A DNA stretch of 64,000 bases, from positions 1 to 64,000 of the forward strand of contig JADGPL010000012.1 of assembly GCA_017882455.1 (NCBI GenBank), in the 5' to 3' direction. The first letter of the stretch is position 1. Each line of letters opens with the position of its first letter. The stretch is from Solirubrobacteraceae bacterium. Its GTDB lineage: Bacteria > Actinomycetota > Thermoleophilia > Solirubrobacterales > Solirubrobacteraceae. A program made the translations under genes and the position numbers. Under the pieces are notes generated by a model. The model was not told where the DNA came from. It saw only the letters and a list, made by a program, of their open reading frames with translations, and did not search any database. Below, piece after piece: positions 1-64,000 of this stretch.

Positions 1-16
1 GAAAGACTGGATCAAA

Positions 17-2164
17 TTGAAAAAGCAAGTGCTTGTCAGCGTCGACCGCGCGGAGACGCGCGTGGCGCTTCTGGAGGCGAGCGGAACGCCCGCCGCCTCG
101 CGTTCGTCCTCCAGCCGAGGCCGCAAGCGCGGCAGCGGCTCTCCGGAGGCCGGATACCGGGTCGCTGAGCTCTACATAGAGCGCCGCGGGGGACGCTCGA
201 TCGTCGGCAACATCTACAAGGGCAAGGTCGACAACGTCCTGCCCGGCCTTGAGGCCGCCTTCGTCGACATCGGTCTCGAGAAGAACGGCTTCCTGCACGT
301 CGACGAGATCGTGCTCCCGGGCGTGGAGACGCCCAAGCGGGGGCGCGGCGGAGGGGGCGGGCGCAAGATCTCCGACCTGCTCAGCCCCGGCCAGGAGATC
401 GTCGTGCAGGTCGTCAAGGATCCGCTCAAGACCAAGGGCGCGCGCCTGTCCATGGAGCTGACCATCGCCGGGCGCTACATGGTCTACGCGCCCACCGGCG
501 AGGGCATCGGCGTCTCGCGACGTCTGGAGGACAAGGAGCGCGAGCGCCTGCGCCGCCAGAGCGCCAACCTCGAGCTCGACGGCGGCGGCGTGATCGTCCG
601 CACGGCCGCCCACGGCGCCAAGCGCGAGGACTTCGAACGCGAGCTCAAGTACCTGCACAAGCTCCACGAGGTGCTGGTAAAGCGCGTCGAGGAGACGGCC
701 GCGCCGGATCTGGTCTTCCAGGAGGCCGACCTGTCCGTGCGGGTCGTGCGCGACATCTTCTCGGCGCACTTCGAGCGCGCGATCGTGGACGACGAGCAGC
801 AGTACCACCGCCTGGTCTCGTTCTTCACGCGCACAGCGCCCGAGCTCGTCGAGCGCGTCGAGCTGTGGCAGCAGGAGGAGCCGCTGTTCGAGAACTATGG
901 CGTGGACAAGGCGATCGACGGGGTGCTCTCGCGCCGGGTCGATCTGCCGAGCGGTGGCTATCTGATCATCGACTACGCCGAGGCGCTGACGGTGATCGAC
1001 GTCAACTCCGGGAGCTTCATCGGTCGCGGCAAGGGCGCGGGCCTCGAGGACACGATCACCAAGACCAACCTCGAGGCGGCCGAGGAGGTCGTCAACCAGC
1101 TGCGCCTGCGCGACATCGGCGGGATCATCGTGATCGACTTCATCGACATGGCCCGCGCGCGCAATCGCGATGCGGTCATGAAGACGCTGCGAAAGACGCT
1201 CGACGAGGACCGCACCAAGACCTTCACGGCGGAGATCTCGAAGCTCGGCCTCGTCGAGATGACGCGCCAGAACGTGACCGAGGGCGTGCGCGAGATCATG
1301 AGCCGTCCCTGTCCCACCTGCGAGGGCGAGGGCGTGATCCGCTCGGAGGAGACGATCGCGATCGAGTTCGAGCGCAAGCTGCGCGACGTGGCCGTCGAGC
1401 ATCCCGAGGCGGAGGCCTTCCTCGTGCAGGTCAACCCGCGCGTGAGCACCCAGTTCACCGGTCACGGCTCACGCGTGCTGCACGCCCTCGAGGCGCAGAC
1501 CGGCAAGTCCTTCCTGTTCGAGGGCTCCGAAGGCCTCACCCTCGACCATTTCGCGATCACCTTCATCGGCACGCGCGAGGAGGTCGAGGAGCGGGCGCTG
1601 CCGTTCCGTCAGGGCGATGAGGTGCTGGTGGAGATCGTCGAGCCGCACATGTACGACGTGGACGACGCAGTCGCCAAAATCGACGGGTACATCATCTCGA
1701 TCGCCGGGGCGGCCCCGTGCGTTGGTGAAAAGCGGATGGTGCGCATCGACGAGGTCGGTCGCACGGCCGCCACCGCGCTGCTCCTGGACGAGTCGGGTGA
1801 GGTGGTCAGCGCTCCCGCCCGCATCGCGCCGGCGCGTAGCGCGGGCGGCGGACGTGGACGGCGCCGCTCCTCCGGGTCGACCGACGCGGACGCCGCCACG
1901 GAGACGCCCGCGCCCCGCTCCAGGCGCCGTCGCGCGCCGGTCGACGGCGAGGATGCCGAGGCCCGCCGCGAAGCGGGACTGAGCGAGTCTCCGACGAGCA
2001 TCGACTCCGAGCCCGAGCAGGAGCCCGCGGGCGTTGCGCCCGCAGAGGGCGTGACTGCGGAGGGCGAGGCCGGCGAGGATGGCCTACAATCCAAGCCTCG
2101 GCGTCGTGGCCGCAGGGGCGGACGGCGCCGTTCGGCTGCGAAGGCCAAGGCGACGCCGGAGTAG
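17..2164 (+). CDS. rne: Ribonuclease E/G family endoribonuclease
   Basis: Single-strand-specific endoribonuclease for rRNA and mRNA processing. The 715-residue protein starts with KKQVLVSVDRAETRVALLE. An S1-like RNA-binding segment follows (GNIYKGKVDNVLPGLEAAFV, about residues 64-84), then the catalytic core with IDVNSGSF and IDFIDM and a CPTCEGEG zinc-link motif near residue 435. The last ~115 residues are a low-complexity tail rich in Arg, Ala and Glu ending in an RRGRRGGRRR run, probably RNA-binding. The start used is a TTG at 17. The frame stays open to the window edge, so the true start may lie upstream. It is followed at 69 nt by rplU, an arrangement common in bacteria. RNase E versus G cannot be separated from sequence alone. 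Confidence 0.93.
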   Translation: MKKQVLVSVDRAETRVALLEASGTPAASRSSSSRGRKRGSGSPEAGYRVAELYIERRGGRSIVGNIYKGKVDNVLPGLEAAFVDIGLEKNGFLHVDEIVLPGVETPKRGRGGGGGRKISDLLSPGQEIVVQVVKDPLKTKGARLSMELTIAGRYMVYAPTGEGIGVSRRLEDKERERLRRQSANLELDGGGVIVRTAAHGAKREDFERELKYLHKLHEVLVKRVEETAAPDLVFQEADLSVRVVRDIFSAHFERAIVDDEQQYHRLVSFFTRTAPELVERVELWQQEEPLFENYGVDKAIDGVLSRRVDLPSGGYLIIDYAEALTVIDVNSGSFIGRGKGAGLEDTITKTNLEAAEEVVNQLRLRDIGGIIVIDFIDMARARNRDAVMKTLRKTLDEDRTKTFTAEISKLGLVEMTRQNVTEGVREIMSRPCPTCEGEGVIRSEETIAIEFERKLRDVAVEHPEAEAFLVQVNPRVSTQFTGHGSRVLHALEAQTGKSFLFEGSEGLTLDHFAITFIGTREEVEERALPFRQGDEVLVEIVEPHMYDVDDAVAKIDGYIISIAGAAPCVGEKRMVRIDEVGRTAATALLLDESGEVVSAPARIAPARSAGGGRGRRRSSGSTDADAATETPAPRSRRRRAPVDGEDAEARREAGLSESPTSIDSEPEQEPAGVAPAEGVTAEGEAGEDGLQSKPRRRGRRGGRRRSAAKAKATPE

Positions 2165-2233
2165 TCCGGCGGCTCACGCCCAGGCCCGAGCAGACGCTTC
2201 CCCCAAGTCAGAGAATCGAGAACGAGCCAAGAC

Positions 2234-2656
2234 ATGTACGCGATCGTGAAGACCGGCGGCAAGCAGTACCGCGTGGAGCGCGGGCAGAAGCTGCTCGTCG
2301 AGCGCCTCGCCGTGGCCGAGGGCGACGACGTGGCGCTCGAGCCGATCCTCTACCGCTCCGATGAGACCGTCTTCGACAAGGCGGGCCTTGCAAACGTGAA
2401 GGTCACGGCGAAGGTCGTGGCCCACGTGCGCGGCGAGAAGCTGCGCGTGTTCAAGTTCAAGCCCAAGCGGGGCTACAAACGCAGGACCGGGCACCGCCAG
2501 GACCTCACCCAGATCGAGGTTCTCGAGATCACGGCAGGCGGTGCCAAAGCACCCGCCAAAGCGACTGCAAAACCAGCCCCGGCCAAGGCTCCCGACACCG
2601 GCGCCAAGGCCGCACCGGCAAGCGCTACCAAGGAGAAGGCTGCAGATGGCTCATAA
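2234..2656 (+). CDS. rplU: 50S ribosomal protein L21
   Basis: Large-subunit protein that binds 23S rRNA. The start [19 protein letters not shown] and the motif [15 protein letters not shown] near residue 75 are diagnostic of L21. The family is normally about 103 residues. This one has 140, because of a roughly 37-residue tail of Lys, Ala and Pro after the conserved end (VLEITA). The gene overlaps rpmA by 11 nt, so the tail codons also carry the rpmA start, and the two are surely co-translated. Confidence 0.97.
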
Positions 2657-2909
2657 GAAGGGGCTCGGCTCGAGCCGCAACGGCCGTGACTCCAACGCCC
2701 AGCGCCTGGGCGTCAAGACCTTTGCCGGCGAGAGCGTCACCGGCGGCGAGATCATCGTGCGCCAGCGCGGCACCCGCTTCAAGCCGGGCGCCGGCGTGGG
2801 CATCGGCAAAGACGACACGCTCTACGCGCGGGCCGCGGGCACCGTGCAGTTCAGCACAGGCCGGCGCGGGCGCGTCGTGAGCGTGCTCGCCGACGAGCAG
2901 ACCGGCTGA
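2646..2909 (+). CDS. rpmA: 50S ribosomal protein L27
   Basis: Large-subunit protein whose N-terminus reaches the peptidyl-transferase centre. The 87-residue protein begins [20 protein letters not shown], the classic L27 signature, and contains [20 protein letters not shown]. The start is the ATG at 2646, inside the last codons of rplU, because the protein begins directly at Met-Ala-His-Lys-Lys. There is no cleavable N-terminal extension of the kind known in Firmicutes. Confidence 0.97.
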
Positions 2910-2930
2910 GCAACTTCCTCTCTGAGCTGA

Positions 2931-2952
2931 GTGTATGACCATGGTTATACAC
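2931..2952. repeat. 22-bp near-perfect palindrome after rpmA
   Basis: The left arm GTGTATGACCA and the right arm TGGTTATACAC are inverted copies with one mismatch. It starts 22 nt after the rpmA stop and 30 nt before the ATG of the next gene. A closely related element (19 of 22 positions) lies at 45342-45363, just after murJ. It could be an operator, a terminator-type hairpin or a dispersed repeat. The TATACA in the right arm could also act as a -10 box. Confidence 0.6.
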
Positions 2953-2981
2953 CCGCCACCGAGACGAACTGCTCGACCAGC

Positions 2982-3359
2982 ATGACCCCGCGGCGCGGCG
3001 CATGGCTACTCGCAGCAGGGCGTGCAGCCCTGGGCGTAGCCGTCCTGGCCGCGCCTGAGAGGGTCACCTCGCGCTGGCTCGGCGAGGCAAACGCCCAGCT
3101 GCCGGTGGTGAGGGACCTCGCGCGCTCGCTCGGCGCGCGCGACCTCGCGCTTGGGCTCGCCACACTGCAGACGATCGACGATCCCGTCGTGGGTCCGCGG
3201 GTCCAGCTGCTGTGCGCGCTCGTGGACTCGGCCGACACGCTCGCCACGATCATCGCGCGGGCGGCCCTGCCGCGAAAAGGCGTGATCGGGACCGTGGCGA
3301 TCGCCGGGGCATCCGCCGGCGCCGGCTTCTACTTCTCTCATCGCCTCGCCCACGCCTGA
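2982..3359 (+). CDS. Small membrane protein of unknown function
   Basis: The 125-residue protein has a hydrophobic stretch near the start (AWLLAAGRAALGVAVLAAPE), a second around residues 73-92 (PRVQLLCALVDSADTLATII) and a third near the C-terminus (VIGTVAIAGASAGAGFYF). It is probably a three- or four-pass membrane protein. I chose ATG 2982; a GTG at 2931 is in frame but would encode across the palindrome. I do not recognise a functional family. It is oriented with rpmA, but the intervening palindrome suggests separate control. Confidence 0.6.
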   Translation: MTPRRGAWLLAAGRAALGVAVLAAPERVTSRWLGEANAQLPVVRDLARSLGARDLALGLATLQTIDDPVVGPRVQLLCALVDSADTLATIIARAALPRKGVIGTVAIAGASAGAGFYFSHRLAHA

Positions 3360-3402
3360 GCGTCGCAGGCGCGAGCGCTGCCGTGGAGTCGGTGCCTGTG
3401 CC

Positions 3403-4107
3403 CTATCCCTGCTGGGCAGTCGGCCTGATGAGGATCTCGTTGACGTTGACGTGCGGAGGCTGTGAGGTCGCATAGAGCACGGCCCTCGCGATGTCCTCAT
3501 CCCGCAGGGCATCGGTGGGGCGGTTCTCGAAGAACGGCGTGTCGACCATGCCGGGCTCGATCAGCGTGACGCGCACTCCCGTTCCGTGCAGGTCCTGGCG
3601 CGCGGCCTCGCCCATGGCGGTGACGGCGTGCTTCGTGCACGAGTACATCGAGCCCGGCAACGCGCGCCGGCCGGCCACGCTGGAGGTCAGGAGCAGATGT
3701 CCGCGACTGTCGGTGAGGGCGGGAATCGTCGCCCGCAGGGTCAGGGCGGCCCCGTAGACGTTGGTGAGAACCATCTCCCGCCAGTGCTCGGGGGTGTCCT
3801 TCAGAAAGCCGCGCGGGCCTCCGAAGCCGGCGTTGGCGAACGCCACGTCGATGCGTCCGAATGCCTCCAGGGCGACCTTCACCATTCGCTGCTGCTGCTC
3901 CCACTCGCTCACGTCGCAGCGCACCGCGAGGGCGTGCTCCGGACCGCCCAGCTCCTCGGCCAGCCCCTCCAGGCGCTCCAGCGACCTGGCTGCAAGCACG
4001 AGCCTCCATCCCTCGGCATGGGCGCGGCGGGCCGTGGCCGCGCCGATACCGGATGAGGCGCCGGTGATCAGGAAGACGGGCTGTGGAGAGACGGGCTCGG
4101 TGCTCAT
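3403..4107 (-). CDS. SDR family oxidoreductase
   Basis: NAD(P)-dependent short-chain dehydrogenase of the classical type, 234 residues. The cofactor motif TGASSGIG is at about residues 14-21, NAG at about 84, and a catalytic Ser with Tyr-x-x-x-Lys (YSCTKHAV) near 149. EPGMVDTPFF follows at the usual distance. The start ATG 4107 places the Rossmann glycine motif correctly; an in-frame extension to 4251 runs through the tandem repeat and is not needed. The substrate cannot be predicted. It is transcribed against its neighbours, so it is not part of the ribosomal operon. Confidence 0.88.
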   Translation of the reverse strand: MSTEPVSPQPVFLITGASSGIGAATARRAHAEGWRLVLAARSLERLEGLAEELGGPEHALAVRCDVSEWEQQQRMVKVALEAFGRIDVAFANAGFGGPRGFLKDTPEHWREMVLTNVYGAALTLRATIPALTDSRGHLLLTSSVAGRRALPGSMYSCTKHAVTAMGEAARQDLHGTGVRVTLIEPGMVDTPFFENRPTDALRDEDIARAVLYATSQPPHVNVNEILIRPTAQQG

Positions 4108-4171
4108 GGTGGCGTGCTCCTCGGTTGGGCGTTGACTTGTCCAGCTGATGCTCCCACCCATATCCGATCGC

Positions 4172-4228
4172 GACCCCGCTGCCGGAGGGCGACCCCGCTG
4201 CCGGAGGGCGACCCCGCTGCCGGAGGGC
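4172..4228 (+). repeat. Three tandem 19-bp repeats before obgE
   Basis: The unit GACCCCGCTGCCGGAGGGC is present three times without variation (4172-4190, 4191-4209, 4210-4228). It ends 21 nt before the chosen obgE start. Each unit carries GGAGG, so the array offers repeated Shine-Dalgarno-like sequences. Perfect identity suggests recent expansion, and copy number may vary between strains. Confidence 0.9.
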
Positions 4229-4249
4229 GCTGCTGTCACGATGGGCTGC

Positions 4250-5611
4250 ATGCTTCACGATCGCGCGAGGATCCATGTACAGGCCGGGGCCGGCGGGGAC
4301 GGCTGCACGAGCTTTCGTCGCGAAGCGCATGTCCCGCGCGGCGGTCCAGACGGCGGCGACGGCGGGCGCGGGGGGGAGGTGGTCCTCGTCTGCGACGACT
4401 CGCTGCGCGACCTGCAGAGCTTTCGTCGCAAGGCCCACCATTGCGCCGGGCGGGGCGGACACGGCGAAGGGGCGCTGCGCCACGGAGCCGACGGCGAGAC
4501 GCTCGTCATCCGCGTGCCACCGGGCACCGAGATCATCGGGCCGGAGGGGGAGGAGGGCCAGCTCGGGGGGCGGCGATGGGAGCTGCTCGCGGCCGGTCAG
4601 CGTGCCACGGTGGCCCGCGGCGGCAGCGGCGGGAAGGGCAACAAGCGCTTTGCCACGCCCACGCGCCAGGCCCCCCGCTTTGCCGAGCGGGGGCTGCCCG
4701 GGGAGGAAGGCTGGCTCGAGCTGCAGCTGAAGCTGCTGGCGGACGTCGGGCTCGTGGGGCTGCCCAACGCGGGCAAGTCCTCTCTGCTCTCGCGCCTGAC
4801 CCGCGCCGCGCCCAAGATCGCCAGCTACCCCTTCACGACGCTCTCGCCGGTGCTGGGCGTGCTCGAAGGCGCCGAGCGCCAGTTGATCGTGGCTGACATC
4901 CCGGGCCTGATCGAGGGGGCAAGCGACGGAGCGGGCCTCGGACACGACTTCCTGGCGCACGTCGAGCGCACGCGCCTGCTCGTCCACGTCCTCGACCTGG
5001 CCCCGGAGCTCTCCCAGGGAGAGGGCGCGGATGCGGTGACCAACCACGCGACGATCGAGCGTGAGCTGGCAGCTCACGACGAGCGCCTCGCGCGCCTGCC
5101 ACGGATCCTGGCGCTCTCGAAGTCCGACCTGGTGACCGACGAGCAGGCGCGCACAGCCGTGGCACAGTGGCAGCGGCGCCTCGGCTCCGATGTCCTGGTG
5201 ATCGCCACCTCGAGCGCCACCCGCGCAGGCGTCGCACAGCTGAGCGAGGAGCTGCTCAGGCGAGTGGCACCGCTGGGCATCCCCACGTCCGATTCCCCCG
5301 CGGCGCTCACGGCGCCCGCGCGAGCAGGCGCCGATGAGGAGATGGCCGAGTACATGATCTTCCGCCCGGCCACAGCAGGGGGTTTTCGCGTGGAGCGCCT
5401 CGGGCCGGGCGCATTCGCGGTCAGAGGCGCTGGGATCGAGCGCCTGCTCAGGCGTTATGACATCGACAACGAGGACGCCATGGCCTACCTCGAGGGCAGG
5501 TTGCGGCGGATCGGCGTGCTCCGAGCACTGGAGGCGGAGGGCTTTGAGGCGGGGGACGAGATCGAGATCGCCGGGGTGAGCTTCGAGCTGGACCCCAGCG
5601 CCGAGAAATAA
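4250..5611 (+). CDS. obgE: Obg family GTPase
   Basis: Ribosome-assembly and stress GTPase, 453 residues. The order is the glycine-rich Obg domain (DRARIHVQAGAGGDG, FRREAHVPRGGPDGG), the G domain (G1 GLPNAGKSS, G3 DIPGLIEG, G4 SKSD) and a C-terminal OCT domain (FRVERLGPGAFAVRGAGIER). All GTPase motifs look intact. I start at ATG 4250 because family members begin two or three residues before DRA. ATG 4241 is an alternative, and the in-frame ATG 4148 would translate the tandem repeats. It sits between rpmA and proB, as in many actinobacteria. Confidence 0.95.
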   Translation: MLHDRARIHVQAGAGGDGCTSFRREAHVPRGGPDGGDGGRGGEVVLVCDDSLRDLQSFRRKAHHCAGRGGHGEGALRHGADGETLVIRVPPGTEIIGPEGEEGQLGGRRWELLAAGQRATVARGGSGGKGNKRFATPTRQAPRFAERGLPGEEGWLELQLKLLADVGLVGLPNAGKSSLLSRLTRAAPKIASYPFTTLSPVLGVLEGAERQLIVADIPGLIEGASDGAGLGHDFLAHVERTRLLVHVLDLAPELSQGEGADAVTNHATIERELAAHDERLARLPRILALSKSDLVTDEQARTAVAQWQRRLGSDVLVIATSSATRAGVAQLSEELLRRVAPLGIPTSDSPAALTAPARAGADEEMAEYMIFRPATAGGFRVERLGPGAFAVRGAGIERLLRRYDIDNEDAMAYLEGRLRRIGVLRALEAEGFEAGDEIEIAGVSFELDPSAEK

Positions 5612-5620
5612 GCTCCACCC

Positions 5621-6733
5621 ATGAGACGCGTGGTGGTCAAGCTGGGATCTAGCGTCGTCGCCGACAGCGAGGGCGCTCTGCGCATGGAGGTGCTCGAGGC
5701 GGTGTGCGACCAGCTTGCCGGTGTGCACAGGCAGGGCTGGGAGGTGATCGTGGTCACCAGCGGTGCAATCGCGCGTGGCATGCGGGTGATGCAGCTGCCC
5801 CAGCGCCCCACCTCGGTGGGCGCTCTGCAGGCCGCCAGCGCGGTCGGGCAGGGCAAGCTCTACCGCGTCTACGACGAGCTGCTGCGCGAGCGCGAGGTGA
5901 CGAGCGCCCAGGTGCTGCTGACCTTCTTCGACATGAGCGCGCGGACCCACTACCTCAACGCGCGCCAGACGCTGGCCACGCTGCTGGAGTGGCGGGTGCT
6001 GCCGGTGATCAACGAGAACGACACGACCGCCACCGACGAGATCTCCTTCGGAGACAACGACTTCCTGGCGGCTCAGGTGGCCGTTCTGATCGCCGCCGAC
6101 GAGCTGATCCTGCTCACCGACATCGACGGTCTGTTCACGGCCGATCCGCGCCTGTACCCAGACGCCCGCATCGTCACCGAGGTCAACGACTTCTCCGAGA
6201 TGGACGAGCTCGAGATCGGTCACACCACCTCTCCACTCGGATCGGGCGGGATGCGCTCCAAGGTGGTGGCGGCCGAGATGGCGACGGCCGCGGGCATCGC
6301 CACGGTCATCTGCAACGGTCGCCGTCCGGAGGCGCTTGCGGCGGTGCTCGCTGGCGAGCGCGAGGGCACGCGCTTCGCGGCCCGTGAGGCGCGCTACAGC
6401 AGCTTCAAGCTGTGGCTGAAGTACGCCAAGCCCTCACGCGGCACGCTCGTCATCGACGCCGGAGCCGTTCGCGCCGTGCGCGAGGGCAGCGCCAGTCTGT
6501 TGCCGGTCGGTGTGGTGGAGGTGCTCGGCGACTTCGACGCCGGCGACGCCGTGCAGATCGTCGCCCACCCCGAGAGCGGCGAAGCGCCGGGTCGAACCCT
6601 GGCCAAGGGCATCTGCAACTACTCCGCCGAGGAGCTGAGGAAGGTGATCGGGCTGAAGTCCGAGGCGGTGCGCAGCGTGCTGCCGCGCGCCACCGAGGAG
6701 GCCGTGCACCGCGACTATCTCGTCGTCGACTAG
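5621..6733 (+). CDS. proB: Glutamate 5-kinase
   Basis: First step of proline synthesis: ATP-dependent phosphorylation of glutamate. The 370-residue protein starts RRVVVKLGSSVVADSEGALR (amino-acid kinase fold) and has NENDTTATDEISFGDNDFLA with the substrate-binding Asn and Asp residues, and ITDIDGLFTADP-type metal and nucleotide residues (LLTDIDGLFTADPR). The C-terminal ~90 residues form a PUA domain (RGTLVIDAGAVRAVREG). It starts 9 nt after obgE and precedes proA by 27 nt, so the pathway genes are together. Confidence 0.97.
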   Translation: MRRVVVKLGSSVVADSEGALRMEVLEAVCDQLAGVHRQGWEVIVVTSGAIARGMRVMQLPQRPTSVGALQAASAVGQGKLYRVYDELLREREVTSAQVLLTFFDMSARTHYLNARQTLATLLEWRVLPVINENDTTATDEISFGDNDFLAAQVAVLIAADELILLTDIDGLFTADPRLYPDARIVTEVNDFSEMDELEIGHTTSPLGSGGMRSKVVAAEMATAAGIATVICNGRRPEALAAVLAGEREGTRFAAREARYSSFKLWLKYAKPSRGTLVIDAGAVRAVREGSASLLPVGVVEVLGDFDAGDAVQIVAHPESGEAPGRTLAKGICNYSAEELRKVIGLKSEAVRSVLPRATEEAVHRDYLVVD

Positions 6734-6760
6734 AGCCGCGGCGCTCTACCCTGTAGGGCG

Positions 6761-8053
6761 ATGGCCACCACTGTCTCACCGGTCTCTGAGACCTGCCTGA
6801 CAGCCAAGCGCGCGGCGCGTGCGCTCGCGCGCGCGGACACCGCCGTCAAGGATGCGGCGCTCGAGGCGATCGCCACCGCGCTGGGGGTGCGCCTGGGGGA
6901 GATCCTCGCGGCCAACGAGCGCGACCTGGAGCTCGCCCACGAAGCCGGCATCGGCGCGGCGCTGCTCGACCGTCTGCGCCTGGACGAGCTGCGCGTGGCC
7001 GGGATCGCGCTGGCCGTGCGCCAGATCGCGGCGCTGGCCGATCCCGTCGGCGAGGTGATCGACGGGCACCGGCTCCCCAACGGGCTCGACATCCGCAAGG
7101 TGCGCGTGCCGCTGGGCGTGGTGGCGGTGGTCTATGAGGCGCGGCCCAACGTCACGATCGACGCAGCCGCCCTGTGCCTGAAGTCGGGTAACGCGATCGT
7201 GCTGCGCGGCTCATCGACCGCCATGCACTCCAATGCGGCGCTCGCCCAGATCGCCGCCGAGGCCGCCGTCGGCGCCGGTCTTCCGGAGGGCTGCGTGAGC
7301 CTGGTGGCCGGCGGAGGGCGCGAGGAGCTGGCCGAGCTCGCGACGCAGCAGGGCGTCGTCGATCTCATCATCCCCCGTGGCGGCGAGAGCCTCAAGGAGG
7401 CGCTGCAGGCCGTGGCGACGGTGCCCGTGATCTACGCGGCTTCGGGCAACTGCCACGTGTATGTGGACGGGAGCGCCGACCTCGACAGCGCCGAGGCGAT
7501 CGTGCTCAACGCCAAGACCCAGCGCCCCGGTGTCTGCAACGCCGCGGAGACGCTGCTGGTCCACGAGCGGATCGCGGGTGAGCTCCTCCCGCGCGTGCTG
7601 CGCTCACTGGCAGATGCCGGCGTGCTCGTGCGCGGCGATGAGCGCACGCTGGCAATCGCGGCTGAGCTCGGAGCCAGCGCCCAGGGGTCGATCGCCCGGA
7701 TCGAGCCGGTCGACGAGGAGGATTGGGGCCGCGAGTACCTGGCCCCGATCATCGCCATCGGCGTCGTTGACTCGGTCGAGCAGGCGATCGAGCACGTCGG
7801 CCGTTACGGCAGCGGTCACTCCGAGGCGATCGTGACCCGCGACACGGCCGCCGCGCGGGCGTTCCAGCTCGGCGTGGACGCGGCCTGCGTGTACGTGAAC
7901 GCCTCCACGCGCTTCACCGACGGGGGGGAGTTCGGGATGGGCGCCGAGATCGGCAACTCCACCCAGAAGCTGCACGCGCGCGGCCCGATCGGGCTGCGGG
8001 AGCTGTGCACGTTCAAGTACCTCATCGAAGGTGACGGACACGTCCGCGCCTGA
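6761..8053 (+). CDS. proA: Gamma-glutamyl phosphate reductase
   Basis: Second step of proline synthesis: NADPH-dependent reduction of glutamyl-5-phosphate to the semialdehyde. The 430-residue protein is of typical family length. Conserved blocks include VPLGVVAVVYEARPNVTIDA, LRGSSTAMHSN, the catalytic-cysteine region KTQRPGVCNAAETLLVH near residue 255, and the C-terminal STRFTDGGEFGMGAEIG. It follows proB directly and is followed by nadD, with ten bases between the stop and the chosen nadD start. Confidence 0.97.
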   Translation: MATTVSPVSETCLTAKRAARALARADTAVKDAALEAIATALGVRLGEILAANERDLELAHEAGIGAALLDRLRLDELRVAGIALAVRQIAALADPVGEVIDGHRLPNGLDIRKVRVPLGVVAVVYEARPNVTIDAAALCLKSGNAIVLRGSSTAMHSNAALAQIAAEAAVGAGLPEGCVSLVAGGGREELAELATQQGVVDLIIPRGGESLKEALQAVATVPVIYAASGNCHVYVDGSADLDSAEAIVLNAKTQRPGVCNAAETLLVHERIAGELLPRVLRSLADAGVLVRGDERTLAIAAELGASAQGSIARIEPVDEEDWGREYLAPIIAIGVVDSVEQAIEHVGRYGSGHSEAIVTRDTAAARAFQLGVDAACVYVNASTRFTDGGEFGMGAEIGNSTQKLHARGPIGLRELCTFKYLIEGDGHVRA

Positions 8054-8063
8054 GCAAGCCGCG

Positions 8064-8702
8064 ATGACCGTGCAGTCGCTCGGCATCCTCGGAGGCACGT
8101 TCAACCCGCCCCATCTCGGGCACCTTGCGGTCGCACTGCACGCGCGCCACGATCTCGCCCTCGAGCGCGTGCTGTTGATGCCGGTGCATACCCCGCCCCA
8201 CAAGACGACCGGTGCCGACCCGGGCCCCGAGCACCGCCTGCGCATGTGCGAGCTGGCGGTGGGCGGCGTGGAGGGGCTGGCTGCCTGCGGCCTGGAGGTG
8301 GAGCGGGGCGGAGCGTCCTATACGGTGGATACCTTGAGAGCCATCCATGCCAAGCATCCGGACGCCCGGCTGAAGTTCATCGTGGGAGCCGACACGGCCC
8401 GTACGCTGGGCTCGTGGCACGAGCCGGCGAGGCTGCTCGAGCTTGCGAGCCTGGCGGTGGCGATGCGTCGCGGCAGTGCGCGTGAGGACGTGCTCGACAC
8501 GCTCGCCGCTCTCGGTGCGCCGGGGCGCAGGGCACAGGCCGACGTGCGCTTCCTGGAGATGGATCCGGTCGATGTGTCCTCTTCGATGGTGCGCGAGCGG
8601 GTCGCGCGAGCCGAGCCGATCGACGAGCTCGTCGGCGCCGATGTCGCCGGCTACATTGCCGAGCACGGCCTCTACCGTGCGCCGATCGAGGCGCTGCGCT
8701 GA
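8064..8702 (+). CDS. nadD: Nicotinate-nucleotide adenylyltransferase
   Basis: Makes deamido-NAD from nicotinate mononucleotide and ATP. The nucleotidyltransferase motif GGTFNPPHLGHL lies at residues 8-19, with FIVGADTARTLGSWHE in the middle and SSSMVRERVA (the ISSTxIR-type motif) near the C-terminus. I chose ATG 8064. A GTG at 8031 is also in frame and would overlap proA by 23 nt. Its stop overlaps the rsfS start (TGATG), a usual arrangement for this pair. Confidence 0.94.
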   Translation: MTVQSLGILGGTFNPPHLGHLAVALHARHDLALERVLLMPVHTPPHKTTGADPGPEHRLRMCELAVGGVEGLAACGLEVERGGASYTVDTLRAIHAKHPDARLKFIVGADTARTLGSWHEPARLLELASLAVAMRRGSAREDVLDTLAALGAPGRRAQADVRFLEMDPVDVSSSMVRERVARAEPIDELVGADVAGYIAEHGLYRAPIEALR

Positions 8703-9055
8703 TGCAGCCGGAGGAGCTGATCGGCGAGATCGCCCGCTATGCGGCCGACAAGAAGGCCATCGACGTGGTCGAGCTCGACCTGCGAGGCGTGCTCGGCTAC
8801 ACCGACTACTTCCTGGTCTGCTCGGGCAACACGGGCCGCCAGGCCAAAGCGATCCACGACGGCATCCTTGAGGGGCTCAAGCACGAGCACGAGATGCTGC
8901 CGCGCCGGGTCGAGGGCTCGGCTCAGGCAGGCTGGATCCTGATGGACTACCTCGACGTGGTCGTCCACATCTTCACGCCGGAGACGCGAGAGTTCTACCG
9001 CCTCGAGCAGCTGTGGGGAGAGGCGCCGGCGCGGGCGGCCGGTGACGGCGCCTGA
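8702..9055 (+). CDS. rsfS: Ribosomal silencing factor RsfS
   Basis: Binds L14 and blocks subunit joining when nutrients are scarce. The 117-residue protein matches the family through DLRGVLGYTDYFLVCSGNTG, RQAKAIHDGI, GWILMDYLDVVVHIF and FYRLEQLWG. The start overlaps the nadD stop by one base. It closes the obgE-proB-proA-nadD-rsfS run; the next gene has its own promoter. Confidence 0.95.
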   Translation: MQPEELIGEIARYAADKKAIDVVELDLRGVLGYTDYFLVCSGNTGRQAKAIHDGILEGLKHEHEMLPRRVEGSAQAGWILMDYLDVVVHIFTPETREFYRLEQLWGEAPARAAGDGA

Positions 9056-9179
9056 TCGAGACGCCGGCGTCCTTGAGTAAGAGGCGCGCGGGGGTGCGGT
9101 CGTATCCCGCTGCTGCCCGGCCTTTTCGTGTGCGCGCCAGGGTCCGGCCGACGCGGCGATATCGATATTCGAAGTTCGG

Positions 9180-9209
9180 TTGACCACTCATAGCATTTGC
9201 GGTTAGGGT
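9180..9209 (+). promoter_or_regulatory. Predicted sigma-70-type promoter of the SGNH hydrolase gene
   Basis: TTGACC at 9180-9185 and TAGGGT at 9204-9209 are separated by 18 bp. They lie in the 205-bp gap between rsfS and the hydrolase, about 50 bp before its start codon. A good Shine-Dalgarno (AGGGGAA at 9251-9257) precedes the ATG. This is sequence resemblance only. Confidence 0.5.
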
Positions 9210-9260
9210 CGCGCAGATAGCGCCGCGCGAGGGCGTGGTGCGTGGGAGTGAGGGGAATCC

Positions 9261-10496
9261 ATGCATTATTCGATCGCCGGGCGCCGGCGGCAGCAGCCTG
9301 CGCGCATCTTCGTCGCGCTTCTTGCCGCGGCGTTCATTTACGGCCTCAGCGGCCTGGCGCCGGTGGCTCACGCTGAAGGCCCAGGGTCGGGCACGCCAAC
9401 GACGGTCAGCCTGGGCGACTCGTTCATCTCGGGTGAGGCCGGGCGCTGGGCAGGCAACACCAACGAAAGCTCATCCAAGACAGACGCGCTCGGATCGACC
9501 GCATACGACGACAACTCCAGCGGCAACGGCGAACTGATCGCAGGCTGCCACCGCTCCAAGGCGGCCGAGGTCTACATCGGCGGCGGCGTCAACGGCGTGA
9601 ACCTCGCCTGCTCGGGGGCCAAGACCTCGAGCTTCTCGACCGAAGGGCTGTTCAAGCCGGGCATCGACTTCTACAACTCCGGCGGTCACGAAGGCCAGGC
9701 GCTGATGCTCCAGCACTTCGCGGCCACTCACAACGTGAAGCTCGTCGCGCTCTCGATCGGCGGCAACAACTTCAACTTCGCGGGCATCGTCACGACCTGC
9801 GTCGAGGATTTCCTGGAGTCGACGATCTTCTGGGACTTCTACTGCAGCGAAGAAAGCTCGGTGACAAACAACTTCACCTCGGGCAACGTCTCGAAAATCA
9901 AGGGTGAAGTCGAAACCGCGATCAGGAACGTCGCGACCGCGATGACGAACGCGGGCTACACGAGCTCGCAGTACACGATCCTCGTGCAGAACTACCCCTC
10001 GCCGATCCCCAACGGATCGGAATTCCGCTACACGCAGAGCGGCTACAGCAGGCAGACCACCGGCGGATGTGGCTTCTGGAACAAGGACGCCAACTACGCC
10101 AACGCGACGATGCTGCCGACGATCGACAGCACCGTGCTCGGCGCCGCTTCCGGAGTGGGCCTGTCGAACGTCAAGACGATGGAATTGAGCTCCGCCTTCA
10201 ACAGCCACCGCCTGTGCGACAAAGGCGTGGGGCTGCTCGAGGAAGAGGGGCTGTCCAACTGGAAAGCGACCGAAGCGGTGAACAAGAGCGAGTGGTTCAA
10301 CCAGATCCGCACGATCGAAACGCTGTTCGGGACGTATCAGCTCCAGGAAGACATCCACCCGAACTACTGGGCTCAGCTCGGGTTGCGCAATTGCCTGACC
10401 CAGGCGTACAACAGCGGTACGCCCAAGAGCGGAACGTGCACGACCTCGGGCTCCGGCCTGAACTCGGCGGGCGAGCCGAACATGTCGCTGCACTGA
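9261..10496 (+). CDS. Secreted SGNH/GDSL-type hydrolase
   Basis: Probable extracellular lipase or esterase, 411 residues. The signal peptide has basic residues (GRRRQQPARIF), a hydrophobic core to about residue 34 and a likely cleavage after VAHA. The four SGNH blocks are visible: VSLGDSFISGE (catalytic Ser), LACSGAKTS (block II Gly), LSIGGNNFNF (block III Asn) and DIHPNYWAQ (catalytic Asp-x-x-His). The Cys-rich middle suggests disulfides. It stands alone, between its own promoter and a strong terminator. Substrate is not predictable from sequence. Confidence 0.88.
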   Translation: MHYSIAGRRRQQPARIFVALLAAAFIYGLSGLAPVAHAEGPGSGTPTTVSLGDSFISGEAGRWAGNTNESSSKTDALGSTAYDDNSSGNGELIAGCHRSKAAEVYIGGGVNGVNLACSGAKTSSFSTEGLFKPGIDFYNSGGHEGQALMLQHFAATHNVKLVALSIGGNNFNFAGIVTTCVEDFLESTIFWDFYCSEESSVTNNFTSGNVSKIKGEVETAIRNVATAMTNAGYTSSQYTILVQNYPSPIPNGSEFRYTQSGYSRQTTGGCGFWNKDANYANATMLPTIDSTVLGAASGVGLSNVKTMELSSAFNSHRLCDKGVGLLEEEGLSNWKATEAVNKSEWFNQIRTIETLFGTYQLQEDIHPNYWAQLGLRNCLTQAYNSGTPKSGTCTTSGSGLNSAGEPNMSLH

Positions 10497-10517
10497 TCGG
10501 CCAAGCCCGCGGTGAGG

Positions 10518-10552
10518 GCGGCCGGGCGCGGAGATCGACCGCGCCCGGCCGC
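10518..10552 (+). terminator. Strong hairpin terminator after the SGNH gene
   Basis: A perfect 14-bp GC-rich stem (GCGGCCGGGCGCGG with its complement) closes a 7-nt loop, AGATCGA. A further GCCCGC/GCGGGC pair flanks it at 10505-10510 and 10554-10559. It starts 22 nt after the stop codon. There is no T-run, which is common for actinobacterial terminators. Confidence 0.75.
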
Positions 10553-10661
10553 TGCGGGCCAGTTGCGAAGATTGGCGCGTGAGCACGACCGCGCCTAGCC
10601 ACACGCCACGCGCCGATCTGCGCGAGCGGCTGAGTCATCAGCTCACGCAGGAGCGCGTCAC

Positions 10662-11495
10662 CTAGTACTCGGGGAGCACAGCTGGGGTGCGCTCCCTGCG
10701 TGCGATCAGGATCGTTGCCGCCTGCGTGAGCAGCGCCAGTGCCGTGGCGAGCGCAAAGGCCGCAGGGGTGCCCAGTCGATGCAGCGAGATGGCGAGGGTG
10801 AAGCAGAACAGCGCGAACGCCACGAAGCCGCTGATGAGGCCCCGCAGCAGGCGCAGCAGCTCGTCGGTTCCACGTTGGGCGTGCGTGAAGGTCGAGAGCA
10901 CCGTGGCGATTATGGGAAACGGAGCCAGCAGTCCGCTCAGCTGTGGCCCGAGCCAGCCGGCCACGGCGGTCAGCGTCAGGACCAGGACCAGCGCGCAACC
11001 GGCCCGCACGGGCAGATCCCACACGGGAGGCGCGGGGTGGCTCTGGGCAGGCGCGTCCGGGTGCGGCAGCGAGGCGAGACCGACGAGCAACCCGACCCCG
11101 GTGATCCCGAGCGCCACGCCTGCTGGGATCGAGAACGTGCTGAAGATGGCTGTGCCCACTGCGAACGCGAGCCATCCTGCGAGCATGCTCGCGCCCCAGA
11201 ACAGGCGACCGGCCAGACGGGCATAGACGACGACGAACGCGATCAACGAGACGAGGCCAAGCAACGTTCCCGCGGCCGCTCCGGCGGCAAAGGCCCGCCC
11301 GTGGGCGAGCGCGTACACCAGCAGGATCGGGCCCGCCACCACCGGAAGCCCGGCTATCAGGCCGCCGACGCGGGGCCCGAAGCGCCGGGCGGCGAGCGAC
11401 GCTCCGACCACGAACGCCGGAGCGAGCAGCAGCTTGATCGCGAGCAGGGTCACCCGTGGATGATGACGCACGCATCTCGTGGCCGGCCGGCGCAT
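10662..11495 (-). CDS. Multi-pass membrane protein of unknown function
   Basis: The 277-residue protein is almost wholly hydrophobic, with about eight predicted membrane segments. Examples are LLAIKLLLAPAFVVGASLAA, GLIAGLPVVAGPILLVYALA, AGVALGITGVGLLVGLASL and FALATALALLTQAATILIA. One cytoplasmic or external loop (PHPDAPAQSHPAPP) divides the two halves. The ATG at 11495 is preceded at 6 nt by GGAGG, which decides the start over an internal GTG at 11453. I do not recognise the family. No co-directional partner is close. Confidence 0.7.
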   Translation of the reverse strand: MRRPATRCVRHHPRVTLLAIKLLLAPAFVVGASLAARRFGPRVGGLIAGLPVVAGPILLVYALAHGRAFAAGAAAGTLLGLVSLIAFVVVYARLAGRLFWGASMLAGWLAFAVGTAIFSTFSIPAGVALGITGVGLLVGLASLPHPDAPAQSHPAPPVWDLPVRAGCALVLVLTLTAVAGWLGPQLSGLLAPFPIIATVLSTFTHAQRGTDELLRLLRGLISGFVAFALFCFTLAISLHRLGTPAAFALATALALLTQAATILIARRERTPAVLPEY

Positions 11496-11568
11496 GGGTG
11501 TCCTCCGCGCGCAGACGCAGCGGCTGGGTCACGGCGCCGAGCCGTGAGTCGGCGAGGCAGGCGGAATC

Positions 11569-12927
11569 TCAAGCGGCGGCAGGCAGGCGCTCAGGCGCGG
11601 GCGAGTTGCGGGAGCGGCTCGCCGACGCTCGCTCGCGCAGGAGAACGGTGCCTCCGTGAGCCGGGCTGATGGTGATGCTGCGCCGGCGTGTCTTCTCGGG
11701 GTGCGCGCCGACCGCGGCCAGCTCGAATCGCGCCAGCACCGCGCGGATCGCGATCTTCATCTCCACCAGCGCAAAGCTCGCGCCCAGGCAGCGCCGCCGG
11801 CCGCCGCCGAACGGGATCCAGGTGTAGGTGCCGGGCGCCTGCTCCAGGAAGCGCTCCGGATGAAATGCGTAGGGGTCCGGGTAGATCGCCGGATCGTGGT
11901 GCACGAGGTAGGCGTTCGCCAGCAGGACCACGCCCGCCGGGTAGCGCACGTTGCCGATCGTCACGGGCTTCTTCACCAGGCGCGGCTCCGCGTTGGGGAG
12001 TACCGGGCGGTGACGCAGGATCTCGTTGATGGTCGCCGTCAGGTACTCCTCGCCCGAGCCATCCTCGATCTCGCAGCTCAGGCGTGCGAGCACGGCGGGC
12101 TCGCGGGCGAGGCGCTCGAAGGTCCAGGCGAGCTGGGAGGCCGTCGTCTCGTGTCCCGCCACCAACGCCGTCATCAGCTCATCGCGGAGCTCCTGGGCGC
12201 TCATCGGCGTTCCGTCCTCGTGCTCGGCCGCGAGCAGCATCGCCAGGACGTCCTCGCGATCGGCGCCCTCGCGCCTGCGCTCCTCGATCAGGGCGTAGAT
12301 GAGCTCGTCGATGCGGGCTCCGAGCCGCTCGAAGCCGGCGAGCGGCGTTACGCGGCTGAGGGCGCGAGGCGGCGGGGGCAGCAGCGACAGCGGGCTGTCG
12401 CCGAAGGTGAGGAGCTTGGTGAGCAGAGCGCGCAGAGAATCGAGCTTCGCACCGCGCTCGAGCCCGAACACCGCGCGCAGGATGATCTCGAGCGTCAGCC
12501 GTTGCAGGCGGGGGTGAAGCTCCACGGGCACATCCAGCGGCCAGCTGTCGATCTCGCGCTCGGTCAGCTCGCTCATCAGGCTTGACAGGCGCTGCATCTT
12601 CTCGCCGTGGAACGCGGGAAGCATCAACTTGCGCTGCTGGAGGTGGGGGCCCTCGTCGAGGAGGATCACCGAGTGCGTGCCCACGACCGGTTCGAGGATC
12701 CTGGCGCCCTCGCCGGGGTGCAGGACGTCGGGCGGCGCCTGAAAGAGATCCTTGATCGCGTCCGGATCGGAGATCATCACCAGCGGTGGCTGGCCGACGA
12801 GGCGAATCGTGAAGGGGACGCCATAGCGGGCGCGACAGCGCTCGAGGAAGGCGGTCGGCCGGCTCCAGAAGCCGAGCGTCTGCAGCAGCACCGGCATACG
12901 CGGGCCGGGGGGGAGCTTGTCAGTCAT
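11569..12927 (-). CDS. Cytochrome P450
   Basis: Haem monooxygenase of about 452 residues. The I-helix oxygen-binding motif AGHETT is at residues 257-262, the K-helix EILR at 302-305, and the haem loop PFGGGRRRCLG with the thiolate Cys at about 380. All three are intact. There is no membrane anchor. The start is ATG 12927, because GGAGG lies 5 nt before it; ATG 12939 would put that Shine-Dalgarno inside the gene. It diverges from a TetR regulator, and a TTGACA-N16-TATACT promoter overlaps a palindrome, so it is almost certainly repressed by that regulator. Substrate unknown; the nearby lipid genes hint at a fatty acid or lipid. Confidence 0.93.
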   Translation of the reverse strand: MTDKLPPGPRMPVLLQTLGFWSRPTAFLERCRARYGVPFTIRLVGQPPLVMISDPDAIKDLFQAPPDVLHPGEGARILEPVVGTHSVILLDEGPHLQQRKLMLPAFHGEKMQRLSSLMSELTEREIDSWPLDVPVELHPRLQRLTLEIILRAVFGLERGAKLDSLRALLTKLLTFGDSPLSLLPPPPRALSRVTPLAGFERLGARIDELIYALIEERRREGADREDVLAMLLAAEHEDGTPMSAQELRDELMTALVAGHETTASQLAWTFERLAREPAVLARLSCEIEDGSGEEYLTATINEILRHRPVLPNAEPRLVKKPVTIGNVRYPAGVVLLANAYLVHHDPAIYPDPYAFHPERFLEQAPGTYTWIPFGGGRRRCLGASFALVEMKIAIRAVLARFELAAVGAHPEKTRRRSITISPAHGGTVLLRERASASRSRNSPAPERLPAAA

Positions 12928-12960
12928 GAACGCCTCCATCTGATTCCGCTACACTAAGCC

Positions 12961-12997
12961 ATACGTATGAGTATATCTACTCGATGGTATCTGTCAA
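12961..12997 (-). promoter_or_regulatory. P450 promoter overlapped by a TetR-type operator
   Basis: On the minus strand TTGACA (12992-12997) and TATACT (12970-12975) are spaced by 16 bp, close to consensus. A dyad ATAC-N4-GAGTA-N4-TACTC-N4-GTAT fills 12961-12990 and covers the -10 box and spacer. Nine of the 13 positions per arm match. Placement between the P450 and the TetR gene suggests it is the operator for both. Confidence 0.7.
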
Positions 12998-13061
12998 GCA
13001 ATCCGCCCGGCCCTGTCAGCGTGGCGCTTGCGGCCATCGCGGCAACGAGGCCGAGGCTCTG

Positions 13062-13736
13062 ATGCCGCGGGGCGAGTTCGATCGCAGTGCGCGTAAGGCC
13101 CAGACCCGCGGGCGGCTGCTCGAGGCCGCCGCCCGCGTGTATGCGCGACGGGGCTTCAACGGGGCGACGCTCGAAGAGGTCGCGGCCGAGGCGGGCTTCA
13201 CCAAGGGCGCCGTGTACGGGCATTTCGGCAGCAAGGAGAACCTGCTGCTGGCGCTGATGGAGGAGCATCTGACCCGGCAGGTCATCGAGCAGGTCGCCCT
13301 GTTCGACCGCGAGCGCATCACCTGGGAGCGCCCGCTGGCCGGGAGCGCGCGGTGGATGGAGCAGCTCGAGGCCGATCCAGATCCGTTTCGGCTGTTCGTG
13401 GAGCTTTGGATCTACGCCCAGCGCGACGAGCGCCTGCGCCAGCGCCTGGCCGAGGGGCTGCAGACGCTGCGCGTCACCTTCGCCCGCTTCGCGACCGCGA
13501 GCGCGCTTGACGCTGGCCTCGAGCCTCCCGCGCACGCCGGCGAGCAGTTCGCCAACGTGATGCTCGCCCTGGGCCTCGGTATGCCGATGCTCAAGCTGAT
13601 CGACCACGACAGCCTTCCCCCGTCGCTGCTCGGCGCCGTGCTGTCGGTCCTGATCCGCGCCGTGGAGTCCAGCCCCGAGGCGCGCGCGCTGCTCGCCGAG
13701 CCGGATCGAGCGCTGGCGCTCGATCCAGGCGCCTGA
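13062..13736 (+). CDS. TetR family transcriptional regulator
   Basis: One-component repressor of 224 residues. The helix-turn-helix is ATLEEVAAEAGFTKGAVYGH at about residues 38-57, followed by FGSKENLLLALMEEHL, which is standard for TetR N-termini. The C-terminal two-thirds would bind the ligand. ATG 13062 puts the DNA-binding domain at the usual distance, with GAGG sequences just upstream. It is divergent from the P450 and lies before the MMPL operon. A palindrome between it and the P450, and a matching half-site before the MMPL gene, suggest it controls all three units. Confidence 0.9.
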   Translation: MPRGEFDRSARKAQTRGRLLEAAARVYARRGFNGATLEEVAAEAGFTKGAVYGHFGSKENLLLALMEEHLTRQVIEQVALFDRERITWERPLAGSARWMEQLEADPDPFRLFVELWIYAQRDERLRQRLAEGLQTLRVTFARFATASALDAGLEPPAHAGEQFANVMLALGLGMPMLKLIDHDSLPPSLLGAVLSVLIRAVESSPEARALLAEPDRALALDPGA

Positions 13737-13789
13737 CGGTCGCGCCAGGCCAGGTGGGCGCGCCGCCATCTGCCCAGCGCGCATGTAAC

Positions 13790-13801
13790 TACTGATACGT
13801 A
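13790..13801 (-). promoter_or_regulatory. Second copy of the TetR half-operator before the MMPL gene
   Basis: Read on the minus strand the site is TACGTATCAGTA. It matches 11 of 12 bases of TACGTATGAGTA at 12962-12973 in the P450/TetR operator. It lies 54 nt before the chosen MMPL start. The other half of the dyad is weak here. Confidence 0.5.
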
Positions 13802-13854
13802 CCCGGGCAGGCCCCCGATGCGCCCGGCCTGCCGCGCGGCCTAGCTTGCGATTG

Positions 13855-16800
13855 ATGATCCGTCTGGCGCGACTCTCGATCAACCGGCCGAAGGCGGCCC
13901 TGCTCGCATGGGGCGCCGTTGCGGTGGTGCTGAGCGTCATCGGACTCGGTGTCGCGCACTCGCTCTCACCGTCGATCGTGGTCGTGCCCGGGACCGAGTC
14001 CTCGCGTGCCCAGCAGCTCGCGAATGCCCATTTCGGCCCGACCCAGCTCGTGCCAATCCTGCTCCGCGGGCCCGCCGCCCAGCTGAACAGCCAGGGGCCA
14101 CGACTTGTGCGCGACCTCGTCAAGCGCCCGCACACGCGCGTGCTCTCGGCCTGGGACGCCGGCGCCGCCTCGCAGGGACTGCGGCCCTCGGCCACCGCCG
14201 CGATGATCGTCGTGTCCGTCGACCGCCCTGAGAAGGAAGTGGTCAACCACGACCAGGCGCAGATCGAACGGCTGGTCGCACGCGATACCGGCCAGGCCGT
14301 GCACGCGAGCGTGACCGGTCAGCCCTCGATCGATCGCGCGCTCAAGAACCAGGCGCTCGACACCACCCTGCGCTCGGAGCTGATCGCGCTCGCAATCCTG
14401 TTCGTGTTGCTGATGCTCGCCCTGCGCGCACCCGTGGCGGCCGTGGTCGTGACGCTGGTCGGCGCAGCGACCGTGCTGTCGGCCTTCGGCTTGATGGCGC
14501 TGCTCGGGCGGCTCATCGACACCGACCCGATTGCCGTGGCGCTGGCCTCGATGACCGGTCTGGCCCTGGGCGTCGGCTACTCGCTGCTGATCCTCGACCG
14601 CTTCCATCAGCAGGGGGCGGTGGCCGGAGCGGAGCCGCGCGATGCGACGCTCGCCGCGTCGAAGGCGGTCGCGACCACCGGGCGTGCCGTGCTGTTGGCC
14701 GGAACCGGCCTGATCCTCGCGCTGGTGCTCGCCACGGCAATCGCCCCTACGAAGATCCTCGCCTCGCTCGGGATCGGCGTGCTGCTCTGCTCCGCGCTGG
14801 CGCTCGGCGGCTCCGTCGTCGTGATGCCTGCCGCGCTCGTGCTGTTCGGACGTAAGGTGGTCGGTGCGGCCGCCCCGGCTCCGGCGGCCATCACGCGCGA
14901 CTGGGACCGCCTCGTCTCGACCGGCGCCTGGGTACGCAGGCGGGCGGTGCTCGCCGGAGCGCTCGCGACAGCTGTGCTGCTCGGGCTGGCTGTACCCGCG
15001 CTGAACCTGCGGACGGGGCCGCCTGACGTCAGTCAGCTGCCCAACGGGGAGCCGGCACGGCGCTCGTTCGAAACGGTGGCGCGCGTGATGGGGGCAGGCT
15101 GGCCGACCCCCTACAACCTGATCGTCGTGAGCCCGGGCGGCCCAATCACGACCTCCACACGCCTGGCCGCGCTCGACCAGCTGCAGGAACAGATCGCTCG
15201 CGACCCCAGTGTCGCGTCCGTTGCCGGCCCGGGCGAGCTCAGCGCCCAGACGAAGCCGCTGGGCAAGCTTCCGGTCTCGCTCCAGGAATCCAGCAAGCTG
15301 CTCACGGGCGGCAAGCACGACCTGCAGCGACTCGTGGCCGGGCTCGGTCAGGCCGGAAGCGGCGCCAAGCAGCTGCAGAGCGGCCTGCGCTCTGCGAGCG
15401 CAGGCGCGGGGCAGCTGCACAGCGGGTCCGGCAGCGCGGGTGCCGGAGCGGCCCAGCTGCACGCCGGACTAGTCTCCGCGCGCAGTGGCTCGGCGCAGCT
15501 CTCGAATGGGCTCACCCAGGCGCTCGCCGGGGCGAGCGCGCTCAAGAGCGGCGCCACCCAGGCGCTGGCGGGCTCGATCGAACTGACCAACGGGCTCGGT
15601 TCGGCGCACGCGCCCGTTGCGGCCGGACTGCCCTCGCTGAAGCAGCTCGCCGGCTTGACGGCCGCCACCAAGGGCGCCGTCGGCGCGCTGCAGGGTCAGA
15701 CACAGGGCGCTGCCGGAGACCTGGCGAGCGCGACTGAAGCCCTGCGCGCCATGACCTCTGGCAAGCAGGATCCGCACTATGCCGAAGCGCTCTCCGCACT
15801 CGAAGGTGCGGGTGGAGCGCTCGGCGCGCTCGCGCAGGGTCTCGGCAGCCTGGCGCCGGACGTGAGCAGCGCGGCCGGCCTGGCTTCGAGTGCCGCCACC
15901 CAGGGCTCCTTCCTGGCGAGCGCGCTGGCGCAGCTGCACACCGGCGCCTCCCAGTTGCAGGCCGGACTGGCCAAGCTCCGCGGCGGCGATCTGCAGCTCG
16001 CGGCCGGAATCCAGAAGCTCTCTGGTGGCAGCGGAGCGCTCACCAGCGGACTGGCTCAGCTGCGGGACGGCGCCAGCGCACTCGAAGCGGGACTCGACCA
16101 GCTGACCACCGGCGCCGGCCAGCTCGAAAGCGGCCTCGCCGGCGGCGTGTCGCCGACCGGGCAGCTGGTGAACGGACTGGGCGTCATGCAGGCGAGCGTG
16201 TCCAAGTTCCGCGGCCAGCTGCCCTCGCCGAAGGAGCTCGAAGAACTCCAGAGCAAGTCCCCGGGCCTGTTCAACTCCGGTTACTTCCTGCTCGCCGCGA
16301 TCGCCGGGGCGCCTGCCGCGAGCAGCAACGCGGCGGGCTTCACGGTGAACGTCACGCGCGGTGGCAACGCCGCGCAGATCGTCGTCGTCTCGCGCTATCG
16401 CTCGAGCGCGCGGCGTACGGCGGCGCTCGGCGATCGGCTGGATCTGCTCGCGCGCCGCTTCGCCACGCGCAACCACCTACAGGTGGCGATCGGCGGTCCC
16501 GCCGGCAACCTCGGTGACTTCACGAGCGCGACCAACTCGCGCCTGCCATGGGTGGTGGTGGCCCTGGCGCTCGCCGCCGTGCTCATGCTCGGTCTTGCAT
16601 TGCGGGCGCTCGTGCTGCCCGTCGTCGCGGTACTCTTCAACCTGATCCTCGCCGCCGCGACCTTCGGCATCATGGAGCTGCTGTTCGGCGGGAGCCATCC
16701 GCCGCTCGGAGGCCCGGGGTACCTGGATCCGATGTCCATCATCGGCATCTTCACCGCCATCTTCGGGATATCGCTGGTCTTCCTCGTCGTGCTGCTCACG

Positions 16801-17217
16801 CGCACTCGCGAGGAGATGCAGGCCGGCCTGGACGTCGACGGCGCCCTCGATGTGGCGCTGCGGCGCACTGCCGCGGCCAGCACTGGGACCGGCCTGCTGA
16901 TGATCTCCGCGGTGACACCGTTTGCAACGACGGGCCTGCTGACGGTCCGGGAGTTCGGTGTGGGGGTGGCGGTGGCGGTGGCGCTCGACGCGTTCCTGCT
17001 GAGGCCCGTGCTGCTGCCGGCCGCGGTCGAGCTGCTCGGCAGGCGCGCCTGGTGGCCGACACGACCGATGCGCAGTGAACTACTGAGACCAGAGCAGCAG
17101 CGCGCCCCGATGGCAGGAGCGACGGACGAGCTTAGGGTCGGCCATAGCGCGCCTGACCGCAGGAACTCGCCGGGGGATGCGAACCCGCCGGCCCCCACGA
17201 AGGAGGAGATTCGATGA
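13855..17217 (+). CDS. MMPL/RND family lipid transporter with coil-rich extracytoplasmic insert
   Basis: Inner-membrane transporter of about 1120 residues, two repeats of one plus five membrane segments. An N-terminal helix (AALLAWGAVAVVLSVIGLGV), then clusters at about 175-330 (ELIALAILFVLLMLALRAPV) and 895-1070 (WVVVALALAAVLMLGLALRA). The second extracytoplasmic loop, about residues 465-800, is filled with short repeats of the type GAxQLxxGLxxAxxG (for example GAKQLQSGLRSASAGAGQL), as in YhgE/Pip-type proteins. It likely exports lipids, like mycobacterial MmpL, but substrate is inference. ATG 13855 is preferred over TTG 13846. Its stop overlaps the next start (ATGA). Confidence 0.88.
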   Translation: MIRLARLSINRPKAALLAWGAVAVVLSVIGLGVAHSLSPSIVVVPGTESSRAQQLANAHFGPTQLVPILLRGPAAQLNSQGPRLVRDLVKRPHTRVLSAWDAGAASQGLRPSATAAMIVVSVDRPEKEVVNHDQAQIERLVARDTGQAVHASVTGQPSIDRALKNQALDTTLRSELIALAILFVLLMLALRAPVAAVVVTLVGAATVLSAFGLMALLGRLIDTDPIAVALASMTGLALGVGYSLLILDRFHQQGAVAGAEPRDATLAASKAVATTGRAVLLAGTGLILALVLATAIAPTKILASLGIGVLLCSALALGGSVVVMPAALVLFGRKVVGAAAPAPAAITRDWDRLVSTGAWVRRRAVLAGALATAVLLGLAVPALNLRTGPPDVSQLPNGEPARRSFETVARVMGAGWPTPYNLIVVSPGGPITTSTRLAALDQLQEQIARDPSVASVAGPGELSAQTKPLGKLPVSLQESSKLLTGGKHDLQRLVAGLGQAGSGAKQLQSGLRSASAGAGQLHSGSGSAGAGAAQLHAGLVSARSGSAQLSNGLTQALAGASALKSGATQALAGSIELTNGLGSAHAPVAAGLPSLKQLAGLTAATKGAVGALQGQTQGAAGDLASATEALRAMTSGKQDPHYAEALSALEGAGGALGALAQGLGSLAPDVSSAAGLASSAATQGSFLASALAQLHTGASQLQAGLAKLRGGDLQLAAGIQKLSGGSGALTSGLAQLRDGASALEAGLDQLTTGAGQLESGLAGGVSPTGQLVNGLGVMQASVSKFRGQLPSPKELEELQSKSPGLFNSGYFLLAAIAGAPAASSNAAGFTVNVTRGGNAAQIVVVSRYRSSARRTAALGDRLDLLARRFATRNHLQVAIGGPAGNLGDFTSATNSRLPWVVVALALAAVLMLGLALRALVLPVVAVLFNLILAAATFGIMELLFGGSHPPLGGPGYLDPMSIIGIFTAIFGISLVFLVVLLTRTREEMQAGLDVDGALDVALRRTAAASTGTGLLMISAVTPFATTGLLTVREFGVGVAVAVALDAFLLRPVLLPAAVELLGRRAWWPTRPMRSELLRPEQQRAPMAGATDELRVGHSAPDRRNSPGDANPPAPTKEEIR

Positions 17218-17912
17218 GAAGGCTCAAGCTGATGGCAGTACCGCTCGCCGGGATTCTGTGTGTCGGAGGTCTTGGAGGGCTTGCCTACGCAAGCTCGCAG
17301 TTCACCCAGGCCTCCAATGTCACGCTGACTGCGACCAAGTCAGGCAAGCCGACCGGCTTCAAGGCCAGCCTGCTTTCGAGCGATCCCGGCGCTGTGCAGC
17401 CCCAGGGGCTGAAGACGCTCACGATCACATTCCCGGCCAACACCAAGTTCAACTTCAAGAGCACGGCGATCAAGCAGTGCAAGGCCAGCGAAGTCGAAAT
17501 CAAGGCGACCCTGGGCAAGGCGTGTCCCGCCAAGAGCCGGATCGGGACGGGCACCGCGGTGGCCAACGGAGCGCCCGTGATACCCGTCATCCCCGAGAAC
17601 GCCGCGGCATTCGCCGGCGCCAAGCGGATCATCTTCCTGCTGACACCCAAGGGCTCGGCCGGTCAGGTGCTGGTGCTCTACGGATCTGTGGCGGCCAACA
17701 AGGTCACAACCCAGGTTCCTGTGATCAACGCGGGCGGGCTCAACGTCGTCATCACCGCGCTCGACCTCACCGTCAAGACCATCGGCAGCGGCTCCAACGC
17801 CTTCGTCACCGCGGGCAAGTGCACCAAAGGGAAATTCGGAGTGACATCGCACTTCGTCTATCAGTCCGGGGCGCAGTTGACGCTCGCCAGCTCCTCCAAG
17901 TGCGTCAAGTGA
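17214..17912 (+). CDS. Secreted protein of unknown function, coupled to MMPL
   Basis: The 232-residue protein has a signal peptide: KLMAVPLAGILCVGGLGGLAYA, cleavage likely after AYA. The mature part is beta-rich and has five cysteines (for example QCKASEV, KACPAKSR, GKCTKGKFG, SSKCVK). SRIGTGTA and the closing SHFVYQSGAQLTLASSSKC suggest a compact secreted domain. A strong Shine-Dalgarno, AAGGAGGAG, lies inside the end of the MMPL gene. Coupling to the transporter suggests a periplasmic or surface partner for lipid export. The family is unknown to me, though similar repeated secreted proteins are common in Thermoleophilia. Confidence 0.7.
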   Translation: MRRLKLMAVPLAGILCVGGLGGLAYASSQFTQASNVTLTATKSGKPTGFKASLLSSDPGAVQPQGLKTLTITFPANTKFNFKSTAIKQCKASEVEIKATLGKACPAKSRIGTGTAVANGAPVIPVIPENAAAFAGAKRIIFLLTPKGSAGQVLVLYGSVAANKVTTQVPVINAGGLNVVITALDLTVKTIGSGSNAFVTAGKCTKGKFGVTSHFVYQSGAQLTLASSSKCVK

Positions 17913-17925
17913 GCGAGGGACCGCG

Positions 17926-19755
17926 ATGGCAACGGCCACGTCACTGCCGCCGGTCGCCGAGCGCGTAACCGGCGCCACCACGCTCGGACGCATGATCCTC
18001 TCGGCGTCCGAGCGGGGGGAGGATGTCGCCCTGCGTCATCACGTCGGCGAGGAGCTGCGCACGATCTCCTATCGAGAGCTCGGCGAGCGCAGCCGCGAGA
18101 TCGCCCGCGGCCTGATCGCGCTCGAGATCGAGTCGGGCGAGGTCGTGGCGATCCTCTGCTCGACCCGCGCCGAGTGGACGCTCTGCGAGGCCGGCGCCGT
18201 CTGCGCGGGCGTCGTGGTCGCGCCGATCTACCACACGAGCTCGCCCGAGGAGTGCCTGCACGTGCTGTCGCATTCCGACGCGCGCCTGGTCTTCTGCGAG
18301 GACCCAGAGCAACTGGCGAAGGTCGAGCGCATTCGCTCGCGGTGTCCGGCGCTCGAGCACGTCGTGCTGATCGAAGGTGAAGCGACTGGGGCGATCTCGC
18401 TTGCGCAGCTCCGCCGCGAGGGGGACGTCGTCGACCCCGAGGAGGTCGAGCGGCGCGTGCGCCGCGTCTCGCCGGACGACCTCGCGACGCTCGTCTACAC
18501 CTCAGGGACCACGGGACCGCCGAAGGGATGCATGCTCACCCACGCCAACTTCCTCTCGGCCACCGCGATGTACCGCGGGCAGCTCGAACTTGACGACATC
18601 CAGCCGGTCATCTACATGTTCCTGCCGCTGGCACACGTGTTGGCTCGCCTCGCCCAGACGGTCGTCATCGACGTAGGCGGAACTCTCGTCTACTGGCGCG
18701 GAGATGCGGCGCGGATCCTCGACGAGGTGGCCGAATCCCAGCCGACTCACTACGTGGCCGTGCCGCGCGTGTACGAGAAGATGCACACGGGCGTCATCAG
18801 CGCGCTCGAGAGCCGCGGACGTCTCGCACGGATGCTGTTCGCATGGGCGCTCGAGGTCGGCGGCCGGGCGCGTCGCGCCGAGCGCGCGGGCAAGAGCGGC
18901 GGCCCACTGACCGCGGCCCGGCTGCGAGTGGCGGACCGCGTCGGTCTCGCAAAGGTCCGCTCCCTCTTCGGGGAGCGCCTGAAGCTGGCGCTCGTCGGCG
19001 CAGCGCCGATCGATCGCGAGCTGCTGGAGTTCTTCGACGCCTGCGGGGTGCTCGTGCTCGAGGGGTATGGCATGACCGAGAGCTGCGCCACCGCCACGCT
19101 CAATCCCGCGAGCGCACCGCGGTTCGGCACGGTCGGGCGGGCGCTGCCCGACAGCGAGGTGATGGTCGCCGAGGACGGCGAAGTCCTGCTGCGCGGCCCG
19201 CACGTGTTCGCCGGCTATCACCGCGACCCCGAGGCGACCGCGGCCGCGCTCCACGATGGCTGGCTGTGCACCGGCGACACCGGCTCGCTCTCGCCGGACG
19301 GATACCTCACCCTTAGCGGTCGCAAGAAGGACTTGATCATCACCTCCAGTGGCAAGAACATCAGCGCGGCGAACATCGAGAGCGCGCTGCGTGAGACCCG
19401 CTGGATCTCAGAGGCGGTCGTCTACGGCGACCGTCGCCCCTATCTGGTGTGCCTGCTCACGCTCGACCTCGACGAGGCACCCAAGCTCGCCGAGCAGCTG
19501 GGCATTCCCGCCGACCTGCAGACCATGGCTCACGACGAGCGTGTGCGCGCCGTGCTGCAGGCCGACGTCGAGGCGACCAACGCGCGCTTCGCGCGCATCG
19601 AGCAGATCAAGCACTTCGCGGTGCTCGAGCACGACCTCACACAGGGTGCCGGCGAGCTGACGCCCACGCTGAAGGTCAAGCACGCCGTCGTGCACACGCG
19701 TTACGCGGACCTCTTCAACGCTCTGTATGACGAGCCGGCTGAGGGCGTGCGGTGA
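17926..19755 (+). CDS. Long-chain acyl-CoA synthetase (AMP-forming)
   Basis: Activates fatty acids to acyl-CoA via acyl-AMP. The 609-residue protein has the P-loop-like motif YTSGTTGPPKGCMLTH near residue 190, YGMTESCATATLNP near 380, the ATP-binding TGDTGSLSPDGYL near 448 and the C-terminal KKDLIITSSGKNISAANIES with the catalytic Lys region. It resembles the FadD15 type, with the long insertion typical of long-chain enzymes. It starts 13 nt after the secreted-protein gene and overlaps the acyltransferase start by 4 nt. The product would feed that acyltransferase. Confidence 0.93.
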   Translation: MATATSLPPVAERVTGATTLGRMILSASERGEDVALRHHVGEELRTISYRELGERSREIARGLIALEIESGEVVAILCSTRAEWTLCEAGAVCAGVVVAPIYHTSSPEECLHVLSHSDARLVFCEDPEQLAKVERIRSRCPALEHVVLIEGEATGAISLAQLRREGDVVDPEEVERRVRRVSPDDLATLVYTSGTTGPPKGCMLTHANFLSATAMYRGQLELDDIQPVIYMFLPLAHVLARLAQTVVIDVGGTLVYWRGDAARILDEVAESQPTHYVAVPRVYEKMHTGVISALESRGRLARMLFAWALEVGGRARRAERAGKSGGPLTAARLRVADRVGLAKVRSLFGERLKLALVGAAPIDRELLEFFDACGVLVLEGYGMTESCATATLNPASAPRFGTVGRALPDSEVMVAEDGEVLLRGPHVFAGYHRDPEATAAALHDGWLCTGDTGSLSPDGYLTLSGRKKDLIITSSGKNISAANIESALRETRWISEAVVYGDRRPYLVCLLTLDLDEAPKLAEQLGIPADLQTMAHDERVRAVLQADVEATNARFARIEQIKHFAVLEHDLTQGAGELTPTLKVKHAVVHTRYADLFNALYDEPAEGVR

Positions 19756-21212
19756 GCACACGTGGCGAGCACCTCTCCAGTGCGGACGTTGCGTGGCTGC
19801 ACATGGATCGGCCGACCAACCTGATGGTGATCAACTCGGTCCTTCTCTTCGACGAGAGGCTCGACTGGCGGCGCTTCGAAGAGGTGATCCAGAGCCGACT
19901 CGTCGAGCGCTACCCGCGCTTTCGCCAGCGGGTTCGCGACGGTCGCCTGGAGCCCGGCGGGCCCCGCTGGGAGGACGTCCGGGACTTCGACCTGGCGCGC
20001 CACCTCCATCGCCGCGGCCTGTCCGAGCCCGGTGACGAGGCTGCCCTGCAGGCGCTCGCCAGCGATCTCGCCGCACTGCCCCTGGACCGCAGCAAGCCGC
20101 TGTGGGACATGTACCTCGTCGACGGCCTGGATGATCGGTCGGCTGTGATCGTGCGCATGCACCACTGCATCGCCGACGGGATCGCGCTCGCACAGGTGAT
20201 GCTCTCGCTGACCGATGAGGCTCCCGGGAGCGATTCCGATGCAGATGTCCCGGCGCCACGATCGCGAGCACGGACGGTGCTCCCGGGCGCTGTCGCCGCG
20301 CCCGTCACCGTCGCCGGCGAGTCCCTCTCGGCCGTCGTCGGTCCGCTTGCCGATGCCGCATCGGCGGTGGGGCGTCTCGCTCGTGCAAGCGTACGGGAGG
20401 GTCTCACCACGGTCGTCCGGCCACGCCACGCGCTTGAGCTCGCCGACGGCTTCGCTGCCGACGCGCGGGCGTTGGCCAAGCTGGTGTTCACGCCCGGAGA
20501 TGGCCCCAATGTGTTCAAGGGCGACCACGGAGCGGGGCGGAGCGTGGCCTGGAGCAGGTCACTGCCGTTGACACGGTTCAAGGCCCTCGCCCGGGCACAC
20601 GACGCGACCGTCAACGACGTTGCGCTCGCGGCCGTGAGCGGGGCGCTGCGCGGCTATGTGCTCTCGCGTGGAGAAGAGCCCCACCAGATGCGCACGCTCG
20701 TGCCGGTCAATCTGCGCCCACCACATCCGGGCGTGCCGATCGAGCTGGGCAACCGCTTTGGGCTCGTGTTCCTGGAGCTGCCCGTCGATCGCTCGAGCCG
20801 CCGCGAGCGTCTCGGCGAGCTCAAGCGCCGCATGGATGCGATCAAGGCCTCGGCCGAGGGACCGGTCTCATACCTCGTGCTGGAGGCGGTCGGGCTGACC
20901 GTGCCCGAGGTCGAGAGCCGTGTGATCGACATCTTCACGGCAAAGGCGACCGCGGTCACCACCAACGTACCCGGACCATCGGCGGCCGTCCACCTGGCGG
21001 GAGCACGTCTTGGCAAGGTCCTGGTCTGGGCGCCGACGGCGGGTAGCGTGGGGATGAGCGTGAGCATCTTCAGCTACGCCGGGGCGATCTCGATCGGCAT
21101 GCTCGGGCACACGCGGCTCGTGCCGGACCCGCAGGCGATCGTCCAGCGGATCCAGGGTGAGCTCGCGGCGATGAGCCGGCTGGCGCCGCGAAAGGCAACT
21201 CGCGCGGCATGA
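19752..21212 (+). CDS. Wax ester synthase / diacylglycerol O-acyltransferase
   Basis: Transfers acyl groups from acyl-CoA to alcohols or diacylglycerol, forming storage or surface lipids. The 486-residue protein has the catalytic HHxxxDG motif (MHHCIADGIALAQ, about residue 137) and the C-terminal PLNVxG-like TNVPGPSAAVHLAG. NDVALAAVSGALRGY (the ND motif) is near residue 290. The length fits the WS/DGAT family. The GTG start overlaps the ligase stop (GTGA), so ligase and transferase are made together. Confidence 0.93.
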   Translation: MSTRGEHLSSADVAWLHMDRPTNLMVINSVLLFDERLDWRRFEEVIQSRLVERYPRFRQRVRDGRLEPGGPRWEDVRDFDLARHLHRRGLSEPGDEAALQALASDLAALPLDRSKPLWDMYLVDGLDDRSAVIVRMHHCIADGIALAQVMLSLTDEAPGSDSDADVPAPRSRARTVLPGAVAAPVTVAGESLSAVVGPLADAASAVGRLARASVREGLTTVVRPRHALELADGFAADARALAKLVFTPGDGPNVFKGDHGAGRSVAWSRSLPLTRFKALARAHDATVNDVALAAVSGALRGYVLSRGEEPHQMRTLVPVNLRPPHPGVPIELGNRFGLVFLELPVDRSSRRERLGELKRRMDAIKASAEGPVSYLVLEAVGLTVPEVESRVIDIFTAKATAVTTNVPGPSAAVHLAGARLGKVLVWAPTAGSVGMSVSIFSYAGAISIGMLGHTRLVPDPQAIVQRIQGELAAMSRLAPRKATRAA

Positions 21213-22153
21213 GCTCCCCGACCGTCGCCATCTTCGCTCCGAATCCCCTGCTCACGGTGACCCTCGAGATCGAGGGCGAGGAGCGTGAGAGCGTTCACTT
21301 CCACGCCGGCGGCCAGGGGGTATGGGTGGCGGGCATGGCTCGCTGCATGGGCTCAAGCCCAGTGCTGTGCGGCCTGCTCGGGGGAGAGAGCGGCGAGCTG
21401 CTGCGCCCGTTGATCGACAAAGCGACGGGCGGGCACCCGAAGTGGGTTCAGAGCGCAGGCGCGAGCGGTTGCTATGTGACCGACCGTCGGACCGGGCACC
21501 GCGAGCTGCTGGCCATGAAGCTGAGCGACCCGCCGTCACGGCACGAGCTGGACGAGCTGTTCTCGCTGACCTGTTCACAGGCGCTGGCCTGCGGGTGGCT
21601 GGTCGTGACTAACCCGATGCCCGGGGAGTCGCTGCCGCTGGAGACATACGGAGACCTGGTCGCCGACGCTCGTGCGGGCGGCGCTCGCACGCTCGTGGAC
21701 CTTTCCTCGCCGCGCTTGGACGGTGCCCTGGCGGCTCATCCGGACCTGGTGAAGGTCAACGACTGGGAGCTCGCGCAGTTCGTGTGCGGCCCGGTGTCCA
21801 CGCCCGAGGCTCTGCTCGAAGGAGCCGAGCGCCTGCGCGACGCTGGGGCCCAGAGCGTTGTGGTGACCCGTGGGGAGAAGCCGGCGCTGGTGCTGCATGG
21901 AGAGGAGGTATGGCGGTTGAGCACGCCCCGCTTCGAGCACGGCTTCCGCGAGGGGTGCGGAGACTCGATGATGGGCGCGCTGGCCGCGGCCTGGGCCAGC
22001 GGGGCGAGCTTCGAGCGCGCGCTCGTGCTCGGCGCGGCAGCCGGCGCGGCCAACTTCCTGAGGCGCGGTCTCGGTCACGCCTCGCGCGAGGTCGTCGAAC
22101 AGCTCGCAGACGCGGTCAGGCTCGAGCCATGGCCGATCGGCGTCGACGTCTGA
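21209..22153 (+). CDS. PfkB family sugar kinase, 1-phosphofructokinase-like
   Basis: ATP-dependent kinase of 314 residues. The N-terminus (IFAPNPLLTVTLEIEG) and GGQGVWVAGMARCMGSSPV match the hexose-phosphate kinase branch (FruK/LacC). The C-terminal ATP and catalytic motif is EGCGDSMMGALAAAWASG, with the catalytic Asp in GDS. KVNDWELAQF is the middle motif. It overlaps the acyltransferase by ATGA, an unexpected neighbour for lipid genes. A link to glycerol- or glycolipid headgroup supply is speculation. The exact sugar cannot be named. Confidence 0.8.
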   Translation: MSSPTVAIFAPNPLLTVTLEIEGEERESVHFHAGGQGVWVAGMARCMGSSPVLCGLLGGESGELLRPLIDKATGGHPKWVQSAGASGCYVTDRRTGHRELLAMKLSDPPSRHELDELFSLTCSQALACGWLVVTNPMPGESLPLETYGDLVADARAGGARTLVDLSSPRLDGALAAHPDLVKVNDWELAQFVCGPVSTPEALLEGAERLRDAGAQSVVVTRGEKPALVLHGEEVWRLSTPRFEHGFREGCGDSMMGALAAAWASGASFERALVLGAAAGAANFLRRGLGHASREVVEQLADAVRLEPWPIGVDV

Positions 22154-22156
22154 CGC

Positions 22157-22879
22157 TCACCACGGCGGTGTGACGGGCGCACCACGGAGGACATCCTGCG
22201 GAGCCCGTTCGATCCAGTCGGCGCGATCGGCCGGGAGGATCTCGCGCAGACGCGCGTACCCCGGGCCGAGGCGGAGCGCTCGTCCACCGTGCGAGGAATG
22301 GGCATCGGTGGCGAGCAGGTGCACGAGACCCGCTCGCATCAGGCGCTGCATGAGCCCATCGGTGTCGCTCGGCTCCACGGACGCGATGAACTCGGCCGTC
22401 CATTGGATCAGGCAGCCACGAGCGGCGAGCGCGGCCAGTCGCGCCTCGAAGTCGACGCCCGCGTGGCGCTCGGGGTGAGCGACGATCGGGTGCAACCCGC
22501 GCTCCAGCAGCCGCTCTGCGACGGCCAGCAGCTCATCGGCCATCGATCCGGGTCCAGGCTCCAGCAGGATGCATCTCCCTTCTCCGAGGCAGACAGCGCC
22601 GAGGTGCTCGTCGCTGAGGCCGTCGGCGGCGAACTGCGCCACCTCGCCGCCCTGGGCGATGCGCACCCTCACGCCATTGCTGTCGAGAGCCCGCTGGAGC
22701 TCCTCGATCCTGTCGGGGAGCTCCTCGATCCGGATGTCGTGATCGTCGCGGATGTGGGGTGTGGCACATACGACGGTGATCCCGTCGCGCTCGGCCTCCC
22801 GCGCCATCGCCAGGCTGTCGGCGAGGTCGAGGGCGCCGTCGTCGAGCGCCGGGAGGATGTGGCAGTGGAGGTCGATCAC
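22157..22879 (-). CDS. PHP-domain tyrosine phosphatase (CpsB/YwqE type)
   Basis: Metal-dependent phosphatase, 240 residues, usually acting on bacterial tyrosine kinases of capsule or exopolysaccharide pathways. The metal-ligand motifs are DLHCHILPALDDG at the N-terminus, ATPHIRDDHDI near residue 40, HPIVAHPERH near 135 and LATDAHSSHGG near 194. All are intact. The family length is about 240-260. No cognate kinase or polysaccharide operon lies next to it, and it ends 3 nt from the convergent PfkB gene. Confidence 0.87.
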   Translation of the reverse strand: MIDLHCHILPALDDGALDLADSLAMAREAERDGITVVCATPHIRDDHDIRIEELPDRIEELQRALDSNGVRVRIAQGGEVAQFAADGLSDEHLGAVCLGEGRCILLEPGPGSMADELLAVAERLLERGLHPIVAHPERHAGVDFEARLAALAARGCLIQWTAEFIASVEPSDTDGLMQRLMRAGLVHLLATDAHSSHGGRALRLGPGYARLREILPADRADWIERAPQDVLRGAPVTPPW

Positions 22880-22932
22880 GGTTCCTGCACGCCGATCAGC
22901 AAGGCGCGACTCACCGCCAGGACCGCTTGGCG

Positions 22933-23319
22933 TCAGCGTGCTGCGCTCTTGGGTCGCGCGGCGCGTCGCGGTTTGGCGACTTTCGCGGCCCTGGCGGGTT
23001 TGGTCGCTTTGGGGACGCTGGTGGTTTTTGCGGGTTTGCTCTTTGCTGCTGCGGCAACGTCCTTCTGCAGGCGCTCCAGGTCCTTGCGCGTCGTCCTGCC
23101 GAGCTTGCCGGCGTGGCGACGCGCGTCGCGCAGCAGCTTGGAGAGATCACGACGCAGCTCGTGGACACCGGATCCGACGCTGCCGCTGAGCTTCGCGAGG
23201 TCGGCCTGGGCAACCTCGAGCGAATTGGTGATGCGGCTCGCGAGGCGGTCGTTCTCGGTGCAGCGTGCGTGCGCACTCTGCTTCGTGGGTTCTTTCGCCG
23301 TCTTCTGTGTAGGTGACAT
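22933..23319 (-). CDS. Small protein with coiled-coil and histone-H1-like tail
   Basis: The 128-residue protein has a helical, heptad-like centre (LASRITNSLEVAQADLAKL, then ELRRDLSKLLRDARRHAG). Its ~40-residue tail of Lys, Ala and Pro (KPAKTTSVPKATKPARAA) ends in PRRAARPKSAAR. Such tails occur in bacterial histone-H1-like and phasin-like proteins and may bind DNA. The start ATG 23319 has AAGGAG 6 nt upstream, which beats the in-frame ATG 23343. No known name is assigned. Confidence 0.65.
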   Translation of the reverse strand: MSPTQKTAKEPTKQSAHARCTENDRLASRITNSLEVAQADLAKLSGSVGSGVHELRRDLSKLLRDARRHAGKLGRTTRKDLERLQKDVAAAAKSKPAKTTSVPKATKPARAAKVAKPRRAARPKSAAR

Positions 23320-23491
23320 CGACGCTCCTTGAGGTCGTGGCATGGATGCCGCATGGTTCGCGGCTCACGCTGAACCTATGCCACCGCCGTCGGCGGCGCG
23401 AGCGGCGTTTACCCATGGCCTCGGGACGAAACTACGCGTCCGACAGTGCGGGTTTCTGCGGATGCGGCCAGGGCGGGGGAAGCGAGACGCG

Positions 23492-23812
23492 CTATGTCTG
23501 AGCCGAGGCGCTCTCGCCGAACAGGCGGTAGGAGCCGACCTCGGTCAGCTCGGTTGCCGCCGGCGGCTGATCGCAGCGGTCGCGGACGTTGGCCTGGAAC
23601 CGCTTGAACGCGCTCACCTCCGAAAGCGGGTTCTCCGCATCCGGGGCCTCGGCGATGTGCACGAAGCTGACGCCGTCCTCGAGCTTGAAGGTCGCGTAGC
23701 GCAGGCCGGCGGGCTCGCTGAGGTGAAGCTCGTCATAGACGGCGCGCACGAGCGCCTCGTTTTCCTCGGCCTGGTCGGCCTTGACGCGGTATTTGATCAT
23801 CACGTGCTTCAT
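23492..23812 (-). CDS. Small dimeric alpha/beta-barrel-like protein
   Basis: The 106-residue protein begins KHVMIKYRVKADQAEENEAL and contains GLRYATFKLEDGVSFVHIAE. This pattern resembles antibiotic-biosynthesis-monooxygenase (ABM) or dimeric ferredoxin-like folds. No catalytic residues can be defined. It starts 15 nt before the end of pdxH on the same strand, so the two may be co-transcribed. Confidence 0.6.
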   Translation of the reverse strand: MKHVMIKYRVKADQAEENEALVRAVYDELHLSEPAGLRYATFKLEDGVSFVHIAEAPDAENPLSEVSAFKRFQANVRDRCDQPPAATELTEVGSYRLFGESASAQT

Positions 23813-23827
23813 CGGTGGCTCCTCCTT

Positions 23828-24469
23828 CTAGGGCGCCAGGCGCTCGATCACCCAGCCGGCGTCGTCACGGCGACGGTAGCGCAGCCGGTCGTGCAGGCGA
23901 TCGTCGCGCTGTTGCCAGAGCTCGATCGTCTCCGGAAAGAGGCGAAAGCCGCCCCAGTTGCTCGGCAGCGGAAGCTCGTCCTCCCCGTACAGCTCCTCCA
24001 GCTCGGCGACGCGCTGCTCGAGCGTCTGGCGCGCGTCGATCGTCTGGCTCTGGGGCGAGGCCAATGCGCTGAGCTGGCTCCCGCGCGGGCGGCTGCGCAC
24101 GTACGCGGCCGTCTCCTCGGCGCTCGTATGCACGACCGGGCCCTCGATCCTCACCTGCCGACCCAGCGGGTCCCAGTAGAAGACGAGGGCCGCGCGCGGA
24201 TTATCGGAGAGCTCGGTGCCCTTGCGGCTCTCGTAGTTCGAGAAGAACACGAAGCCACGCTCGTCGAATTGCTTCACGAGCACCATGCGCGCGGACGGGG
24301 CGCCGGCGGCCGAGGCCGTGGCCAGCGTTGCAGCCTCGGGCAGCCTTACGCCCGCCGTCTCGGCCTGCTCGAACCAGCCTGCGAATTGGCGCACGGGGTC
24401 ACGGTCGACATCCTGCTCGCGCAGCGGCTCCCCGAGATCGCTCACGCCGCACATTGTGGGGGATGCCAT
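23828..24469 (-). CDS. pdxH: Pyridoxamine 5'-phosphate oxidase
   Basis: FMN-dependent last step of pyridoxal-phosphate formation. The 213-residue protein has PSARMVLVKQFDERGFVFFS (FMN binding), NPRAALVFYWDPLGRQVRIE, GSQLSALASPQSQ and the C-terminal WGGFRLFPETIELWQ and HDRLRYRR substrate motifs, all typical of PdxH. The start at ATG 24469 overlaps by 7 nt the possible start of the divergent hydrolase. An internal GTG at 24445 (Val-Ser-Asp-Leu) is an alternative that would free the promoter space. Confidence 0.94.
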   Translation of the reverse strand: MASPTMCGVSDLGEPLREQDVDRDPVRQFAGWFEQAETAGVRLPEAATLATASAAGAPSARMVLVKQFDERGFVFFSNYESRKGTELSDNPRAALVFYWDPLGRQVRIEGPVVHTSAEETAAYVRSRPRGSQLSALASPQSQTIDARQTLEQRVAELEELYGEDELPLPSNWGGFRLFPETIELWQQRDDRLHDRLRYRRRDDAGWVIERLAP

Positions 24470-25647
24470 ATGTTTCTGCGATTGGGACTGACGCTGAGGA
24501 GGTGACTGGGAAGTGCGATGTCCGCTTCGCGGCTGTGCGGGAGTCGCTTCGTGAGAACCTGGCGCATCGGGGGGAGCTCGGCGCCGCGGTGGCGGTGATC
24601 GTGGAAGGCCGAGCAGTGGTGGAGCTCTGGTGTGGGTGGGCCGACGGGAACCGCACCCGTGCTTGGCGACGGGACACGCTCGTGAACGTGTTCTCGGTCG
24701 GCAAGGCGCTCGCGGGGCTCTGCCTGCTGATGCTGGTCTCTCGGGGACAGCTCGACGCTGACGATCCTGTTTCGCGATGCTGGCCGGAGTTCGCCGCGGC
24801 GGGCAAGGAGGGCATCACGGTGCGCGAGGTGCTCAGCCACCGGGCCGGGCTCGCGGCGATCGGGCAGGATCTTCCCGAGGGCTCGCTCTACGACTGGGAT
24901 CGGGTGACCGGCGCGCTGGCCGCGCAGCAGCCGTGGTGGAGACCCGGCACGGGCCACGGCTACCACGTGCACACCTTCGGGTTCCTCGTGGGTGAGATCG
25001 CTCGCCGCGTCACCGGCGAGTCGCTCGGCTCGTTTCTTCGCCGTGAGGTGGCCGGCGCGCTCAGCGTCGATCTGAGCTTCGGCCTCGCCCGCCGGGATCG
25101 CGGGCGCCGGGCCGAGTACGTGGTCGACTTCGAGCACACCGCACGTGCCGCGGGCGTTCGGCCCGAGGTCGCCGACATGCATCTGCGAGAACGCGCCTAC
25201 CTCAATCCGCCGGGCGCGACCGGGATCGGCACGGTCAACACGAGCTCGTGGTTGGATGCGGAGCTGCCGTCGGCCAACCTTCACGCAGGCGCGCTCGGGA
25301 TCGCGCGCGTGTATGACGCATTGATCAGCGGTGAGTCGCGGCTCCTCGACGCGGAGGTCCTTCGGGAGGCGACTGCGGAGGCCGCCGGGGGAGAGGACCT
25401 CGTCCTCGGCCGACCGTCGCGGTTCGGGCTCGGATTTCAGCTCACCCAGCCAGAGCGCCCCCTGGGGCCCAACATGAAGAGCTTTGGGCATTTCGGGACC
25501 GGCGGCTCCGTTGGGTTCGCCGACCCCGAAGCCGATCTCGCCTTTGCCTACGTGATGAACCGCGGAGGCCCGCAATGGCAGGACCCGCGCAATCGGGCTC
25601 TCATCGACGCGGTGTACGACGCACTCGCGCAGCCATCGACCTCGTGA
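24463..25647 (+). CDS. Serine hydrolase, beta-lactamase class C / EstB family
   Basis: Esterase or peptidase with a penicillin-binding-protein fold, about 394 residues. The catalytic SxxK is FSVGKALAGL. The Tyr-x-x region appears as GYHVHTFGFLVGEIARR, and the third motif near the C-terminus is FGHFGTGGSVGFADP. Conserved sequence begins at GKCDVRFAAVRESLRENL. ATG 24463 overlaps the divergent pdxH start; GTG 24502, which lies directly against GAGGAG, is another candidate. It is cytoplasmic by sequence, with no signal peptide. Confidence 0.85.
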   Translation: MPYVSAIGTDAEEVTGKCDVRFAAVRESLRENLAHRGELGAAVAVIVEGRAVVELWCGWADGNRTRAWRRDTLVNVFSVGKALAGLCLLMLVSRGQLDADDPVSRCWPEFAAAGKEGITVREVLSHRAGLAAIGQDLPEGSLYDWDRVTGALAAQQPWWRPGTGHGYHVHTFGFLVGEIARRVTGESLGSFLRREVAGALSVDLSFGLARRDRGRRAEYVVDFEHTARAAGVRPEVADMHLRERAYLNPPGATGIGTVNTSSWLDAELPSANLHAGALGIARVYDALISGESRLLDAEVLREATAEAAGGEDLVLGRPSRFGLGFQLTQPERPLGPNMKSFGHFGTGGSVGFADPEADLAFAYVMNRGGPQWQDPRNRALIDAVYDALAQPSTS

Positions 25648-25716
25648 GAGAGCGAGGCACTAAGCTTGCGAGGCTGACGTGGCTCAATCACGACCCGAGG
25701 AAGCTCTCAAACGCAT

Positions 25717-27078
25717 ATGACGCAACACGACAGCGAGCACGTGGTCACCCTCGATCCGTCGACCTTTCGCGCCTATGACATTCGGGGAATCGTCCCCGAC
25801 CAGCTCGATGCCGGTGGCGCAGAACAGATTGCTCGCGCGTTCGCCGCCCGCCTGGGCAGACCTGATGCGGTGATCCTCGGCCGTGACGTTCGACTATCCG
25901 GTCCAGAACTGCACAGCGCTGCCGCCGAAGGGCTCAGGCGCTCCGGGATCGACGTGATCGACATAGGCCAGGTCGCCACCGACGAGTTCTACTTCGCGTG
26001 CGGCGCCCGGCGGCTACCCGGCATGCTCGTTACCGCATCGCACAACCCGCCCGAGTACAACGGCTTCAAGCTCGTGGAAGACCTGCCGCGGCTGACCGTG
26101 GCCAGCGAGTTCAAGGACTCGGTCTTCGATCACACCTACGAGGACGCAGCCGAGCATGGCGAGCTCAGCACCTGGGACGTCGGCGCCGAGTTCGATCGTC
26201 ACATGCTGGAGCTCGTTCCCCCCGAGAGACTCCGACCGCTGCGCGTCGTCGTCGACGCTTCCAACGGAGCGTTGGGACCGGTGTGGGCGCGTCTCGCCGA
26301 GGCTCTGCCAGTCGAGGTCGACCTGCTCTTCTGCGATCCCGATGGCACCTTCCCCAACCACGGCAACGACATAGTCCAGCCCGCCAACCAGGAGCCCCTG
26401 CGTAGGCGCGTTCGAGAGCTGGGCGCAGATCTGGGCCTGATCTTCGATCCGGATGGGGACCGCTGTCTCGTGGTCGATGACCGCGGCGATTCGGTGCCGG
26501 GGGACTTTGCGACGGCGCTGCTCGCCGTCACTCGGCTTCGACACGCACCGGGAAGCGCCGTCGTCTACGACATCCGCTGCTCGGAGGCGGTTCCCGACCT
26601 CGTCACCGCCGCCGGTGGAAAACCGTTCGTCTGGCGCCCCGGCCATGTGTACATAAAGCCCAAGATGCAAGAGCTCGACGCAGTATTCGGTGGCGAGCTG
26701 TCGGGCCACATGTACTTCAAGGAGTTCTGGTTCTCCGATTCGGGCACGCTCGCGGGGCTGACGATGCTGGAGTACTTGAGCCAACTCGGTCACCCCTTGA
26801 GCCAGGAGCTCGCCGCGCTCAGAGGACGTTATTTCTTGAGCGGCGAGATCAACTCGAAAGTGGACGACGTGGACGCGGTCCTGGAGCGCATCCGCGCTCG
26901 GTATGCCGACGGCCGTCACAGCGAGCTGAGCGGCATCGCGGTGTGGTTCGATGATTGGAAGTTCGTGGTGCGCCCGTCGGATAACGAACCGCTGCTGCGC
27001 CTCACAGTCGAGGCCGACAGTCAGCAGCTCATGGAGGAAAAGCGAGATGAGCTGCTCGGGGTGATCACGGCGAAGTAG
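25717..27078 (+). CDS. Phosphomannomutase / phosphoglucomutase
   Basis: Interconverts hexose 6- and 1-phosphates for sugar-nucleotide synthesis. The 453-residue protein has four expected motifs. These are the phosphoserine loop TASHNPPEYNGFK (about residue 107), the metal loop DPDGDRC (about 247), the sugar-binding GGELSGHMYFKE (about 325) and the C-terminal phosphate-binding RPSDNEPLLRLTVEA. All appear intact. It stands alone between the hydrolase and the acetone carboxylase genes. Gene symbol withheld, because ManB and AlgC types cannot be separated here. Confidence 0.93.
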   Translation: MTQHDSEHVVTLDPSTFRAYDIRGIVPDQLDAGGAEQIARAFAARLGRPDAVILGRDVRLSGPELHSAAAEGLRRSGIDVIDIGQVATDEFYFACGARRLPGMLVTASHNPPEYNGFKLVEDLPRLTVASEFKDSVFDHTYEDAAEHGELSTWDVGAEFDRHMLELVPPERLRPLRVVVDASNGALGPVWARLAEALPVEVDLLFCDPDGTFPNHGNDIVQPANQEPLRRRVRELGADLGLIFDPDGDRCLVVDDRGDSVPGDFATALLAVTRLRHAPGSAVVYDIRCSEAVPDLVTAAGGKPFVWRPGHVYIKPKMQELDAVFGGELSGHMYFKEFWFSDSGTLAGLTMLEYLSQLGHPLSQELAALRGRYFLSGEINSKVDDVDAVLERIRARYADGRHSELSGIAVWFDDWKFVVRPSDNEPLLRLTVEADSQQLMEEKRDELLGVITAK

Positions 27079-27126
27079 GACGGGCCGCTCGGCGCGCATG
27101 CGCTGCGGGCGAGCGCAAGCGGCGGG

Positions 27127-27156
27127 TTGGGGACTTCCTCGCCGCTGCCATAGGGT
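27127..27156 (+). promoter_or_regulatory. Possible promoter for the acetone carboxylase genes
   Basis: TTGGGG (27127-27132) and TAGGGT (27151-27156) are 18 bp apart, in the 202-bp gap before the beta-subunit gene. The -35 is poor. No sigma-54 type GG-N10-GC site was evident to me, although acetone carboxylase operons in proteobacteria use one. Confidence 0.3.
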
Positions 27157-27237
27157 CACGGTGCGGCTTTTAGCGGACCGGGAACAGGTAGCAAGCGCGG
27201 ATTGCGCCGCTCCCAAGGCGCGCGAACATGCGGGCGT

Positions 27238-27255
27238 TGACAGCACCGGCTGTCA
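27238..27255. promoter_or_regulatory. Inverted repeat just before the acetone carboxylase genes
   Basis: TGACAGC and GCTGTCA are 7-bp perfect arms separated by ACCG. The dyad ends 15 nt before the AGGAGG Shine-Dalgarno of the first gene. It could be a regulator site near the transcript start or a hairpin in the leader. Confidence 0.5.
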
Positions 27256-27280
27256 GCGTCTCGCAAGGTGAGGAGGTTCC

Positions 27281-29446
27281 ATGTCCGATAGGGGTGCACG
27301 AATCCCTCGTGTCCTGGCGATCGACGCAGGCGGCACGATGACCGACACGTTCATCGTGGACGAGCACGGCTCTTTCGTAGTTGGAAAGGCGCAGACCACG
27401 CCCGAGGACGAGTCGGTCGGCTTCATGGCCTCGGCGCGCGACGCGCTGGGGCAATGGGACTCCACGCCCGAGGATGGCTTTCCCGCGGTCGTCTCAGGCA
27501 TCTACTCGGGAACCGCGATGCTCAACCGGCTGCTGCAGCGCCAGGGATTGCGGGTCGGTTGCATCGTCAACGCCGGGCACGAGGACTACCTGCGCCTCGA
27601 GCGGGGCATCCAGACCTATCTCGGCTCCTCCTACTCGGACCGCCTCCATCTCGCGACCCACTTCCATAACGAGCCACTCGTGCCGCGTGAGCGCATGAAG
27701 GGAGTGCGCGGGAGGATCGACGTGTTCGGCGACGAGGTGCTCCCGCTCCGCGATGAGGATGTGCGGGTGGCTGCGCGCGAGCTGCTCGACGAAGGCGTGC
27801 AGGGGATCGTGGTGTCGCTGCTGTTCTCCTACCGCAACTCCTCCCACGAGCAGCGGGTCGCGGCGATCGTCGAGGAGGAGAAGAGCTCCCGCGGCGTCAA
27901 CGGCTCGGCGCCGGTGTTCCTCTCCAGCAGGCTCTACCCGATGCGGCGAGACCTCCCGCGACTGAACTCGACGCTGATCGAGGCGTACGCCGCCGAGCCC
28001 TCCCGGACGACGCTGAAGGCCGTCCGAGACGTCACCAAGAAGGGCGGCGCGAAGTTCGAGCTGCGGGTCATGTCCGCACACGGTGGCACGGTCTCGATCG
28101 AGACGGCCGAGCTCGGCCGCACGCTCGTCTCCGGACCGATCGGAGGCGTCGTGGGAGGGCAGGCGCTGGCCGAGAGGATGGGGCTGCGCAACGTGCTGTG
28201 CACCGACATAGGCGGCACCTCCTTCGACATCGCGCTGATCACCGATGGGCGCTTTGAGATCACTCAGACCCCTGACATCGCGCGCTTCGTGCTGAACATG
28301 CCGCTCGTCAAGATCGATTCGATCGGCGCCGGGACGGGCTCATTCGTGCGTGTCAACCCGAACTCGAACAGGCCCGAGCTGGGGCCGGACTCAGCCGGCT
28401 CGCGGATCGGTGTGTCCTGGCCACAGGGAGGGCTGGAGACGGTTTCGGTGACCGACCTGAACCTGGTCCTCGGGCGACTCAACCCGGACTACTTCCTCGG
28501 CGGCGAGGTGGACCTCGACGTGGAGCTCGCCCGCGACGCGATCGAGCGGCAGCTCGCGGGCCCCCTGGGCCTGTCGGTGCCGGACGCGGCCGCGGGCGTG
28601 ATCGAGCTGTTCGAGCAGACGCTGAAGAACGAGGCCGTCGGGCAGATCCTCGGCAAGGGCTATTCGCCGACGGATTACACGCTGCTCTGCTACGGCGGCG
28701 GCGGTCCACTGCACGTCGCCGGCTACACCGACGGGGTCCACTACCGCGAGGTGCTGGTGCCGGCGTGGGCGGCCGGCTTCTCGGCGTTCGGCTGTGCCTG
28801 CGCAGACTTCGACTACCGCTACGACCAGACCGTCGATTTGCCCCTGCTGCCGAGCTTCGGCGAGGCCGAACGGGCCGGGATCGGGACGATGATCACCTCG
28901 GCCTGGCTCGCTCTGCAGGACCGTGTCGCGGCGGAGTTCGCGAAGTCGACGATCGAGCGCGAGCGGATCCGCTTCACGCACGCCGTGCGGATGCAGTACT
29001 ACGGCCAGCTCAACGACATCGAGTTCATCTCTCCGCACGCAGCGCTCGAGGGGGGCGCGCAAGTCGACGATCTGATCGCGGCGTTCGAGGAGGCCTACGC
29101 AAAGATGTATGCCTCATCGGCCCGCTCCCCCGAGTTCGGCTACCTGGTGACACACGTGATCGTGCACGGGACGGTCGACGTCGAGAAGCCCGCGCTCCCG
29201 CAGATGCCAGAACAGCCGGGGACGCCTCCCCTGAAGGCGAGGCGTCCCGTTCACTGGGGGCGCGCGAGCGGCGGCGAGTTCGTCGAGACGGACATCTTCC
29301 AGCTCGAGGAGATCCGCGCCGGCAACTCGATCGAGGGCCCAGCGATCGTCGAGCACTCGGCGACGACCTTCGCCGTGCCGCCAGGGCGCAGTGCGAGCCT
29401 GGACTGCCATCACATCTTCCATCTCACCGACAGTTCGGAGGCCTAG
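27281..29446 (+). CDS. acxA: Acetone carboxylase beta subunit
   Basis: Hydantoinase/oxoprolinase A-type ATPase subunit, which phosphorylates acetone and bicarbonate for carboxylation to acetoacetate. The 721-residue length fits AcxA. Recalled AcxA landmarks are present in order: LAIDAGGTMTDTFIVDEHG, FVVGKAQTTPEDES, YSGTAMLNRLLQRQGL, EAYAAEPSRTTL, TLVSGPIGGVVGG, CTDIGGTSFDIALIT and VPAWAAGFSAFGCACADF. These are closer to acetone carboxylase than to general HyuA. An AGGAGG lies 4 nt before the ATG. The alpha-gamma fusion gene follows after 2 nt. Acetophenone- or hydantoin-type substrates remain possible. Confidence 0.85.
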   Translation: MSDRGARIPRVLAIDAGGTMTDTFIVDEHGSFVVGKAQTTPEDESVGFMASARDALGQWDSTPEDGFPAVVSGIYSGTAMLNRLLQRQGLRVGCIVNAGHEDYLRLERGIQTYLGSSYSDRLHLATHFHNEPLVPRERMKGVRGRIDVFGDEVLPLRDEDVRVAARELLDEGVQGIVVSLLFSYRNSSHEQRVAAIVEEEKSSRGVNGSAPVFLSSRLYPMRRDLPRLNSTLIEAYAAEPSRTTLKAVRDVTKKGGAKFELRVMSAHGGTVSIETAELGRTLVSGPIGGVVGGQALAERMGLRNVLCTDIGGTSFDIALITDGRFEITQTPDIARFVLNMPLVKIDSIGAGTGSFVRVNPNSNRPELGPDSAGSRIGVSWPQGGLETVSVTDLNLVLGRLNPDYFLGGEVDLDVELARDAIERQLAGPLGLSVPDAAAGVIELFEQTLKNEAVGQILGKGYSPTDYTLLCYGGGGPLHVAGYTDGVHYREVLVPAWAAGFSAFGCACADFDYRYDQTVDLPLLPSFGEAERAGIGTMITSAWLALQDRVAAEFAKSTIERERIRFTHAVRMQYYGQLNDIEFISPHAALEGGAQVDDLIAAFEEAYAKMYASSARSPEFGYLVTHVIVHGTVDVEKPALPQMPEQPGTPPLKARRPVHWGRASGGEFVETDIFQLEEIRAGNSIEGPAIVEHSATTFAVPPGRSASLDCHHIFHLTDSSEA

Positions 29447-29448
29447 CC

Positions 29449-32232
29449 ATGGCGACCCTCGACCCCACTCGCGCCACTCCCGTGCAGCACGGGGGGATCG
29501 GCTGGGACGGCAGGACGCTGCTTTCGATGCTCGAGGAGTCCGAGAGCCTGTTCGCCCAGACGGGCCACTACGCGGGCCTGCGCGAGCTGGAGATGATGAG
29601 CAGCGACCCGATCGGCTACGAGAAGCTGTTCTCGCGGCTGCGCGGCGGCCTCGTATCCGCGCGCTCGACGGCGTTGAACATCTCGGCCTCCCCGATCGTG
29701 CGCGAGCTAGGGGAGCTGTGCTTCGCGCTGTACACGCCGGAGGGCGATTCGCTGGCGCTCTCCACCGGGATCATCGTCCACGTCCACACGATGTCCGACG
29801 CGATCAAGTGGATGGTCCGCCACCGCTACGAGGAGAACCCGGGGATACGTCCCGGGGACGTGTTCGCGAACAACGACCCCACGATCGGGGACGTCCACAA
29901 CGCGGACGTGCAGACGTTCGTCCCGATCTTCTGGGAGGACGAGCTGATCGCGTGGGCGGGCGGCGTCACACATGTCCTCGACATCGGAGCGACCACCCCC
30001 GGTGGTGTCCCGGTGGGCCCGACCATGCGCTACGAGGACGGCATCGACCTGCCGTGCATGAAGATCGGCGAGCAGGACGAGCTCGCGCCGTGGCACCTCG
30101 AGCGCTGTCGCAAGCGCACGCGCGCGTCCGCGTACTACATGCTCGACGAGCGCACACGACTCGCCGGCTGCCACATGATCCGCGACGCCGTCGAGAGGGT
30201 GCTGGCGGAGGAGGGCACGAGGCGCTTCAAGGTGTTCAGTCGGGAGGTCATCGAGGAGGGCAGGCGCTCGTTCAAGGCACGCATCCGGGAGATGACGATC
30301 CCGGGTCGCTATCGCTCGCCGGCGGTGTTCGACGCCGAGTTCTCAGACAAGGAGCAGCTCCCCGCGCGAGCCCGCCGGGACATCGTGATGCACTCGCCCT
30401 TCGAGGTCAGGATCGGCGGAGACGGGACGTATGAGCTCGACTACGAGGGCTGCTCGGCCTGGGGTTGGCATTCGATGAACTGCACGCCGTCGGGCATGCA
30501 GGGCGCGATCTGGGTGATGTTCACCCAGACCCTGATCTGCAACGACAAGATCAATGACGGCGCCTACTTCGCGATCAGGACCAACTTCCCCGAGGGCACG
30601 ATCTCGAACCTCGGCGAGGCGGAGGGATCTACCGCGATCGCCTGGGCATTCCTGCAGCCGTCCTTCACGGGCTTCCCGCGCACTATCTCGCGCGCGCTGC
30701 AGGCACGCGGCTTCATCGAGGAGATCCTCGCTGCGTACTCAGTCTCGGGGAACGTCCAGCAGGGCGGCGGCATCGACCAGTACGGGAGCTCCTCGGCGAT
30801 CATGAACTTCGAGGTCTCGGCGCAGGGCATGGGCGCCAAGTACGTGCTCGACGGGACCGACTACTGCGCCGCGATGTTCAACCCCGAGGGAGACATGGGC
30901 GACGTGGAGATGTGGGAGCTGATCTCGCCGTTCGTGTACCTGTCGCGGAGGGTGAAGGCCTCCTCGGGCGGACCGGGTCGCCACCGCGGCGGCTCGAGCT
31001 TCGAGTCGCTGTTCATGGTCAACAAGACCCCCTTCTGGGAGCTGCAGAACATCGGCACCGGCCGCGTGCTCTCCTCGGCGGGACTGTTCGGCGGCTACCC
31101 CGGCGCGACCGCCTACATCCACAACATTCACGGTGCGGACCTGACCGAGCGTGCGCTCAGGGGCGAGGCCTATCCCGTCGCGGACGGCGACTTCGAGCAC
31201 CCTGCGCTGATGGAGATCGAGGGCACCTCGCGCGAATACAAGAACGACGGCATGACGCTGCTGTCGCCGTTCGCAAACGGAGACCTGTACCTGTCGGTCA
31301 TGAAGGGCGGGGCGGGACTGGGCGACCCGCTGCTGCGGCCGGTCGCTGACGTGCACCGCGACGTCAGCGAGGGACACCTGCTGCCGCGCTTCGCCGAGTC
31401 CATCTATGGAGTCGGTGACCGCGATGCGCATCGCCGGCGCCGCCTCGAGCGGGCGCGTCCGACGCGGGACTGGGTCGCCAGCGAGCGCGAGCGCATCCTC
31501 GCGCAGGACCTGGCGAGGCCGATCAAGGAGATGTATGCGGAGTCGATGCGCCTGTCGCCGCGCTGGGCAGCCGAGTACCGGGGCTTCTGGGACCTGCCGG
31601 AGGACTTCGACTTCGACGTCCTCACGCCGACCGTCACCGTTGCCCGCGCGCAGCCCGGCCGGACCGATCCCGATGATGCGGCCGACGCGTTCCTGGCAGC
31701 ATCGGAACCGGTCGCATCCACACCTTCGCCCGGAGGGGGTCGGCTCGACCGCGAGACGCTGGAGGCGCTGCTCGATGAGCGCCTGTCGCGCCGCGAGGTG
31801 AAGGAGATCCAGTCCGGCTACAAGGACGCCGACAGGTTCGAGAAGTGGATCTCGGTGCTCCAGGATCGCGTGGCATATGGCGACCCGATCGTGCTCCCGG
31901 CCGGGGAGGGCCTGAACATCGTGCGGCGGCGCTCGGACGGGCAGCTGGTTCACCGCTGCGACTGCGGCCACGACTTCTGCGCGCACAACCGCAACTGGAA
32001 GATGGATGCCGTGGTCCACGTCCGCGAGAGCGAGGAGGCGATCCTCGAGGTCTACCCGAAGATGGCCGGACCGGACCCGACTCTTCAGCATCTACGCGAG
32101 TACTTCTGCCCGTCGTGTGCGCGCCAGCTCGAGGTCGAGGCGCTGCCGCCCGGCTACCCCGTCGTGCACGAGTTCCTCCCCGACGTCGAAGGGTTCTACC
32201 GCGGCTGGCTGGGGCGTGAGGTGCCGGCGTAG
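29449..32232 (+). CDS. Acetone carboxylase alpha and gamma subunits, fused
   Basis: A 927-residue protein. Residues 1 to about 745 match the alpha subunit AcxB (HyuB-type): PGDVFANNDPTIGDVHNADV and GGVTHVLDIGATTPGGVPVG carry the expected metal-site His and Asp residues, and GGPGRHRGGSSFE follows. After a Pro/Ala/Ser linker (about 745-770), residues from about 775 match the separate gamma subunit AcxC. VHRCDCGHDFCAHNRNWKMD and EYFCPSCARQLEVEA would bind zinc through Cys pairs, and FLPDVEGFYRGWLG closes it. In known alpha2-beta2-gamma2 enzymes gamma is its own ~165-residue protein. The fusion lies in one uninterrupted frame, with no internal stop or start needed. Confidence 0.85.
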   Translation: MATLDPTRATPVQHGGIGWDGRTLLSMLEESESLFAQTGHYAGLRELEMMSSDPIGYEKLFSRLRGGLVSARSTALNISASPIVRELGELCFALYTPEGDSLALSTGIIVHVHTMSDAIKWMVRHRYEENPGIRPGDVFANNDPTIGDVHNADVQTFVPIFWEDELIAWAGGVTHVLDIGATTPGGVPVGPTMRYEDGIDLPCMKIGEQDELAPWHLERCRKRTRASAYYMLDERTRLAGCHMIRDAVERVLAEEGTRRFKVFSREVIEEGRRSFKARIREMTIPGRYRSPAVFDAEFSDKEQLPARARRDIVMHSPFEVRIGGDGTYELDYEGCSAWGWHSMNCTPSGMQGAIWVMFTQTLICNDKINDGAYFAIRTNFPEGTISNLGEAEGSTAIAWAFLQPSFTGFPRTISRALQARGFIEEILAAYSVSGNVQQGGGIDQYGSSSAIMNFEVSAQGMGAKYVLDGTDYCAAMFNPEGDMGDVEMWELISPFVYLSRRVKASSGGPGRHRGGSSFESLFMVNKTPFWELQNIGTGRVLSSAGLFGGYPGATAYIHNIHGADLTERALRGEAYPVADGDFEHPALMEIEGTSREYKNDGMTLLSPFANGDLYLSVMKGGAGLGDPLLRPVADVHRDVSEGHLLPRFAESIYGVGDRDAHRRRRLERARPTRDWVASERERILAQDLARPIKEMYAESMRLSPRWAAEYRGFWDLPEDFDFDVLTPTVTVARAQPGRTDPDDAADAFLAASEPVASTPSPGGGRLDRETLEALLDERLSRREVKEIQSGYKDADRFEKWISVLQDRVAYGDPIVLPAGEGLNIVRRRSDGQLVHRCDCGHDFCAHNRNWKMDAVVHVRESEEAILEVYPKMAGPDPTLQHLREYFCPSCARQLEVEALPPGYPVVHEFLPDVEGFYRGWLGREVPA

Positions 32233-32345
32233 CGACCACGGTCGAGAGACCTCGAGAGGAAGAGATCGCCCGCATCGTCGAGGAGGCCACCGCGTGGCAT
32301 GAGCCGGATGGCCTCCGACCGGGACTTGAATCACGATAAAGGGGT

Positions 32346-32711
32346 CTACCGGTCGACCAGCGTCGAGCGTACGAGCGGCAGCGCCGCCTGGCACTCATCT
32401 GCGGTGACGAGCGTGAAGTCGTGCGCCAGCGCAGTCGCGGCGATCCAGAGGTCGTTGCTGGGCGGACGACCGGCGCTCGCGCGAAGCTCGCCGTAACGGG
32501 CAGCAATGTGGCGGTCGACAGGCAGCGCCGGTGCTTCGGCGAGCACGGCTGCCAGTAGTGCTACTCGGCGTGCGCGAGTTGTCTCGTCCCGTGCGATCAG
32601 AATGCCCGCCTCAAGCTCGCCCACGGTGACCACGCTCACGGCCCAACCCTCGGTGAACTCTCCGACGTTGCGTGCGCTCGCCAGAACGCTCGTGTCGATC
32701 AGGTTGCCCAC
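32346..32711 (-). CDS. PIN-domain RNase toxin, VapC type
   Basis: Predicted Mg-dependent ribonuclease toxin of 121 residues. The acidic active-site residues sit in LIDTSVLA (Asp6), VGELEAG (Glu), NDLWIAATAL (Asp) and VTADE (Asp). The start is GTG 32711, 13 nt inside the upstream antitoxin frame, which is the usual overlap for VapBC pairs. Its partner lacks a normal start codon (see 32699-32860). Confidence 0.85.
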   Translation of the reverse strand: MGNLIDTSVLASARNVGEFTEGWAVSVVTVGELEAGILIARDETTRARRVALLAAVLAEAPALPVDRHIAARYGELRASAGRPPSNDLWIAATALAHDFTLVTADECQAALPLVRSTLVDR

Positions 32712-32860
32712 GGATCGCGCGCTGCCTCGCGGTCTTCTTGGCGCATCCGGCGCAGATCGTCGGCGAAGCCGGGGTCGGGCGGGGTCTCGGCGAGAATGGC
32801 CGCCAGACGCTCTGGCGCTGCGAGTGCGCGCGCGCCTGGCAGTGGACCGAGTTCGGCGAC
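32699..32860 (-). pseudogene. VapB-like antitoxin frame without a canonical start
   Basis: The frame reads VAELGPLPGARALAAPERLA, then ILAETPPDPGFADDLRRMRQ and ends EDREAARDPWAT before a TGA at 32699. That ending and its overlap with the toxin are typical of VapB-type antitoxins. The frame is open back to a stop at about 32981, yet it has no ATG, GTG or TTG before the codon at about 32752, too late for a useful protein. Translation would need CTG or ATT, or the gene has lost its start. It was found by reading the sequence, since no standard start marks it. Confidence 0.5.
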
Positions 32861-32964
32861 TGATGGCGGCGCCCGCCGTTGTCCTCGCTTGGATTGCGCC
32901 GCTTGAGTCGCTGCAACCGCCTGCTCACCGGCAGTCGGTCCGGAAGGCTCGGTACCGTTGCGCG

Positions 32965-33522
32965 GTGTCTCGGCCCCTGCTCACGCTTGGCTATGGCAAC
33001 CGCCAGTTGGGCGATGTGCTGGCGCTGCTCGGCGCGCACGAGGTGCGATACCTGATCGATGTCCGCTCCGTGCCGCACTCGCGTTTCAATCCGGTCTTCT
33101 CCAAGGACAACCTAGCGACCGCGGTTGAGAAGGCCGGTATCCGCTATGTCTTCATGGGCGACACGTTGGGCGGTAGGCCCAATGACCGATCCTGCTACGA
33201 CGAGGCGGGGCACGTTGACTACCTCGCCTGCCGGGAGAGTCTTGACTTCAAGGACGGGTTTGGGCGGCTGCGAAGGGCATTCGAGCAGGACGCGGGTGCG
33301 GCAATCGTCTGCAGCGAGTTGCGCCCAGAGCATTGCCATCGCACGAAGTTGATCGGCGAGGTCATGGCAGAGATGGGCGTGCCGGTGGAGCACATCGACG
33401 CTTACGGATCCCTGACGAGTCATGGCGCCGTCATGGAGCGCCTGCATGATGCACAGATGAGCCTGCTTGGCGGAGCAAATCAGGCCACGCGCTCGCGGCG
33501 CGCCATCGCTGCCGCCTCCTGA
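32965..33522 (+). CDS. DUF488 family protein
   Basis: The 185-residue protein starts at GTG 32965 (SRPLLTLGYGNRQLGDVLAL). Family motifs are YLIDVRSVPHSRFNPVFSKD, a conserved Arg-Ser-Val region, YVFMGDTLGGRP and the C-terminal VCSELRPEHCHRTKLIGEVM with the Cys-His pair. The biochemical role of DUF488 is not settled. It is the first of three genes with gaps of 5 nt or overlaps, next to a second DUF488 and an OB-fold gene. Confidence 0.8.
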   Translation: MSRPLLTLGYGNRQLGDVLALLGAHEVRYLIDVRSVPHSRFNPVFSKDNLATAVEKAGIRYVFMGDTLGGRPNDRSCYDEAGHVDYLACRESLDFKDGFGRLRRAFEQDAGAAIVCSELRPEHCHRTKLIGEVMAEMGVPVEHIDAYGSLTSHGAVMERLHDAQMSLLGGANQATRSRRAIAAAS

Positions 33523-33527
33523 GAGCA

Positions 33528-34012
33528 ATGGTGGGCCGGCTGGTGACCGTCGGCGTGTACGGGTTCACGGCCGAACGATTCCTGGCGGCGCTCAAACGCG
33601 CCGACGTGGAAGTGCTGTTCGACGTGCGCCAGCGTCGGGGCGTACGGGGCTCCGAGTATGCCTGGGCGAACTCTCAGCGCCTCCAGCAGGCGCTAGCCGA
33701 CCGCGGCATCGGCTATCTGCACCTCAAGGAGCTGGCGCCCACATCCGAGATTCGTGCGGCGCAGTACGCCGCTGATGGAGCTCTCGGGGAGCGGAAGCGC
33801 ACGCGAACGGAACTCAGCGACACCTTCAAGTGCGCCGACGTCGAGCAGATTCTCGAACCCGTCGACCTGGACAACCTGCTGGCAGGCTTCGACGCATCTA
33901 CCACCGCTGCCCTGCTGTGCGTCGAGCGTGATCCGGGCGCGTGTCACCGTAGCCTCATCGCCGACCGGCTTGCGACGACTATGGCGTGCCGGTGGAGCAC
34001 TTGCTGCCATGA
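33528..34012 (+). pseudogene. Second DUF488 gene, frameshifted near its 3' end
   Basis: The main frame (GRLVTVGVYGFTAERFLAAL, LFDVRQRRGVRGSEYAWANS, CVERDPGACHRSLIADRLAT) is a normal DUF488 up to about 33974. There the frame turns into a basic, unrelated tail ending at 34076. The +1-shifted frame instead gives DYGVPVEHLLP and a TGA at 34010-34012. The first DUF488 has the matching MGVPVEHI at the same place, and the shifted stop overlaps the next start as ATGA. So one base has been lost between about 33974 and 33977, or programmed shifting or a sequencing error occurs there. Confidence 0.7.
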
Positions 34013-34350
34013 GCCGGGTCCTCATCGTGTCGAAGACCAGGATGCGCGGCGATCATGTCTGCGTCGGCGGCCATAACCTCGATGAGAGCATGCGCAGCAT
34101 CCGTCTGCTCCAGGCTGACGGCACCAACATGCCGGCTGGCACGGGATTCGAGATCGGGCAGGTCTGGGATCTTGACTACGAGCCAGCTACAGATATTCGA
34201 CCGCCGCACGTCGAGGACGTTTTCGTCAAGTCCCACGGAGCGCGGCACGTCGCACGATCCAGTCCCTCGGAGGCCCTGGCGCGAGCGTGGGCACCTTCCA
34301 ATGCACCCGCTGGCCTGTATCTGCGGATATCGGGCTGGTACGTGGAGTGA
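34009..34350 (+). CDS. Dual-OB-domain-like protein, probably shortened
   Basis: The 113-residue protein begins SRVLIVSKTRMRGDHVCVGG and continues with a hydrophobic OB-type strand pattern (FEIGQVWDLDYEPATDIRPP, VEDVFVKS). It resembles the start of dual OB domain proteins found beside DUF488 genes, which I recall as about 200 residues. Its ending, LYLRISGWYVE, resembles the end of that family, so the middle may be deleted. The start overlaps the repaired stop of the DUF488 gene. Confidence 0.55.
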   Translation: MSRVLIVSKTRMRGDHVCVGGHNLDESMRSIRLLQADGTNMPAGTGFEIGQVWDLDYEPATDIRPPHVEDVFVKSHGARHVARSSPSEALARAWAPSNAPAGLYLRISGWYVE

Positions 34351-34519
34351 TCCCGCCACAAGCGGCGTAAGGCCGCGCACGGGTTTGTTTGCCGACAAGA
34401 AGAATGGAGCCAACCGACCTCAAGTCGAACCGCTCTGCGCGACTGCCAGGCGGGCGAATATCGCTCGATAAGTCGCGAGGACCCTGGAGTCCGCCGCGTG
34501 CGAGGGATGCGCATGTAAC

Positions 34520-34553
34520 TTGACGCGCGAGGAGTGTCTCCGTACACTTGTAC
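34520..34553 (+). promoter_or_regulatory. Promoter and operator of the TacA/TacT-type pair
   Basis: TTGACG (34520-34525), 17 bp, then TACACT (34543-34548) is a near-consensus promoter. GTACA-CT-TGTAC at 34542-34553 is a perfect 5-bp inverted repeat covering the -10 box. The AGGAGG Shine-Dalgarno is at 34561-34566. Such antitoxins usually repress their own promoter, so the dyad is the likely operator. Confidence 0.75.
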
Positions 34554-34571
34554 GTAGCTAAGGAGGTTCAC

Positions 34572-34850
34572 GTGGCCGTCAAGGCAGAGCGCCTAGAGGC
34601 GCGACTCACATCAACGGAGCGCAAGCAGATCGAGCAAGCAGCAGCACTGGCCGGCGAGTCAGTGTCGTCGTTTGTTGTCCTTGCTGCACTGGATCGCGCC
34701 GACATTCTCGTGCGGGAGCGCGCATCGACGGTAGTCCCAGCCGCCTACTTCGACCAGCTCGTCGCATCTCTCGATGAGCCAGGGGACGCGCCCGGACTTG
34801 CAAGGGCGGCTGCTGCGGTCGCGCGGCGCAGGCGAATCAAGTCAACGTGA
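34572..34850 (+). CDS. DUF1778/TacA-type ribbon-helix-helix antitoxin
   Basis: The 92-residue protein has a basic start and RLTSTERKQIEQAAALAGES followed by VSSFVVLAALDRAD, the ribbon-helix-helix signature of DUF1778 antitoxins. The C-terminal part (AYFDQLVASLDEPG, then RAAAAVARRRRIKS) should wrap the toxin. GTG 34572 is set by AGGAGG 5 nt upstream; an upstream ATG at 34548 lies inside the -10 box. The stop overlaps the toxin start (GTGA). Confidence 0.88.
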   Translation: MAVKAERLEARLTSTERKQIEQAAALAGESVSSFVVLAALDRADILVRERASTVVPAAYFDQLVASLDEPGDAPGLARAAAAVARRRRIKST

Positions 34851-35353
34851 GCTATCGGGTCGAGCCGCTTGCCGCCGGCCACGACCTCGATGCCTTCGAT
34901 TGCGGGCACGATGCACTCACAGACTGGCTACGGCAATACGCCCGCAATGCGACAGGGCAGGGCACTCGTACATATCTGCTCGTCGAGGACGCTACTGGCG
35001 CTGTCGCCGGCTACTTCGCGATCGCCCCTTATCTAGTCGAGCGGGATACCGCCCCACCGGGTGTCGGCCGCGGAGCGCCAAAGCGCATCCCCGCGATCCT
35101 CCTCGCCAAGCTCGCCCTACGTAGCGATCTGCACGGCCAAGGGCTCGGCGCCGAGCTGCTGGTTTACGCCCTAACTACGATCGTCAAAGCTGCTCGCTCA
35201 GCTGGCGGGCGCCTTGTAGTCGTCGACGCGGTGGACAGCAACGCAGCGGACTTCTACCGCGCCCACGACTTCCAGCCCTCGCCGACAGACCCGTGTCGGC
35301 TGATCATGAAGCTCAGCACCACGGCGCGAGCACTCGACCTACCCTGGCCGTGA
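34847..35353 (+). CDS. GNAT acetyltransferase toxin, TacT type
   Basis: The 168-residue protein has the acetyl-CoA loop LRSDLHGQGLGAELLVYAL (Q-x-x-G-x-G pattern) and the preceding GYFAIAPYLVE and RIPAILLAKLA strands. The N-terminus FDCGHDALTDWLRQYARNAT is typical of TacT-like toxins, which acetylate aminoacyl-tRNA. The C-terminal FYRAHDFQPSP carries the expected Tyr. Translation is coupled to the antitoxin by the GTGA overlap. Confidence 0.88.
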   Translation: MSYRVEPLAAGHDLDAFDCGHDALTDWLRQYARNATGQGTRTYLLVEDATGAVAGYFAIAPYLVERDTAPPGVGRGAPKRIPAILLAKLALRSDLHGQGLGAELLVYALTTIVKAARSAGGRLVVVDAVDSNAADFYRAHDFQPSPTDPCRLIMKLSTTARALDLPWP

Positions 35354-35378
35354 GCAGGTCGTAGGCTATTTGTCGCGG

Positions 35379-36173
35379 ATGGATCTCACTCCCCACAGCC
35401 AGCTACAGCAGTGGCTGATCCTGGTGTTGGGCGACATGGGTGGCAGCGCATCGCGCGCGAAGGCGCTTGCAAGGATCGAGGCCGCCTTTGGCTCGCATTT
35501 CACTGCTGACGATCTCGATTCGCCGCCCTCGCGTCCGTTCGAGACCAAGTGGAGAAATCGAGTCTCCTGGCAACGCGACCGCATGGTGAGGGATGGCCTA
35601 CTGCTTCCCTTTGAAGGGTACGGGACTCCCTGGAGGCTTAGCGACGAGGGTAGGCGGGAGTATGGGGCACTTCGCCACGAGAGCGGTCTTGACGATCCGC
35701 TCATGAACTTCAGGCCGAAGGACAGCTCGGACTACGTAACGCGTGTGGAGGGGCGTGAACTGGTCAAGCGGCGCTCGCACGAGGCACTCATCGCGGACTT
35801 CGGCGCATGGTGTGCCAGCCTCGGCTTCGCCAGTGATACGACGGTGCATCCTCGAGATCTAGTGCTGCGCCGGCCTGGAGAGGAATGGTTGGTTGAGGCA
35901 AAGGTGCTCTATATGGGCGATGCGACATGCGCAGTTAGAGCTGCTTTGGCACAGCTGCTCATGTATCGCTTTTTTCTTTACCAAAGGCGTCAACCCAGAC
36001 TCCTCGCTCTCTTCAGCGAGCCAATTGGTGACGCCTATGTCGCGTTCCTGGATTCGCACGATGTGGCATCCGTATGGCGCGCAGATGATGGCTGCTGGTG
36101 GACCTCATCGACTGCGGTGACGTTTGAATCCTGTAGCGGCGGGGGCAAAGCGAAGCGCCGGCGTGACGGCTAA
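35379..36173 (+). CDS. Mrr-like protein: winged helix plus PD-(D/E)XK nuclease
   Basis: The 264-residue protein has an N-terminal part resembling the Mrr_N winged helix (WLILVLGDMGGSASRAKALA, then NRVSWQRDRMVRDGLLLP and WRLSDEGRREYGAL). The C-terminal half has HPRDLVLRRPGEEWLVEAKV, which gives Asp then Glu-x-Lys, the nuclease core, and ALAQLLMYRFFLYQRR as the following helix. It may cut foreign or modified DNA. No methylase is nearby. It lies in lower-G+C sequence than its neighbours. ATG 35379 is preferred to TTG 35370. Confidence 0.65.
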   Translation: MDLTPHSQLQQWLILVLGDMGGSASRAKALARIEAAFGSHFTADDLDSPPSRPFETKWRNRVSWQRDRMVRDGLLLPFEGYGTPWRLSDEGRREYGALRHESGLDDPLMNFRPKDSSDYVTRVEGRELVKRRSHEALIADFGAWCASLGFASDTTVHPRDLVLRRPGEEWLVEAKVLYMGDATCAVRAALAQLLMYRFFLYQRRQPRLLALFSEPIGDAYVAFLDSHDVASVWRADDGCWWTSSTAVTFESCSGGGKAKRRRDG

Positions 36174-36237
36174 CCCGGATGGCGGATTGGGCCCCGCGCG
36201 ACACCTCCACCGGTCGGTTCGACCACTGTACGTCGAA

Positions 36238-36310
36238 TGGAGCTAGTCGGGCTCGAACCGACGACCTTCTGGCTGCCAGCCAGACGCTCTCCCAGCTGAG
36301 CTATAGCCCC
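36238..36310 (-). tRNA. tRNA-Ala (anticodon GGC)
   Basis: On the minus strand the acceptor GGGGCTA pairs with TAGCTCC, with one G-U pair. The D-arm is GCTCAGCTGGGAGAGC. The anticodon stem TCTGG/CCAGA closes the loop CTGGCAG, so the anticodon is GGC. The T-arm contains GGTTCGAGCC. Length is 73 nt without an encoded CCA. It borders the accessory island. Confidence 0.95.
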
Positions 36311-36337
36311 AGGGTTCCTGCGCGAAAGTGTAGCTAC

Positions 36338-36802
36338 CTAGGCTGCCATGACTCCCTTGGACTCGGCGGCGAGGGTGCGTAGCATCGCTCCGATCGCATA
36401 CGAGCGAGCCCATTTGATCCGCCTGGCTTGATTGTTCTTCGCAGGATTCAGACGCAGATGGATCGCGCGCCGGCCCGATACCTCCGACGCCGGGATCAAG
36501 AAGCATTCGCGCGAGTCAGGCGAGTACGCGGCGATCGCGTCGATCTCGTTCGCCGTATAGCTCGTGTGGACATATCCGCTCGGGGTGTAGCGGCACGTCT
36601 GAAGCCGTATGGCGAGTGCGCCGCCGACGCTTTGAGCCAGCTTGCATTGGACTCGCAGCAGTCGTGGCTCGAGGTCGAACACCAGGTCATACCGGCGCCC
36701 CTCGCAGAGGGGCCGGAGAACCGTGAGGCCGAGCTCGAGCGCCGCCGCCGCGATCGCAGCCTCCGCAGCGGCACCCTTCTGACTGGGGCTGAGGCCATCC
36801 AT
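36338..36802 (-). CDS. PD-(D/E)XK endonuclease, group-I-intron-associated type
   Basis: The 154-residue protein has SPSQKGAAAEAAIAAAALEL at the start, then RYDLVFDLEPRLLRVQCKLA. This gives the Asp and the Gln-x-Lys of a PD-(D/E)XK core, in the arrangement of the family containing I-Ssp6803I. VHTSYTANEIDAIAAYSPDS and the C-terminal NNQARRIKWARSY also fit. It reads towards tRNA-Ala, which begins 27 nt after its stop. No intron was seen in that tRNA. Confidence 0.65.
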   Translation of the reverse strand: MDGLSPSQKGAAAEAAIAAAALELGLTVLRPLCEGRRYDLVFDLEPRLLRVQCKLAQSVGGALAIRLQTCRYTPSGYVHTSYTANEIDAIAAYSPDSRECFLIPASEVSGRRAIHLRLNPAKNNQARRIKWARSYAIGAMLRTLAAESKGVMAA

Positions 36803-36905
36803 GGCTCAAAGCTAGAGGGCTTCGTGTGCCCTGTGGTCGCCCTATGTGGAAATGGCGTGGCGAGGGTGTGACGAAATTGCAACGCTCAGGTGGCCCCGCA
36901 AACCC

Positions 36906-37892
36906 TCAGCTCCGCGGGATGAACTCGGGCACGTCGAGGCCGTCATCGGGCTCATCGTCGCGCTGTGATCGCCGCCGCCCAGCGGGAGCCGGCGGGGCCT
37001 CGCCACGGTCGCGCTCGACATCCGGGGCGACCTGGTCGAGGCGGGCGGTCATGCCGCCATGGGCCAGACGCACGTCGCGCAGCAGGCGCTCGGCGTTGTT
37101 GCGCAGCGAGACCGACAGCTCGCGCAGGTTGCGCGACACCTCCGTCCCCTCGGCCAGGACGTCGTGGGCCACGACGTGGGCCTCGCTCGTGATCTCGCGA
37201 GCTTCGACCCGAGCCTTGGCCTTCAGCTCCTTGGCCTGCTTCTCGGCCTCCTCGTGCAGCCGTGCGAGCTCCTCGCGCCGTGCAAGCAGCAGCCGCTCGG
37301 TCTGGTCACGGGTCTCCTGCGCGATCCGCTCGGCCTCGGCCTGCGCCTTGGCGCGCATCTCCTCGGACTCCTGCTCGGCCGAGGAGCGCATCTGATCGGA
37401 CTCCTTCTTGGCTGCCGCCCGCACCTGCTCGGACTCTCGATGAGCGGCCGCGCGCAGGCCCTCGGCCTCCTCAGCAGCAGCCGCCCGCCACTCGGCAGCC
37501 TCCTCGCGCGCCTCGGTGAGGAGGTGATCGGAGCTCTCGCGGGCCTTGGACAGGGCCTGGGTGGCTTCGCTGTTCGCGCGCTCGGCATCGGCGTGGAGCC
37601 TCGTGGCCGTCTCGGTCGCCTCGGCCGTCGTCGCCTCCGCCTGTGCGCGCGCGGACTCGAGGATCTCCTCGGCCTCCTCTTCAGCCGCATGCACGCGGTT
37701 GTCGGCGGCGCGATCGGCCTCGGCGATGCGCTCGCGGGCGCGTGTCTCGGCCTGGTCGCGAAGCTCGGCCGCGGCCCGTTCGGCCGCGCCGACGATGTGC
37801 GCCACACGCCCTGGCGCAGCGCTCAGGGCGTCGGGGTCCTCGTCGTATGAGTAGTGCTCTTCCTCGAACTGGTGCCCCTCCACGCGCGCCAT
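36906..37892 (-). CDS. Long coiled-coil protein, DivIVA/scaffold-like
   Basis: The 328-residue protein has an acidic 30-residue start (EEEHYSYDEDPDALSAAPG) and then some 220 residues of unbroken charged helix. Short repeats such as AAKKESDQMRSSAEQESEEM and ALSKARESSDHLLTEAREEA recur at about 11-residue spacing. A non-coil segment (LRELSVSLRNNAERLLRDVR) is followed by a proline-rich linker and the end DDGLDVPEFIPRS. It is likely a cytoskeletal or polar scaffold. The short conserved DivIVA head (membrane-binding) is not evident, so the family name is tentative. Confidence 0.65.
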   Translation of the reverse strand: MARVEGHQFEEEHYSYDEDPDALSAAPGRVAHIVGAAERAAAELRDQAETRARERIAEADRAADNRVHAAEEEAEEILESARAQAEATTAEATETATRLHADAERANSEATQALSKARESSDHLLTEAREEAAEWRAAAAEEAEGLRAAAHRESEQVRAAAKKESDQMRSSAEQESEEMRAKAQAEAERIAQETRDQTERLLLARREELARLHEEAEKQAKELKAKARVEAREITSEAHVVAHDVLAEGTEVSRNLRELSVSLRNNAERLLRDVRLAHGGMTARLDQVAPDVERDRGEAPPAPAGRRRSQRDDEPDDGLDVPEFIPRS

Positions 37893-38041
37893 CGTAAACC
37901 GCCCTGCTCCCGGGCGCCCGGCGGCCCCCGACGCAAGCCCGCGGCGGATCGGCGAATAGGCTCGGTCAAGACTGGGGTGATGGCAGAGATTGTTGGAAAT
38001 ATGTCCTTGCAGACAGATGAGGGGTGCGGGATGATCGCCGC

Positions 38042-39055
38042 ATGGCCAGAGCTCGGGGAGCGCGTCAGATCGTGATACTCGCCTTCCCGGGCGTGCAGAG
38101 CCTCGACATCACCGGACCGCTGGAGGTCTTTGCGGGAGCAGAGCGCTTGATCGAGTCCTCTGCCCGCCGCGAGCGAGGCTATGAGGTGCGGATCGTCAGC
38201 CGCGATGGCGCTCCGCTGGCGACCTCGAGCGGGTTGACGATCGAGCCGCACGCCTCGATTGCGCAGGCGCCCACGCGGATCGATACGTTGATCGTGCCCG
38301 GCGGCGCTGGGCAGCGGAAGGCCGGCGAGGATCAGGCGCTGCTCGACTGGATCGGGCGCGCCTCCACGAAGGCCCGCCGCACGGCGTCGGTCTGCACGGG
38401 CGCCTTTCTGCTCGCTCGCGCCGGGCTGCTGAACGGCCGTCGCGCGACCACGCACTGGGCTCGGGCCGAGGAGCTCGCTCGCGCCCACCCCGAGGTGGAG
38501 GTCGATCCGGACCCGATCTTCGTGCGCGACGGAGCGATCTGGACATCGGCTGGAGTCACGGCCGGAATGGATCTCGCGCTGGCGCTCGTAGAGGAGGATC
38601 TCGATCGCGAGGCGGCGCTCACGATCGCTCGCCATCTCGTGATGTTCCTGCGGCGGCCCGGCAGCCAGTCTCAGTTCAGCGTCACGCTCGGCTCGCAGCA
38701 GCCCCGTCGCGAGCCGCTGCGCGAGATCCAGCAGGCGGTGCTCGAGGACGTGGCGGGCCTCCACACGGTCGAGGCCATGGCCGAGCGCGCTCACATGAGC
38801 CCACGTCACTTCGCCAGGGCTTTTCGCAGCGAGACCGGGGTGACGCCCGCCCGCTACGTGGAGCGGGTTCGCCTCGAGGCGGCCCGCCGGCGCCTGGAGG
38901 AAGGCGCCGAGCCGGTCGGGGCGATCGCGTCGGCGTGCGGCTTCGGGACCGCCGAGACGATGCGTCGCGTGTTCCTGCGCACCCTGCAGGTGGGCCCCGC
39001 CGAGTACCGCCGCCGCTTCAGGGGCGAAGCCGTCCGATCACAGGCGGCGGCCTGA
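38042..39055 (+). CDS. GlxA family transcriptional regulator (DJ-1 plus AraC)
   Basis: The 337-residue protein joins an N-terminal DJ-1/PfpI domain and a C-terminal AraC DNA-binding domain. The first has LAFPGVQSLDITGPLEVF and the nucleophile-elbow-like SVCTGAFLLARAG. The second has VEAMAERAHMSPRHFARAF and ASACGFGTAETMRRVFLRTL, the two helix-turn-helix units. ATG 38042 is preferred because it begins just before the first strand. The next gene, one base away, encodes a free DJ-1 paralogue, its probable target or partner. Confidence 0.9.
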   Translation: MARARGARQIVILAFPGVQSLDITGPLEVFAGAERLIESSARRERGYEVRIVSRDGAPLATSSGLTIEPHASIAQAPTRIDTLIVPGGAGQRKAGEDQALLDWIGRASTKARRTASVCTGAFLLARAGLLNGRRATTHWARAEELARAHPEVEVDPDPIFVRDGAIWTSAGVTAGMDLALALVEEDLDREAALTIARHLVMFLRRPGSQSQFSVTLGSQQPRREPLREIQQAVLEDVAGLHTVEAMAERAHMSPRHFARAFRSETGVTPARYVERVRLEAARRRLEEGAEPVGAIASACGFGTAETMRRVFLRTLQVGPAEYRRRFRGEAVRSQAAA

Positions 39056-39056
39056 C

Positions 39057-39686
39057 ATGGACATAGCGATCGTCCTCTACGAGCGCTTCACGGCCCTCGA
39101 CGCGATCGGGCCGTATGAGGTGCTGAGCCGCCTGCCCGGGGTGAGCCTCGCTTTCCTGGCCGCCGAGCGCGGGCCGATCACCACGGACAACGGCATGCTC
39201 ACGGTCGTTGCTGAGCGCTCGCTTGCCGAGGTCGGCGGCGCTGACATCGTCCTCGTCCCCGGCGGACCGGGCGAGGTGGCGACGCGCGCAGGGGATGGCG
39301 TGCTCGAATGGCTGAGAACGGCGAACGAGACGAGCGAATGGACCACATCCGTCTGCACCGGCTCGCTTGTGCTCGCCGCAGCCGGGCTGCTCGAGGGCAG
39401 GCGCGCGACCACGCACTGGCTGGCCTTCGACGAGCTCGCGCGGCTGGGAGCCGAGCCGGTCCATGAGCGCGTGGTCTTCGACGGAAAGCTCGTCACCGGC
39501 GCGGGCGTCTCTGCGGGCATCGACATGGCGCTGTCGCTGGCGGCGAGGGTCGCCAGCCCGGAGGTCTCCCAGGCGATCCAGCTGAGCATCGAGTACGACC
39601 CCGAGCCGCCGTTCGAGGCTGGCTCGCCGGCCAAGGCGCCGCAGGTCGTCGTAGAGACGCTGCGCGCCCGCTCGCGCTTCACCTGA
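39057..39686 (+). CDS. DJ-1/PfpI family protein
   Basis: The 209-residue protein is a stand-alone relative of the domain in the preceding regulator: [20 protein letters not shown], then [20 protein letters not shown] and [15 protein letters not shown]. The Cys in the VCTG elbow and the downstream THW pattern suggest an isonitrile-hydratase-like or glyoxalase-like enzyme. It is co-transcribed with the regulator. Confidence 0.85.
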
Positions 39687-39759
39687 GCGCGACACCGGTC
39701 CCTATCGGACAGCTGCGAGGGCGTCCCGTCCCAGGGCGCCCGCTAACCTCCGATTCCCG

Positions 39760-42297
39760 ATGGCCGAGCACCGATACGACCCGCACGAGATCGAGCCGCG
39801 CTGGCAGAGCGTGTGGGCGAGTGAGCGCACGTGGGAGGTGAGCAACGAGCGCGGCGCCGACGGACGCGGGGACGGACGCGGCGGCTTCGCCCGCGGCGGC
39901 TCACAGACCCAGAGCGCCTACGTGCTCGAGATGCTGCCCTACCCGAGTGGCGAGCCTCACATCGGGCATCTGAAGACCTACTCGGTCGGCGACGCCATCG
40001 CCCACTTCCGCCGCCGGCTGGGCAGTCGCGTTCTGCATCCGATGGGCTACGACGCGTTCGGGCTCCCAGCCGAGAACCACGCGATCAGGACCGGGGTGCA
40101 CCCCCGTGTCTCGACTGCGGAGTCGATCGCCTCCTTCCAGCGCCAGTTCCGCTCGTGGGGGATCTCGATCGACTGGTCGCGCGAGCTGGCCACCCACGAA
40201 CCCTCCTACTACCGCTGGACGCAGTGGATCTTCCTGGAGCTGTTCCGCGCTGGCCTTGCCTACCGCAAGGAGGCGGCGGTCAAGTGGTGCCCCAAAGACC
40301 AGACGGTCCTGGCCAACGAGCAGGTGGACGCCGAAGGCCACTGCGAGCGCTGCGGCGCGGTCGTCGAAGTCAGGCAGCTGGAGCAGTGGTTCCTGCGCAT
40401 CACCGACTACGCAGAGCGCCTGCTGGGCGACCTCGACGTGATCGAGTGGCCCGAGCACGTCAAGACGATGCAGCGCAACTGGATCGGGCGCAGCGAAGGC
40501 GCCGAGGTCACGTTCCGCTGCGAGGAGCTCGGGGTCGACTACCCGGTCTTCACGACCCGACCGGACACGCTGTTCGGTGCCACCTTCTTCGTGATGGCGC
40601 CCGAGCATCCGGACGTGATGCGCCTCTCGCGTGGGACCCCCAACGAGCAGGCCGTGCACGACTACGTAAACCACGCGCTCAACGAGACCAACGAGGAGCG
40701 CGGCAACGCCGAGAAGCCCAAGACGGGCGTGCCACTCGGACGCACGGTCACCAATCCGGTCAACGGCGAGCAGATCCCCATGTACGTGGCCGACTACGTG
40801 CTGATGGAGTACGGCACCGGGGCGATCATGGCGGTTCCCGGACACGACGAGCGCGACTATGCCTTCGCGCGCGCCTTCCAGCTGCCGATCCGCCGCGTGA
40901 TCGCGCCGAGCGACTCGCAGGCCACGCCCGAGCCCGAGGCGGACGAGGACGGGTTGCCGTATGGAGGTGACGGCGTGCTGGTCAACTCACACCCGGACTT
41001 CGACGGGATCGGCAACCGCGAGGCGCTGGGCGCGATCGTGGCGTGGCTTGACCGCGAGGGCAAGGGTCACGCGTCGGTCAACTACCGGCTGCGCGACTGG
41101 CTCGTGTCCAGGCAGCGCTACTGGGGCTGTCCGATCCCGATCCTGTACTGCGAGCGCTGCGGGATGGTGCCGGTTCCCGACGAGCAGCTCCCGGTCGAGC
41201 TCCCCGACATCGACGACTACACGCCCAAGGGTCGCTCGCCGCTGGCGGCGGCCGAGGAGTGGGTGAACACGCGCTGTCCGAGCTGCGGCGGCAGCGCGCG
41301 ACGGGAGACCGACACGATGGACACCTTCGTGGACTCCTCCTGGTACTTCCTGCGCTACTGCGACGCATCCAACGAGCGGGCCGCCTGGGATCCGGCTGCC
41401 CTGCGCGAGTGGATGCCCGTCGACCAGTACATCGGCGGGGTCGAGCACGCGATCCTGCACCTGATGTACGCGCGCTTCTTCACCAAGGCGCTCGCGGATC
41501 TGGGGCATCTGGATTTTCAGGAGCCCTTCCAGGCCCTGTTCACCCAGGGCATGGTCACCAAGGACGGCTCCAAGATGAGCAAGTCCAAGGGCAATGTCGT
41601 CTCGCCCGCGGCAATCGTGGAGCGCGTGGGCGCGGACACGGCGCGTTGCTACATCCTGTTCGTCGGCCCCCCTGACCAGGACGCAGACTGGTCGGATGAG
41701 GGAGTGGATGGCGTTCACCGCTTCCTCTCGCGGCTGTGGCGGCTGGCGGCCGAGACGGCTGAGCGCGCCGGAGCGCCCGTCGCCGAGCTCGCCGGTCCAG
41801 CCGCAGCGGAGGGCGATGACCTCGACCTGATGCGCAAGACCCACTGGGCCATCGACAAGGTCAGCGGCGACCTTCGCCGCTTCGCCTTCAACACGGCGAT
41901 CGCGGCCGTGATGGAGCTCCTGAACGACTGCTCGAGGCTGCGCGACTCGGTCGGGGTTGACACGTTGCGCTTTGCTCTGGGCACGGCGGCCTCGCTGCTG
42001 TTCCCCTTCGCGCCGCACGTCTGCTCGGACATCTACGAGCTGCTGACGGGGGAGCGCGTGTGGGAGCAGCCCTGGCCGGAGGCCGACGAGGCGCTGCTCG
42101 AGCGCGAGGTCTACGAGCTCGTCTGCCAGGTGAACGGCAAGGTTCGCGACCGGGTGCAGGCGAGCGCAGACGCGGTCCCCGAGACGCTCAAGGACCTGTG
42201 CCGGGCGGCGCCCAACGTGCGCGCCCACGTGGACGGCAGGGAGATCGTGAAGGAGATCGTGGTGCCAGGGAAGCTCGTGAACCTCGTAGTGCGCTAG
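39760..42297 (+). CDS. leuS: Leucyl-tRNA synthetase
   Basis: Class I synthetase of 845 residues. The HIGH motif is [13 protein letters not shown], the KMSKS motif [11 protein letters not shown]. The editing domain lies between, with [20 protein letters not shown] and [19 protein letters not shown], and the zinc-type Cys motifs [20 protein letters not shown] and [10 protein letters not shown] also appear. A Gly/Arg-rich insertion (about residues 30-50, [19 protein letters not shown]) precedes the HIGH strand and is unusual. The tRNA-binding C-terminus ends [12 protein letters not shown]. Confidence 0.97.
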
Positions 42298-42346
42298 ACG
42301 GCAGCCACGAGTGATCGTCGTTGCGGCGGCATAGACTCGGACGTCG

Positions 42347-43360
42347 ATGGCAGAGCTCAAACCCGTCTACCTGATCCATGGCGACGATCACGGCGCCGTG
42401 GGCGAGCGGCGCGCGGGACTGCGGGCACTGGCCGAACGCGAGGATGGTGGCGCCGCCGGGGTCGAGGTGCTCGAGGGCGATCTGGCGACGCCCTCGGGAG
42501 TGGCCGAAGCGCTGGCGGCGATGACGCTCGCGATCGGACGGCGGGTGATCATCGTGGAGGGGGTGGAGCGCTGGCGCGCGGCCGAGGTCGAGCAGCACCT
42601 CGCCCCGGCCATCGCCCAGATGCCAGCCGATACCACGCTCGCGCTGTTTGCCCGCGAGGACGGACGGGCAAAGGCGCCTACCGCGGTCCACGAGGCCGTG
42701 AAGCGAGCGGGCGGTCAGATCGTGGCTCAGATGACGGTGAAGTCGTGGGAGCTCGCCAAGTGGGCGCGCGAGCAGGCCGCCCGCCTCGGTCTCTCGCTCG
42801 ACGCCGCCGCCGCAAAGGCGCTCGTGGCGCAGGTCGGCGAACGCCAGCAGCGGTTGCTGCGCGAGCTGGAGAAGCTCGCCCTCGAAGGGGACGTCGGCCA
42901 GGAGCGCCGGCTCGTGGGTGCGGAGGACATCGAAGCGCGCACCGCGCGCTCGGCTGAGTGGCGAGCCTATGGGCTGGCCGACGCGCTCGTCGGCGCCAAT
43001 GCTCGCGAGGCGACCATCTCCTACATGCACCTGCGCGCCCAGGGGGAGCGGCTGTCGGGTCTGCTCTACCTGATGGCCGCGCGACTGCGCGACGGCCTGG
43101 CCATCTCGCTGCGCCTGCAGGCCGGGGAGTCGGTCGCCGAGGTCAAGCGCAGCCTGCGGATGCCCGCGCGCGCGGCCGAGCGCTTCGTGGCCGATGTGTC
43201 TCGCAGCGATCCCGAGCGCCTGCGCGCCGCCTTGGGCGCCCTGGCGGATCTCGAGCTCGACTCGCGGGGAGGTGCGCCGCTGCTGGCGAGTCGCAACCCG
43301 ATGGCCGGGCTCAGCGAGGACACGCTCGCTCTGCGAGCGATCGAGACGATTACGAGCTAG
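42347..43360 (+). CDS. holA: DNA polymerase III delta subunit
   Basis: Clamp-loader subunit that opens the sliding clamp, 337 residues. VYLIHGDDHGAVGERRAGLR at the start, RRVIIVEGVERWRA in the AAA-like domain and FAREDGRAKAPTAVHEAV fit actinobacterial HolA. The C-terminal ALADLELDSRGGAPL matches the family's conserved end. It lies in the leuS-holA-rpsT order seen in other actinobacteria. Its last 11 nt overlap the convergent rpsT. Confidence 0.9.
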   Translation: MAELKPVYLIHGDDHGAVGERRAGLRALAEREDGGAAGVEVLEGDLATPSGVAEALAAMTLAIGRRVIIVEGVERWRAAEVEQHLAPAIAQMPADTTLALFAREDGRAKAPTAVHEAVKRAGGQIVAQMTVKSWELAKWAREQAARLGLSLDAAAAKALVAQVGERQQRLLRELEKLALEGDVGQERRLVGAEDIEARTARSAEWRAYGLADALVGANAREATISYMHLRAQGERLSGLLYLMAARLRDGLAISLRLQAGESVAEVKRSLRMPARAAERFVADVSRSDPERLRAALGALADLELDSRGGAPLLASRNPMAGLSEDTLALRAIETITS

Positions 43361-43619
43361 ACGAGCCGGCGAGCGTACGGGCCGCTCGGGACTTCTTGCG
43401 GGCGCCGGTGTTGCGGTGCATGGCGCCGCGCTTGACCGCCTTGTCGATCGTGCTCACGAGCTCTTTGTGAGTGGTCTCGGCGCTCGGCTGGTCCTTCTCC
43501 TGCACCTGTGACTCCAGGCGCCTGAAGTAGGTCTTGATCGTGGAGGTGTAGAGGCGGTTCTCCAAACGCTCGCGCTCGGAGCGAAGGATCCGCTTCTTCT
43601 GGGAATGGATGTTGGCCAT
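43350..43619 (-). CDS. rpsT: 30S ribosomal protein S20
   Basis: Primary 16S-binding protein of 89 residues. ANIHSQKKRILRSERERLEN is the family start, and DKAVKRGAMHRNTGARKKSR is the conserved C-terminal motif. It is a single gene read against leuS and holA. A TATAGT -10 box sits 56 nt upstream of the start. The extra Ser-rich end is within normal variation. Confidence 0.96.
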   Translation of the reverse strand: MANIHSQKKRILRSERERLENRLYTSTIKTYFRRLESQVQEKDQPSAETTHKELVSTIDKAVKRGAMHRNTGARKKSRAARTLAGSSSS

Positions 43620-43674
43620 GATGGAAGCTGCGAGGCGCGGTGAGAAACGGCCCGAGCGCGCCGCAGAGCGCCGT

Positions 43675-43680
43675 ACTATA
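43675..43680 (-). promoter_or_regulatory. -10 box of rpsT
   Basis: TATAGT on the minus strand is a good -10 hexamer and leaves a leader of about 50 nt. No good -35 is seen at 16-18 bp. Its presence argues that the upstream extension of the murJ frame over this segment is not translated. Confidence 0.45.
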
Positions 43681-43755
43681 GCGGCCTTGCCCGCCGCCGC
43701 AGATCCCCCCGTAGTGGAGCCGCCAGGTCCGGTCCCTCCCCGCGGCGGGCGCGGC

Positions 43756-45324
43756 GTGGCACGGAACACGGCGATCTTCTCGGTGGCCACCGGCATCTCG
43801 CGGGTGGTGGGTCTCGGCAGGGAAATCGTGACGGCGAGCTTCTTCGGTACGGGAGGGCCGTACTCGGCCTTCACGATCGCCTTCCAGATCCCGAACCTCG
43901 TGGCCAACCTGTTCGCCAACGCGGCCCTCTCGGCGGCGTTCGTGCCGGTGTTCACCGAACTGCTCCACCAGGGCAGGCGCAAAGACGCGCTGCGCCTGGC
44001 CTCGACGCTGTTCTGGATCATGCTGATCGGCCTGGGCGCCATCACGGCCTTCTTCATCCTCGGAGCCGGGGTGATCATGCCGCTGTTCGCCGGCAACGCC
44101 TTCAACGGCGCCCTGGACTCGCTGATGGTGAGCCTCTCCCAGATCCTCTTTCCGGTCGTGCTGATCCTGGGCCTCAACGGCCTGCTCGTGGGGGTGCTCC
44201 AGTCCTACGACCACTTCTCCATCCCGGCCATCTCGCCGGCCGTCTGGAACATCGTGATCCTCGTCCTGCTGGTGCTCCTGCGCCCACACTTCCATGGCGG
44301 CTACCACAACGGCAACCAGCTCCACGCCTACGCCATAGCGATCCTCGTGGCGACCTTCGTGCAGCTCCTGCTCGCCGTGGCGGCGCTGCGGCGGATCGAC
44401 TTCCGGCTGCAGTTCTCGATCGACTGGCACGACCCTCGCATCAAGCAGGTCTTCACGCTGATGCTCCCGGTGACGATCGGTCTCGGGATCGTCAACCTCG
44501 ACCAGCTCATCAACTCGGTCTTCGGAACCCTCGTCAGCTCGGAAGCGCCGCGCGCCATCGACAACGCGTTCCGGGTCTACATGCTCCCGCAGGGTCTCTT
44601 CAGCGTCGCGGTCGCCACGGTGCTGTTCCCAACCCTCAGCCGCATGGCTGCCGGGGGAGACGCCTCCGGGATGCGGCGGGCCGTCGGCACGGGGATGCGC
44701 CAGATCAACCTGCTGCTGATCCCGGCTGCCGCCTTCATGATCGTGCTGTCCACGCCGATCGTGCGCCTGCTCTTCCAGCGCGGGAACTTCAACGGCAGAT
44801 CCACCGAACTGGTGTCCCTGGCCCTGTTCTGGTTCGCCTTCAGCCTGCCCTTCGGGGGCCTGAACCTCCTGCTCACGCGAACCTTCTTCGCAGTGCAGCG
44901 TCCGTGGATCCCGACGAGCCTGGCCGCCATGAACATCGTCGTGGACGTCGTGGTCAGCGTGGGTCTATACAAGCCACTCGGCATCTCGGGTCTGATCATC
45001 GGCACCGTCGTGGCCAACGCCGTGATGACGGCCCTCCAACTCCATCGCCTGCGTATCGGCTTCAACGGTCGCCTGGAAGGCGCCCAGACGACGATGATCA
45101 CCGTGCGGATCACGGCGGCCTCGGTGCTCCTCGGGGCGGTCGCGTGGGTGGTGTGGAGGCTCCTCGAGAGTCTCCTCGGAGTCTCGCTGCCGGCTCAGAT
45201 CGTGAGCGTTGGGGCGGCGGCCGCCGCGGGCCTGTTCGTCTACTCGCGGGCCGTCCTCGCCATGCGGGTACCCGAGGCCCACCAGGTCAGCCGCCTGATC
45301 CGGGCCCAGCTCGGCCGGGCCTGA
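43756..45324 (+). CDS. murJ: Lipid II flippase MurJ
   Basis: Moves lipid II across the membrane for peptidoglycan synthesis, about 522 residues and 14 predicted helices. ARNTAIFSVATGISRVVGLG with REIVTASFFG is the conserved first helix with its Arg. PFGGLNLLLTRTFFAVQRPW and the charged cavity residues of later helices are also typical. I start at GTG 43756, at the family's usual Met position. Upstream ATGs at 43618 and 43621 add a Pro/Arg-rich segment overlapping the rpsT promoter. Confidence 0.9.
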   Translation: MARNTAIFSVATGISRVVGLGREIVTASFFGTGGPYSAFTIAFQIPNLVANLFANAALSAAFVPVFTELLHQGRRKDALRLASTLFWIMLIGLGAITAFFILGAGVIMPLFAGNAFNGALDSLMVSLSQILFPVVLILGLNGLLVGVLQSYDHFSIPAISPAVWNIVILVLLVLLRPHFHGGYHNGNQLHAYAIAILVATFVQLLLAVAALRRIDFRLQFSIDWHDPRIKQVFTLMLPVTIGLGIVNLDQLINSVFGTLVSSEAPRAIDNAFRVYMLPQGLFSVAVATVLFPTLSRMAAGGDASGMRRAVGTGMRQINLLLIPAAAFMIVLSTPIVRLLFQRGNFNGRSTELVSLALFWFAFSLPFGGLNLLLTRTFFAVQRPWIPTSLAAMNIVVDVVVSVGLYKPLGISGLIIGTVVANAVMTALQLHRLRIGFNGRLEGAQTTMITVRITAASVLLGAVAWVVWRLLESLLGVSLPAQIVSVGAAAAAGLFVYSRAVLAMRVPEAHQVSRLIRAQLGRA

Positions 45325-45341
45325 GTGTCGCCCTTCGTTGG

Positions 45342-45363
45342 GTGTATAGCCATGGTTATACGC
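45342..45363. repeat. 22-bp palindrome after murJ, related to 2931-2952
   Basis: The arms GTGTATAGCCA and TGGTTATACGC are inverted copies with two mismatches. It begins 17 nt after the murJ stop. The outer flanks also pair, so a transcript could form a long hairpin, consistent with a terminator. Confidence 0.6.
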
Positions 45364-45452
45364 TCCCCCGAACGAGGGATAACCCACGCGGCTGGTCCGT
45401 CGCGTCGCGGCCGGGCCTGGGTGCATGCGCCGGATGACAAGGCCGAGCAGAG

Positions 45453-45478
45453 GCCGGGTGGGCCAAGGCCCACCCGGC
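45453..45478. repeat. 12-bp perfect inverted repeat with 2-nt spacer
   Basis: GCCGGGTGGGCC and its exact complement GGCCCACCCGGC are separated by AA. The very short spacer favours a DNA cruciform or protein site over an RNA hairpin, which would need to open the innermost pairs. Confidence 0.7.
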
Positions 45479-45515
45479 ATGCGCCCGAACAAAGATCGCC
45501 GCTTACTACTTACGT

Positions 45516-45640
45516 CCCAGGACTGTGTGTCTATGCCTGGGCGGCTTGACACTCTCGACCCCTGGACTGGCCGCACCCGAGGGTGCGCGTTGCCGAGGTT
45601 GGGCCTCGAAGGCCCATAGTCGAGTAGGCGATCCGCCGGA
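45516..45640 (+). ncRNA. Candidate structured RNA or leader of lepA
   Basis: Several stems fit together. CCCAGG (45516) pairs with CCTGGG (45536). GGCGG (45540-45544) pairs with CCGCC (45633-45637) around an inner CTCGAC (45554-45559)/GTCGAG (45619-45624) stem. That encloses two hairpins, CGCACC-CGAG-GGTGCG (45572-45587) and TGGGCC-TCGAA-GGCCCA (45600-45616). The first stem competes with the second at one to two bases. Orientation and function are guesses. Confidence 0.35.
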
Positions 45641-45694
45641 GCATCCAAGGCTAGCGGGTCGGCGCCCGCCCCAGGACCGTCTTCATATCTCGCT

Positions 45695-45766
45695 CCGGTG
45701 GGCGCATGCGCCCACCGGCGGGTCCGCGCATGCGCGGACCCGGGCAACGCCGCATGCGGCGTTGCC
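45695..45766. repeat. Three contiguous perfect 24-bp palindromes centred on GCATGC
   Basis: Palindrome 1 (45695-45718) has arm CCGGTGGGCGCA, palindrome 2 (45719-45742) CGGGTCCGCGCA, palindrome 3 (45743-45766) GGCAACGCCGCA. Each is followed by its exact reverse complement. They abut with no spacer, share only the central GCATGC and differ in the arms. The block ends 25 nt before the lepA start. Confidence 0.95.
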
Positions 45767-45791
45767 TCACCATCTATCGTGACGCCCAGCC

Positions 45792-47612
45792 ATGGACCAG
45801 TCCCACATCCGCAACTTCTCGATCATCGCCCACATCGACCACGGCAAGTCGACGCTGGCCGATCGCATCCTCGAGCTGACCCACACGGTGGCCCCCCGCG
45901 AGATGCGAGCGCAGCTGCTGGACTCGATGGACCTGGAGCGCGAGCGGGGGATCACGATCAAGGCCCAGGCGGTGCGGGTCTTCTTCACGGCCGGCGACGG
46001 GGAGACCTACCAGCTGCACCTGATCGACACCCCCGGGCACGTGGACTTCACCTACGAGGTCTCCCGCTCGCTGGAGGCGTGCGAGGGAGCCCTGCTCGTG
46101 GTGGACGCCTCCCAGGGGGTGGAGGCGCAGACGGTGGCCAACACCTACCTGGCAGTCGAAGCCGGCCTCGAGCTGATCCCCTGCCTGAACAAGATCGACC
46201 TGCCCGGCGCCGAGCCCGAGCGGGTGGCGGGCGAAGTGAGCGACCTGATCGGCGAGCCGCCCGATTCGATCCTGAAGATCAGCGGCAAGACCGGAGAGGG
46301 AGTGGGGGAGGTGCTCGAGGAGCTCGTCAGGCGGGTCCCACCCCCGGCGGGCGACCCCGACGGTCCGCCGCGGGCGCTGATCTTCGACTCCGAGTTCGAC
46401 CAGTACCGCGGCGTGATCGCCTACATAAGGGTCGTGGATGGCGTCTTTCGTAAGGGCGAGCCGATCCGGGCGATGGCGGCGGGCACGGAGGCCGACATCG
46501 ACGACCTCGGCTTCTTCAGCCCGCAGATGATGCCCACCGATCAGCTGGCAGCGGGCGAGGTGGGCTACCTGATCACGGGCCTGAAGGACGTGACCCTGCT
46601 GCGTGTGGGAGACACCCTGACCACGCGCAAGAGCTCCGCTGGGCACGCATCGGAAGCCACCGAGCCACTCCCCGGATACCGCGAGGTCAAGCCGATGGTC
46701 TTCTGCGGCCTGTTCCCGATCGACTCCGACACCTACCCGGACCTGCGCGACGCGCTGGAAAAGCTCGTGCTCAACGACGCCGCCCTCTCGTGGGAGCCCG
46801 AGACCTCGGACGCGCTCGGCTTCGGCTTCCGCTGTGGATTTCTCGGCCTGCTGCACATGGACATAGTCAAAGAGCGCCTGGAACGCGAGTACGACCTGGA
46901 GCTGCTGGCCACGATGCCATCGGTGGAGTTCGACGTGACGATGACGAACGGCGAGGAGCTCGAGGTCCACAACCCTTCGGACATGCCCGATCCGGGCACG
47001 ATCGAGGAGATCCGCGAGCCGTTCATCCGCGCCTCTGTGATCGCCCCGAAAGAGTTCGTGGGAGCCGTCATGGAGCTCTGCCAGGAACGCCGCGGTGAGC
47101 ACATCGGCATGCACTACCTCTCCCCGGAGCGCGTGCAGATGACCTATGACCTGCCGCTCGCGGAAATCGTGCTCGACTTCTTCGACCAGCTGAAGTCGCG
47201 CACCCGCGGCTATGCCTCACTCGACTACGAGCTCAACGGCATGAAGCCCTCGGATCTGGTCAAGCTCGACGTGCTGCTCGCCGGGGACACCGTGGATGCC
47301 CTCTCGATGGTGGTGCACCGCGACAAGGCCTATGAGATGGGACGCACGCTCACCGAGAAGCTGCGCAAGCGGATCCCCCGCCAGCAGTACGACGTGCCGA
47401 TCCAGGCCGCCATCGGCGCCCACGTGATCGCGCGGGAGACCGTGAAAGCCTTCCGCAAGGACGTGATCGCGGGCTGCTACGGCGGGGACATCACGCGCAA
47501 GAAAAAGCTTCTCGCCAAACAGAAGGAGGGCAAGAAGCGGATGAAGCAGGTCGGCCGCGTGGAGGTCCCCCAGGAGGCCTTCCTGGCGGTGCTGGAGCTC
47601 GGCGAGGACTGA
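45792..47612 (+). CDS. lepA: Elongation factor 4 (LepA)
   Basis: Ribosome-associated translational GTPase, 606 residues. G1 [10 protein letters not shown]2/G3 region ERGITIKAQ and DTPGH, and G4 NKID are intact. The LepA-specific C-terminal domain is present ([20 protein letters not shown], then [20 protein letters not shown]). ATG 45792 fits the family start ([19 protein letters not shown]). The gene follows the palindrome block. Confidence 0.97.
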
Positions 47613-47615
47613 CGC

Positions 47616-48155
47616 GTGGTCGAGGGGCCGACCGTGCGCCCGCTTGCCTGCCCCCCGCCATGGGGGGTGCCCTTCAGGGTGCTGTTCGTGTGCCTGGGCA
47701 ACATCTGTCGCTCGCCCACGGCCGAGGGGGTGATGCGCACGCTGGTGGCGCAGGCGGGCCTCGAGGACACGATCGAGCTCGACTCGGCGGGCACCGGCGC
47801 CTGGCATGTCGGCAGCCCGCCGGACGGGCGCGCCGCGGCGGCTGCCCGGAGCCGGGGCACTGTGCTGGAGGGCCGCGCGCGTCAGGTCACACGTGAGGAT
47901 CTCGATTCTTATGATCTCGTGATTGCGATGGACAGCGCGAACATGCGCGAGCTCAGGCAACTGGCGGGCGGCGAGTCCGAGCGGGCGAAGGTGCGGATGC
48001 TCAGGGAGTTCGACCCGGTCAGCGCGCAGCGCGGCGAGCTGGATGTGCCGGACCCCTACTACGGCGGAGACGGTGGCTTCGAGGAGGTCTTCGAGCTCGT
48101 GCGGGCGGCCTGTGAGGGACTGCTCGAGAGGATCCAGGCCGGCGAGCTGCCGTGA
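47616..48155 (+). CDS. Low-molecular-weight protein tyrosine phosphatase
   Basis: The 179-residue protein has the P-loop VCLGNICRSPTAEG (C-x5-R-S) and the acid loop DPYYGG near residue 150. It starts at GTG 47616, three nt after lepA. About 20 residues precede the first strand (FRVLFVCLGN), slightly more than usual, so a later start is possible. The stop overlaps the kinase-like gene (GTGA), a pairing also seen elsewhere in actinobacteria. Confidence 0.92.
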   Translation: MVEGPTVRPLACPPPWGVPFRVLFVCLGNICRSPTAEGVMRTLVAQAGLEDTIELDSAGTGAWHVGSPPDGRAAAAARSRGTVLEGRARQVTREDLDSYDLVIAMDSANMRELRQLAGGESERAKVRMLREFDPVSAQRGELDVPDPYYGGDGGFEEVFELVRAACEGLLERIQAGELP

Positions 48156-49009
48156 GCCCGAGCACGGCGTGGCGCCCGACGCTGCCGCCCGGGGCCGGTC
48201 AGCCCCGGCGCGTGGGCGGTGGCGATATCAACGAGGCCTACCGCGTCGTGCTGGCCGACGGAGTCGAGGCGTTCGTGAAGACCCGTGAGGACGCCCTGCC
48301 CGGCGAGTATGCGGCGGAGGCCGCCGGCCTTGCCTGGCTGGCCGAGCCCGGTGAGCTGCGAACACCGCGGGTGCTGGCCCTCGACGAGCGCTACCTCGCG
48401 CTCGAGTGGGTCGAGCAGGGGCGACTGGAAGGGCCCGGCGCGGAGGAGCTCGGCCGCGGCCTCGCCGCAACGCATGCCGCGGGCGCGCCCTGCTTCGGCG
48501 ACGCAGCGAGAGATCGGGAGGCGGGCTTCGGCTCGCTGCGCCTCTCGAACGAGCCGACCGAGGACTGGCCCACCTTCTACGCAGAGCGCCGGCTTCTGCC
48601 GCTGGCACGGATGGGCGGCGAGCGGGGCGTGCTCTCGTCCTCTGCGGTGGGGGCGGTGGAGCGTGTGTGCGAGCGCCTGAGCGATCTGGTCGGGCCGTCC
48701 GAGCCGCCGGCGCGCCTGCACGGCGATCTGTGGTCGGGCAACGTGATGGCCGGAACGGACGGGCGTCCCTGGCTGATCGACCCGGCTGCCTATGGCGGCC
48801 ACCGCGAGGTGGACCTGGCGATGTTGCGCCTGTTCGGCTCGCCCTCCGGGCGCGTGTTCGCAGCCTATGAGGAGCACAGCCCACTGGCGGCCGGCTGGCG
48901 CGAGCGGGTGGAGCTCTACCAGCTGCTTCCGCTGCTCGTGCACGCGCTGCTGTTCGGCGGCTCCTACATCGGCGCGGCCGAAGGCATCGCCCGGCATTAC
49001 GCCGGTTGA
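48152..49009 (+). CDS. Fructosamine-3-kinase family protein
   Basis: The 285-residue protein has an aminoglycoside-phosphotransferase fold. GGGDINEAYRVVLADGVEAF is the nucleotide region, ARLHGDLWSGNVMAGTDGRP the catalytic loop with Asp and Asn, and LIDPAAYGGHREVDLAML the metal Asp motif. It may deglycate proteins by phosphorylating ketosamines. It is coupled to the phosphatase by GTGA. Confidence 0.88.
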   Translation: MSPSTAWRPTLPPGAGQPRRVGGGDINEAYRVVLADGVEAFVKTREDALPGEYAAEAAGLAWLAEPGELRTPRVLALDERYLALEWVEQGRLEGPGAEELGRGLAATHAAGAPCFGDAARDREAGFGSLRLSNEPTEDWPTFYAERRLLPLARMGGERGVLSSSAVGAVERVCERLSDLVGPSEPPARLHGDLWSGNVMAGTDGRPWLIDPAAYGGHREVDLAMLRLFGSPSGRVFAAYEEHSPLAAGWRERVELYQLLPLLVHALLFGGSYIGAAEGIARHYAG

Positions 49010-49073
49010 GCCACGCTTCGGCTCGTCGGCGTCACGCTCGTCCCGCGCGGCGGCGGGAGTCGGATCAGGACAT

Positions 49074-49697
49074 GTGCACGACGACACGGCATCGGCTCGT
49101 CACCGGCTGTACCTGCTGGCGCGTGTGATCGTCGTGCGCCACTACCGCCAACAGCTGACCCTGGAGGTGCTCGCGCGCGCCCTGGCGAGCTCGCCCCGCC
49201 AGATCCAGCGTGCGTACATGCAGTGCGGGCACACGAGCTTCCGCGAGGACCTGCTCGCACGGCGGATGAGCGTGGCGGCTGACCTGCTGCTCGAGCAGCG
49301 CTCGATCGCTGTCGCCGACGTGGGCCGACTGGTGGGCTATCGCCAGAGCTCGCGCTTCGCGAGCGCGTTCAGACGTCGCTACGGCCTCACGCCGTCGCGC
49401 TTCCGCGCGGCAGCGCCGCAACGCATCGCAGCGTCCTCACGAGCTCCCGGGGCGGGGAACGCCGGCGGCCACGGCTTCCCTGGCGCCGAGGTCCTCGGCG
49501 GTGTCCACGGATTCCGCGCCGGGAAGGTGCAGGCGCATCAGCGTTCCGCCGCCAGGGGCGGGCTCGGCGGCGATGCTCCCGCCCTGCTGGCCGGCGACCT
49601 GGCGCACGATCGCGAGCCCGAGGCCCGAGCCGGGGCGACCGCGAGCCTCGGCGCCGCGATAGAAGCGGTCGAAGATGTGGGGCAGGTCCTCGACTGA
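49074..49697 (+). CDS. Small AraC-type regulator overlapping the kinase gene
   Basis: Residues about 25-115 form a complete AraC DNA-binding domain: LEVLARALASSPRQIQRAYM, then SIAVADVGRLVGYRQSSRFA and FRRRYGLTPSRFRAAAP. It has no sensor domain. The frame has no stop after that and runs 260 nt antisense into the 3' end of the histidine kinase, giving a low-complexity tail. Start GTG 49074 is the most upstream plausible. The tail may be accidental. Confidence 0.6.
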   Translation: MHDDTASARHRLYLLARVIVVRHYRQQLTLEVLARALASSPRQIQRAYMQCGHTSFREDLLARRMSVAADLLLEQRSIAVADVGRLVGYRQSSRFASAFRRRYGLTPSRFRAAAPQRIAASSRAPGAGNAGGHGFPGAEVLGGVHGFRAGKVQAHQRSAARGGLGGDAPALLAGDLAHDREPEARAGATASLGAAIEAVEDVGQVLD

Positions 49698-51026
49698 GAT
49701 CCCGGGACCGTGGTCGCGCACGGTCAGGTGCGTTCCGGCGAGGCGGATCTCGACGGGCTCTTCAGGCGGGCTGTACTTGATCGCGTTGTCGATCAGGTTG
49801 CTCACGGCGCGCTCCAGGCGCGCGGGCACGCCGGTGACGATCGTGGGCTCCACGTCGAGGAGGAGCGGCGTGGCCGGCGCGTGCCTGCGGGCGCGCTGGA
49901 CGACCTCGTCGACGAGCAGGTCCAAGCGCACCTCTTCGAGGTCCTCTCGAGGCTCCTCGCCGCGGGCGAGGTCGATCAGGTCGTTGATGACCAGGGTGAG
50001 CTCCTCGATCTGCTCGACCACGTCGGCCAGCAGCCCCTGCTGCTCCCCCTGGCTCATGAACGAGCCCTGCTGCTGGAGGATCTCGATGTTGGTGCGCAGG
50101 CTGGTGACGGGCGTGCGCAGCTCGTGCGAGGCGTCGGCAACGAGCTGGCGCTGTGCATGCACGGAGGCGTCGAGCGCGCTCACGGAGCGCTCGAGCGCGT
50201 CGAGCATCGCGTTGAAGCTCCCGGCCAGCCGCCCGATCTCGTCTTCGCCGACCCCCTCGATGCGACGGCTGAGGTCGCGGGTGACGGCCACGTGCTCGGT
50301 GGTCTCGGTGAGCCGCTTGATCGGCTGCACGGCGGCACCGGCCACCAGGCGCCCGAGCAACGCGGCCAACGCGATGCCGCCGACGTCGAGCAGCACCAGG
50401 ATCAGGCGCAGGCGGCTGAGCAGGCTGTCGACTTCGGTGAGCGGCAGCGCCAGCTGTACCGCGCGCCCGCTGCCGAAGGGCTCGGCAAAGACACGCAGGT
50501 GGATCCCCTCGACGGTGGCATCGCGGAAGAACGGGGGGCCACCGCGGGCTGCGAGCGCACGGGTGCCGGCGTTCACCGGGATCGATACGCCGGGCGCCGA
50601 GCGCAGGAGCACGGTACCCCCCGCATCGACCACCTGTTGATAGCCACGCACCTGGTCGGGGTTGGGGGGCAGTTTCCCGAACAGGTTGCGCGGTGTGGCG
50701 CGGCGTCTTCTCCCGGTGGCTTTGGGCGTCGCTTTCGCGGGCGTCGCTTTCGCGAGCGTCGCGCTCGCGTCGTCCGGGGGCGGTGAGACGTTGTCTCCGG
50801 CGGCGAGGCGCAGCGCCGCGCTTTCCCGGGTGGTCGCGGCCGTGCGCCCGTTGGGACCAAGGAATTTGATCAGGCGCCCGGCCTCGCGGCCGCGGTTGCG
50901 CAGCTGGGTGTCGATTTGGCTGTGCAGCTGGTTGGAGGTCAACACGTAGGTGAGCAGGGAGGCGAGCACCACGGCCACCGCCACCGCGGCGGCCGAGACG
51001 AGCGTGATGCGCCTGCGAAAGCTCAT
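49437..51026 (-). CDS. Sensor histidine kinase, MprB-like
   Basis: The 529-residue kinase has two membrane helices (ITLVSAAAVAVAVVLASLLT and LRLILVLLDVGGIALAALLG) flanking a ~160-residue sensor domain with a repetitive Ala-Thr-Lys stretch. HAMP then leads to the H-box DASHELRTPVTSLRTNI, and N, G1 and G2 boxes (NLIDNAIKYSP, DHGPGISVEDLPHIF, GSGLGLAIVRQV). Its ATG overlaps the response-regulator stop, so the pair is one transcript reading leftward. Confidence 0.93.
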   Translation of the reverse strand: MSFRRRITLVSAAAVAVAVVLASLLTYVLTSNQLHSQIDTQLRNRGREAGRLIKFLGPNGRTAATTRESAALRLAAGDNVSPPPDDASATLAKATPAKATPKATGRRRRATPRNLFGKLPPNPDQVRGYQQVVDAGGTVLLRSAPGVSIPVNAGTRALAARGGPPFFRDATVEGIHLRVFAEPFGSGRAVQLALPLTEVDSLLSRLRLILVLLDVGGIALAALLGRLVAGAAVQPIKRLTETTEHVAVTRDLSRRIEGVGEDEIGRLAGSFNAMLDALERSVSALDASVHAQRQLVADASHELRTPVTSLRTNIEILQQQGSFMSQGEQQGLLADVVEQIEELTLVINDLIDLARGEEPREDLEEVRLDLLVDEVVQRARRHAPATPLLLDVEPTIVTGVPARLERAVSNLIDNAIKYSPPEEPVEIRLAGTHLTVRDHGPGISVEDLPHIFDRFYRGAEARGRPGSGLGLAIVRQVAGQQGGSIAAEPAPGGGTLMRLHLPGAESVDTAEDLGAREAVAAGVPRPGSS

Positions 51027-51718
51027 GGGCGGGTACGCAGGACATAGCCGACGCCGCGCACGGTGTGCAACAGGCGGGACTCCTCGCCGACCTCGGTCTT
51101 GCGCCTGAGATAGCCCATGTAGACGCCCAGCGAGTTGGAGCTCGAGCCGAAGTCATAGCCCCAGACCTGCTCGAAGATCACCGAGCGTGAGAGGACCTGA
51201 CGCGGGTGACGCATGAACAGCTCCAGCAGCAGGAACTCGGTGCGCGTGAGCTGGAGGATGCGCTCGCCGCGCCACGCCTCGTGGGCGCGCAGGTCGAGGC
51301 GCAGATCCTCGAAGTGCAGGGTCTCGGCCGGACCGTCCTCGTCCTCGCCGGCCCGGCGCAACAGCGCGCGCACACGCGCCAGCAGCTCGCGCAGGGCGAA
51401 GGGCTTTATGAGGTAGTCGTCGGCGCCGGCATCCAGGCCGGCCACGCGGTCGTCGACCTCGCCACGGGCGGTGAGCATCAGCACGGGCGTGGTATCGCCG
51501 CCCTCGCGCAGGCGCCGGCAGACCTCGAGGCCATCCATGCGGGGCATCGCGATGTCGAGGATCACCGCCTCGTAGGGGGCGCTGCCGAGGCGCTCGAGCG
51601 CCTGCACTCCGTCGGCCGCCTGGGCCACGTCGTAGTGTTCGAGCGTGAGCGCGCGGGAGAGCGCGCTCTGAACCGCGGGCTCGTCGTCGACGACAAGTAT
51701 GCGTGCTTGCTCGGCCAT
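51023..51718 (-). CDS. OmpR-family response regulator, MprA-like
   Basis: The 231-residue regulator has a receiver with DDEPAVQSALSRAL (acidic pocket), phospho-acceptor Asp in EAVILDIAMPRMDG and Lys in DYLIKPFALRELLARV. The C-terminal winged helix has RTEFLLLELFMRHPRQVLSR and VYMGYLRRKTE. It is first in the operon with the kinase. Signal unknown. Confidence 0.94.
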   Translation of the reverse strand: MAEQARILVVDDEPAVQSALSRALTLEHYDVAQAADGVQALERLGSAPYEAVILDIAMPRMDGLEVCRRLREGGDTTPVLMLTARGEVDDRVAGLDAGADDYLIKPFALRELLARVRALLRRAGEDEDGPAETLHFEDLRLDLRAHEAWRGERILQLTRTEFLLLELFMRHPRQVLSRSVIFEQVWGYDFGSSSNSLGVYMGYLRRKTEVGEESRLLHTVRGVGYVLRTRP

Positions 51719-51798
51719 GTTCGGCGGCGCCCGGCGCCTTCTCTGACCCCCGGACCGGCGGCGAGCGGCGGGCAGGACGTGCTTGTCAGGCTAGCGTG

Positions 51799-52902
51799 AT
51801 GGGCATCTCGGACAGCGGGCTAAGGAAACACGAAGAGACTTCTAAGAATCGCCAGGGAGGGGACATCGCCGAGCCGGAGGTAGTGCAGCAGGACAGCACA
51901 GCGATGCTGGCCGCGCAGTCGCGCACGTTGCGCAACAGCATCATCAGCCTCGCCGTCTTCTTTGCGCTGGTGGCCGCGCTGCTGCTGGGCGTGCCCTCGC
52001 TGCGGGCGGCCGGCGAGCGCATCACCGACGCGAACACCTCGTGGATCGCCACGGCGCTGGTGCTGGAGGTGCTCTCGTGCATGGGTTATGTGGTGCTGTT
52101 CGATCTCGTCTTCGGGCGGCTGGGACGCAGCATCAGCTCGCGCCTTTCGCTGTCGGAGCTGGCGGTCAACTCGGTGGTGTCGGTCAGTGGGCTGGCGGGC
52201 ATCGCGCTGGGGGCGTGGGTGCTGCGCAGCAAAGGCTTCTCGGTCGAGCGCATAGCCAAGCGCTCGGTGCTGATCTTCGTGCTGACGAGCGCGGTGAACG
52301 TGGGCATGGTGGTCGTGATCGGTCTGCCGATGTGGTTGGGGATCGTGCCGGGCTCGCGCGATGAGCTGCTCACCCTGCTCCCGGCGCTGGCCGCGGCGGC
52401 GACGATCGTGGGAACGCTCGTGCTCGCGGCCTGGGCGCGGCGGGCTTCCGCGCGGCGGGCCGCGGATGGACAGGCGCCGATGAGCAGTCGCATGACGGTT
52501 GCGCTGATCGCGGTCGGCGGAGGCGTGCAGGACGCGCTCGGCCTGATTCGTGCCCATGACTGGCGCCTGTTCGGCGCGGTCGGCTACTGGCTGTTCGACA
52601 ACCTCGTCCTGTATGCGTGCCTGGCGGCCTTCGGCCACGCGCCCTCGTTCTGGGTGGTGGCGATGGCCTACCTGGTGGGGATGCTCGCCAACTCCGTGCC
52701 CGTTCCGGGCGGCTTCCTCGCGGTGGAAGGCGGCCTGGTGGGCATGCTGCTGCTGTTCGGCGCGCGCCCCGGCTCGCTGGTGATCGCGGCCGTGGTGGTC
52801 TACCGGGCGATCTCGCTGTGGATTCCGGCGGTGATCGGCTCGCTGGCCTTTCTCAGCCTGCGCCGCGAGATCGGAAAGCCGGTGGCCCCGGCTGTTCGGT
52901 GA
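51799..52902 (+). CDS. Lysylphosphatidylglycerol-synthase-type membrane protein (UPF0104)
   Basis: The 367-residue protein has a charged N-terminal 45 residues and about eight membrane segments. Examples are ISLAVFFALVAALLLGVPSL, SVVSVSGLAGIALGAWVLRS and GLVGMLLLFGARPGSLVIAA. The family motif around GYWLFDNLVLYACLAAFGHA and PVPGGFLAVEGGLVGML is present. Such proteins flip lipids or are uncharacterised MprF-like transmembrane domains. It diverges from the two-component pair. Confidence 0.82.
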   Translation: MGISDSGLRKHEETSKNRQGGDIAEPEVVQQDSTAMLAAQSRTLRNSIISLAVFFALVAALLLGVPSLRAAGERITDANTSWIATALVLEVLSCMGYVVLFDLVFGRLGRSISSRLSLSELAVNSVVSVSGLAGIALGAWVLRSKGFSVERIAKRSVLIFVLTSAVNVGMVVVIGLPMWLGIVPGSRDELLTLLPALAAAATIVGTLVLAAWARRASARRAADGQAPMSSRMTVALIAVGGGVQDALGLIRAHDWRLFGAVGYWLFDNLVLYACLAAFGHAPSFWVVAMAYLVGMLANSVPVPGGFLAVEGGLVGMLLLFGARPGSLVIAAVVVYRAISLWIPAVIGSLAFLSLRREIGKPVAPAVR

Positions 52903-52906
52903 CGCT

Positions 52907-53596
52907 CTAACCGTCGAGCGAGGCCGAGTAGGCGAGTTGGGCGGCGGCCTGCTGACAGGCATGGCCGGGCAGGCTGGCCATCGTGTGCGCGAGCGCTCCG
53001 CCGAGCGCCCCGGCGAGCCCCGGACAGTAGACGGGTGCGGGCAGATCGCCCACGGACGATCCGGGGGCGTTGAGCGGCAGCAGCTGCTGGGCGGCGCTCA
53101 ACGCGTGGGCGTAGGTGTCGGAGAAGATGTCGATGGCCACGCGGCCGCTGTAGATCTCGATCGAGCGGCCTTCGTCATAGACGGTCGCGGGCACGCCACG
53201 GACGAGGATGTTGTGCTGAGGCCCGAGGGTGGAGTTGGAGTGCAGGCGGTAGAGGACGGTGGTGACCTGCAGCGGCAGCAGGCAGCTGCCTCCGCCGAAG
53301 ATCCCCTTGCTCTGCACGCAGTCGCCGTAGTAGACGCTGTCGCCGATTTTGTCGATGTAGCCACGCAGCCCGTCGGCGGCCGCGAGGGGGTGCCCCTGGA
53401 AGCTCGGACCGACCCAGTAGACGCGGTAGTAGGGGAACGTCTGCGCTTCGGCCAGTTCTCGGGCGGCGATCTCTCGAGGATGGCCGGTGCCACAGCCGAG
53501 CGCGAGCACGGCGGCGGCCACGGCGGCGAGCGCCAGGGCGATCCTGAGGGCGCTGTGGAGGGCGCTGGCGGCTTCGGGGACGGGCATGGCCGTCAT
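52907..53596 (-). CDS. Putative lipoprotein of unknown function
   Basis: The 229-residue protein starts with a hydrophobic segment (LRIALALAAVAAAVLALGCG), and LALGC fits a lipobox, making the Cys at about 35 the lipid anchor. The mature part contains FPYYRVYWVGPSFQGHPLAA and further Cys pairs (YGDCVQSKGIFGGGSCLLPL). I recognise no family. It is convergent with UPF0104 and divergent from the next membrane protein, with only 15 nt between starts. Confidence 0.65.
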   Translation of the reverse strand: MTAMPVPEAASALHSALRIALALAAVAAAVLALGCGTGHPREIAARELAEAQTFPYYRVYWVGPSFQGHPLAAADGLRGYIDKIGDSVYYGDCVQSKGIFGGGSCLLPLQVTTVLYRLHSNSTLGPQHNILVRGVPATVYDEGRSIEIYSGRVAIDIFSDTYAHALSAAQQLLPLNAPGSSVGDLPAPVYCPGLAGALGGALAHTMASLPGHACQQAAAQLAYSASLDG

Positions 53597-53611
53597 TATC
53601 TTGGCGTGCCG

Positions 53612-55357
53612 ATGAAAAGCACAGCTACTTCGCGGCCACTCAGCTGTTCAAGCGGGTACGGATCCGCCACCGACCTGGCGGAAGAGCCGGGGTCCGGTGG
53701 GGTAGCACACCGGACCCCGGTCGATCTTCGCACCGGCGGTGTGCGCCTTGCGCAGGTTTGGGTGCTCGGGTTTGTCGCAGCGCTCATGGCGCTGTGGCTG
53801 GTCGTGGACCCGCGCACCCCGGATCTGGCGGCGCAGGTCTACCGCGTGGGGCTGTTCCACCAGGTCGGCCTGGCGGTGTGGGACGAGCACTGGTATGCGG
53901 GCCACGACCTGCCCGGCTACAGCCTGCTGTTCCCGCCGCTGGGGGCGCTGCTGGGGATCCGGGCGGTGGGCGCGCTGGCTGTGCTGGCATCGACGGTGCT
54001 GTTCGAGCGCCTGGCCCGGTCTGTGTGGGGCGATCGGGGGCGCTGGGGCGCTGCGCTGTTCGCGGTGGGCGCCGTCGGGGACGTGTGGGCGGGGCGGGTG
54101 ACGTTCGCGCTGGGTGTCCCGCTTGCGCTGCTGTCTGTGCTCGCGCTGCGCCGGGGAGCGCCGTTGTGGGCTGCGGCCGGGGCACTGGCGTGTGCGGCGG
54201 CCAGCCCCGTGGCGGGCGCTCTCCTGGGATTGGCAGGGCTCACATGGGCGCTCACGCTTCGCGATCCTCGCCCGCTGCTGGTGCTGGCGGGGCCGGCGGC
54301 GGCGCTGGTGGTCGTGCTCGCGCTGGCGTTCCCGGAAGGAGGCTTTGAGCCCTACCCGATCCTGTCGTTTGCGGCGACGGCGGGCGTGGTGGGCCTGTTC
54401 GTGTGCGCGCTCCCGGCGGGCGAGCGGACGCTGCGGCTCGGCGCGTTGCTCTACCTGGCGCTCTGCGTCGCCTGCCTCCTGATCCACACGCCGGTGGGCA
54501 GCAACATCGAGCGCTACGGCGTGCTGCTGGCAGGCCCCCTGCTGGCGTGCGCAGCGGCCGGCGCGCGACGCGGGCACAGGCCGGAGGGGGCAGGCCGGGC
54601 CTCGGGCGGCGCGCGGGGAGCGCTGGCCACGGGGCTGGTCGCGACGGCGCTCTGCGCGAGCGCCGTGTGGATGGTGTGGGGCCCGGTGCGCGAGACGCTC
54701 GCGGTGGCTGGAAGCCCGGCGACGAGCGCCTCCTATTACGTCCCGGTGGAGCGTTTCCTTGCCGCGCGGAGCGGCGGGCCTGTGCGCGTGGAGGTGCCGC
54801 TGACCAGGTCTCACTGGGAGGCGGCGCTGCTGGCGCCGAGCGTGTCGCTGGCGCGAGGGTGGGAGAAGCAGCTGGACAGCCGCTATGACGGCGTGCTGTT
54901 GGATCGGAATCTGACGGCGACGGGTTATGAGACCTGGCTGCACGAGCAGGCGGTGGCGTATGTGGCGCTGGCGGACGTGGCCCTGGATCCCTCGAGCGCG
55001 CGCGAGGGAAGGCTGATCCGCGCCGGCCTGCCGTTCCTGCGCCAGGTCTTCGAGAGCGCTCATTGGCGCATCTTCGAGGTGCGCGAGCCGACGCCCCTGG
55101 TCTCGGGGCCGGCCCGGCTCACCGCGCTTGGGCAGGACTCCTTCGCGCTGGAGGCATCCTCGGCGGGGCGCGTGCTCGTGCGGGTGCACTTCAGTCGCTA
55201 CCTGACCCTCACGACCGGCCGAGGCTGCGTGACGCCCGCGCGCGGAGGATGGACCGCGCTGAACGTGCGCGCGGCCGGTCCGGTCGTGGTCGCTGCGCGC
55301 TTCTCGCTGGCCCGGGCGTTCGGCGTGGGACGCTCGTGCAGCGCCGGTGCCTCTTGA
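53612..55357 (+). CDS. Large membrane protein of unknown function
   Basis: The 581-residue protein has about ten membrane segments between residues 45 and 360 (for example LALRRGAPLWAAAGALACAA and LLVLAGPAAALVVVLALAFP), then a soluble C-terminal domain of 200 residues. Hydrophobic topology and DEHWYAGHDLPGYSLLFPPL near the first loop recall glycosyltransferase-C-type or YfhO-like proteins, but no catalytic pair is certain. ATG 53612 is the only sensible start. It seems coupled to the following gene. Confidence 0.6.
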   Translation: MKSTATSRPLSCSSGYGSATDLAEEPGSGGVAHRTPVDLRTGGVRLAQVWVLGFVAALMALWLVVDPRTPDLAAQVYRVGLFHQVGLAVWDEHWYAGHDLPGYSLLFPPLGALLGIRAVGALAVLASTVLFERLARSVWGDRGRWGAALFAVGAVGDVWAGRVTFALGVPLALLSVLALRRGAPLWAAAGALACAAASPVAGALLGLAGLTWALTLRDPRPLLVLAGPAAALVVVLALAFPEGGFEPYPILSFAATAGVVGLFVCALPAGERTLRLGALLYLALCVACLLIHTPVGSNIERYGVLLAGPLLACAAAGARRGHRPEGAGRASGGARGALATGLVATALCASAVWMVWGPVRETLAVAGSPATSASYYVPVERFLAARSGGPVRVEVPLTRSHWEAALLAPSVSLARGWEKQLDSRYDGVLLDRNLTATGYETWLHEQAVAYVALADVALDPSSAREGRLIRAGLPFLRQVFESAHWRIFEVREPTPLVSGPARLTALGQDSFALEASSAGRVLVRVHFSRYLTLTTGRGCVTPARGGWTALNVRAAGPVVVAARFSLARAFGVGRSCSAGAS

Positions 55358-55359
55358 GC

Positions 55360-56994
55360 GTGTGGCGGGGGTCGGTCGCGGGCGCCGGAGGCCGCGCGCT
55401 TGTGTCGGCGCTGGCTGTGGCTGTCGGCCTGCTGGCGGGGTGCGGCGGAGCGGGAGCGGGAGGGGGCGCCGGGGGTCGTGTCCAGACGCCCGGCGCCTCG
55501 GCGTCTGGGCAGGCGAAGGCGTACAGGTGGCTCGTCAGGACGGCGGGCTCGCCGCCGTCGATCGCGGCGGAGAACCGCATGCCGGGCACCCGCGCGTGGC
55601 GCCTGCCCGGCCCGCCGCAGCTGCTCGGCGGTGCGGCGCGGGGGGCGATCGCGGGGTATGTGTCCGAGCAGACGGTCGCTGCGGGGCAGCGTGAGAGCGT
55701 GTACGTGCGCGCTCCCGGCGCGCACACGGTGAGGCTGGAGGTCTATCGGATGGGCTGGTACGGGGGCACGGGCGGCAGGCTCGTGCTGCGCAGCGCAGCG
55801 CTGGCGGCGGTGGCCCAGCCTCCATGCAGCCATCGGGACGCGACGGGGCTGACGGAGTGCAACTGGCATCCCGCCCTCACCTTCCTCGTGCCCGAGGGCC
55901 TGCCGAGCGGGGTGTACATCGTCAAGATGCACGCCTCCACGGGCGCCGAGGGCGACTGCCTGTTCGTGCTCCGCCCGCTGCGGGCTCCGCCGCTGTTGGT
56001 GCAGATACCGACGGCCACCTACGAGGCCTACAACGCTTGGGGTGGCGACAGCCTGTATCCGGGCGGCACGCGACAGGTTGGCGTCACGGGGACGAGCCAG
56101 GGCGTGGAAGTCTCCTACGACCGTCCCTACGAAAGCCAGACTGGAGCCGGCCAGTTCTTCATCGGCGATGTGGCGGTCGTGCGCTTCCTCGAGCGGTACG
56201 GCTACCCGGTGGGCTACACGACCCAGGCTTCGATCGACGGTGATCCGGGGCAGGCGCAGGGACCGCGGGCGCTGATCGACGTGGGCCACTCCGAGTACTG
56301 GTCCGCCGGCGACCGTGGTGCCTTCGAGCGCGCCCTGTCCGGGGGGGTGAGCCTGATCTTCCTGAGCTCCGACACGATGGCCTGGCGCGTGCGCTTCGAG
56401 CCTGCCAGCAGTGCCTCCGGCCAGGCTGGGCAGAGCGGCCACAGGATCGTCGCCTACAAGCAGCTCGCGGCGCTGGACCCGTCCCGCGGCGAACGCACGG
56501 GCGTGTTCGCGGACGGCGGCGCAGCGCTCGTGGGCAGCGCCTACGACGGCTGCATAACCCCGCGGTTGGCCGGCAGCGGGCCGCCGACGTATCGCTATTA
56601 CGAGTGGCGGGCGTCCGCGACCCTCGAGCCGAGATGGCTGTTTGCGCACACTGGCGTGACCGCCGGGACGAGCATCCCTGGGATCGTGGGCTACGAGCTG
56701 GACATGCGCACCCCCGCCACACCGCCGGGGACGCAGCTGGTGGGGTCGGGGACGGGCGCGACGTGCATGCCCGAGAACGAGCCGACGCCTGCGCACGGGA
56801 CGATCGCCGAGACGACCCTCTACACAGCGCCCTCGGGAGCCCTGGTGTTCGCGACAGGCGCGCTTGGGTGGGAGTACGGGCTGGAGCCGGTCCCCCAGGC
56901 TTCTCCGGATGCGCCGCGCTCACCGGACGGGCGCGTGGTGGCCATGACCCGGAACCTGCTCGGGCGGGCGATGGCGGGCGGCTCGGCCCCCTAG
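55360..56994 (+). CDS. Lipoprotein with DMF-ase-beta-like C-terminal domain
   Basis: The 544-residue protein has a signal and lipobox (VSALAVAVGLLAGCGG). The body matches the domain related to the N,N-dimethylformamidase beta subunit. LEVYRMGWYGGTGGRLVL, ATYEAYNAWGGDSLYP and VGHSEYWSAGDRGAFERAL are its hallmarks, and SYDRPYESQTGAGQFFIGD lies between the last two. Substrate unknown; the true DMFase alpha subunit is absent. GTG 55360 is preferred; TTG 55354 would overlap the upstream stop. It ends 4 nt into the convergent beta-propeller gene. Confidence 0.75.
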   Translation: MWRGSVAGAGGRALVSALAVAVGLLAGCGGAGAGGGAGGRVQTPGASASGQAKAYRWLVRTAGSPPSIAAENRMPGTRAWRLPGPPQLLGGAARGAIAGYVSEQTVAAGQRESVYVRAPGAHTVRLEVYRMGWYGGTGGRLVLRSAALAAVAQPPCSHRDATGLTECNWHPALTFLVPEGLPSGVYIVKMHASTGAEGDCLFVLRPLRAPPLLVQIPTATYEAYNAWGGDSLYPGGTRQVGVTGTSQGVEVSYDRPYESQTGAGQFFIGDVAVVRFLERYGYPVGYTTQASIDGDPGQAQGPRALIDVGHSEYWSAGDRGAFERALSGGVSLIFLSSDTMAWRVRFEPASSASGQAGQSGHRIVAYKQLAALDPSRGERTGVFADGGAALVGSAYDGCITPRLAGSGPPTYRYYEWRASATLEPRWLFAHTGVTAGTSIPGIVGYELDMRTPATPPGTQLVGSGTGATCMPENEPTPAHGTIAETTLYTAPSGALVFATGALGWEYGLEPVPQASPDAPRSPDGRVVAMTRNLLGRAMAGGSAP

Positions 56995-58280
56995 CGCGGG
57001 GCGAGCCCGTAGAGCCCGGTGTAGCCGGTGAGATAGATGTCCTTGCCGTCGCTGATCACAGGGTCGAAGGCTCCGGTGTCCTTTTCGAAGAGGACCCGGC
57101 CGGTCGAGATGCCCAGGCCGTAGGTGCGGTGCTGGCCGAGGTCGGCGAAGTAGACGGTCCGTCCCACGATGGTGGCCGAGCCGGAGATGCGCCCGTGGGC
57201 GTTGAAGCGCCAGCTGATGCTCCCAGAGCGGGCGTTGAGGGCGTAGAAGGTGCCGTCGTAGGAGCCCAGGTAGATCGTGGGGCCCAGTCCCGGGGCGTTG
57301 GTCACCGCGGGGGATGCGTATACGTAGGCTCCGGTCTGGACGGCCCAGTCGAGCTTGCCGCTCGAGGCGTCATAGGCGTAGATGCGTCCGTCGGTGTTGC
57401 CGAGGAACACGCGCCCGTACATGACCGCTGCGGTCGAGTAGAAGGTGCCGCTGCCCAGCAGGGCGCCTTCGGAGCTGGAGGCCCACAGCCGTCGCCCGGT
57501 CTGCTCGGAGATGGCCTGCACGTGGCCGGAGTAGTCGCCGAAGTAGAGCACCCCGCCGGAGAGGCTCGGGCTGGCCTTGACGGCGCCGGCGGCGTGGTAG
57601 GTCCACAGGACGCTCCCGGTGCGGGCGTCGAGGGCATAGACGATGCCGCTCTGAGAGCCGAAGAACAGCCGATTGCCATCCAGCAGCGGAGAGGACTCGC
57701 TGGGACTGGAGAGATCGCGCGACCAGCGGATCGCTCCGGTCTTGGAGTTCAGCGCAACCACGCGACCCGGACTGCTCGGGTTGCCGCTGGAGAGCACGGT
57801 GGCATAGACGGTGCTGGCGCTGACCGCCGGGGTGGAGGCGGAGAGACGTCCGATCGGCGTATTCCAGAAGGTGTGACCGGTGCTGCGGTTGATCGCGCTG
57901 AGCACAGCGTCGTCGGCCAGCTGGAAGATGTGATCGCCGTAGATCACCGGCGGGAACTCGAGCAGGGAGTGGGTGTTGTGAACCCACAGCTGCCTGAAGG
58001 GGGGGTGGACGCTGGCGGCGGCCGGAAAGAAGCGCGTGTGGTTCTTGGTGTAGCCGTAGAGCGGCCAGGCGAAGCGATCGGGTTCTCCTTTGACGGGTTT
58101 GGGGAGCGTGGGCGTGGGCTCGGCCACGAAACGGGCGTGGGGGTGGTAGATGCTGCCGGTGCGATGACGCTCGTAGAGGTAGCCGCCGACGGCGGCTGCT
58201 GCGATCAGCAGGACGAGCACGCCCAGGGCGGCGCGCAGGCGCTTCGAGCGGGGGAGCATGCGCAGGGGAAAGCGGCTCAT
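56991..58280 (-). CDS. PQQ-type beta-propeller repeat protein, membrane-anchored
   Basis: The 429-residue protein has an N-terminal anchor (LRAALGVLVLLIAAAAVGGY) and then at least six blade repeats of PQQ-like type. Examples are GAIRWSRDLSSPSESSPLLD, GSVLWTYHAAGAVKASPSLS and GSISWRFNAHGRISGSATIV. No quinone-binding or dehydrogenase motifs are evident. It is probably a scaffold outside the membrane (BamB-like). ATG 58280 is preferred to 58388, as the longer start overlaps the neighbouring gene. Confidence 0.85.
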   Translation of the reverse strand: MSRFPLRMLPRSKRLRAALGVLVLLIAAAAVGGYLYERHRTGSIYHPHARFVAEPTPTLPKPVKGEPDRFAWPLYGYTKNHTRFFPAAASVHPPFRQLWVHNTHSLLEFPPVIYGDHIFQLADDAVLSAINRSTGHTFWNTPIGRLSASTPAVSASTVYATVLSSGNPSSPGRVVALNSKTGAIRWSRDLSSPSESSPLLDGNRLFFGSQSGIVYALDARTGSVLWTYHAAGAVKASPSLSGGVLYFGDYSGHVQAISEQTGRRLWASSSEGALLGSGTFYSTAAVMYGRVFLGNTDGRIYAYDASSGKLDWAVQTGAYVYASPAVTNAPGLGPTIYLGSYDGTFYALNARSGSISWRFNAHGRISGSATIVGRTVYFADLGQHRTYGLGISTGRVLFEKDTGAFDPVISDGKDIYLTGYTGLYGLAPR

Positions 58281-58299
58281 GGGCCACCCCAGGGGCCGC

Positions 58300-58659
58300 T
58301 CAGGCGGCGATCTTGCGTGCGGAGGCCCCGTCGGCTCCCGAGCCCTGCGCGTCGGGTCCAGATGCGACCGTGACGCCGGCTCGACCAAGGCCCTCGCTGT
58401 GCTCGAGAGCGCGGCGGCGCAAGGCAGCGGAGCGCGCGACGTGTCGCGAGCGAGCGGCGGGGCGGCGTGCGGTGTAGGCGATCAGCCGGGCGAGGCTGAG
58501 GGCGAGCAGCCACAGGCAGCCGACGGCGAGTGGGGGAAGCGTCAGGCCGGAGATGAGCGCGAGCACGTCGTGGCCGTTGTTCAGCGACCAGTTCCACAGC
58601 AGATAGTCGCCGACGGTGAGTCCGGAAACGAGGACCAGCGGTCTGTGGGACACGGGCAA
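58300..58659 (-). CDS. Small membrane protein of unknown function
   Basis: The 119-residue protein has two membrane segments (VLVSGLTVGDYLLWNWSLNN and VLALISGLTLPPLAVGCLWL, continuing to LARLIAYTA) and an Arg/Ala-rich tail. It is read with the beta-propeller gene, which starts 19 nt later, so the two may work together. No family is recognised. Confidence 0.6.
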   Translation of the reverse strand: MPVSHRPLVLVSGLTVGDYLLWNWSLNNGHDVLALISGLTLPPLAVGCLWLLALSLARLIAYTARRPAARSRHVARSAALRRRALEHSEGLGRAGVTVASGPDAQGSGADGASARKIAA

Positions 58660-58733
58660 ACCCTAGACGCGGTCGGGGACGGACAGCCGTGGGGCCGCTC
58701 CGAGCAGGCGGTGGGAGCCTATGATCGCGGTCC

Positions 58734-59585
58734 ATGGGCCCAGCTGCAGAGCAGTCGGAGATCTTCGCGCCGGGGCTGCTGGACGGCCGCACGGCATTGG
58801 TCACCGGCGGGGGAACAGGCCTGGGCCGGGCCACGGCGCTGGAGCTCGCACGCTGCGGGGCGAGCGTGACCATCACCGGCCGCCGAGCTGATGTCCTCGA
58901 GCAGGCGGCTGCGGAGATCGGCCGGGCGGTGGGCGCCGAGGTGGCCACGACGGTGGGCGACATACGCGAGCGGGAGGGCGCCAGGAGCATGGTGGAGAGC
59001 GTGCTCGCGCGCCATGGGGGGCTGGATGTGCTTGTGAACAATGCGGGCGGCCAGTTCTTCAGCCCGGCCGAGCTGATCGCGGCCAAGGGATGGCGAGCGG
59101 TGTGGCGACTCAATGTAGAAGGCATGCTCAACATGGCCGAGGCGGCGTTCGATCTGGCGCTCGGCCCGGCGGGCGCAGGGACGATCGTCAACACGACGCT
59201 CTCGCCCCACCACGGCATGCCCGGAATGGCCCACTCGGGCGCGGCGAGGGCGGCCGTCGAGGCCCTCACGCGCGAGCTGGCCGAGCGCTGGGCCTCGACG
59301 GGCGTGGCGGTCGCGGCGGTGGCTCCGGGGACGTTCGACACCGAGGTGATGGTCAAGTACCCGGCCGCGGTGCGTGCGGGGATGTCGCGCTCGGTGCCCG
59401 TGCAGCGCCTGGGCAACGTCAGCGAGCATGCGTGGCTCGTCACGCTGCTGGCATCGCCGTTGGGCAGAGCCTTCAGCGGCTCGGTGGTGACACTGGACGG
59501 CGCCCGCGACAACTGGTTCGGCCCGTGGCCCCCGGCGGGGCTGGTGGACGACGCCGGCGAGGTTCCGGTGGAGGAGCGACGGTAG
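58734..59585 (+). CDS. SDR oxidoreductase, trans-2-enoyl-CoA-reductase-like
   Basis: The 283-residue protein has TGGGTGLG (cofactor) near residue 25 and NNAGGQFFSPAELIAAKGWR near 101. The usual Tyr-x-x-x-Lys is replaced by HSGAARAAVEALTRELAERW with APGTFDTE next. I recall HSGAAR at the same position in peroxisomal trans-2-enoyl-CoA reductase, so this is likely a fatty-acyl or dienoyl-CoA reductase branch. The replaced Tyr suggests a different catalytic arrangement. No operon partner is evident. Confidence 0.8.
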   Translation: MGPAAEQSEIFAPGLLDGRTALVTGGGTGLGRATALELARCGASVTITGRRADVLEQAAAEIGRAVGAEVATTVGDIREREGARSMVESVLARHGGLDVLVNNAGGQFFSPAELIAAKGWRAVWRLNVEGMLNMAEAAFDLALGPAGAGTIVNTTLSPHHGMPGMAHSGAARAAVEALTRELAERWASTGVAVAAVAPGTFDTEVMVKYPAAVRAGMSRSVPVQRLGNVSEHAWLVTLLASPLGRAFSGSVVTLDGARDNWFGPWPPAGLVDDAGEVPVEERR

Positions 59586-59707
59586 CGGTGGCCGTGGCGC
59601 CTGGGCTTCGCCGGGCCGGGGGCTTCGCTGGGTGGGGGCGTCGCCCGCTCGGCTTCGAGGCCTCGCGCGTCGGGCGGGGCACGCGGGTAAGATGGGGTCT
59701 TGGGCGT

Positions 59708-59778
59708 GCGGGCGAAGTGTTGTGGCTGCACAGAAGCCTTCCAAGCTTCTAGGGCGGGTTCGATTCCCGTCGCCCGCT
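59708..59778 (+). tRNA. tRNA-Gly (anticodon TCC)
   Basis: The acceptor GCGGGCG pairs with CGCCCGC. The anticodon stem GAAGC/GCTTC closes the loop CTTCCAA, giving TCC. The T-arm has GGGTTCGATTCCC. The length of 71 nt fits this isoacceptor. CCA is not encoded. Confidence 0.95.
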
Positions 59779-59789
59779 TGTTTTTGCCA

Positions 59790-59863
59790 CGGGGAGTGGC
59801 GCAGTCTGGTAGCGCACCCGGCTGGGGGCCGGGCGGTCGCAGGTTCAAATCCTGTCTCCCCGA
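59790..59863 (+). tRNA. tRNA-Pro (anticodon GGG)
   Basis: The acceptor CGGGGAG pairs with CTCCCCG. The anticodon stem CCCGG/CCGGG closes the loop CTGGGGG, giving GGG. The T-arm is AGGTTCAAATCCT. 11 nt separate it from tRNA-Gly. It lies at the left edge of the second accessory region and could be its integration site. Confidence 0.95.
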
Positions 59864-60010
59864 TACGAGGAAGTGCCTGCTAATCAGTAGGTTTTGATGT
59901 TCTAGACGGACAAGCGGGCATCAGCCTGGGGAACAATTGGGGAACAAATGTTGACGTGGTGGTGAGCTATCCCGGGCGCCCCGATGACCTCCGCCGTTCC
60001 GGGGAGCAAG

Positions 60011-60937
60011 ATGCGTCGTATGCAGGTCACTGGCTCAGATGCGTTCCGGCAGGCGTTGGCGCCGACGATCGGTGCGGTGCTTGACTTGGCGGATGCCGTC
60101 AGTGAGCGCGCGGGACAGTGCGGGCACCAGCCAAGCGCCAGCTCGCGGGCGATGGAGGAGATCGCCGCCGAAGCGACGTTCGCCGCCCGGTCGGGCGGCT
60201 GGAATGAGCCGATCAGGGACACGCACACCTTCGGCGGCATGACGCTCACAGCTGCGGCGGACTTCGCACGGAGCTTCGCCGTCTTGATCGACGCTGACTC
60301 CACGCCGGTCTACGGGCATCTTGTGGTCGCTCGCAGCGTGCTCGATGCGTGCGTCGTCGCGGCGTGGCTGAACGATCCGAAGGCTGACGTGACGGAGCGA
60401 GTCAAGCGCGGCCTGTGCGAGCAGCTATACAGCGCGATGGAGGTTGTCCGCTTGCGCCTTGAGGAGAACGCGCCCGAGCGGAACGCGGCCGAGCGCCGCG
60501 ACTACTGGAAGGCGCGTGCGGCGAGCCTCGGCTGGACCGTCAAAGTGTCCAACAACAAGCCGGTCATCGACGGCACGAGCCGGCCGTCGGTCCCGTCGGG
60601 CATCGCCGAGCTTCTTGTCGGCGACGGCGAAGCCCGCATAGGTCGAACGCAGTGGAGCTATCTTTCGTCCGTCTCGCACGTCACTTGGTTTGGGCTCCTG
60701 CAGGCCATCACGAGCCCCGCGCCCACGCCGGGGCTCGGTCCCGGCCTTGTCACGTACGGGACAACATCGTCGTCCGTGCGAGCGCAGGCGCTTTGCGTGC
60801 TCATCGCGCTTCGCAAGGCTGCCGATGCGCGGTTCGTCCTCATGGGGTGGGCCGACGACGACTGGCGTGCAACGTGCGAGCGAGCCCAAGCGCACGAGCT
60901 GGCGCTGATGCAGGCCTACCAGCAAGGCAACGCATGA
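60011..60937 (+). CDS. Hypothetical protein in the tRNA-Pro region
   Basis: The 308-residue protein starts at ATG 60011, with GGGGAG 4 nt upstream. It is helical, with no signal peptide. Segments include GAVLDLADAVSERAGQCGHQ, LIDADSTPVYGHLVVARSVL (a helical motif recalling DUF5677-like proteins) and ARFVLMGWADDDWRATCERA near the end. No catalytic motif is clear. It overlaps a short open frame by ATGA. Confidence 0.6.
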   Translation: MRRMQVTGSDAFRQALAPTIGAVLDLADAVSERAGQCGHQPSASSRAMEEIAAEATFAARSGGWNEPIRDTHTFGGMTLTAAADFARSFAVLIDADSTPVYGHLVVARSVLDACVVAAWLNDPKADVTERVKRGLCEQLYSAMEVVRLRLEENAPERNAAERRDYWKARAASLGWTVKVSNNKPVIDGTSRPSVPSGIAELLVGDGEARIGRTQWSYLSSVSHVTWFGLLQAITSPAPTPGLGPGLVTYGTTSSSVRAQALCVLIALRKAADARFVLMGWADDDWRATCERAQAHELALMQAYQQGNA

Positions 60938-61059
60938 TGCCTCCTGCGGTCATCTGCCGCCTCAACGTCGGGACCGCAGCCGAAGCTGACGCCTGGCGCG
61001 TGGGACGGCCCTTGATTTGGGACCGCAAAGAGACCGCAAGAGCCCCGAAAACCGCATAG
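60934..61059 (+). CDS. Short open frame after 60011-60937
   Basis: The 41-residue frame (PPAVICRLNVGTAAEADAWR, then RPLIWDRKETARAPKTA) begins at an ATG overlapping the upstream stop. No family or partner is known. It may be a coupled small protein or chance coding. Confidence 0.25.
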   Translation: MMPPAVICRLNVGTAAEADAWRVGRPLIWDRKETARAPKTA

Positions 61060-61193
61060 CTAAGCCGATCTGCACCGCTCGCCCCGATTGGATGCTGGTT
61101 GGATGCTGGGGAGGGCTGGGGACAGCTGGCAGCTCCGGACTCGGTGTTCACCGGATACGCGATTCGGCGCTCAGCGGTCTCGACCGCCGTCCG

Positions 61194-62116
61194 TCACTTG
61201 CCGAGCGAGGCAGGCACGATCACGCGCTTGCGCTTGAAGCGCTCCCGCCGCGGCACCCACATCAGAACGAACACGTCGTAGGAGTTCGAGAACAGTTCGA
61301 CCCGCAGCTCGGTCGGCTCGTTGTTCACGTCCGGGTAGGTCATCGTCGGCCGCGGCGGCCCGGCAATGAGGCCGATGTCCTCGACGAAGCTGTACGGCTC
61401 CGCGTACAGCACTGACGGCCACCCCGCCGGGCCGTCGTAGCGCTCGCTCCAGGCGTGCGAGCTGATCGCCTCGCGCCGCCGGTATCCGACAGGGTTGGTC
61501 CTGCACGGTTTGGTCGCGAGCACGAGTCCCGCGATCGGCTGCCTGTGCGTCTCCACGTAGCGGCGGAACGAGGCGTGGATCGACGCGCCGAGCAACTCCG
61601 CGAGCTCGATGATCGCCGGGAAGCCGACCTCATAGTCGCCGGCCATGGTCTGAAAGCGCTCGCGTTTGAACATCAGCTCGGCCCCGCACTGGTTGGCCTC
61701 CTGCTCGAACGTCACGCGTGTGCGCCATGACAGCGTGTGCGCCATGACAGCGTGTGCTGATCATCGACGTAACCCGCGTCTCGCTGCCAGTCGAGGATGT
61801 CATGGCCGACCTCATGCAGCGTCTTGAAGCGGCGCTGGCCGTCGTGCTCGATGTGGGGGCTGATGTGGATCTCGCGCGTCTTGCGATCCAGCGCCGCGTG
61901 GACGCGCCCTTTCAGGCGCTCGATCTTCCTGGCGAGATACGCTGGCACCCCGGAGAGCGCCGACTCCGCCAGCCAGGACTCCTTGGCCTGCTGCAGCTCG
62001 GCGGCGGCGACGATGTCCTCGACCGGGGTGGGTAGCCGCTCGTGCGCGTCGGCCGCGCGCAGCAGCCTCTCTGCGCGGTGCGCGATCTCTGCCCCCGATT
62101 CGAGATCCTCGAGCAT
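61194..62116 (-). pseudogene. ImmA/IrrE metallopeptidase gene split by a 17-bp duplication
   Basis: The first 134 residues (62116-61712) include the zinc motif FKTLHEVGHDILDW (HExxH) and then change frame into WRTRCHGAHA and a stop. The rest (from about 61738 to 61194) continues with VTFEQEANQCGAELMFKRER. The break is at a 17-bp tandem duplication (61719-61752). Removing one unit joins the frames without gap into about 301 residues. ImmA/IrrE proteases cleave XRE repressors; the XRE gene ends 2 nt before this start. Confidence 0.85.
61719..61757. repeat. 17-bp tandem duplication breaking the ImmA gene
   Basis: TGTGCGCCATGACAGCG is present twice (61719-61735, 61736-61752), then a partial TGTGC (61753-61757). 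The 5-bp TGTGC repeats at the borders are the likely slippage points. The change is 17 bp, so the frame is lost. Confidence 0.95.
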
Positions 62117-62118
62117 TC

Positions 62119-62487
62119 CTACCCGTCGCGTTTCGCCGCTTGGGCCCGCTTGAACGCCAGGAATTCGGCCAGGTCGGCCATCTCCTCGTCGGTGAGCTTC
62201 TCCGAGCTGAGGGCCTGCAGCAGCACGTTTCCGCGTTCCCGCGCGGGATCGGGCTGGTCCTCGCGCGGGACGATGTACCCCGCGAGCTTCATCAGATCGC
62301 GGTAGGAGATGTCGAGCACCTTCGCCAGGCGGTGCAGCCGATGCGGCGAGGGTGACTCGACCTCGCCGCGCTCGAGTTTCTGAAGCGCCGTGGGCGACAT
62401 GTCCGCCGGCTTCGCCACCGCCGCCAGCGACAGCCCCTTCAGTTCCCTGACCTCCCGAAGTCTTTGCCCCAGCTCCTTTGCCGCCAC
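62119..62487 (-). CDS. XRE-family regulator
   Basis: The 122-residue protein has a helix-turn-helix in LREVRELKGLSLAAVAKPAD and MSPTALQKLERGEVES, residues about 10-45, then a helical C-terminus (QALSSEKLTDEEMADLAEFL). It is the normal partner of an ImmA/IrrE protease. The start is GTG 62487, 7 nt from a (GA)9 tract on this strand that must act as the Shine-Dalgarno. It is divergent from the ubiquitin-like operon, which it may control. Confidence 0.88.
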   Translation of the reverse strand: MAAKELGQRLREVRELKGLSLAAVAKPADMSPTALQKLERGEVESPSPHRLHRLAKVLDISYRDLMKLAGYIVPREDQPDPARERGNVLLQALSSEKLTDEEMADLAEFLAFKRAQAAKRDG

Positions 62488-62494
62488 TCAAGGC

Positions 62495-62512
62495 CTCTCT
62501 CTCTCTCTCTCT
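62495..62512. repeat. (CT)9 dinucleotide tract in the XRE ribosome-binding region
   Basis: Nine CT units read as GA repeats on the coding strand. They sit 7 nt before the start codon, where they replace a normal Shine-Dalgarno. Dinucleotide repeats at such sites can change length by slippage and alter expression. Confidence 0.8.
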
Positions 62513-62552
62513 GCATCCACTTTGGTTGACGCCCCAAACAATAGCGTGCGCC

Positions 62553-62561
62553 TGCTACAGT
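62553..62561 (+). promoter_or_regulatory. Possible extended -10 promoter of the ubiquitin-like operon
   Basis: TGCTACAGT fits TGn-TANNNT, 49 nt before the Ubl start. A TTGACG at 62526 is 24 bp away, too far. AAAGGA at 62599-62604 is the Shine-Dalgarno. The gap 62513-62610 probably holds the control region for both directions. Confidence 0.35.
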
Positions 62562-62610
62562 CTGGTTTCTGCCATCAATAAAAGTTTACAGTGATCGGAA
62601 AGGACCACGA

Positions 62611-62922
62611 ATGAGCCCCGTACCCACAGTGACCGACGATGCAAGCGCCGAGCAGGCCGCACGCCGCAAGCAGACCGTCCACATCGCGTTCAATGGCATG
62701 AACGCGAGCTTCGAGTACGACCCCGAGCAGAACGCCGAGCACGTCCGCGTGCAGGCTCTCAACCACTACGACGTTCGCGGTCCCGAGCGCCATCAGGACT
62801 TCCTGTTCGGGCCCGACAACCAGGCCGAGATCAAAGATGACGCGACCATGGCCTCCCAGGTCGAGCCTGGGTCGCAGCTGTACCTGCGCCCTCGCACCGC
62901 GCCCGGCGGAGCGCTCCGGTGA
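62611..62922 (+). CDS. Ubiquitin-like protein with C-terminal Gly-Gly-Ala-Leu-Arg
   Basis: The 103-residue protein has a beta-grasp-like body (QTVHIAFNGMNASFEYDPEQ, ALNHYDVRGPERHQDFLFGP, GSQLYLRPRTAPGG). It ends in Gly99-Gly100 followed by Ala-Leu-Arg. This is what an unprocessed ubiquitin-like protein looks like: a protease must trim three residues to expose Gly-Gly. It resembles DUF2604-type Ubls; that assignment is from memory. It is first of three coupled genes (GTGA to the JAMM gene). A role in protein modification, perhaps antiphage, is inferred from context. Confidence 0.7.
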   Translation: MSPVPTVTDDASAEQAARRKQTVHIAFNGMNASFEYDPEQNAEHVRVQALNHYDVRGPERHQDFLFGPDNQAEIKDDATMASQVEPGSQLYLRPRTAPGGALR

Positions 62923-63359
62923 TGAGCCTTGAGCAGGAGGTGCTCGAGGATGCGTTCGGGCACCTCCGCCGCTGCGGTGCCGGGCGGGTCGAGTGCGTGG
63001 TGTACCTGACCGGCCCGGTGGCCGCTCCGGCTCTGATCGACGGCCTGCTGCAGCCTGTCCACACTGCGGGGCCCGGCGGGTACGACGTGCCGTCGGCGGC
63101 GATCGGCGAGGTGTGGCGCGAGTTGCTGGTCCGTGAGCGAAGCGTCCGCGTGCAGGTGCACACGCATCCCGGTCCGGCCTACCATTCGCCGACCGACGAC
63201 TCGCACGCGCTGATCCATTCCGTCGGGTTCCTCTCGCTGGTCATCCCGGACTTCGCGATGGGGGATGTCGGCTTCGATGGCGCGTACCTCGCCGAGCTCG
63301 ACGATCGGGGCCGCTGGAGGCCGGTGCAGTTCGAGGGTCATCTGAAGCTGCTGCGATGA
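62919..63359 (+). CDS. JAMM/JAB1-type metallopeptidase (Ubl-processing)
   Basis: The 146-residue protein has a JAMM motif at residues 81-93, with His81, His83, Ser90 and Asp93 in VHTHPGPAYHSPTDD. This gives six, not seven, residues between the second His and the Ser. Upstream strands include GRVECVVYLTGPVAAPALID. The product should cut after the Gly-Gly of the neighbouring Ubl or remove it from targets. GTG 62919 overlaps the Ubl stop; ATG 62922 is nearly equivalent. Its stop overlaps the E1-like gene (ATGA). Confidence 0.85.
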   Translation: MMSLEQEVLEDAFGHLRRCGAGRVECVVYLTGPVAAPALIDGLLQPVHTAGPGGYDVPSAAIGEVWRELLVRERSVRVQVHTHPGPAYHSPTDDSHALIHSVGFLSLVIPDFAMGDVGFDGAYLAELDDRGRWRPVQFEGHLKLLR

Positions 63360-64000
63360 GCGCTCACCACGAGGCCCTCGCCCGCACCACGCTGCTGCTC
63401 AACCAGGAGTGGTTCGCTGGCCGCGCCGAGGAGCGGGCGATCGCCGACGCTCTGGTCGCCGGCACCGTGCGTCTTGCCGCGGATGCCGAGGCCCTCTCGA
63501 GCCGGGCCGGACAGGCCGCGTTCGTGACCGCGTTCATGCTCACCGCCAGGCTGGGCGTGGGCATCGAGCTTGCGGCCCCGAACGTCCCGGTGATCGACCT
63601 CGTCGCGCCGCTGCGGCTGCCCGGTCTTCTCGACGCGCTGCTCGAGCTCGGCGCCAACCTTATCCCCGGCGGTCGCGTTCGCCTGGCTGCCGGAGAGGTG
63701 CAGGAGTGCTTCGCCTTCGGCGAGGGCACCGTCGCGGGCGACGCGGCGGTCACGGTCGGCGTGAGCGACTTCGCGGCCGATCTCGCCCGCGGCGCTGGCG
63801 GCGCGCGGTGCGAGGGTGAGCTGCCCTTCGGCGGGTTCGTCGCGGGCGCCGCGGTCGCCGCGATCGCGCTACGCGCCGTCCAGCCCCGAGTCGAGCAGGC
63901 GGTCGGCATCACCGCCCGCGCTCCGGCGCCGTGGCCGGGCCCGCCGGTCCACGTCTCGCTCGTGGACCTCTTCCCGGAGCTCGCCGGCGGTCGTTCCTTC
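63356..64000 (+). CDS. E1-like (ThiF family) protein, N-terminal part, runs off window
   Basis: 215 residues are present and the frame is open at the edge. It starts at ATG 63356, overlapping the JAMM stop. The visible part has a Rossmann-like segment (AGQAAFVTAFMLTARLGVGI, ELAAPNVPVIDLVAPLRLPG). No GxGxxG is seen there, so this may be an inactive N-terminal domain. The adenylation site would lie further on. Assignment as E1 rests mainly on gene context and this pattern; the rest of the protein is not available here. Confidence 0.55.
   Translation, partial: MSAHHEALARTTLLLNQEWFAGRAEERAIADALVAGTVRLAADAEALSSRAGQAAFVTAFMLTARLGVGIELAAPNVPVIDLVAPLRLPGLLDALLELGANLIPGGRVRLAAGEVQECFAFGEGTVAGDAAVTVGVSDFAADLARGAGGARCEGELPFGGFVAGAAVAAIALRAVQPRVEQAVGITARAPAPWPGPPVHVSLVDLFPELAGGRSF

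What the first reader, a model, noticed from the sequence alone, without database searches (positions are those of the whole stretch)
45695..45766. Three perfect 24-bp palindromes in exact tandem before lepA
Each palindrome is perfect over 24 bp, they abut without a spacer, and all centre on GCATGC, yet their arms differ. Chance formation is very unlikely, and neither duplication nor REP-type repeats would give different arms. Spacing of 24 bp puts centres about two helical turns apart. It could be a multimeric protein site, a cruciform array or an unusual leader.
Basis: seen in the sequence. Interest (0 to 1): 0.85.

Follow-up and report, generated by a model that had tools for sequence, protein, structure and literature searches.

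The report
Dispersed triple-hairpin repeats with changing arms
The three abutting perfect palindromes before lepA are one copy of an apparently undescribed family of dispersed DNA elements in soil Solirubrobacteraceae, in which the ability of each 24-bp unit to fold on itself is kept for long periods while the letters of its arms keep changing.

Summary
Window 45695-45766 holds three abutting perfect 24-bp palindromes, the only perfect 24-bp ones in 64 kb (expected about 0.02; three abutting about 2e-15).

They are one copy of a dispersed family. The same genome holds more than 20 arrays, usually 3-5 units at 24 (23-25) bp pitch, all centred on YRCA|TGYR. 29 of 146 sampled genomes of the family (Solirubrobacteraceae, patchily) carry them. 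None was found in other families of the class or in a phylum sample. In the other genera nearly every array has exactly three units (125 of 134 perfect).

The arms vary almost freely, but both arms change together. Ten independent orthologous array pairs show 45 two-sided against 9 one-sided changes; one genome's paralogues show 477 against 1. About half or more are transversions. The murJ-lepA array is shared with a sister species and differs by two two-sided transversions. Arrays sit just 3' of stop codons, in either orientation, beside unrelated genes.

Best reading: REP-like, non-autonomous hairpin elements, kept symmetric by arm-to-arm copying (template switching) in folded single-stranded DNA. 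No RAYT transposase is found in nearly all carriers, so this is not REP proper. The lepA-leader reading is unlikely; a physiological role is unproven.

The parts
45695..45718 (.). palindrome unit 1 (A type, CCGGTGGGCGCA|TGCGCCCACCGG); folds as a 10-bp stem with a CATG loop
45719..45742 (.). palindrome unit 2 (B type, CGGGTCCGCGCA|TGCGCGGACCCG)
45743..45766 (.). palindrome unit 3 (C type, GGCAACGCCGCA|TGCGGCGTTGCC); identical in the sister species
45692..45694 (+). flank at the A end: GCT here, GTT in the orthologue (L131) and in many copies of the family (terminal motif GATGNTGTT)
45775..45780 (+). probable -10 element (TATCGT) of lepA, conserved with its context in array-less relatives; it puts the array outside the lepA transcript (inferred)
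45792..47612 (+). lepA (EF4) coding sequence, the downstream neighbour
43609..45324 (+). murJ coding sequence, the upstream neighbour (Pfam MurJ, E 1e-86)

Best explanation
The triplet is one copy of a family of dispersed, non-coding hairpin elements of Solirubrobacteraceae, which I propose work like REP elements. The element is a short terminal motif (GTT, extended GATGNTGTT) followed by three or more abutting 24-bp perfect palindromes with core YRCATGYR. SHOWN: the family exists, is patchy, sits 3' of genes in either orientation, is present or absent at the same site in different species, persists at some orthologous sites, and has arms that change on both sides together. INFERRED: (1) what matters is folding of one strand into a row of 10-bp hairpins with CATG loops, most likely in single-stranded DNA at the replication fork; (2) perfect symmetry is renewed mainly by polymerase template switching inside each hairpin (quasipalindrome correction), which copies a mutation in one arm into the other, and only secondarily by selection on the fold; (3) copies spread through an unidentified enzyme that recognises the folded row plus its terminal motif. 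The copy before lepA lies between the lepA promoter and a probable minus-strand RNA gene, and is a passenger or boundary there, not a leader.
For: Family: 69 paired-centre hits in the own genome against 4 for the reversed control; triple pattern 24 against 0; 29 true carriers among 146 family genomes; none outside the family in 329 class and 396 phylum genomes apart from one non-palindromic chance hit; all 23 palindromic four-unit arrays among 84,980 GTDB species lie in Solirubrobacterales/Solirubrobacteraceae MAGs, while the other hits show no such palindromic arrays, mostly direct tandem repeats. Structure rather than sequence: 171 of 245 (g1) and 125 of 134 (other genera) units perfect, 133 distinct perfect halves in g1, pairing ending at bp 12. 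Both arms change together: 45 two-sided against 9 one-sided changes in ten independent orthologous pairs, and 105 of 222 two-sided changes over all pairs are transversions; 477 against 1 in G140 paralogues. At this locus there are two two-sided transversions against the sister species. Mismatched stem pairs show no GU preference (GU 3, AC 5, other 18 of 1206). Arrays lie at a median 25 and 8 nt from stop codons; GTT-end orientation relative to transcription is 12 same and 11 opposite. Sites L079 and L087 are empty in 7 and 6 relatives. A terminal motif stands above control. Flanking genes are mostly unrelated housekeeping genes. Full SbcD is absent from all 29 carriers but present in 33 of 117 non-carriers (p 3e-4, confounded by phylogeny). 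E. coli reporters with an 18-bp quasipalindrome undergo template switching that perfects the repeat (PMC7202029).
Against: No mobilising enzyme was found. Copies within a genome are mostly under 95% identical, so no burst of transposition is visible in g1. Template switching alone does not explain the fixed 24-bp unit, the fixed CATG/YR core or the recurrent number three, so something must recognise the element. The GU test has little power here, because ordinary 3' hairpins found by my scan show no GU excess either. Strong RNA hairpins downstream of genes are also expected. Gene calls were made with a home-made caller on fragmented MAGs.
Confidence: 0.5

Rival explanations
1. RNA element: the row of hairpins is made in the 3' part of transcripts, where it ends transcription (bidirectional, U-tract-less terminator) or shields mRNA ends, and selection on RNA pairing gives the compensatory changes.
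For: Arrays lie just 3' of stop codons, 30 of 37 tandem arrays are nearer the upstream stop than the downstream start, divergent gaps are avoided (10 of 96 against 45 of 181 background gaps, p 0.004), and the RNA fold is very stable (-63.6 kcal/mol, z -7).
Against: No GU preference in mismatched pairs, and about half of the two-sided changes are transversions, which cannot pass through a GU pair. At L079 and L128 a separate ordinary hairpin, terminator-like, lies beyond the array. Before lepA the array seems to lie upstream of the promoter. Many orthologous sites in relatives do without it. Avoidance of promoters and genes would also follow from insertion tolerance.
Confidence: 0.27
2. Row of duplex binding sites for a dimeric DNA-binding or nucleoid protein contacting YRCATGYR at 24-bp pitch.
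For: Core YRCA|TGYR is almost invariant; regular pitch; recurrent number three.
Against: A duplex-binding protein does not require outer arms that are perfectly self-complementary but free in sequence; the variable pairs of each unit covary. Pitch shifts of 23-25 bp would rotate sites relative to each other.
Confidence: 0.13
3. Passive debris: a once-mobile element whose symmetry is only maintained mutationally, with no function now.
For: Patchy presence, empty sites, imperfect units in g1 (74 of 245), no regulon.
Against: Core, unit length and arrays at orthologous sites persist across species whose flanking DNA differs by roughly 10-20%; in g2 and g39 nearly all units are perfect.
Confidence: 0.1

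Closest known systems
REP / BIME / REPIN elements (GTAG- and CGTC-tagged palindromes; PMC3733652, PMC8266576)
   Same: Short intergenic hairpin repeats, several units combined, a short conserved tag at one end, dispersed between genes, patchy between relatives
   Different: REPs are families of similar sequence preceded by GTAG (or CGTC), in E. coli with essential stem mismatches; here arms are free, stems perfect, units abut head to tail at 24 bp, the tag is GTT, and no Y1/RAYT transposase gene is found in nearly all carriers
Quasipalindrome correction by template switching (PMC7202029)
   Same: A process that makes imperfect inverted repeats perfect by copying one arm from the other; explains two-sided changes including transversions
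   Different: It is a mutational process, not an element; it does not set unit length, core or number
Organellar palindromic and hairpin elements (Volvox organelle palindromes PMC2670323; sponge mitochondrial hairpin elements PMC2800124)
   Same: Selfish-looking intergenic hairpin repeats; comparison rests on titles and abstracts only
   Different: Organelles; I did not find there the abutting triple perfect palindromes with free arms
Tandem intrinsic terminators
   Same: GC-rich hairpins in a row after genes
   Different: No U tract; separate adjacent hairpin at L079 and L128; strict unit size and core; either orientation

Membership tests
REP/RAYT (REPtron) elements | conserved GTAG (or CGTC) tetranucleotide at the foot of the hairpin | tested here: not met
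   terminal motif is GTT/GATGNTGTT at one end
REP/RAYT (REPtron) elements | associated Y1 (HUH) tyrosine transposase in the genome | tested here: not met
   PF01797 found in 1 of 24 genus genomes and 1 of 11 carriers of other genera, though the control genomes ring; MAGs are incomplete
REP/RAYT (REPtron) elements | multi-copy, intergenic, palindromic, dispersed | tested here: met
   1-26 triple hits per carrier genome, intergenic, unrelated flanking genes
REP/RAYT (REPtron) elements | copies alike in sequence within a genome | tested here: not met
   best within-genome identity mostly 0.7-0.9
Structured RNA element / known Rfam family | match to an Rfam covariance model | tested here: not met
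   no match near a gathering score at window 45000-46500
Structured RNA element / known Rfam family | transcribed and functional as RNA | not testable with these tools
   no transcript data; GU test uninformative by its own control
Insertion sequence / MITE | target-site duplication and terminal inverted repeats | tested here: inconclusive
   empty sites exist but spacer DNA is too diverged to read a duplication
Intrinsic terminator | hairpin followed by a U tract in the sense of transcription | tested here: not met
   flanks carry GTT before and AAC after, no T run

The most novel reading that the evidence does not exclude
A class of bacterial mobile or chromosomal element defined by fold alone: a row of three perfect hairpins recognised as folded single-stranded DNA by an unknown enzyme, whose arm sequences are left free and are actively re-symmetrised, so that the element evolves by whole base pairs.
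Probability: 0.3. Interest if true: 0.88.

Novelty: new variant of a known kind. Interest (0 to 1): 0.72.

Why it matters
It is a natural record, in hundreds of units, of base pairs changing two sides at a time, so it allows arm-to-arm copying in palindromes to be separated from selection on structure. It also adds a hairpin-repeat family outside the REP/RAYT system in a poorly studied soil lineage, with a testable link to absence of the palindrome nuclease SbcCD, and points to an unknown recognising enzyme.

Tried and rejected
Chance and assembly artefact: rejected. Genus restriction: first believed from the four-unit scan and 37 outgroup genomes, then corrected, because exactly-three-unit arrays occur in three further genera of the family. 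Classical REP/RAYT: rejected on tag, transposase and sequence identity. lepA leader: unlikely. Regulon: flanking genes are mostly unrelated (three sigma-70 factors, two FtsZ and two aldehyde dehydrogenases among 52, some possibly orthologues). Viral carriers: none of nine viral hits is a palindromic array. Known RNA family: none. GU bias as a strand test: uninformative by its own control. Recent copying as the reason for the 93% match of L131 to L090: not pursued, since the true orthologue matches as well. Hit G069 is a direct repeat and hit G430 is non-palindromic; neither is counted as a carrier. No papers were found on such tandem palindromes; the library is incomplete.

Full report
OBSERVATION. 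They are the only perfect 24-bp palindromes in the 64 kb; 0.019 are expected, and three abutting by chance has a probability of about 2e-15. As single-stranded DNA the stretch folds into exactly three 10-bp hairpins with CATG loops (-42.3 kcal/mol, z -8.2); as RNA likewise (-63.6, z -7.0).

A FAMILY, NOT A SINGLE CURIOSITY. A search of the own genome (3.31 Mb) with the element found about 15 further places, and inspection showed the same architecture with other arms. A pattern of two centres at 24+-1 bp gave 69 hits against 4 for the reversed pattern. In 66 arrays (245 units), nearly all from genus g1 genomes, 171 units are perfect, the core is YRCA|TGYR in all but a few units, the arms are variable (133 distinct perfect halves), pairing ends at bp 12, and the pitch is 24 (118), 25 (36) or 23 (21) bp. 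Units differ by position in the array, e.g. CCGGTCGGYRCA, then CGGGGCCGCACA, then RRCAGGGCCGCA, so the array has a direction.

DISTRIBUTION. Record titles of matching contigs place the carriers in Solirubrobacterales/Solirubrobacteraceae MAGs, mostly from soil judging by isolate names. In the genus 18 of 24 genomes have triple hits. Over the family, 30 of 146 genomes match; one of these (G069) is a direct repeat, leaving 29 carriers in genera g1, g2, g39 and g14, often with close relatives that have none. No genome outside the family matched in a class sample of 329, and in a phylum sample of 396 only one non-palindromic chance hit appeared. Among 84,980 GTDB species, 57 stretches match a four-unit pattern; the 23 that are palindromic arrays are all Solirubrobacterales/Solirubrobacteraceae and the others are not, being mostly direct tandem repeats. 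In the other genera 44 of 45 arrays have exactly three units and 125 of 134 units are perfect.

HOW THE ARMS CHANGE. The array before lepA has an orthologue in G022 (L131): same place, same third unit, first and second units differing by one two-sided transversion each (G:C to C:G; T:A to G:C) plus one one-sided change at the outermost pair. Fourteen such orthologous groups were found. In ten pairs taken as independent, 45 changes are two-sided and keep pairing, 9 are one-sided, and 5 changed on both sides without pairing. Over all ortholog comparisons it is 222 to 33, and one-sided changes cluster at the outermost pair. 105 of the 222 are transversions. Among 14 paralogous arrays of G140 it is 477 to 1, with 282 transversions (these pairs are not independent). 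RNA helices usually move through GU pairs (general knowledge); here intermediates of any kind are rare and GU is not favoured (3 GU, 5 AC, 18 other of 1206). That GU comparison is weak, because ordinary 3' hairpins found by the same script show no GU excess either. The simplest process that changes both arms at once is template switching within the hairpin, established for E. coli with an 18-bp quasipalindrome (PMC7202029). This step is inferred.

WHERE THEY SIT. With a simple codon-based gene caller, 96 classifiable arrays in all genera lie in 28 convergent, 58 tandem and 10 divergent gaps (background gaps 25, 111 and 45; divergent p 0.004). Median distance to a stop codon is 25 nt (g1) and 8 nt (others). 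The GTT end points along transcription 12 times and against it 11 times. Flanking genes are mostly unrelated housekeeping functions. At L079 and L087 the array is present only in the own genome and absent from 7 and 6 relatives; at L079 and L128 a separate terminator-like hairpin lies beyond the array. The outer flanks carry a motif, GATGNTGTT at one end, with log-likelihood 283 and 251 against 90 and 78 for DNA 15 bp further out. Before lepA, the conserved CACCATCTATCGTGACG followed by ATG in array-bearing and array-less species marks the promoter, leaving the array upstream of the transcript (promoter assignment is by conservation only).

WHAT MOBILISES OR TOLERATES THEM. The REP transposase family PF01797 is missing from 23 of 24 genus genomes and 10 of 11 other carriers, so a RAYT is not the explanation. 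A full SbcD (palindrome/hairpin nuclease) scores above the curated cut-off in 33 of 146 family genomes and in none of the 29 carriers (Fisher p 3e-4). The three SbcD-positive genomes inside genera g1 and g39 (G008, G110, G115) have no arrays. Shared ancestry could produce this association, and 24-bp palindromes are far below the size usually linked to SbcCD, so it is a lead only.

VERDICT. A real, apparently undescribed family of dispersed triple-hairpin elements, defined by fold and an 8-bp core instead of sequence. It works most like REP/BIME elements but fails three of their tests (tag, transposase, sequence identity). The most likely basis is folded single-stranded DNA with arm-to-arm copying (0.5); the main rival is a 3' RNA element (0.27).

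Noticed in passing
window 45440-45655, minus strand: A stretch of about 200 nt between murJ and the array is strongly conserved across the genus, is inverted in G020 (L139), ends in a GC-rich hairpin (GCCGGGTGGGCC..GGCCCACCCGGC), has a -10-like TAGCCT at 45653-45648 and 5'/3' ends that can pair (z -3.0). It looks like an unannotated structured RNA (6S-like?) with no Rfam match.
   Followed up: partly
L124 about 4060-4200 and L091 about 4930-4990: Another palindrome-bearing repeat, around TATAACCATGGTTATAC, lies next to arrays in two genomes.
   Followed up: no
family genomes (G000-G169): SbcD above cut-off is absent from all 29 array carriers and present in 33 of 117 non-carriers.
   Followed up: partly
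upstream of lepA in L133-L152: A lepA -10-like motif TCTANNNT lies so close to the ATG in most species that the mRNA is probably leaderless or nearly so.
   Followed up: no
L222, L223, L225 (viral contigs): Viral contigs with tandem repeats around GAGACAACGCATGCGTT in which only an end unit is nearly palindromic; unrelated to the family.
   Followed up: no
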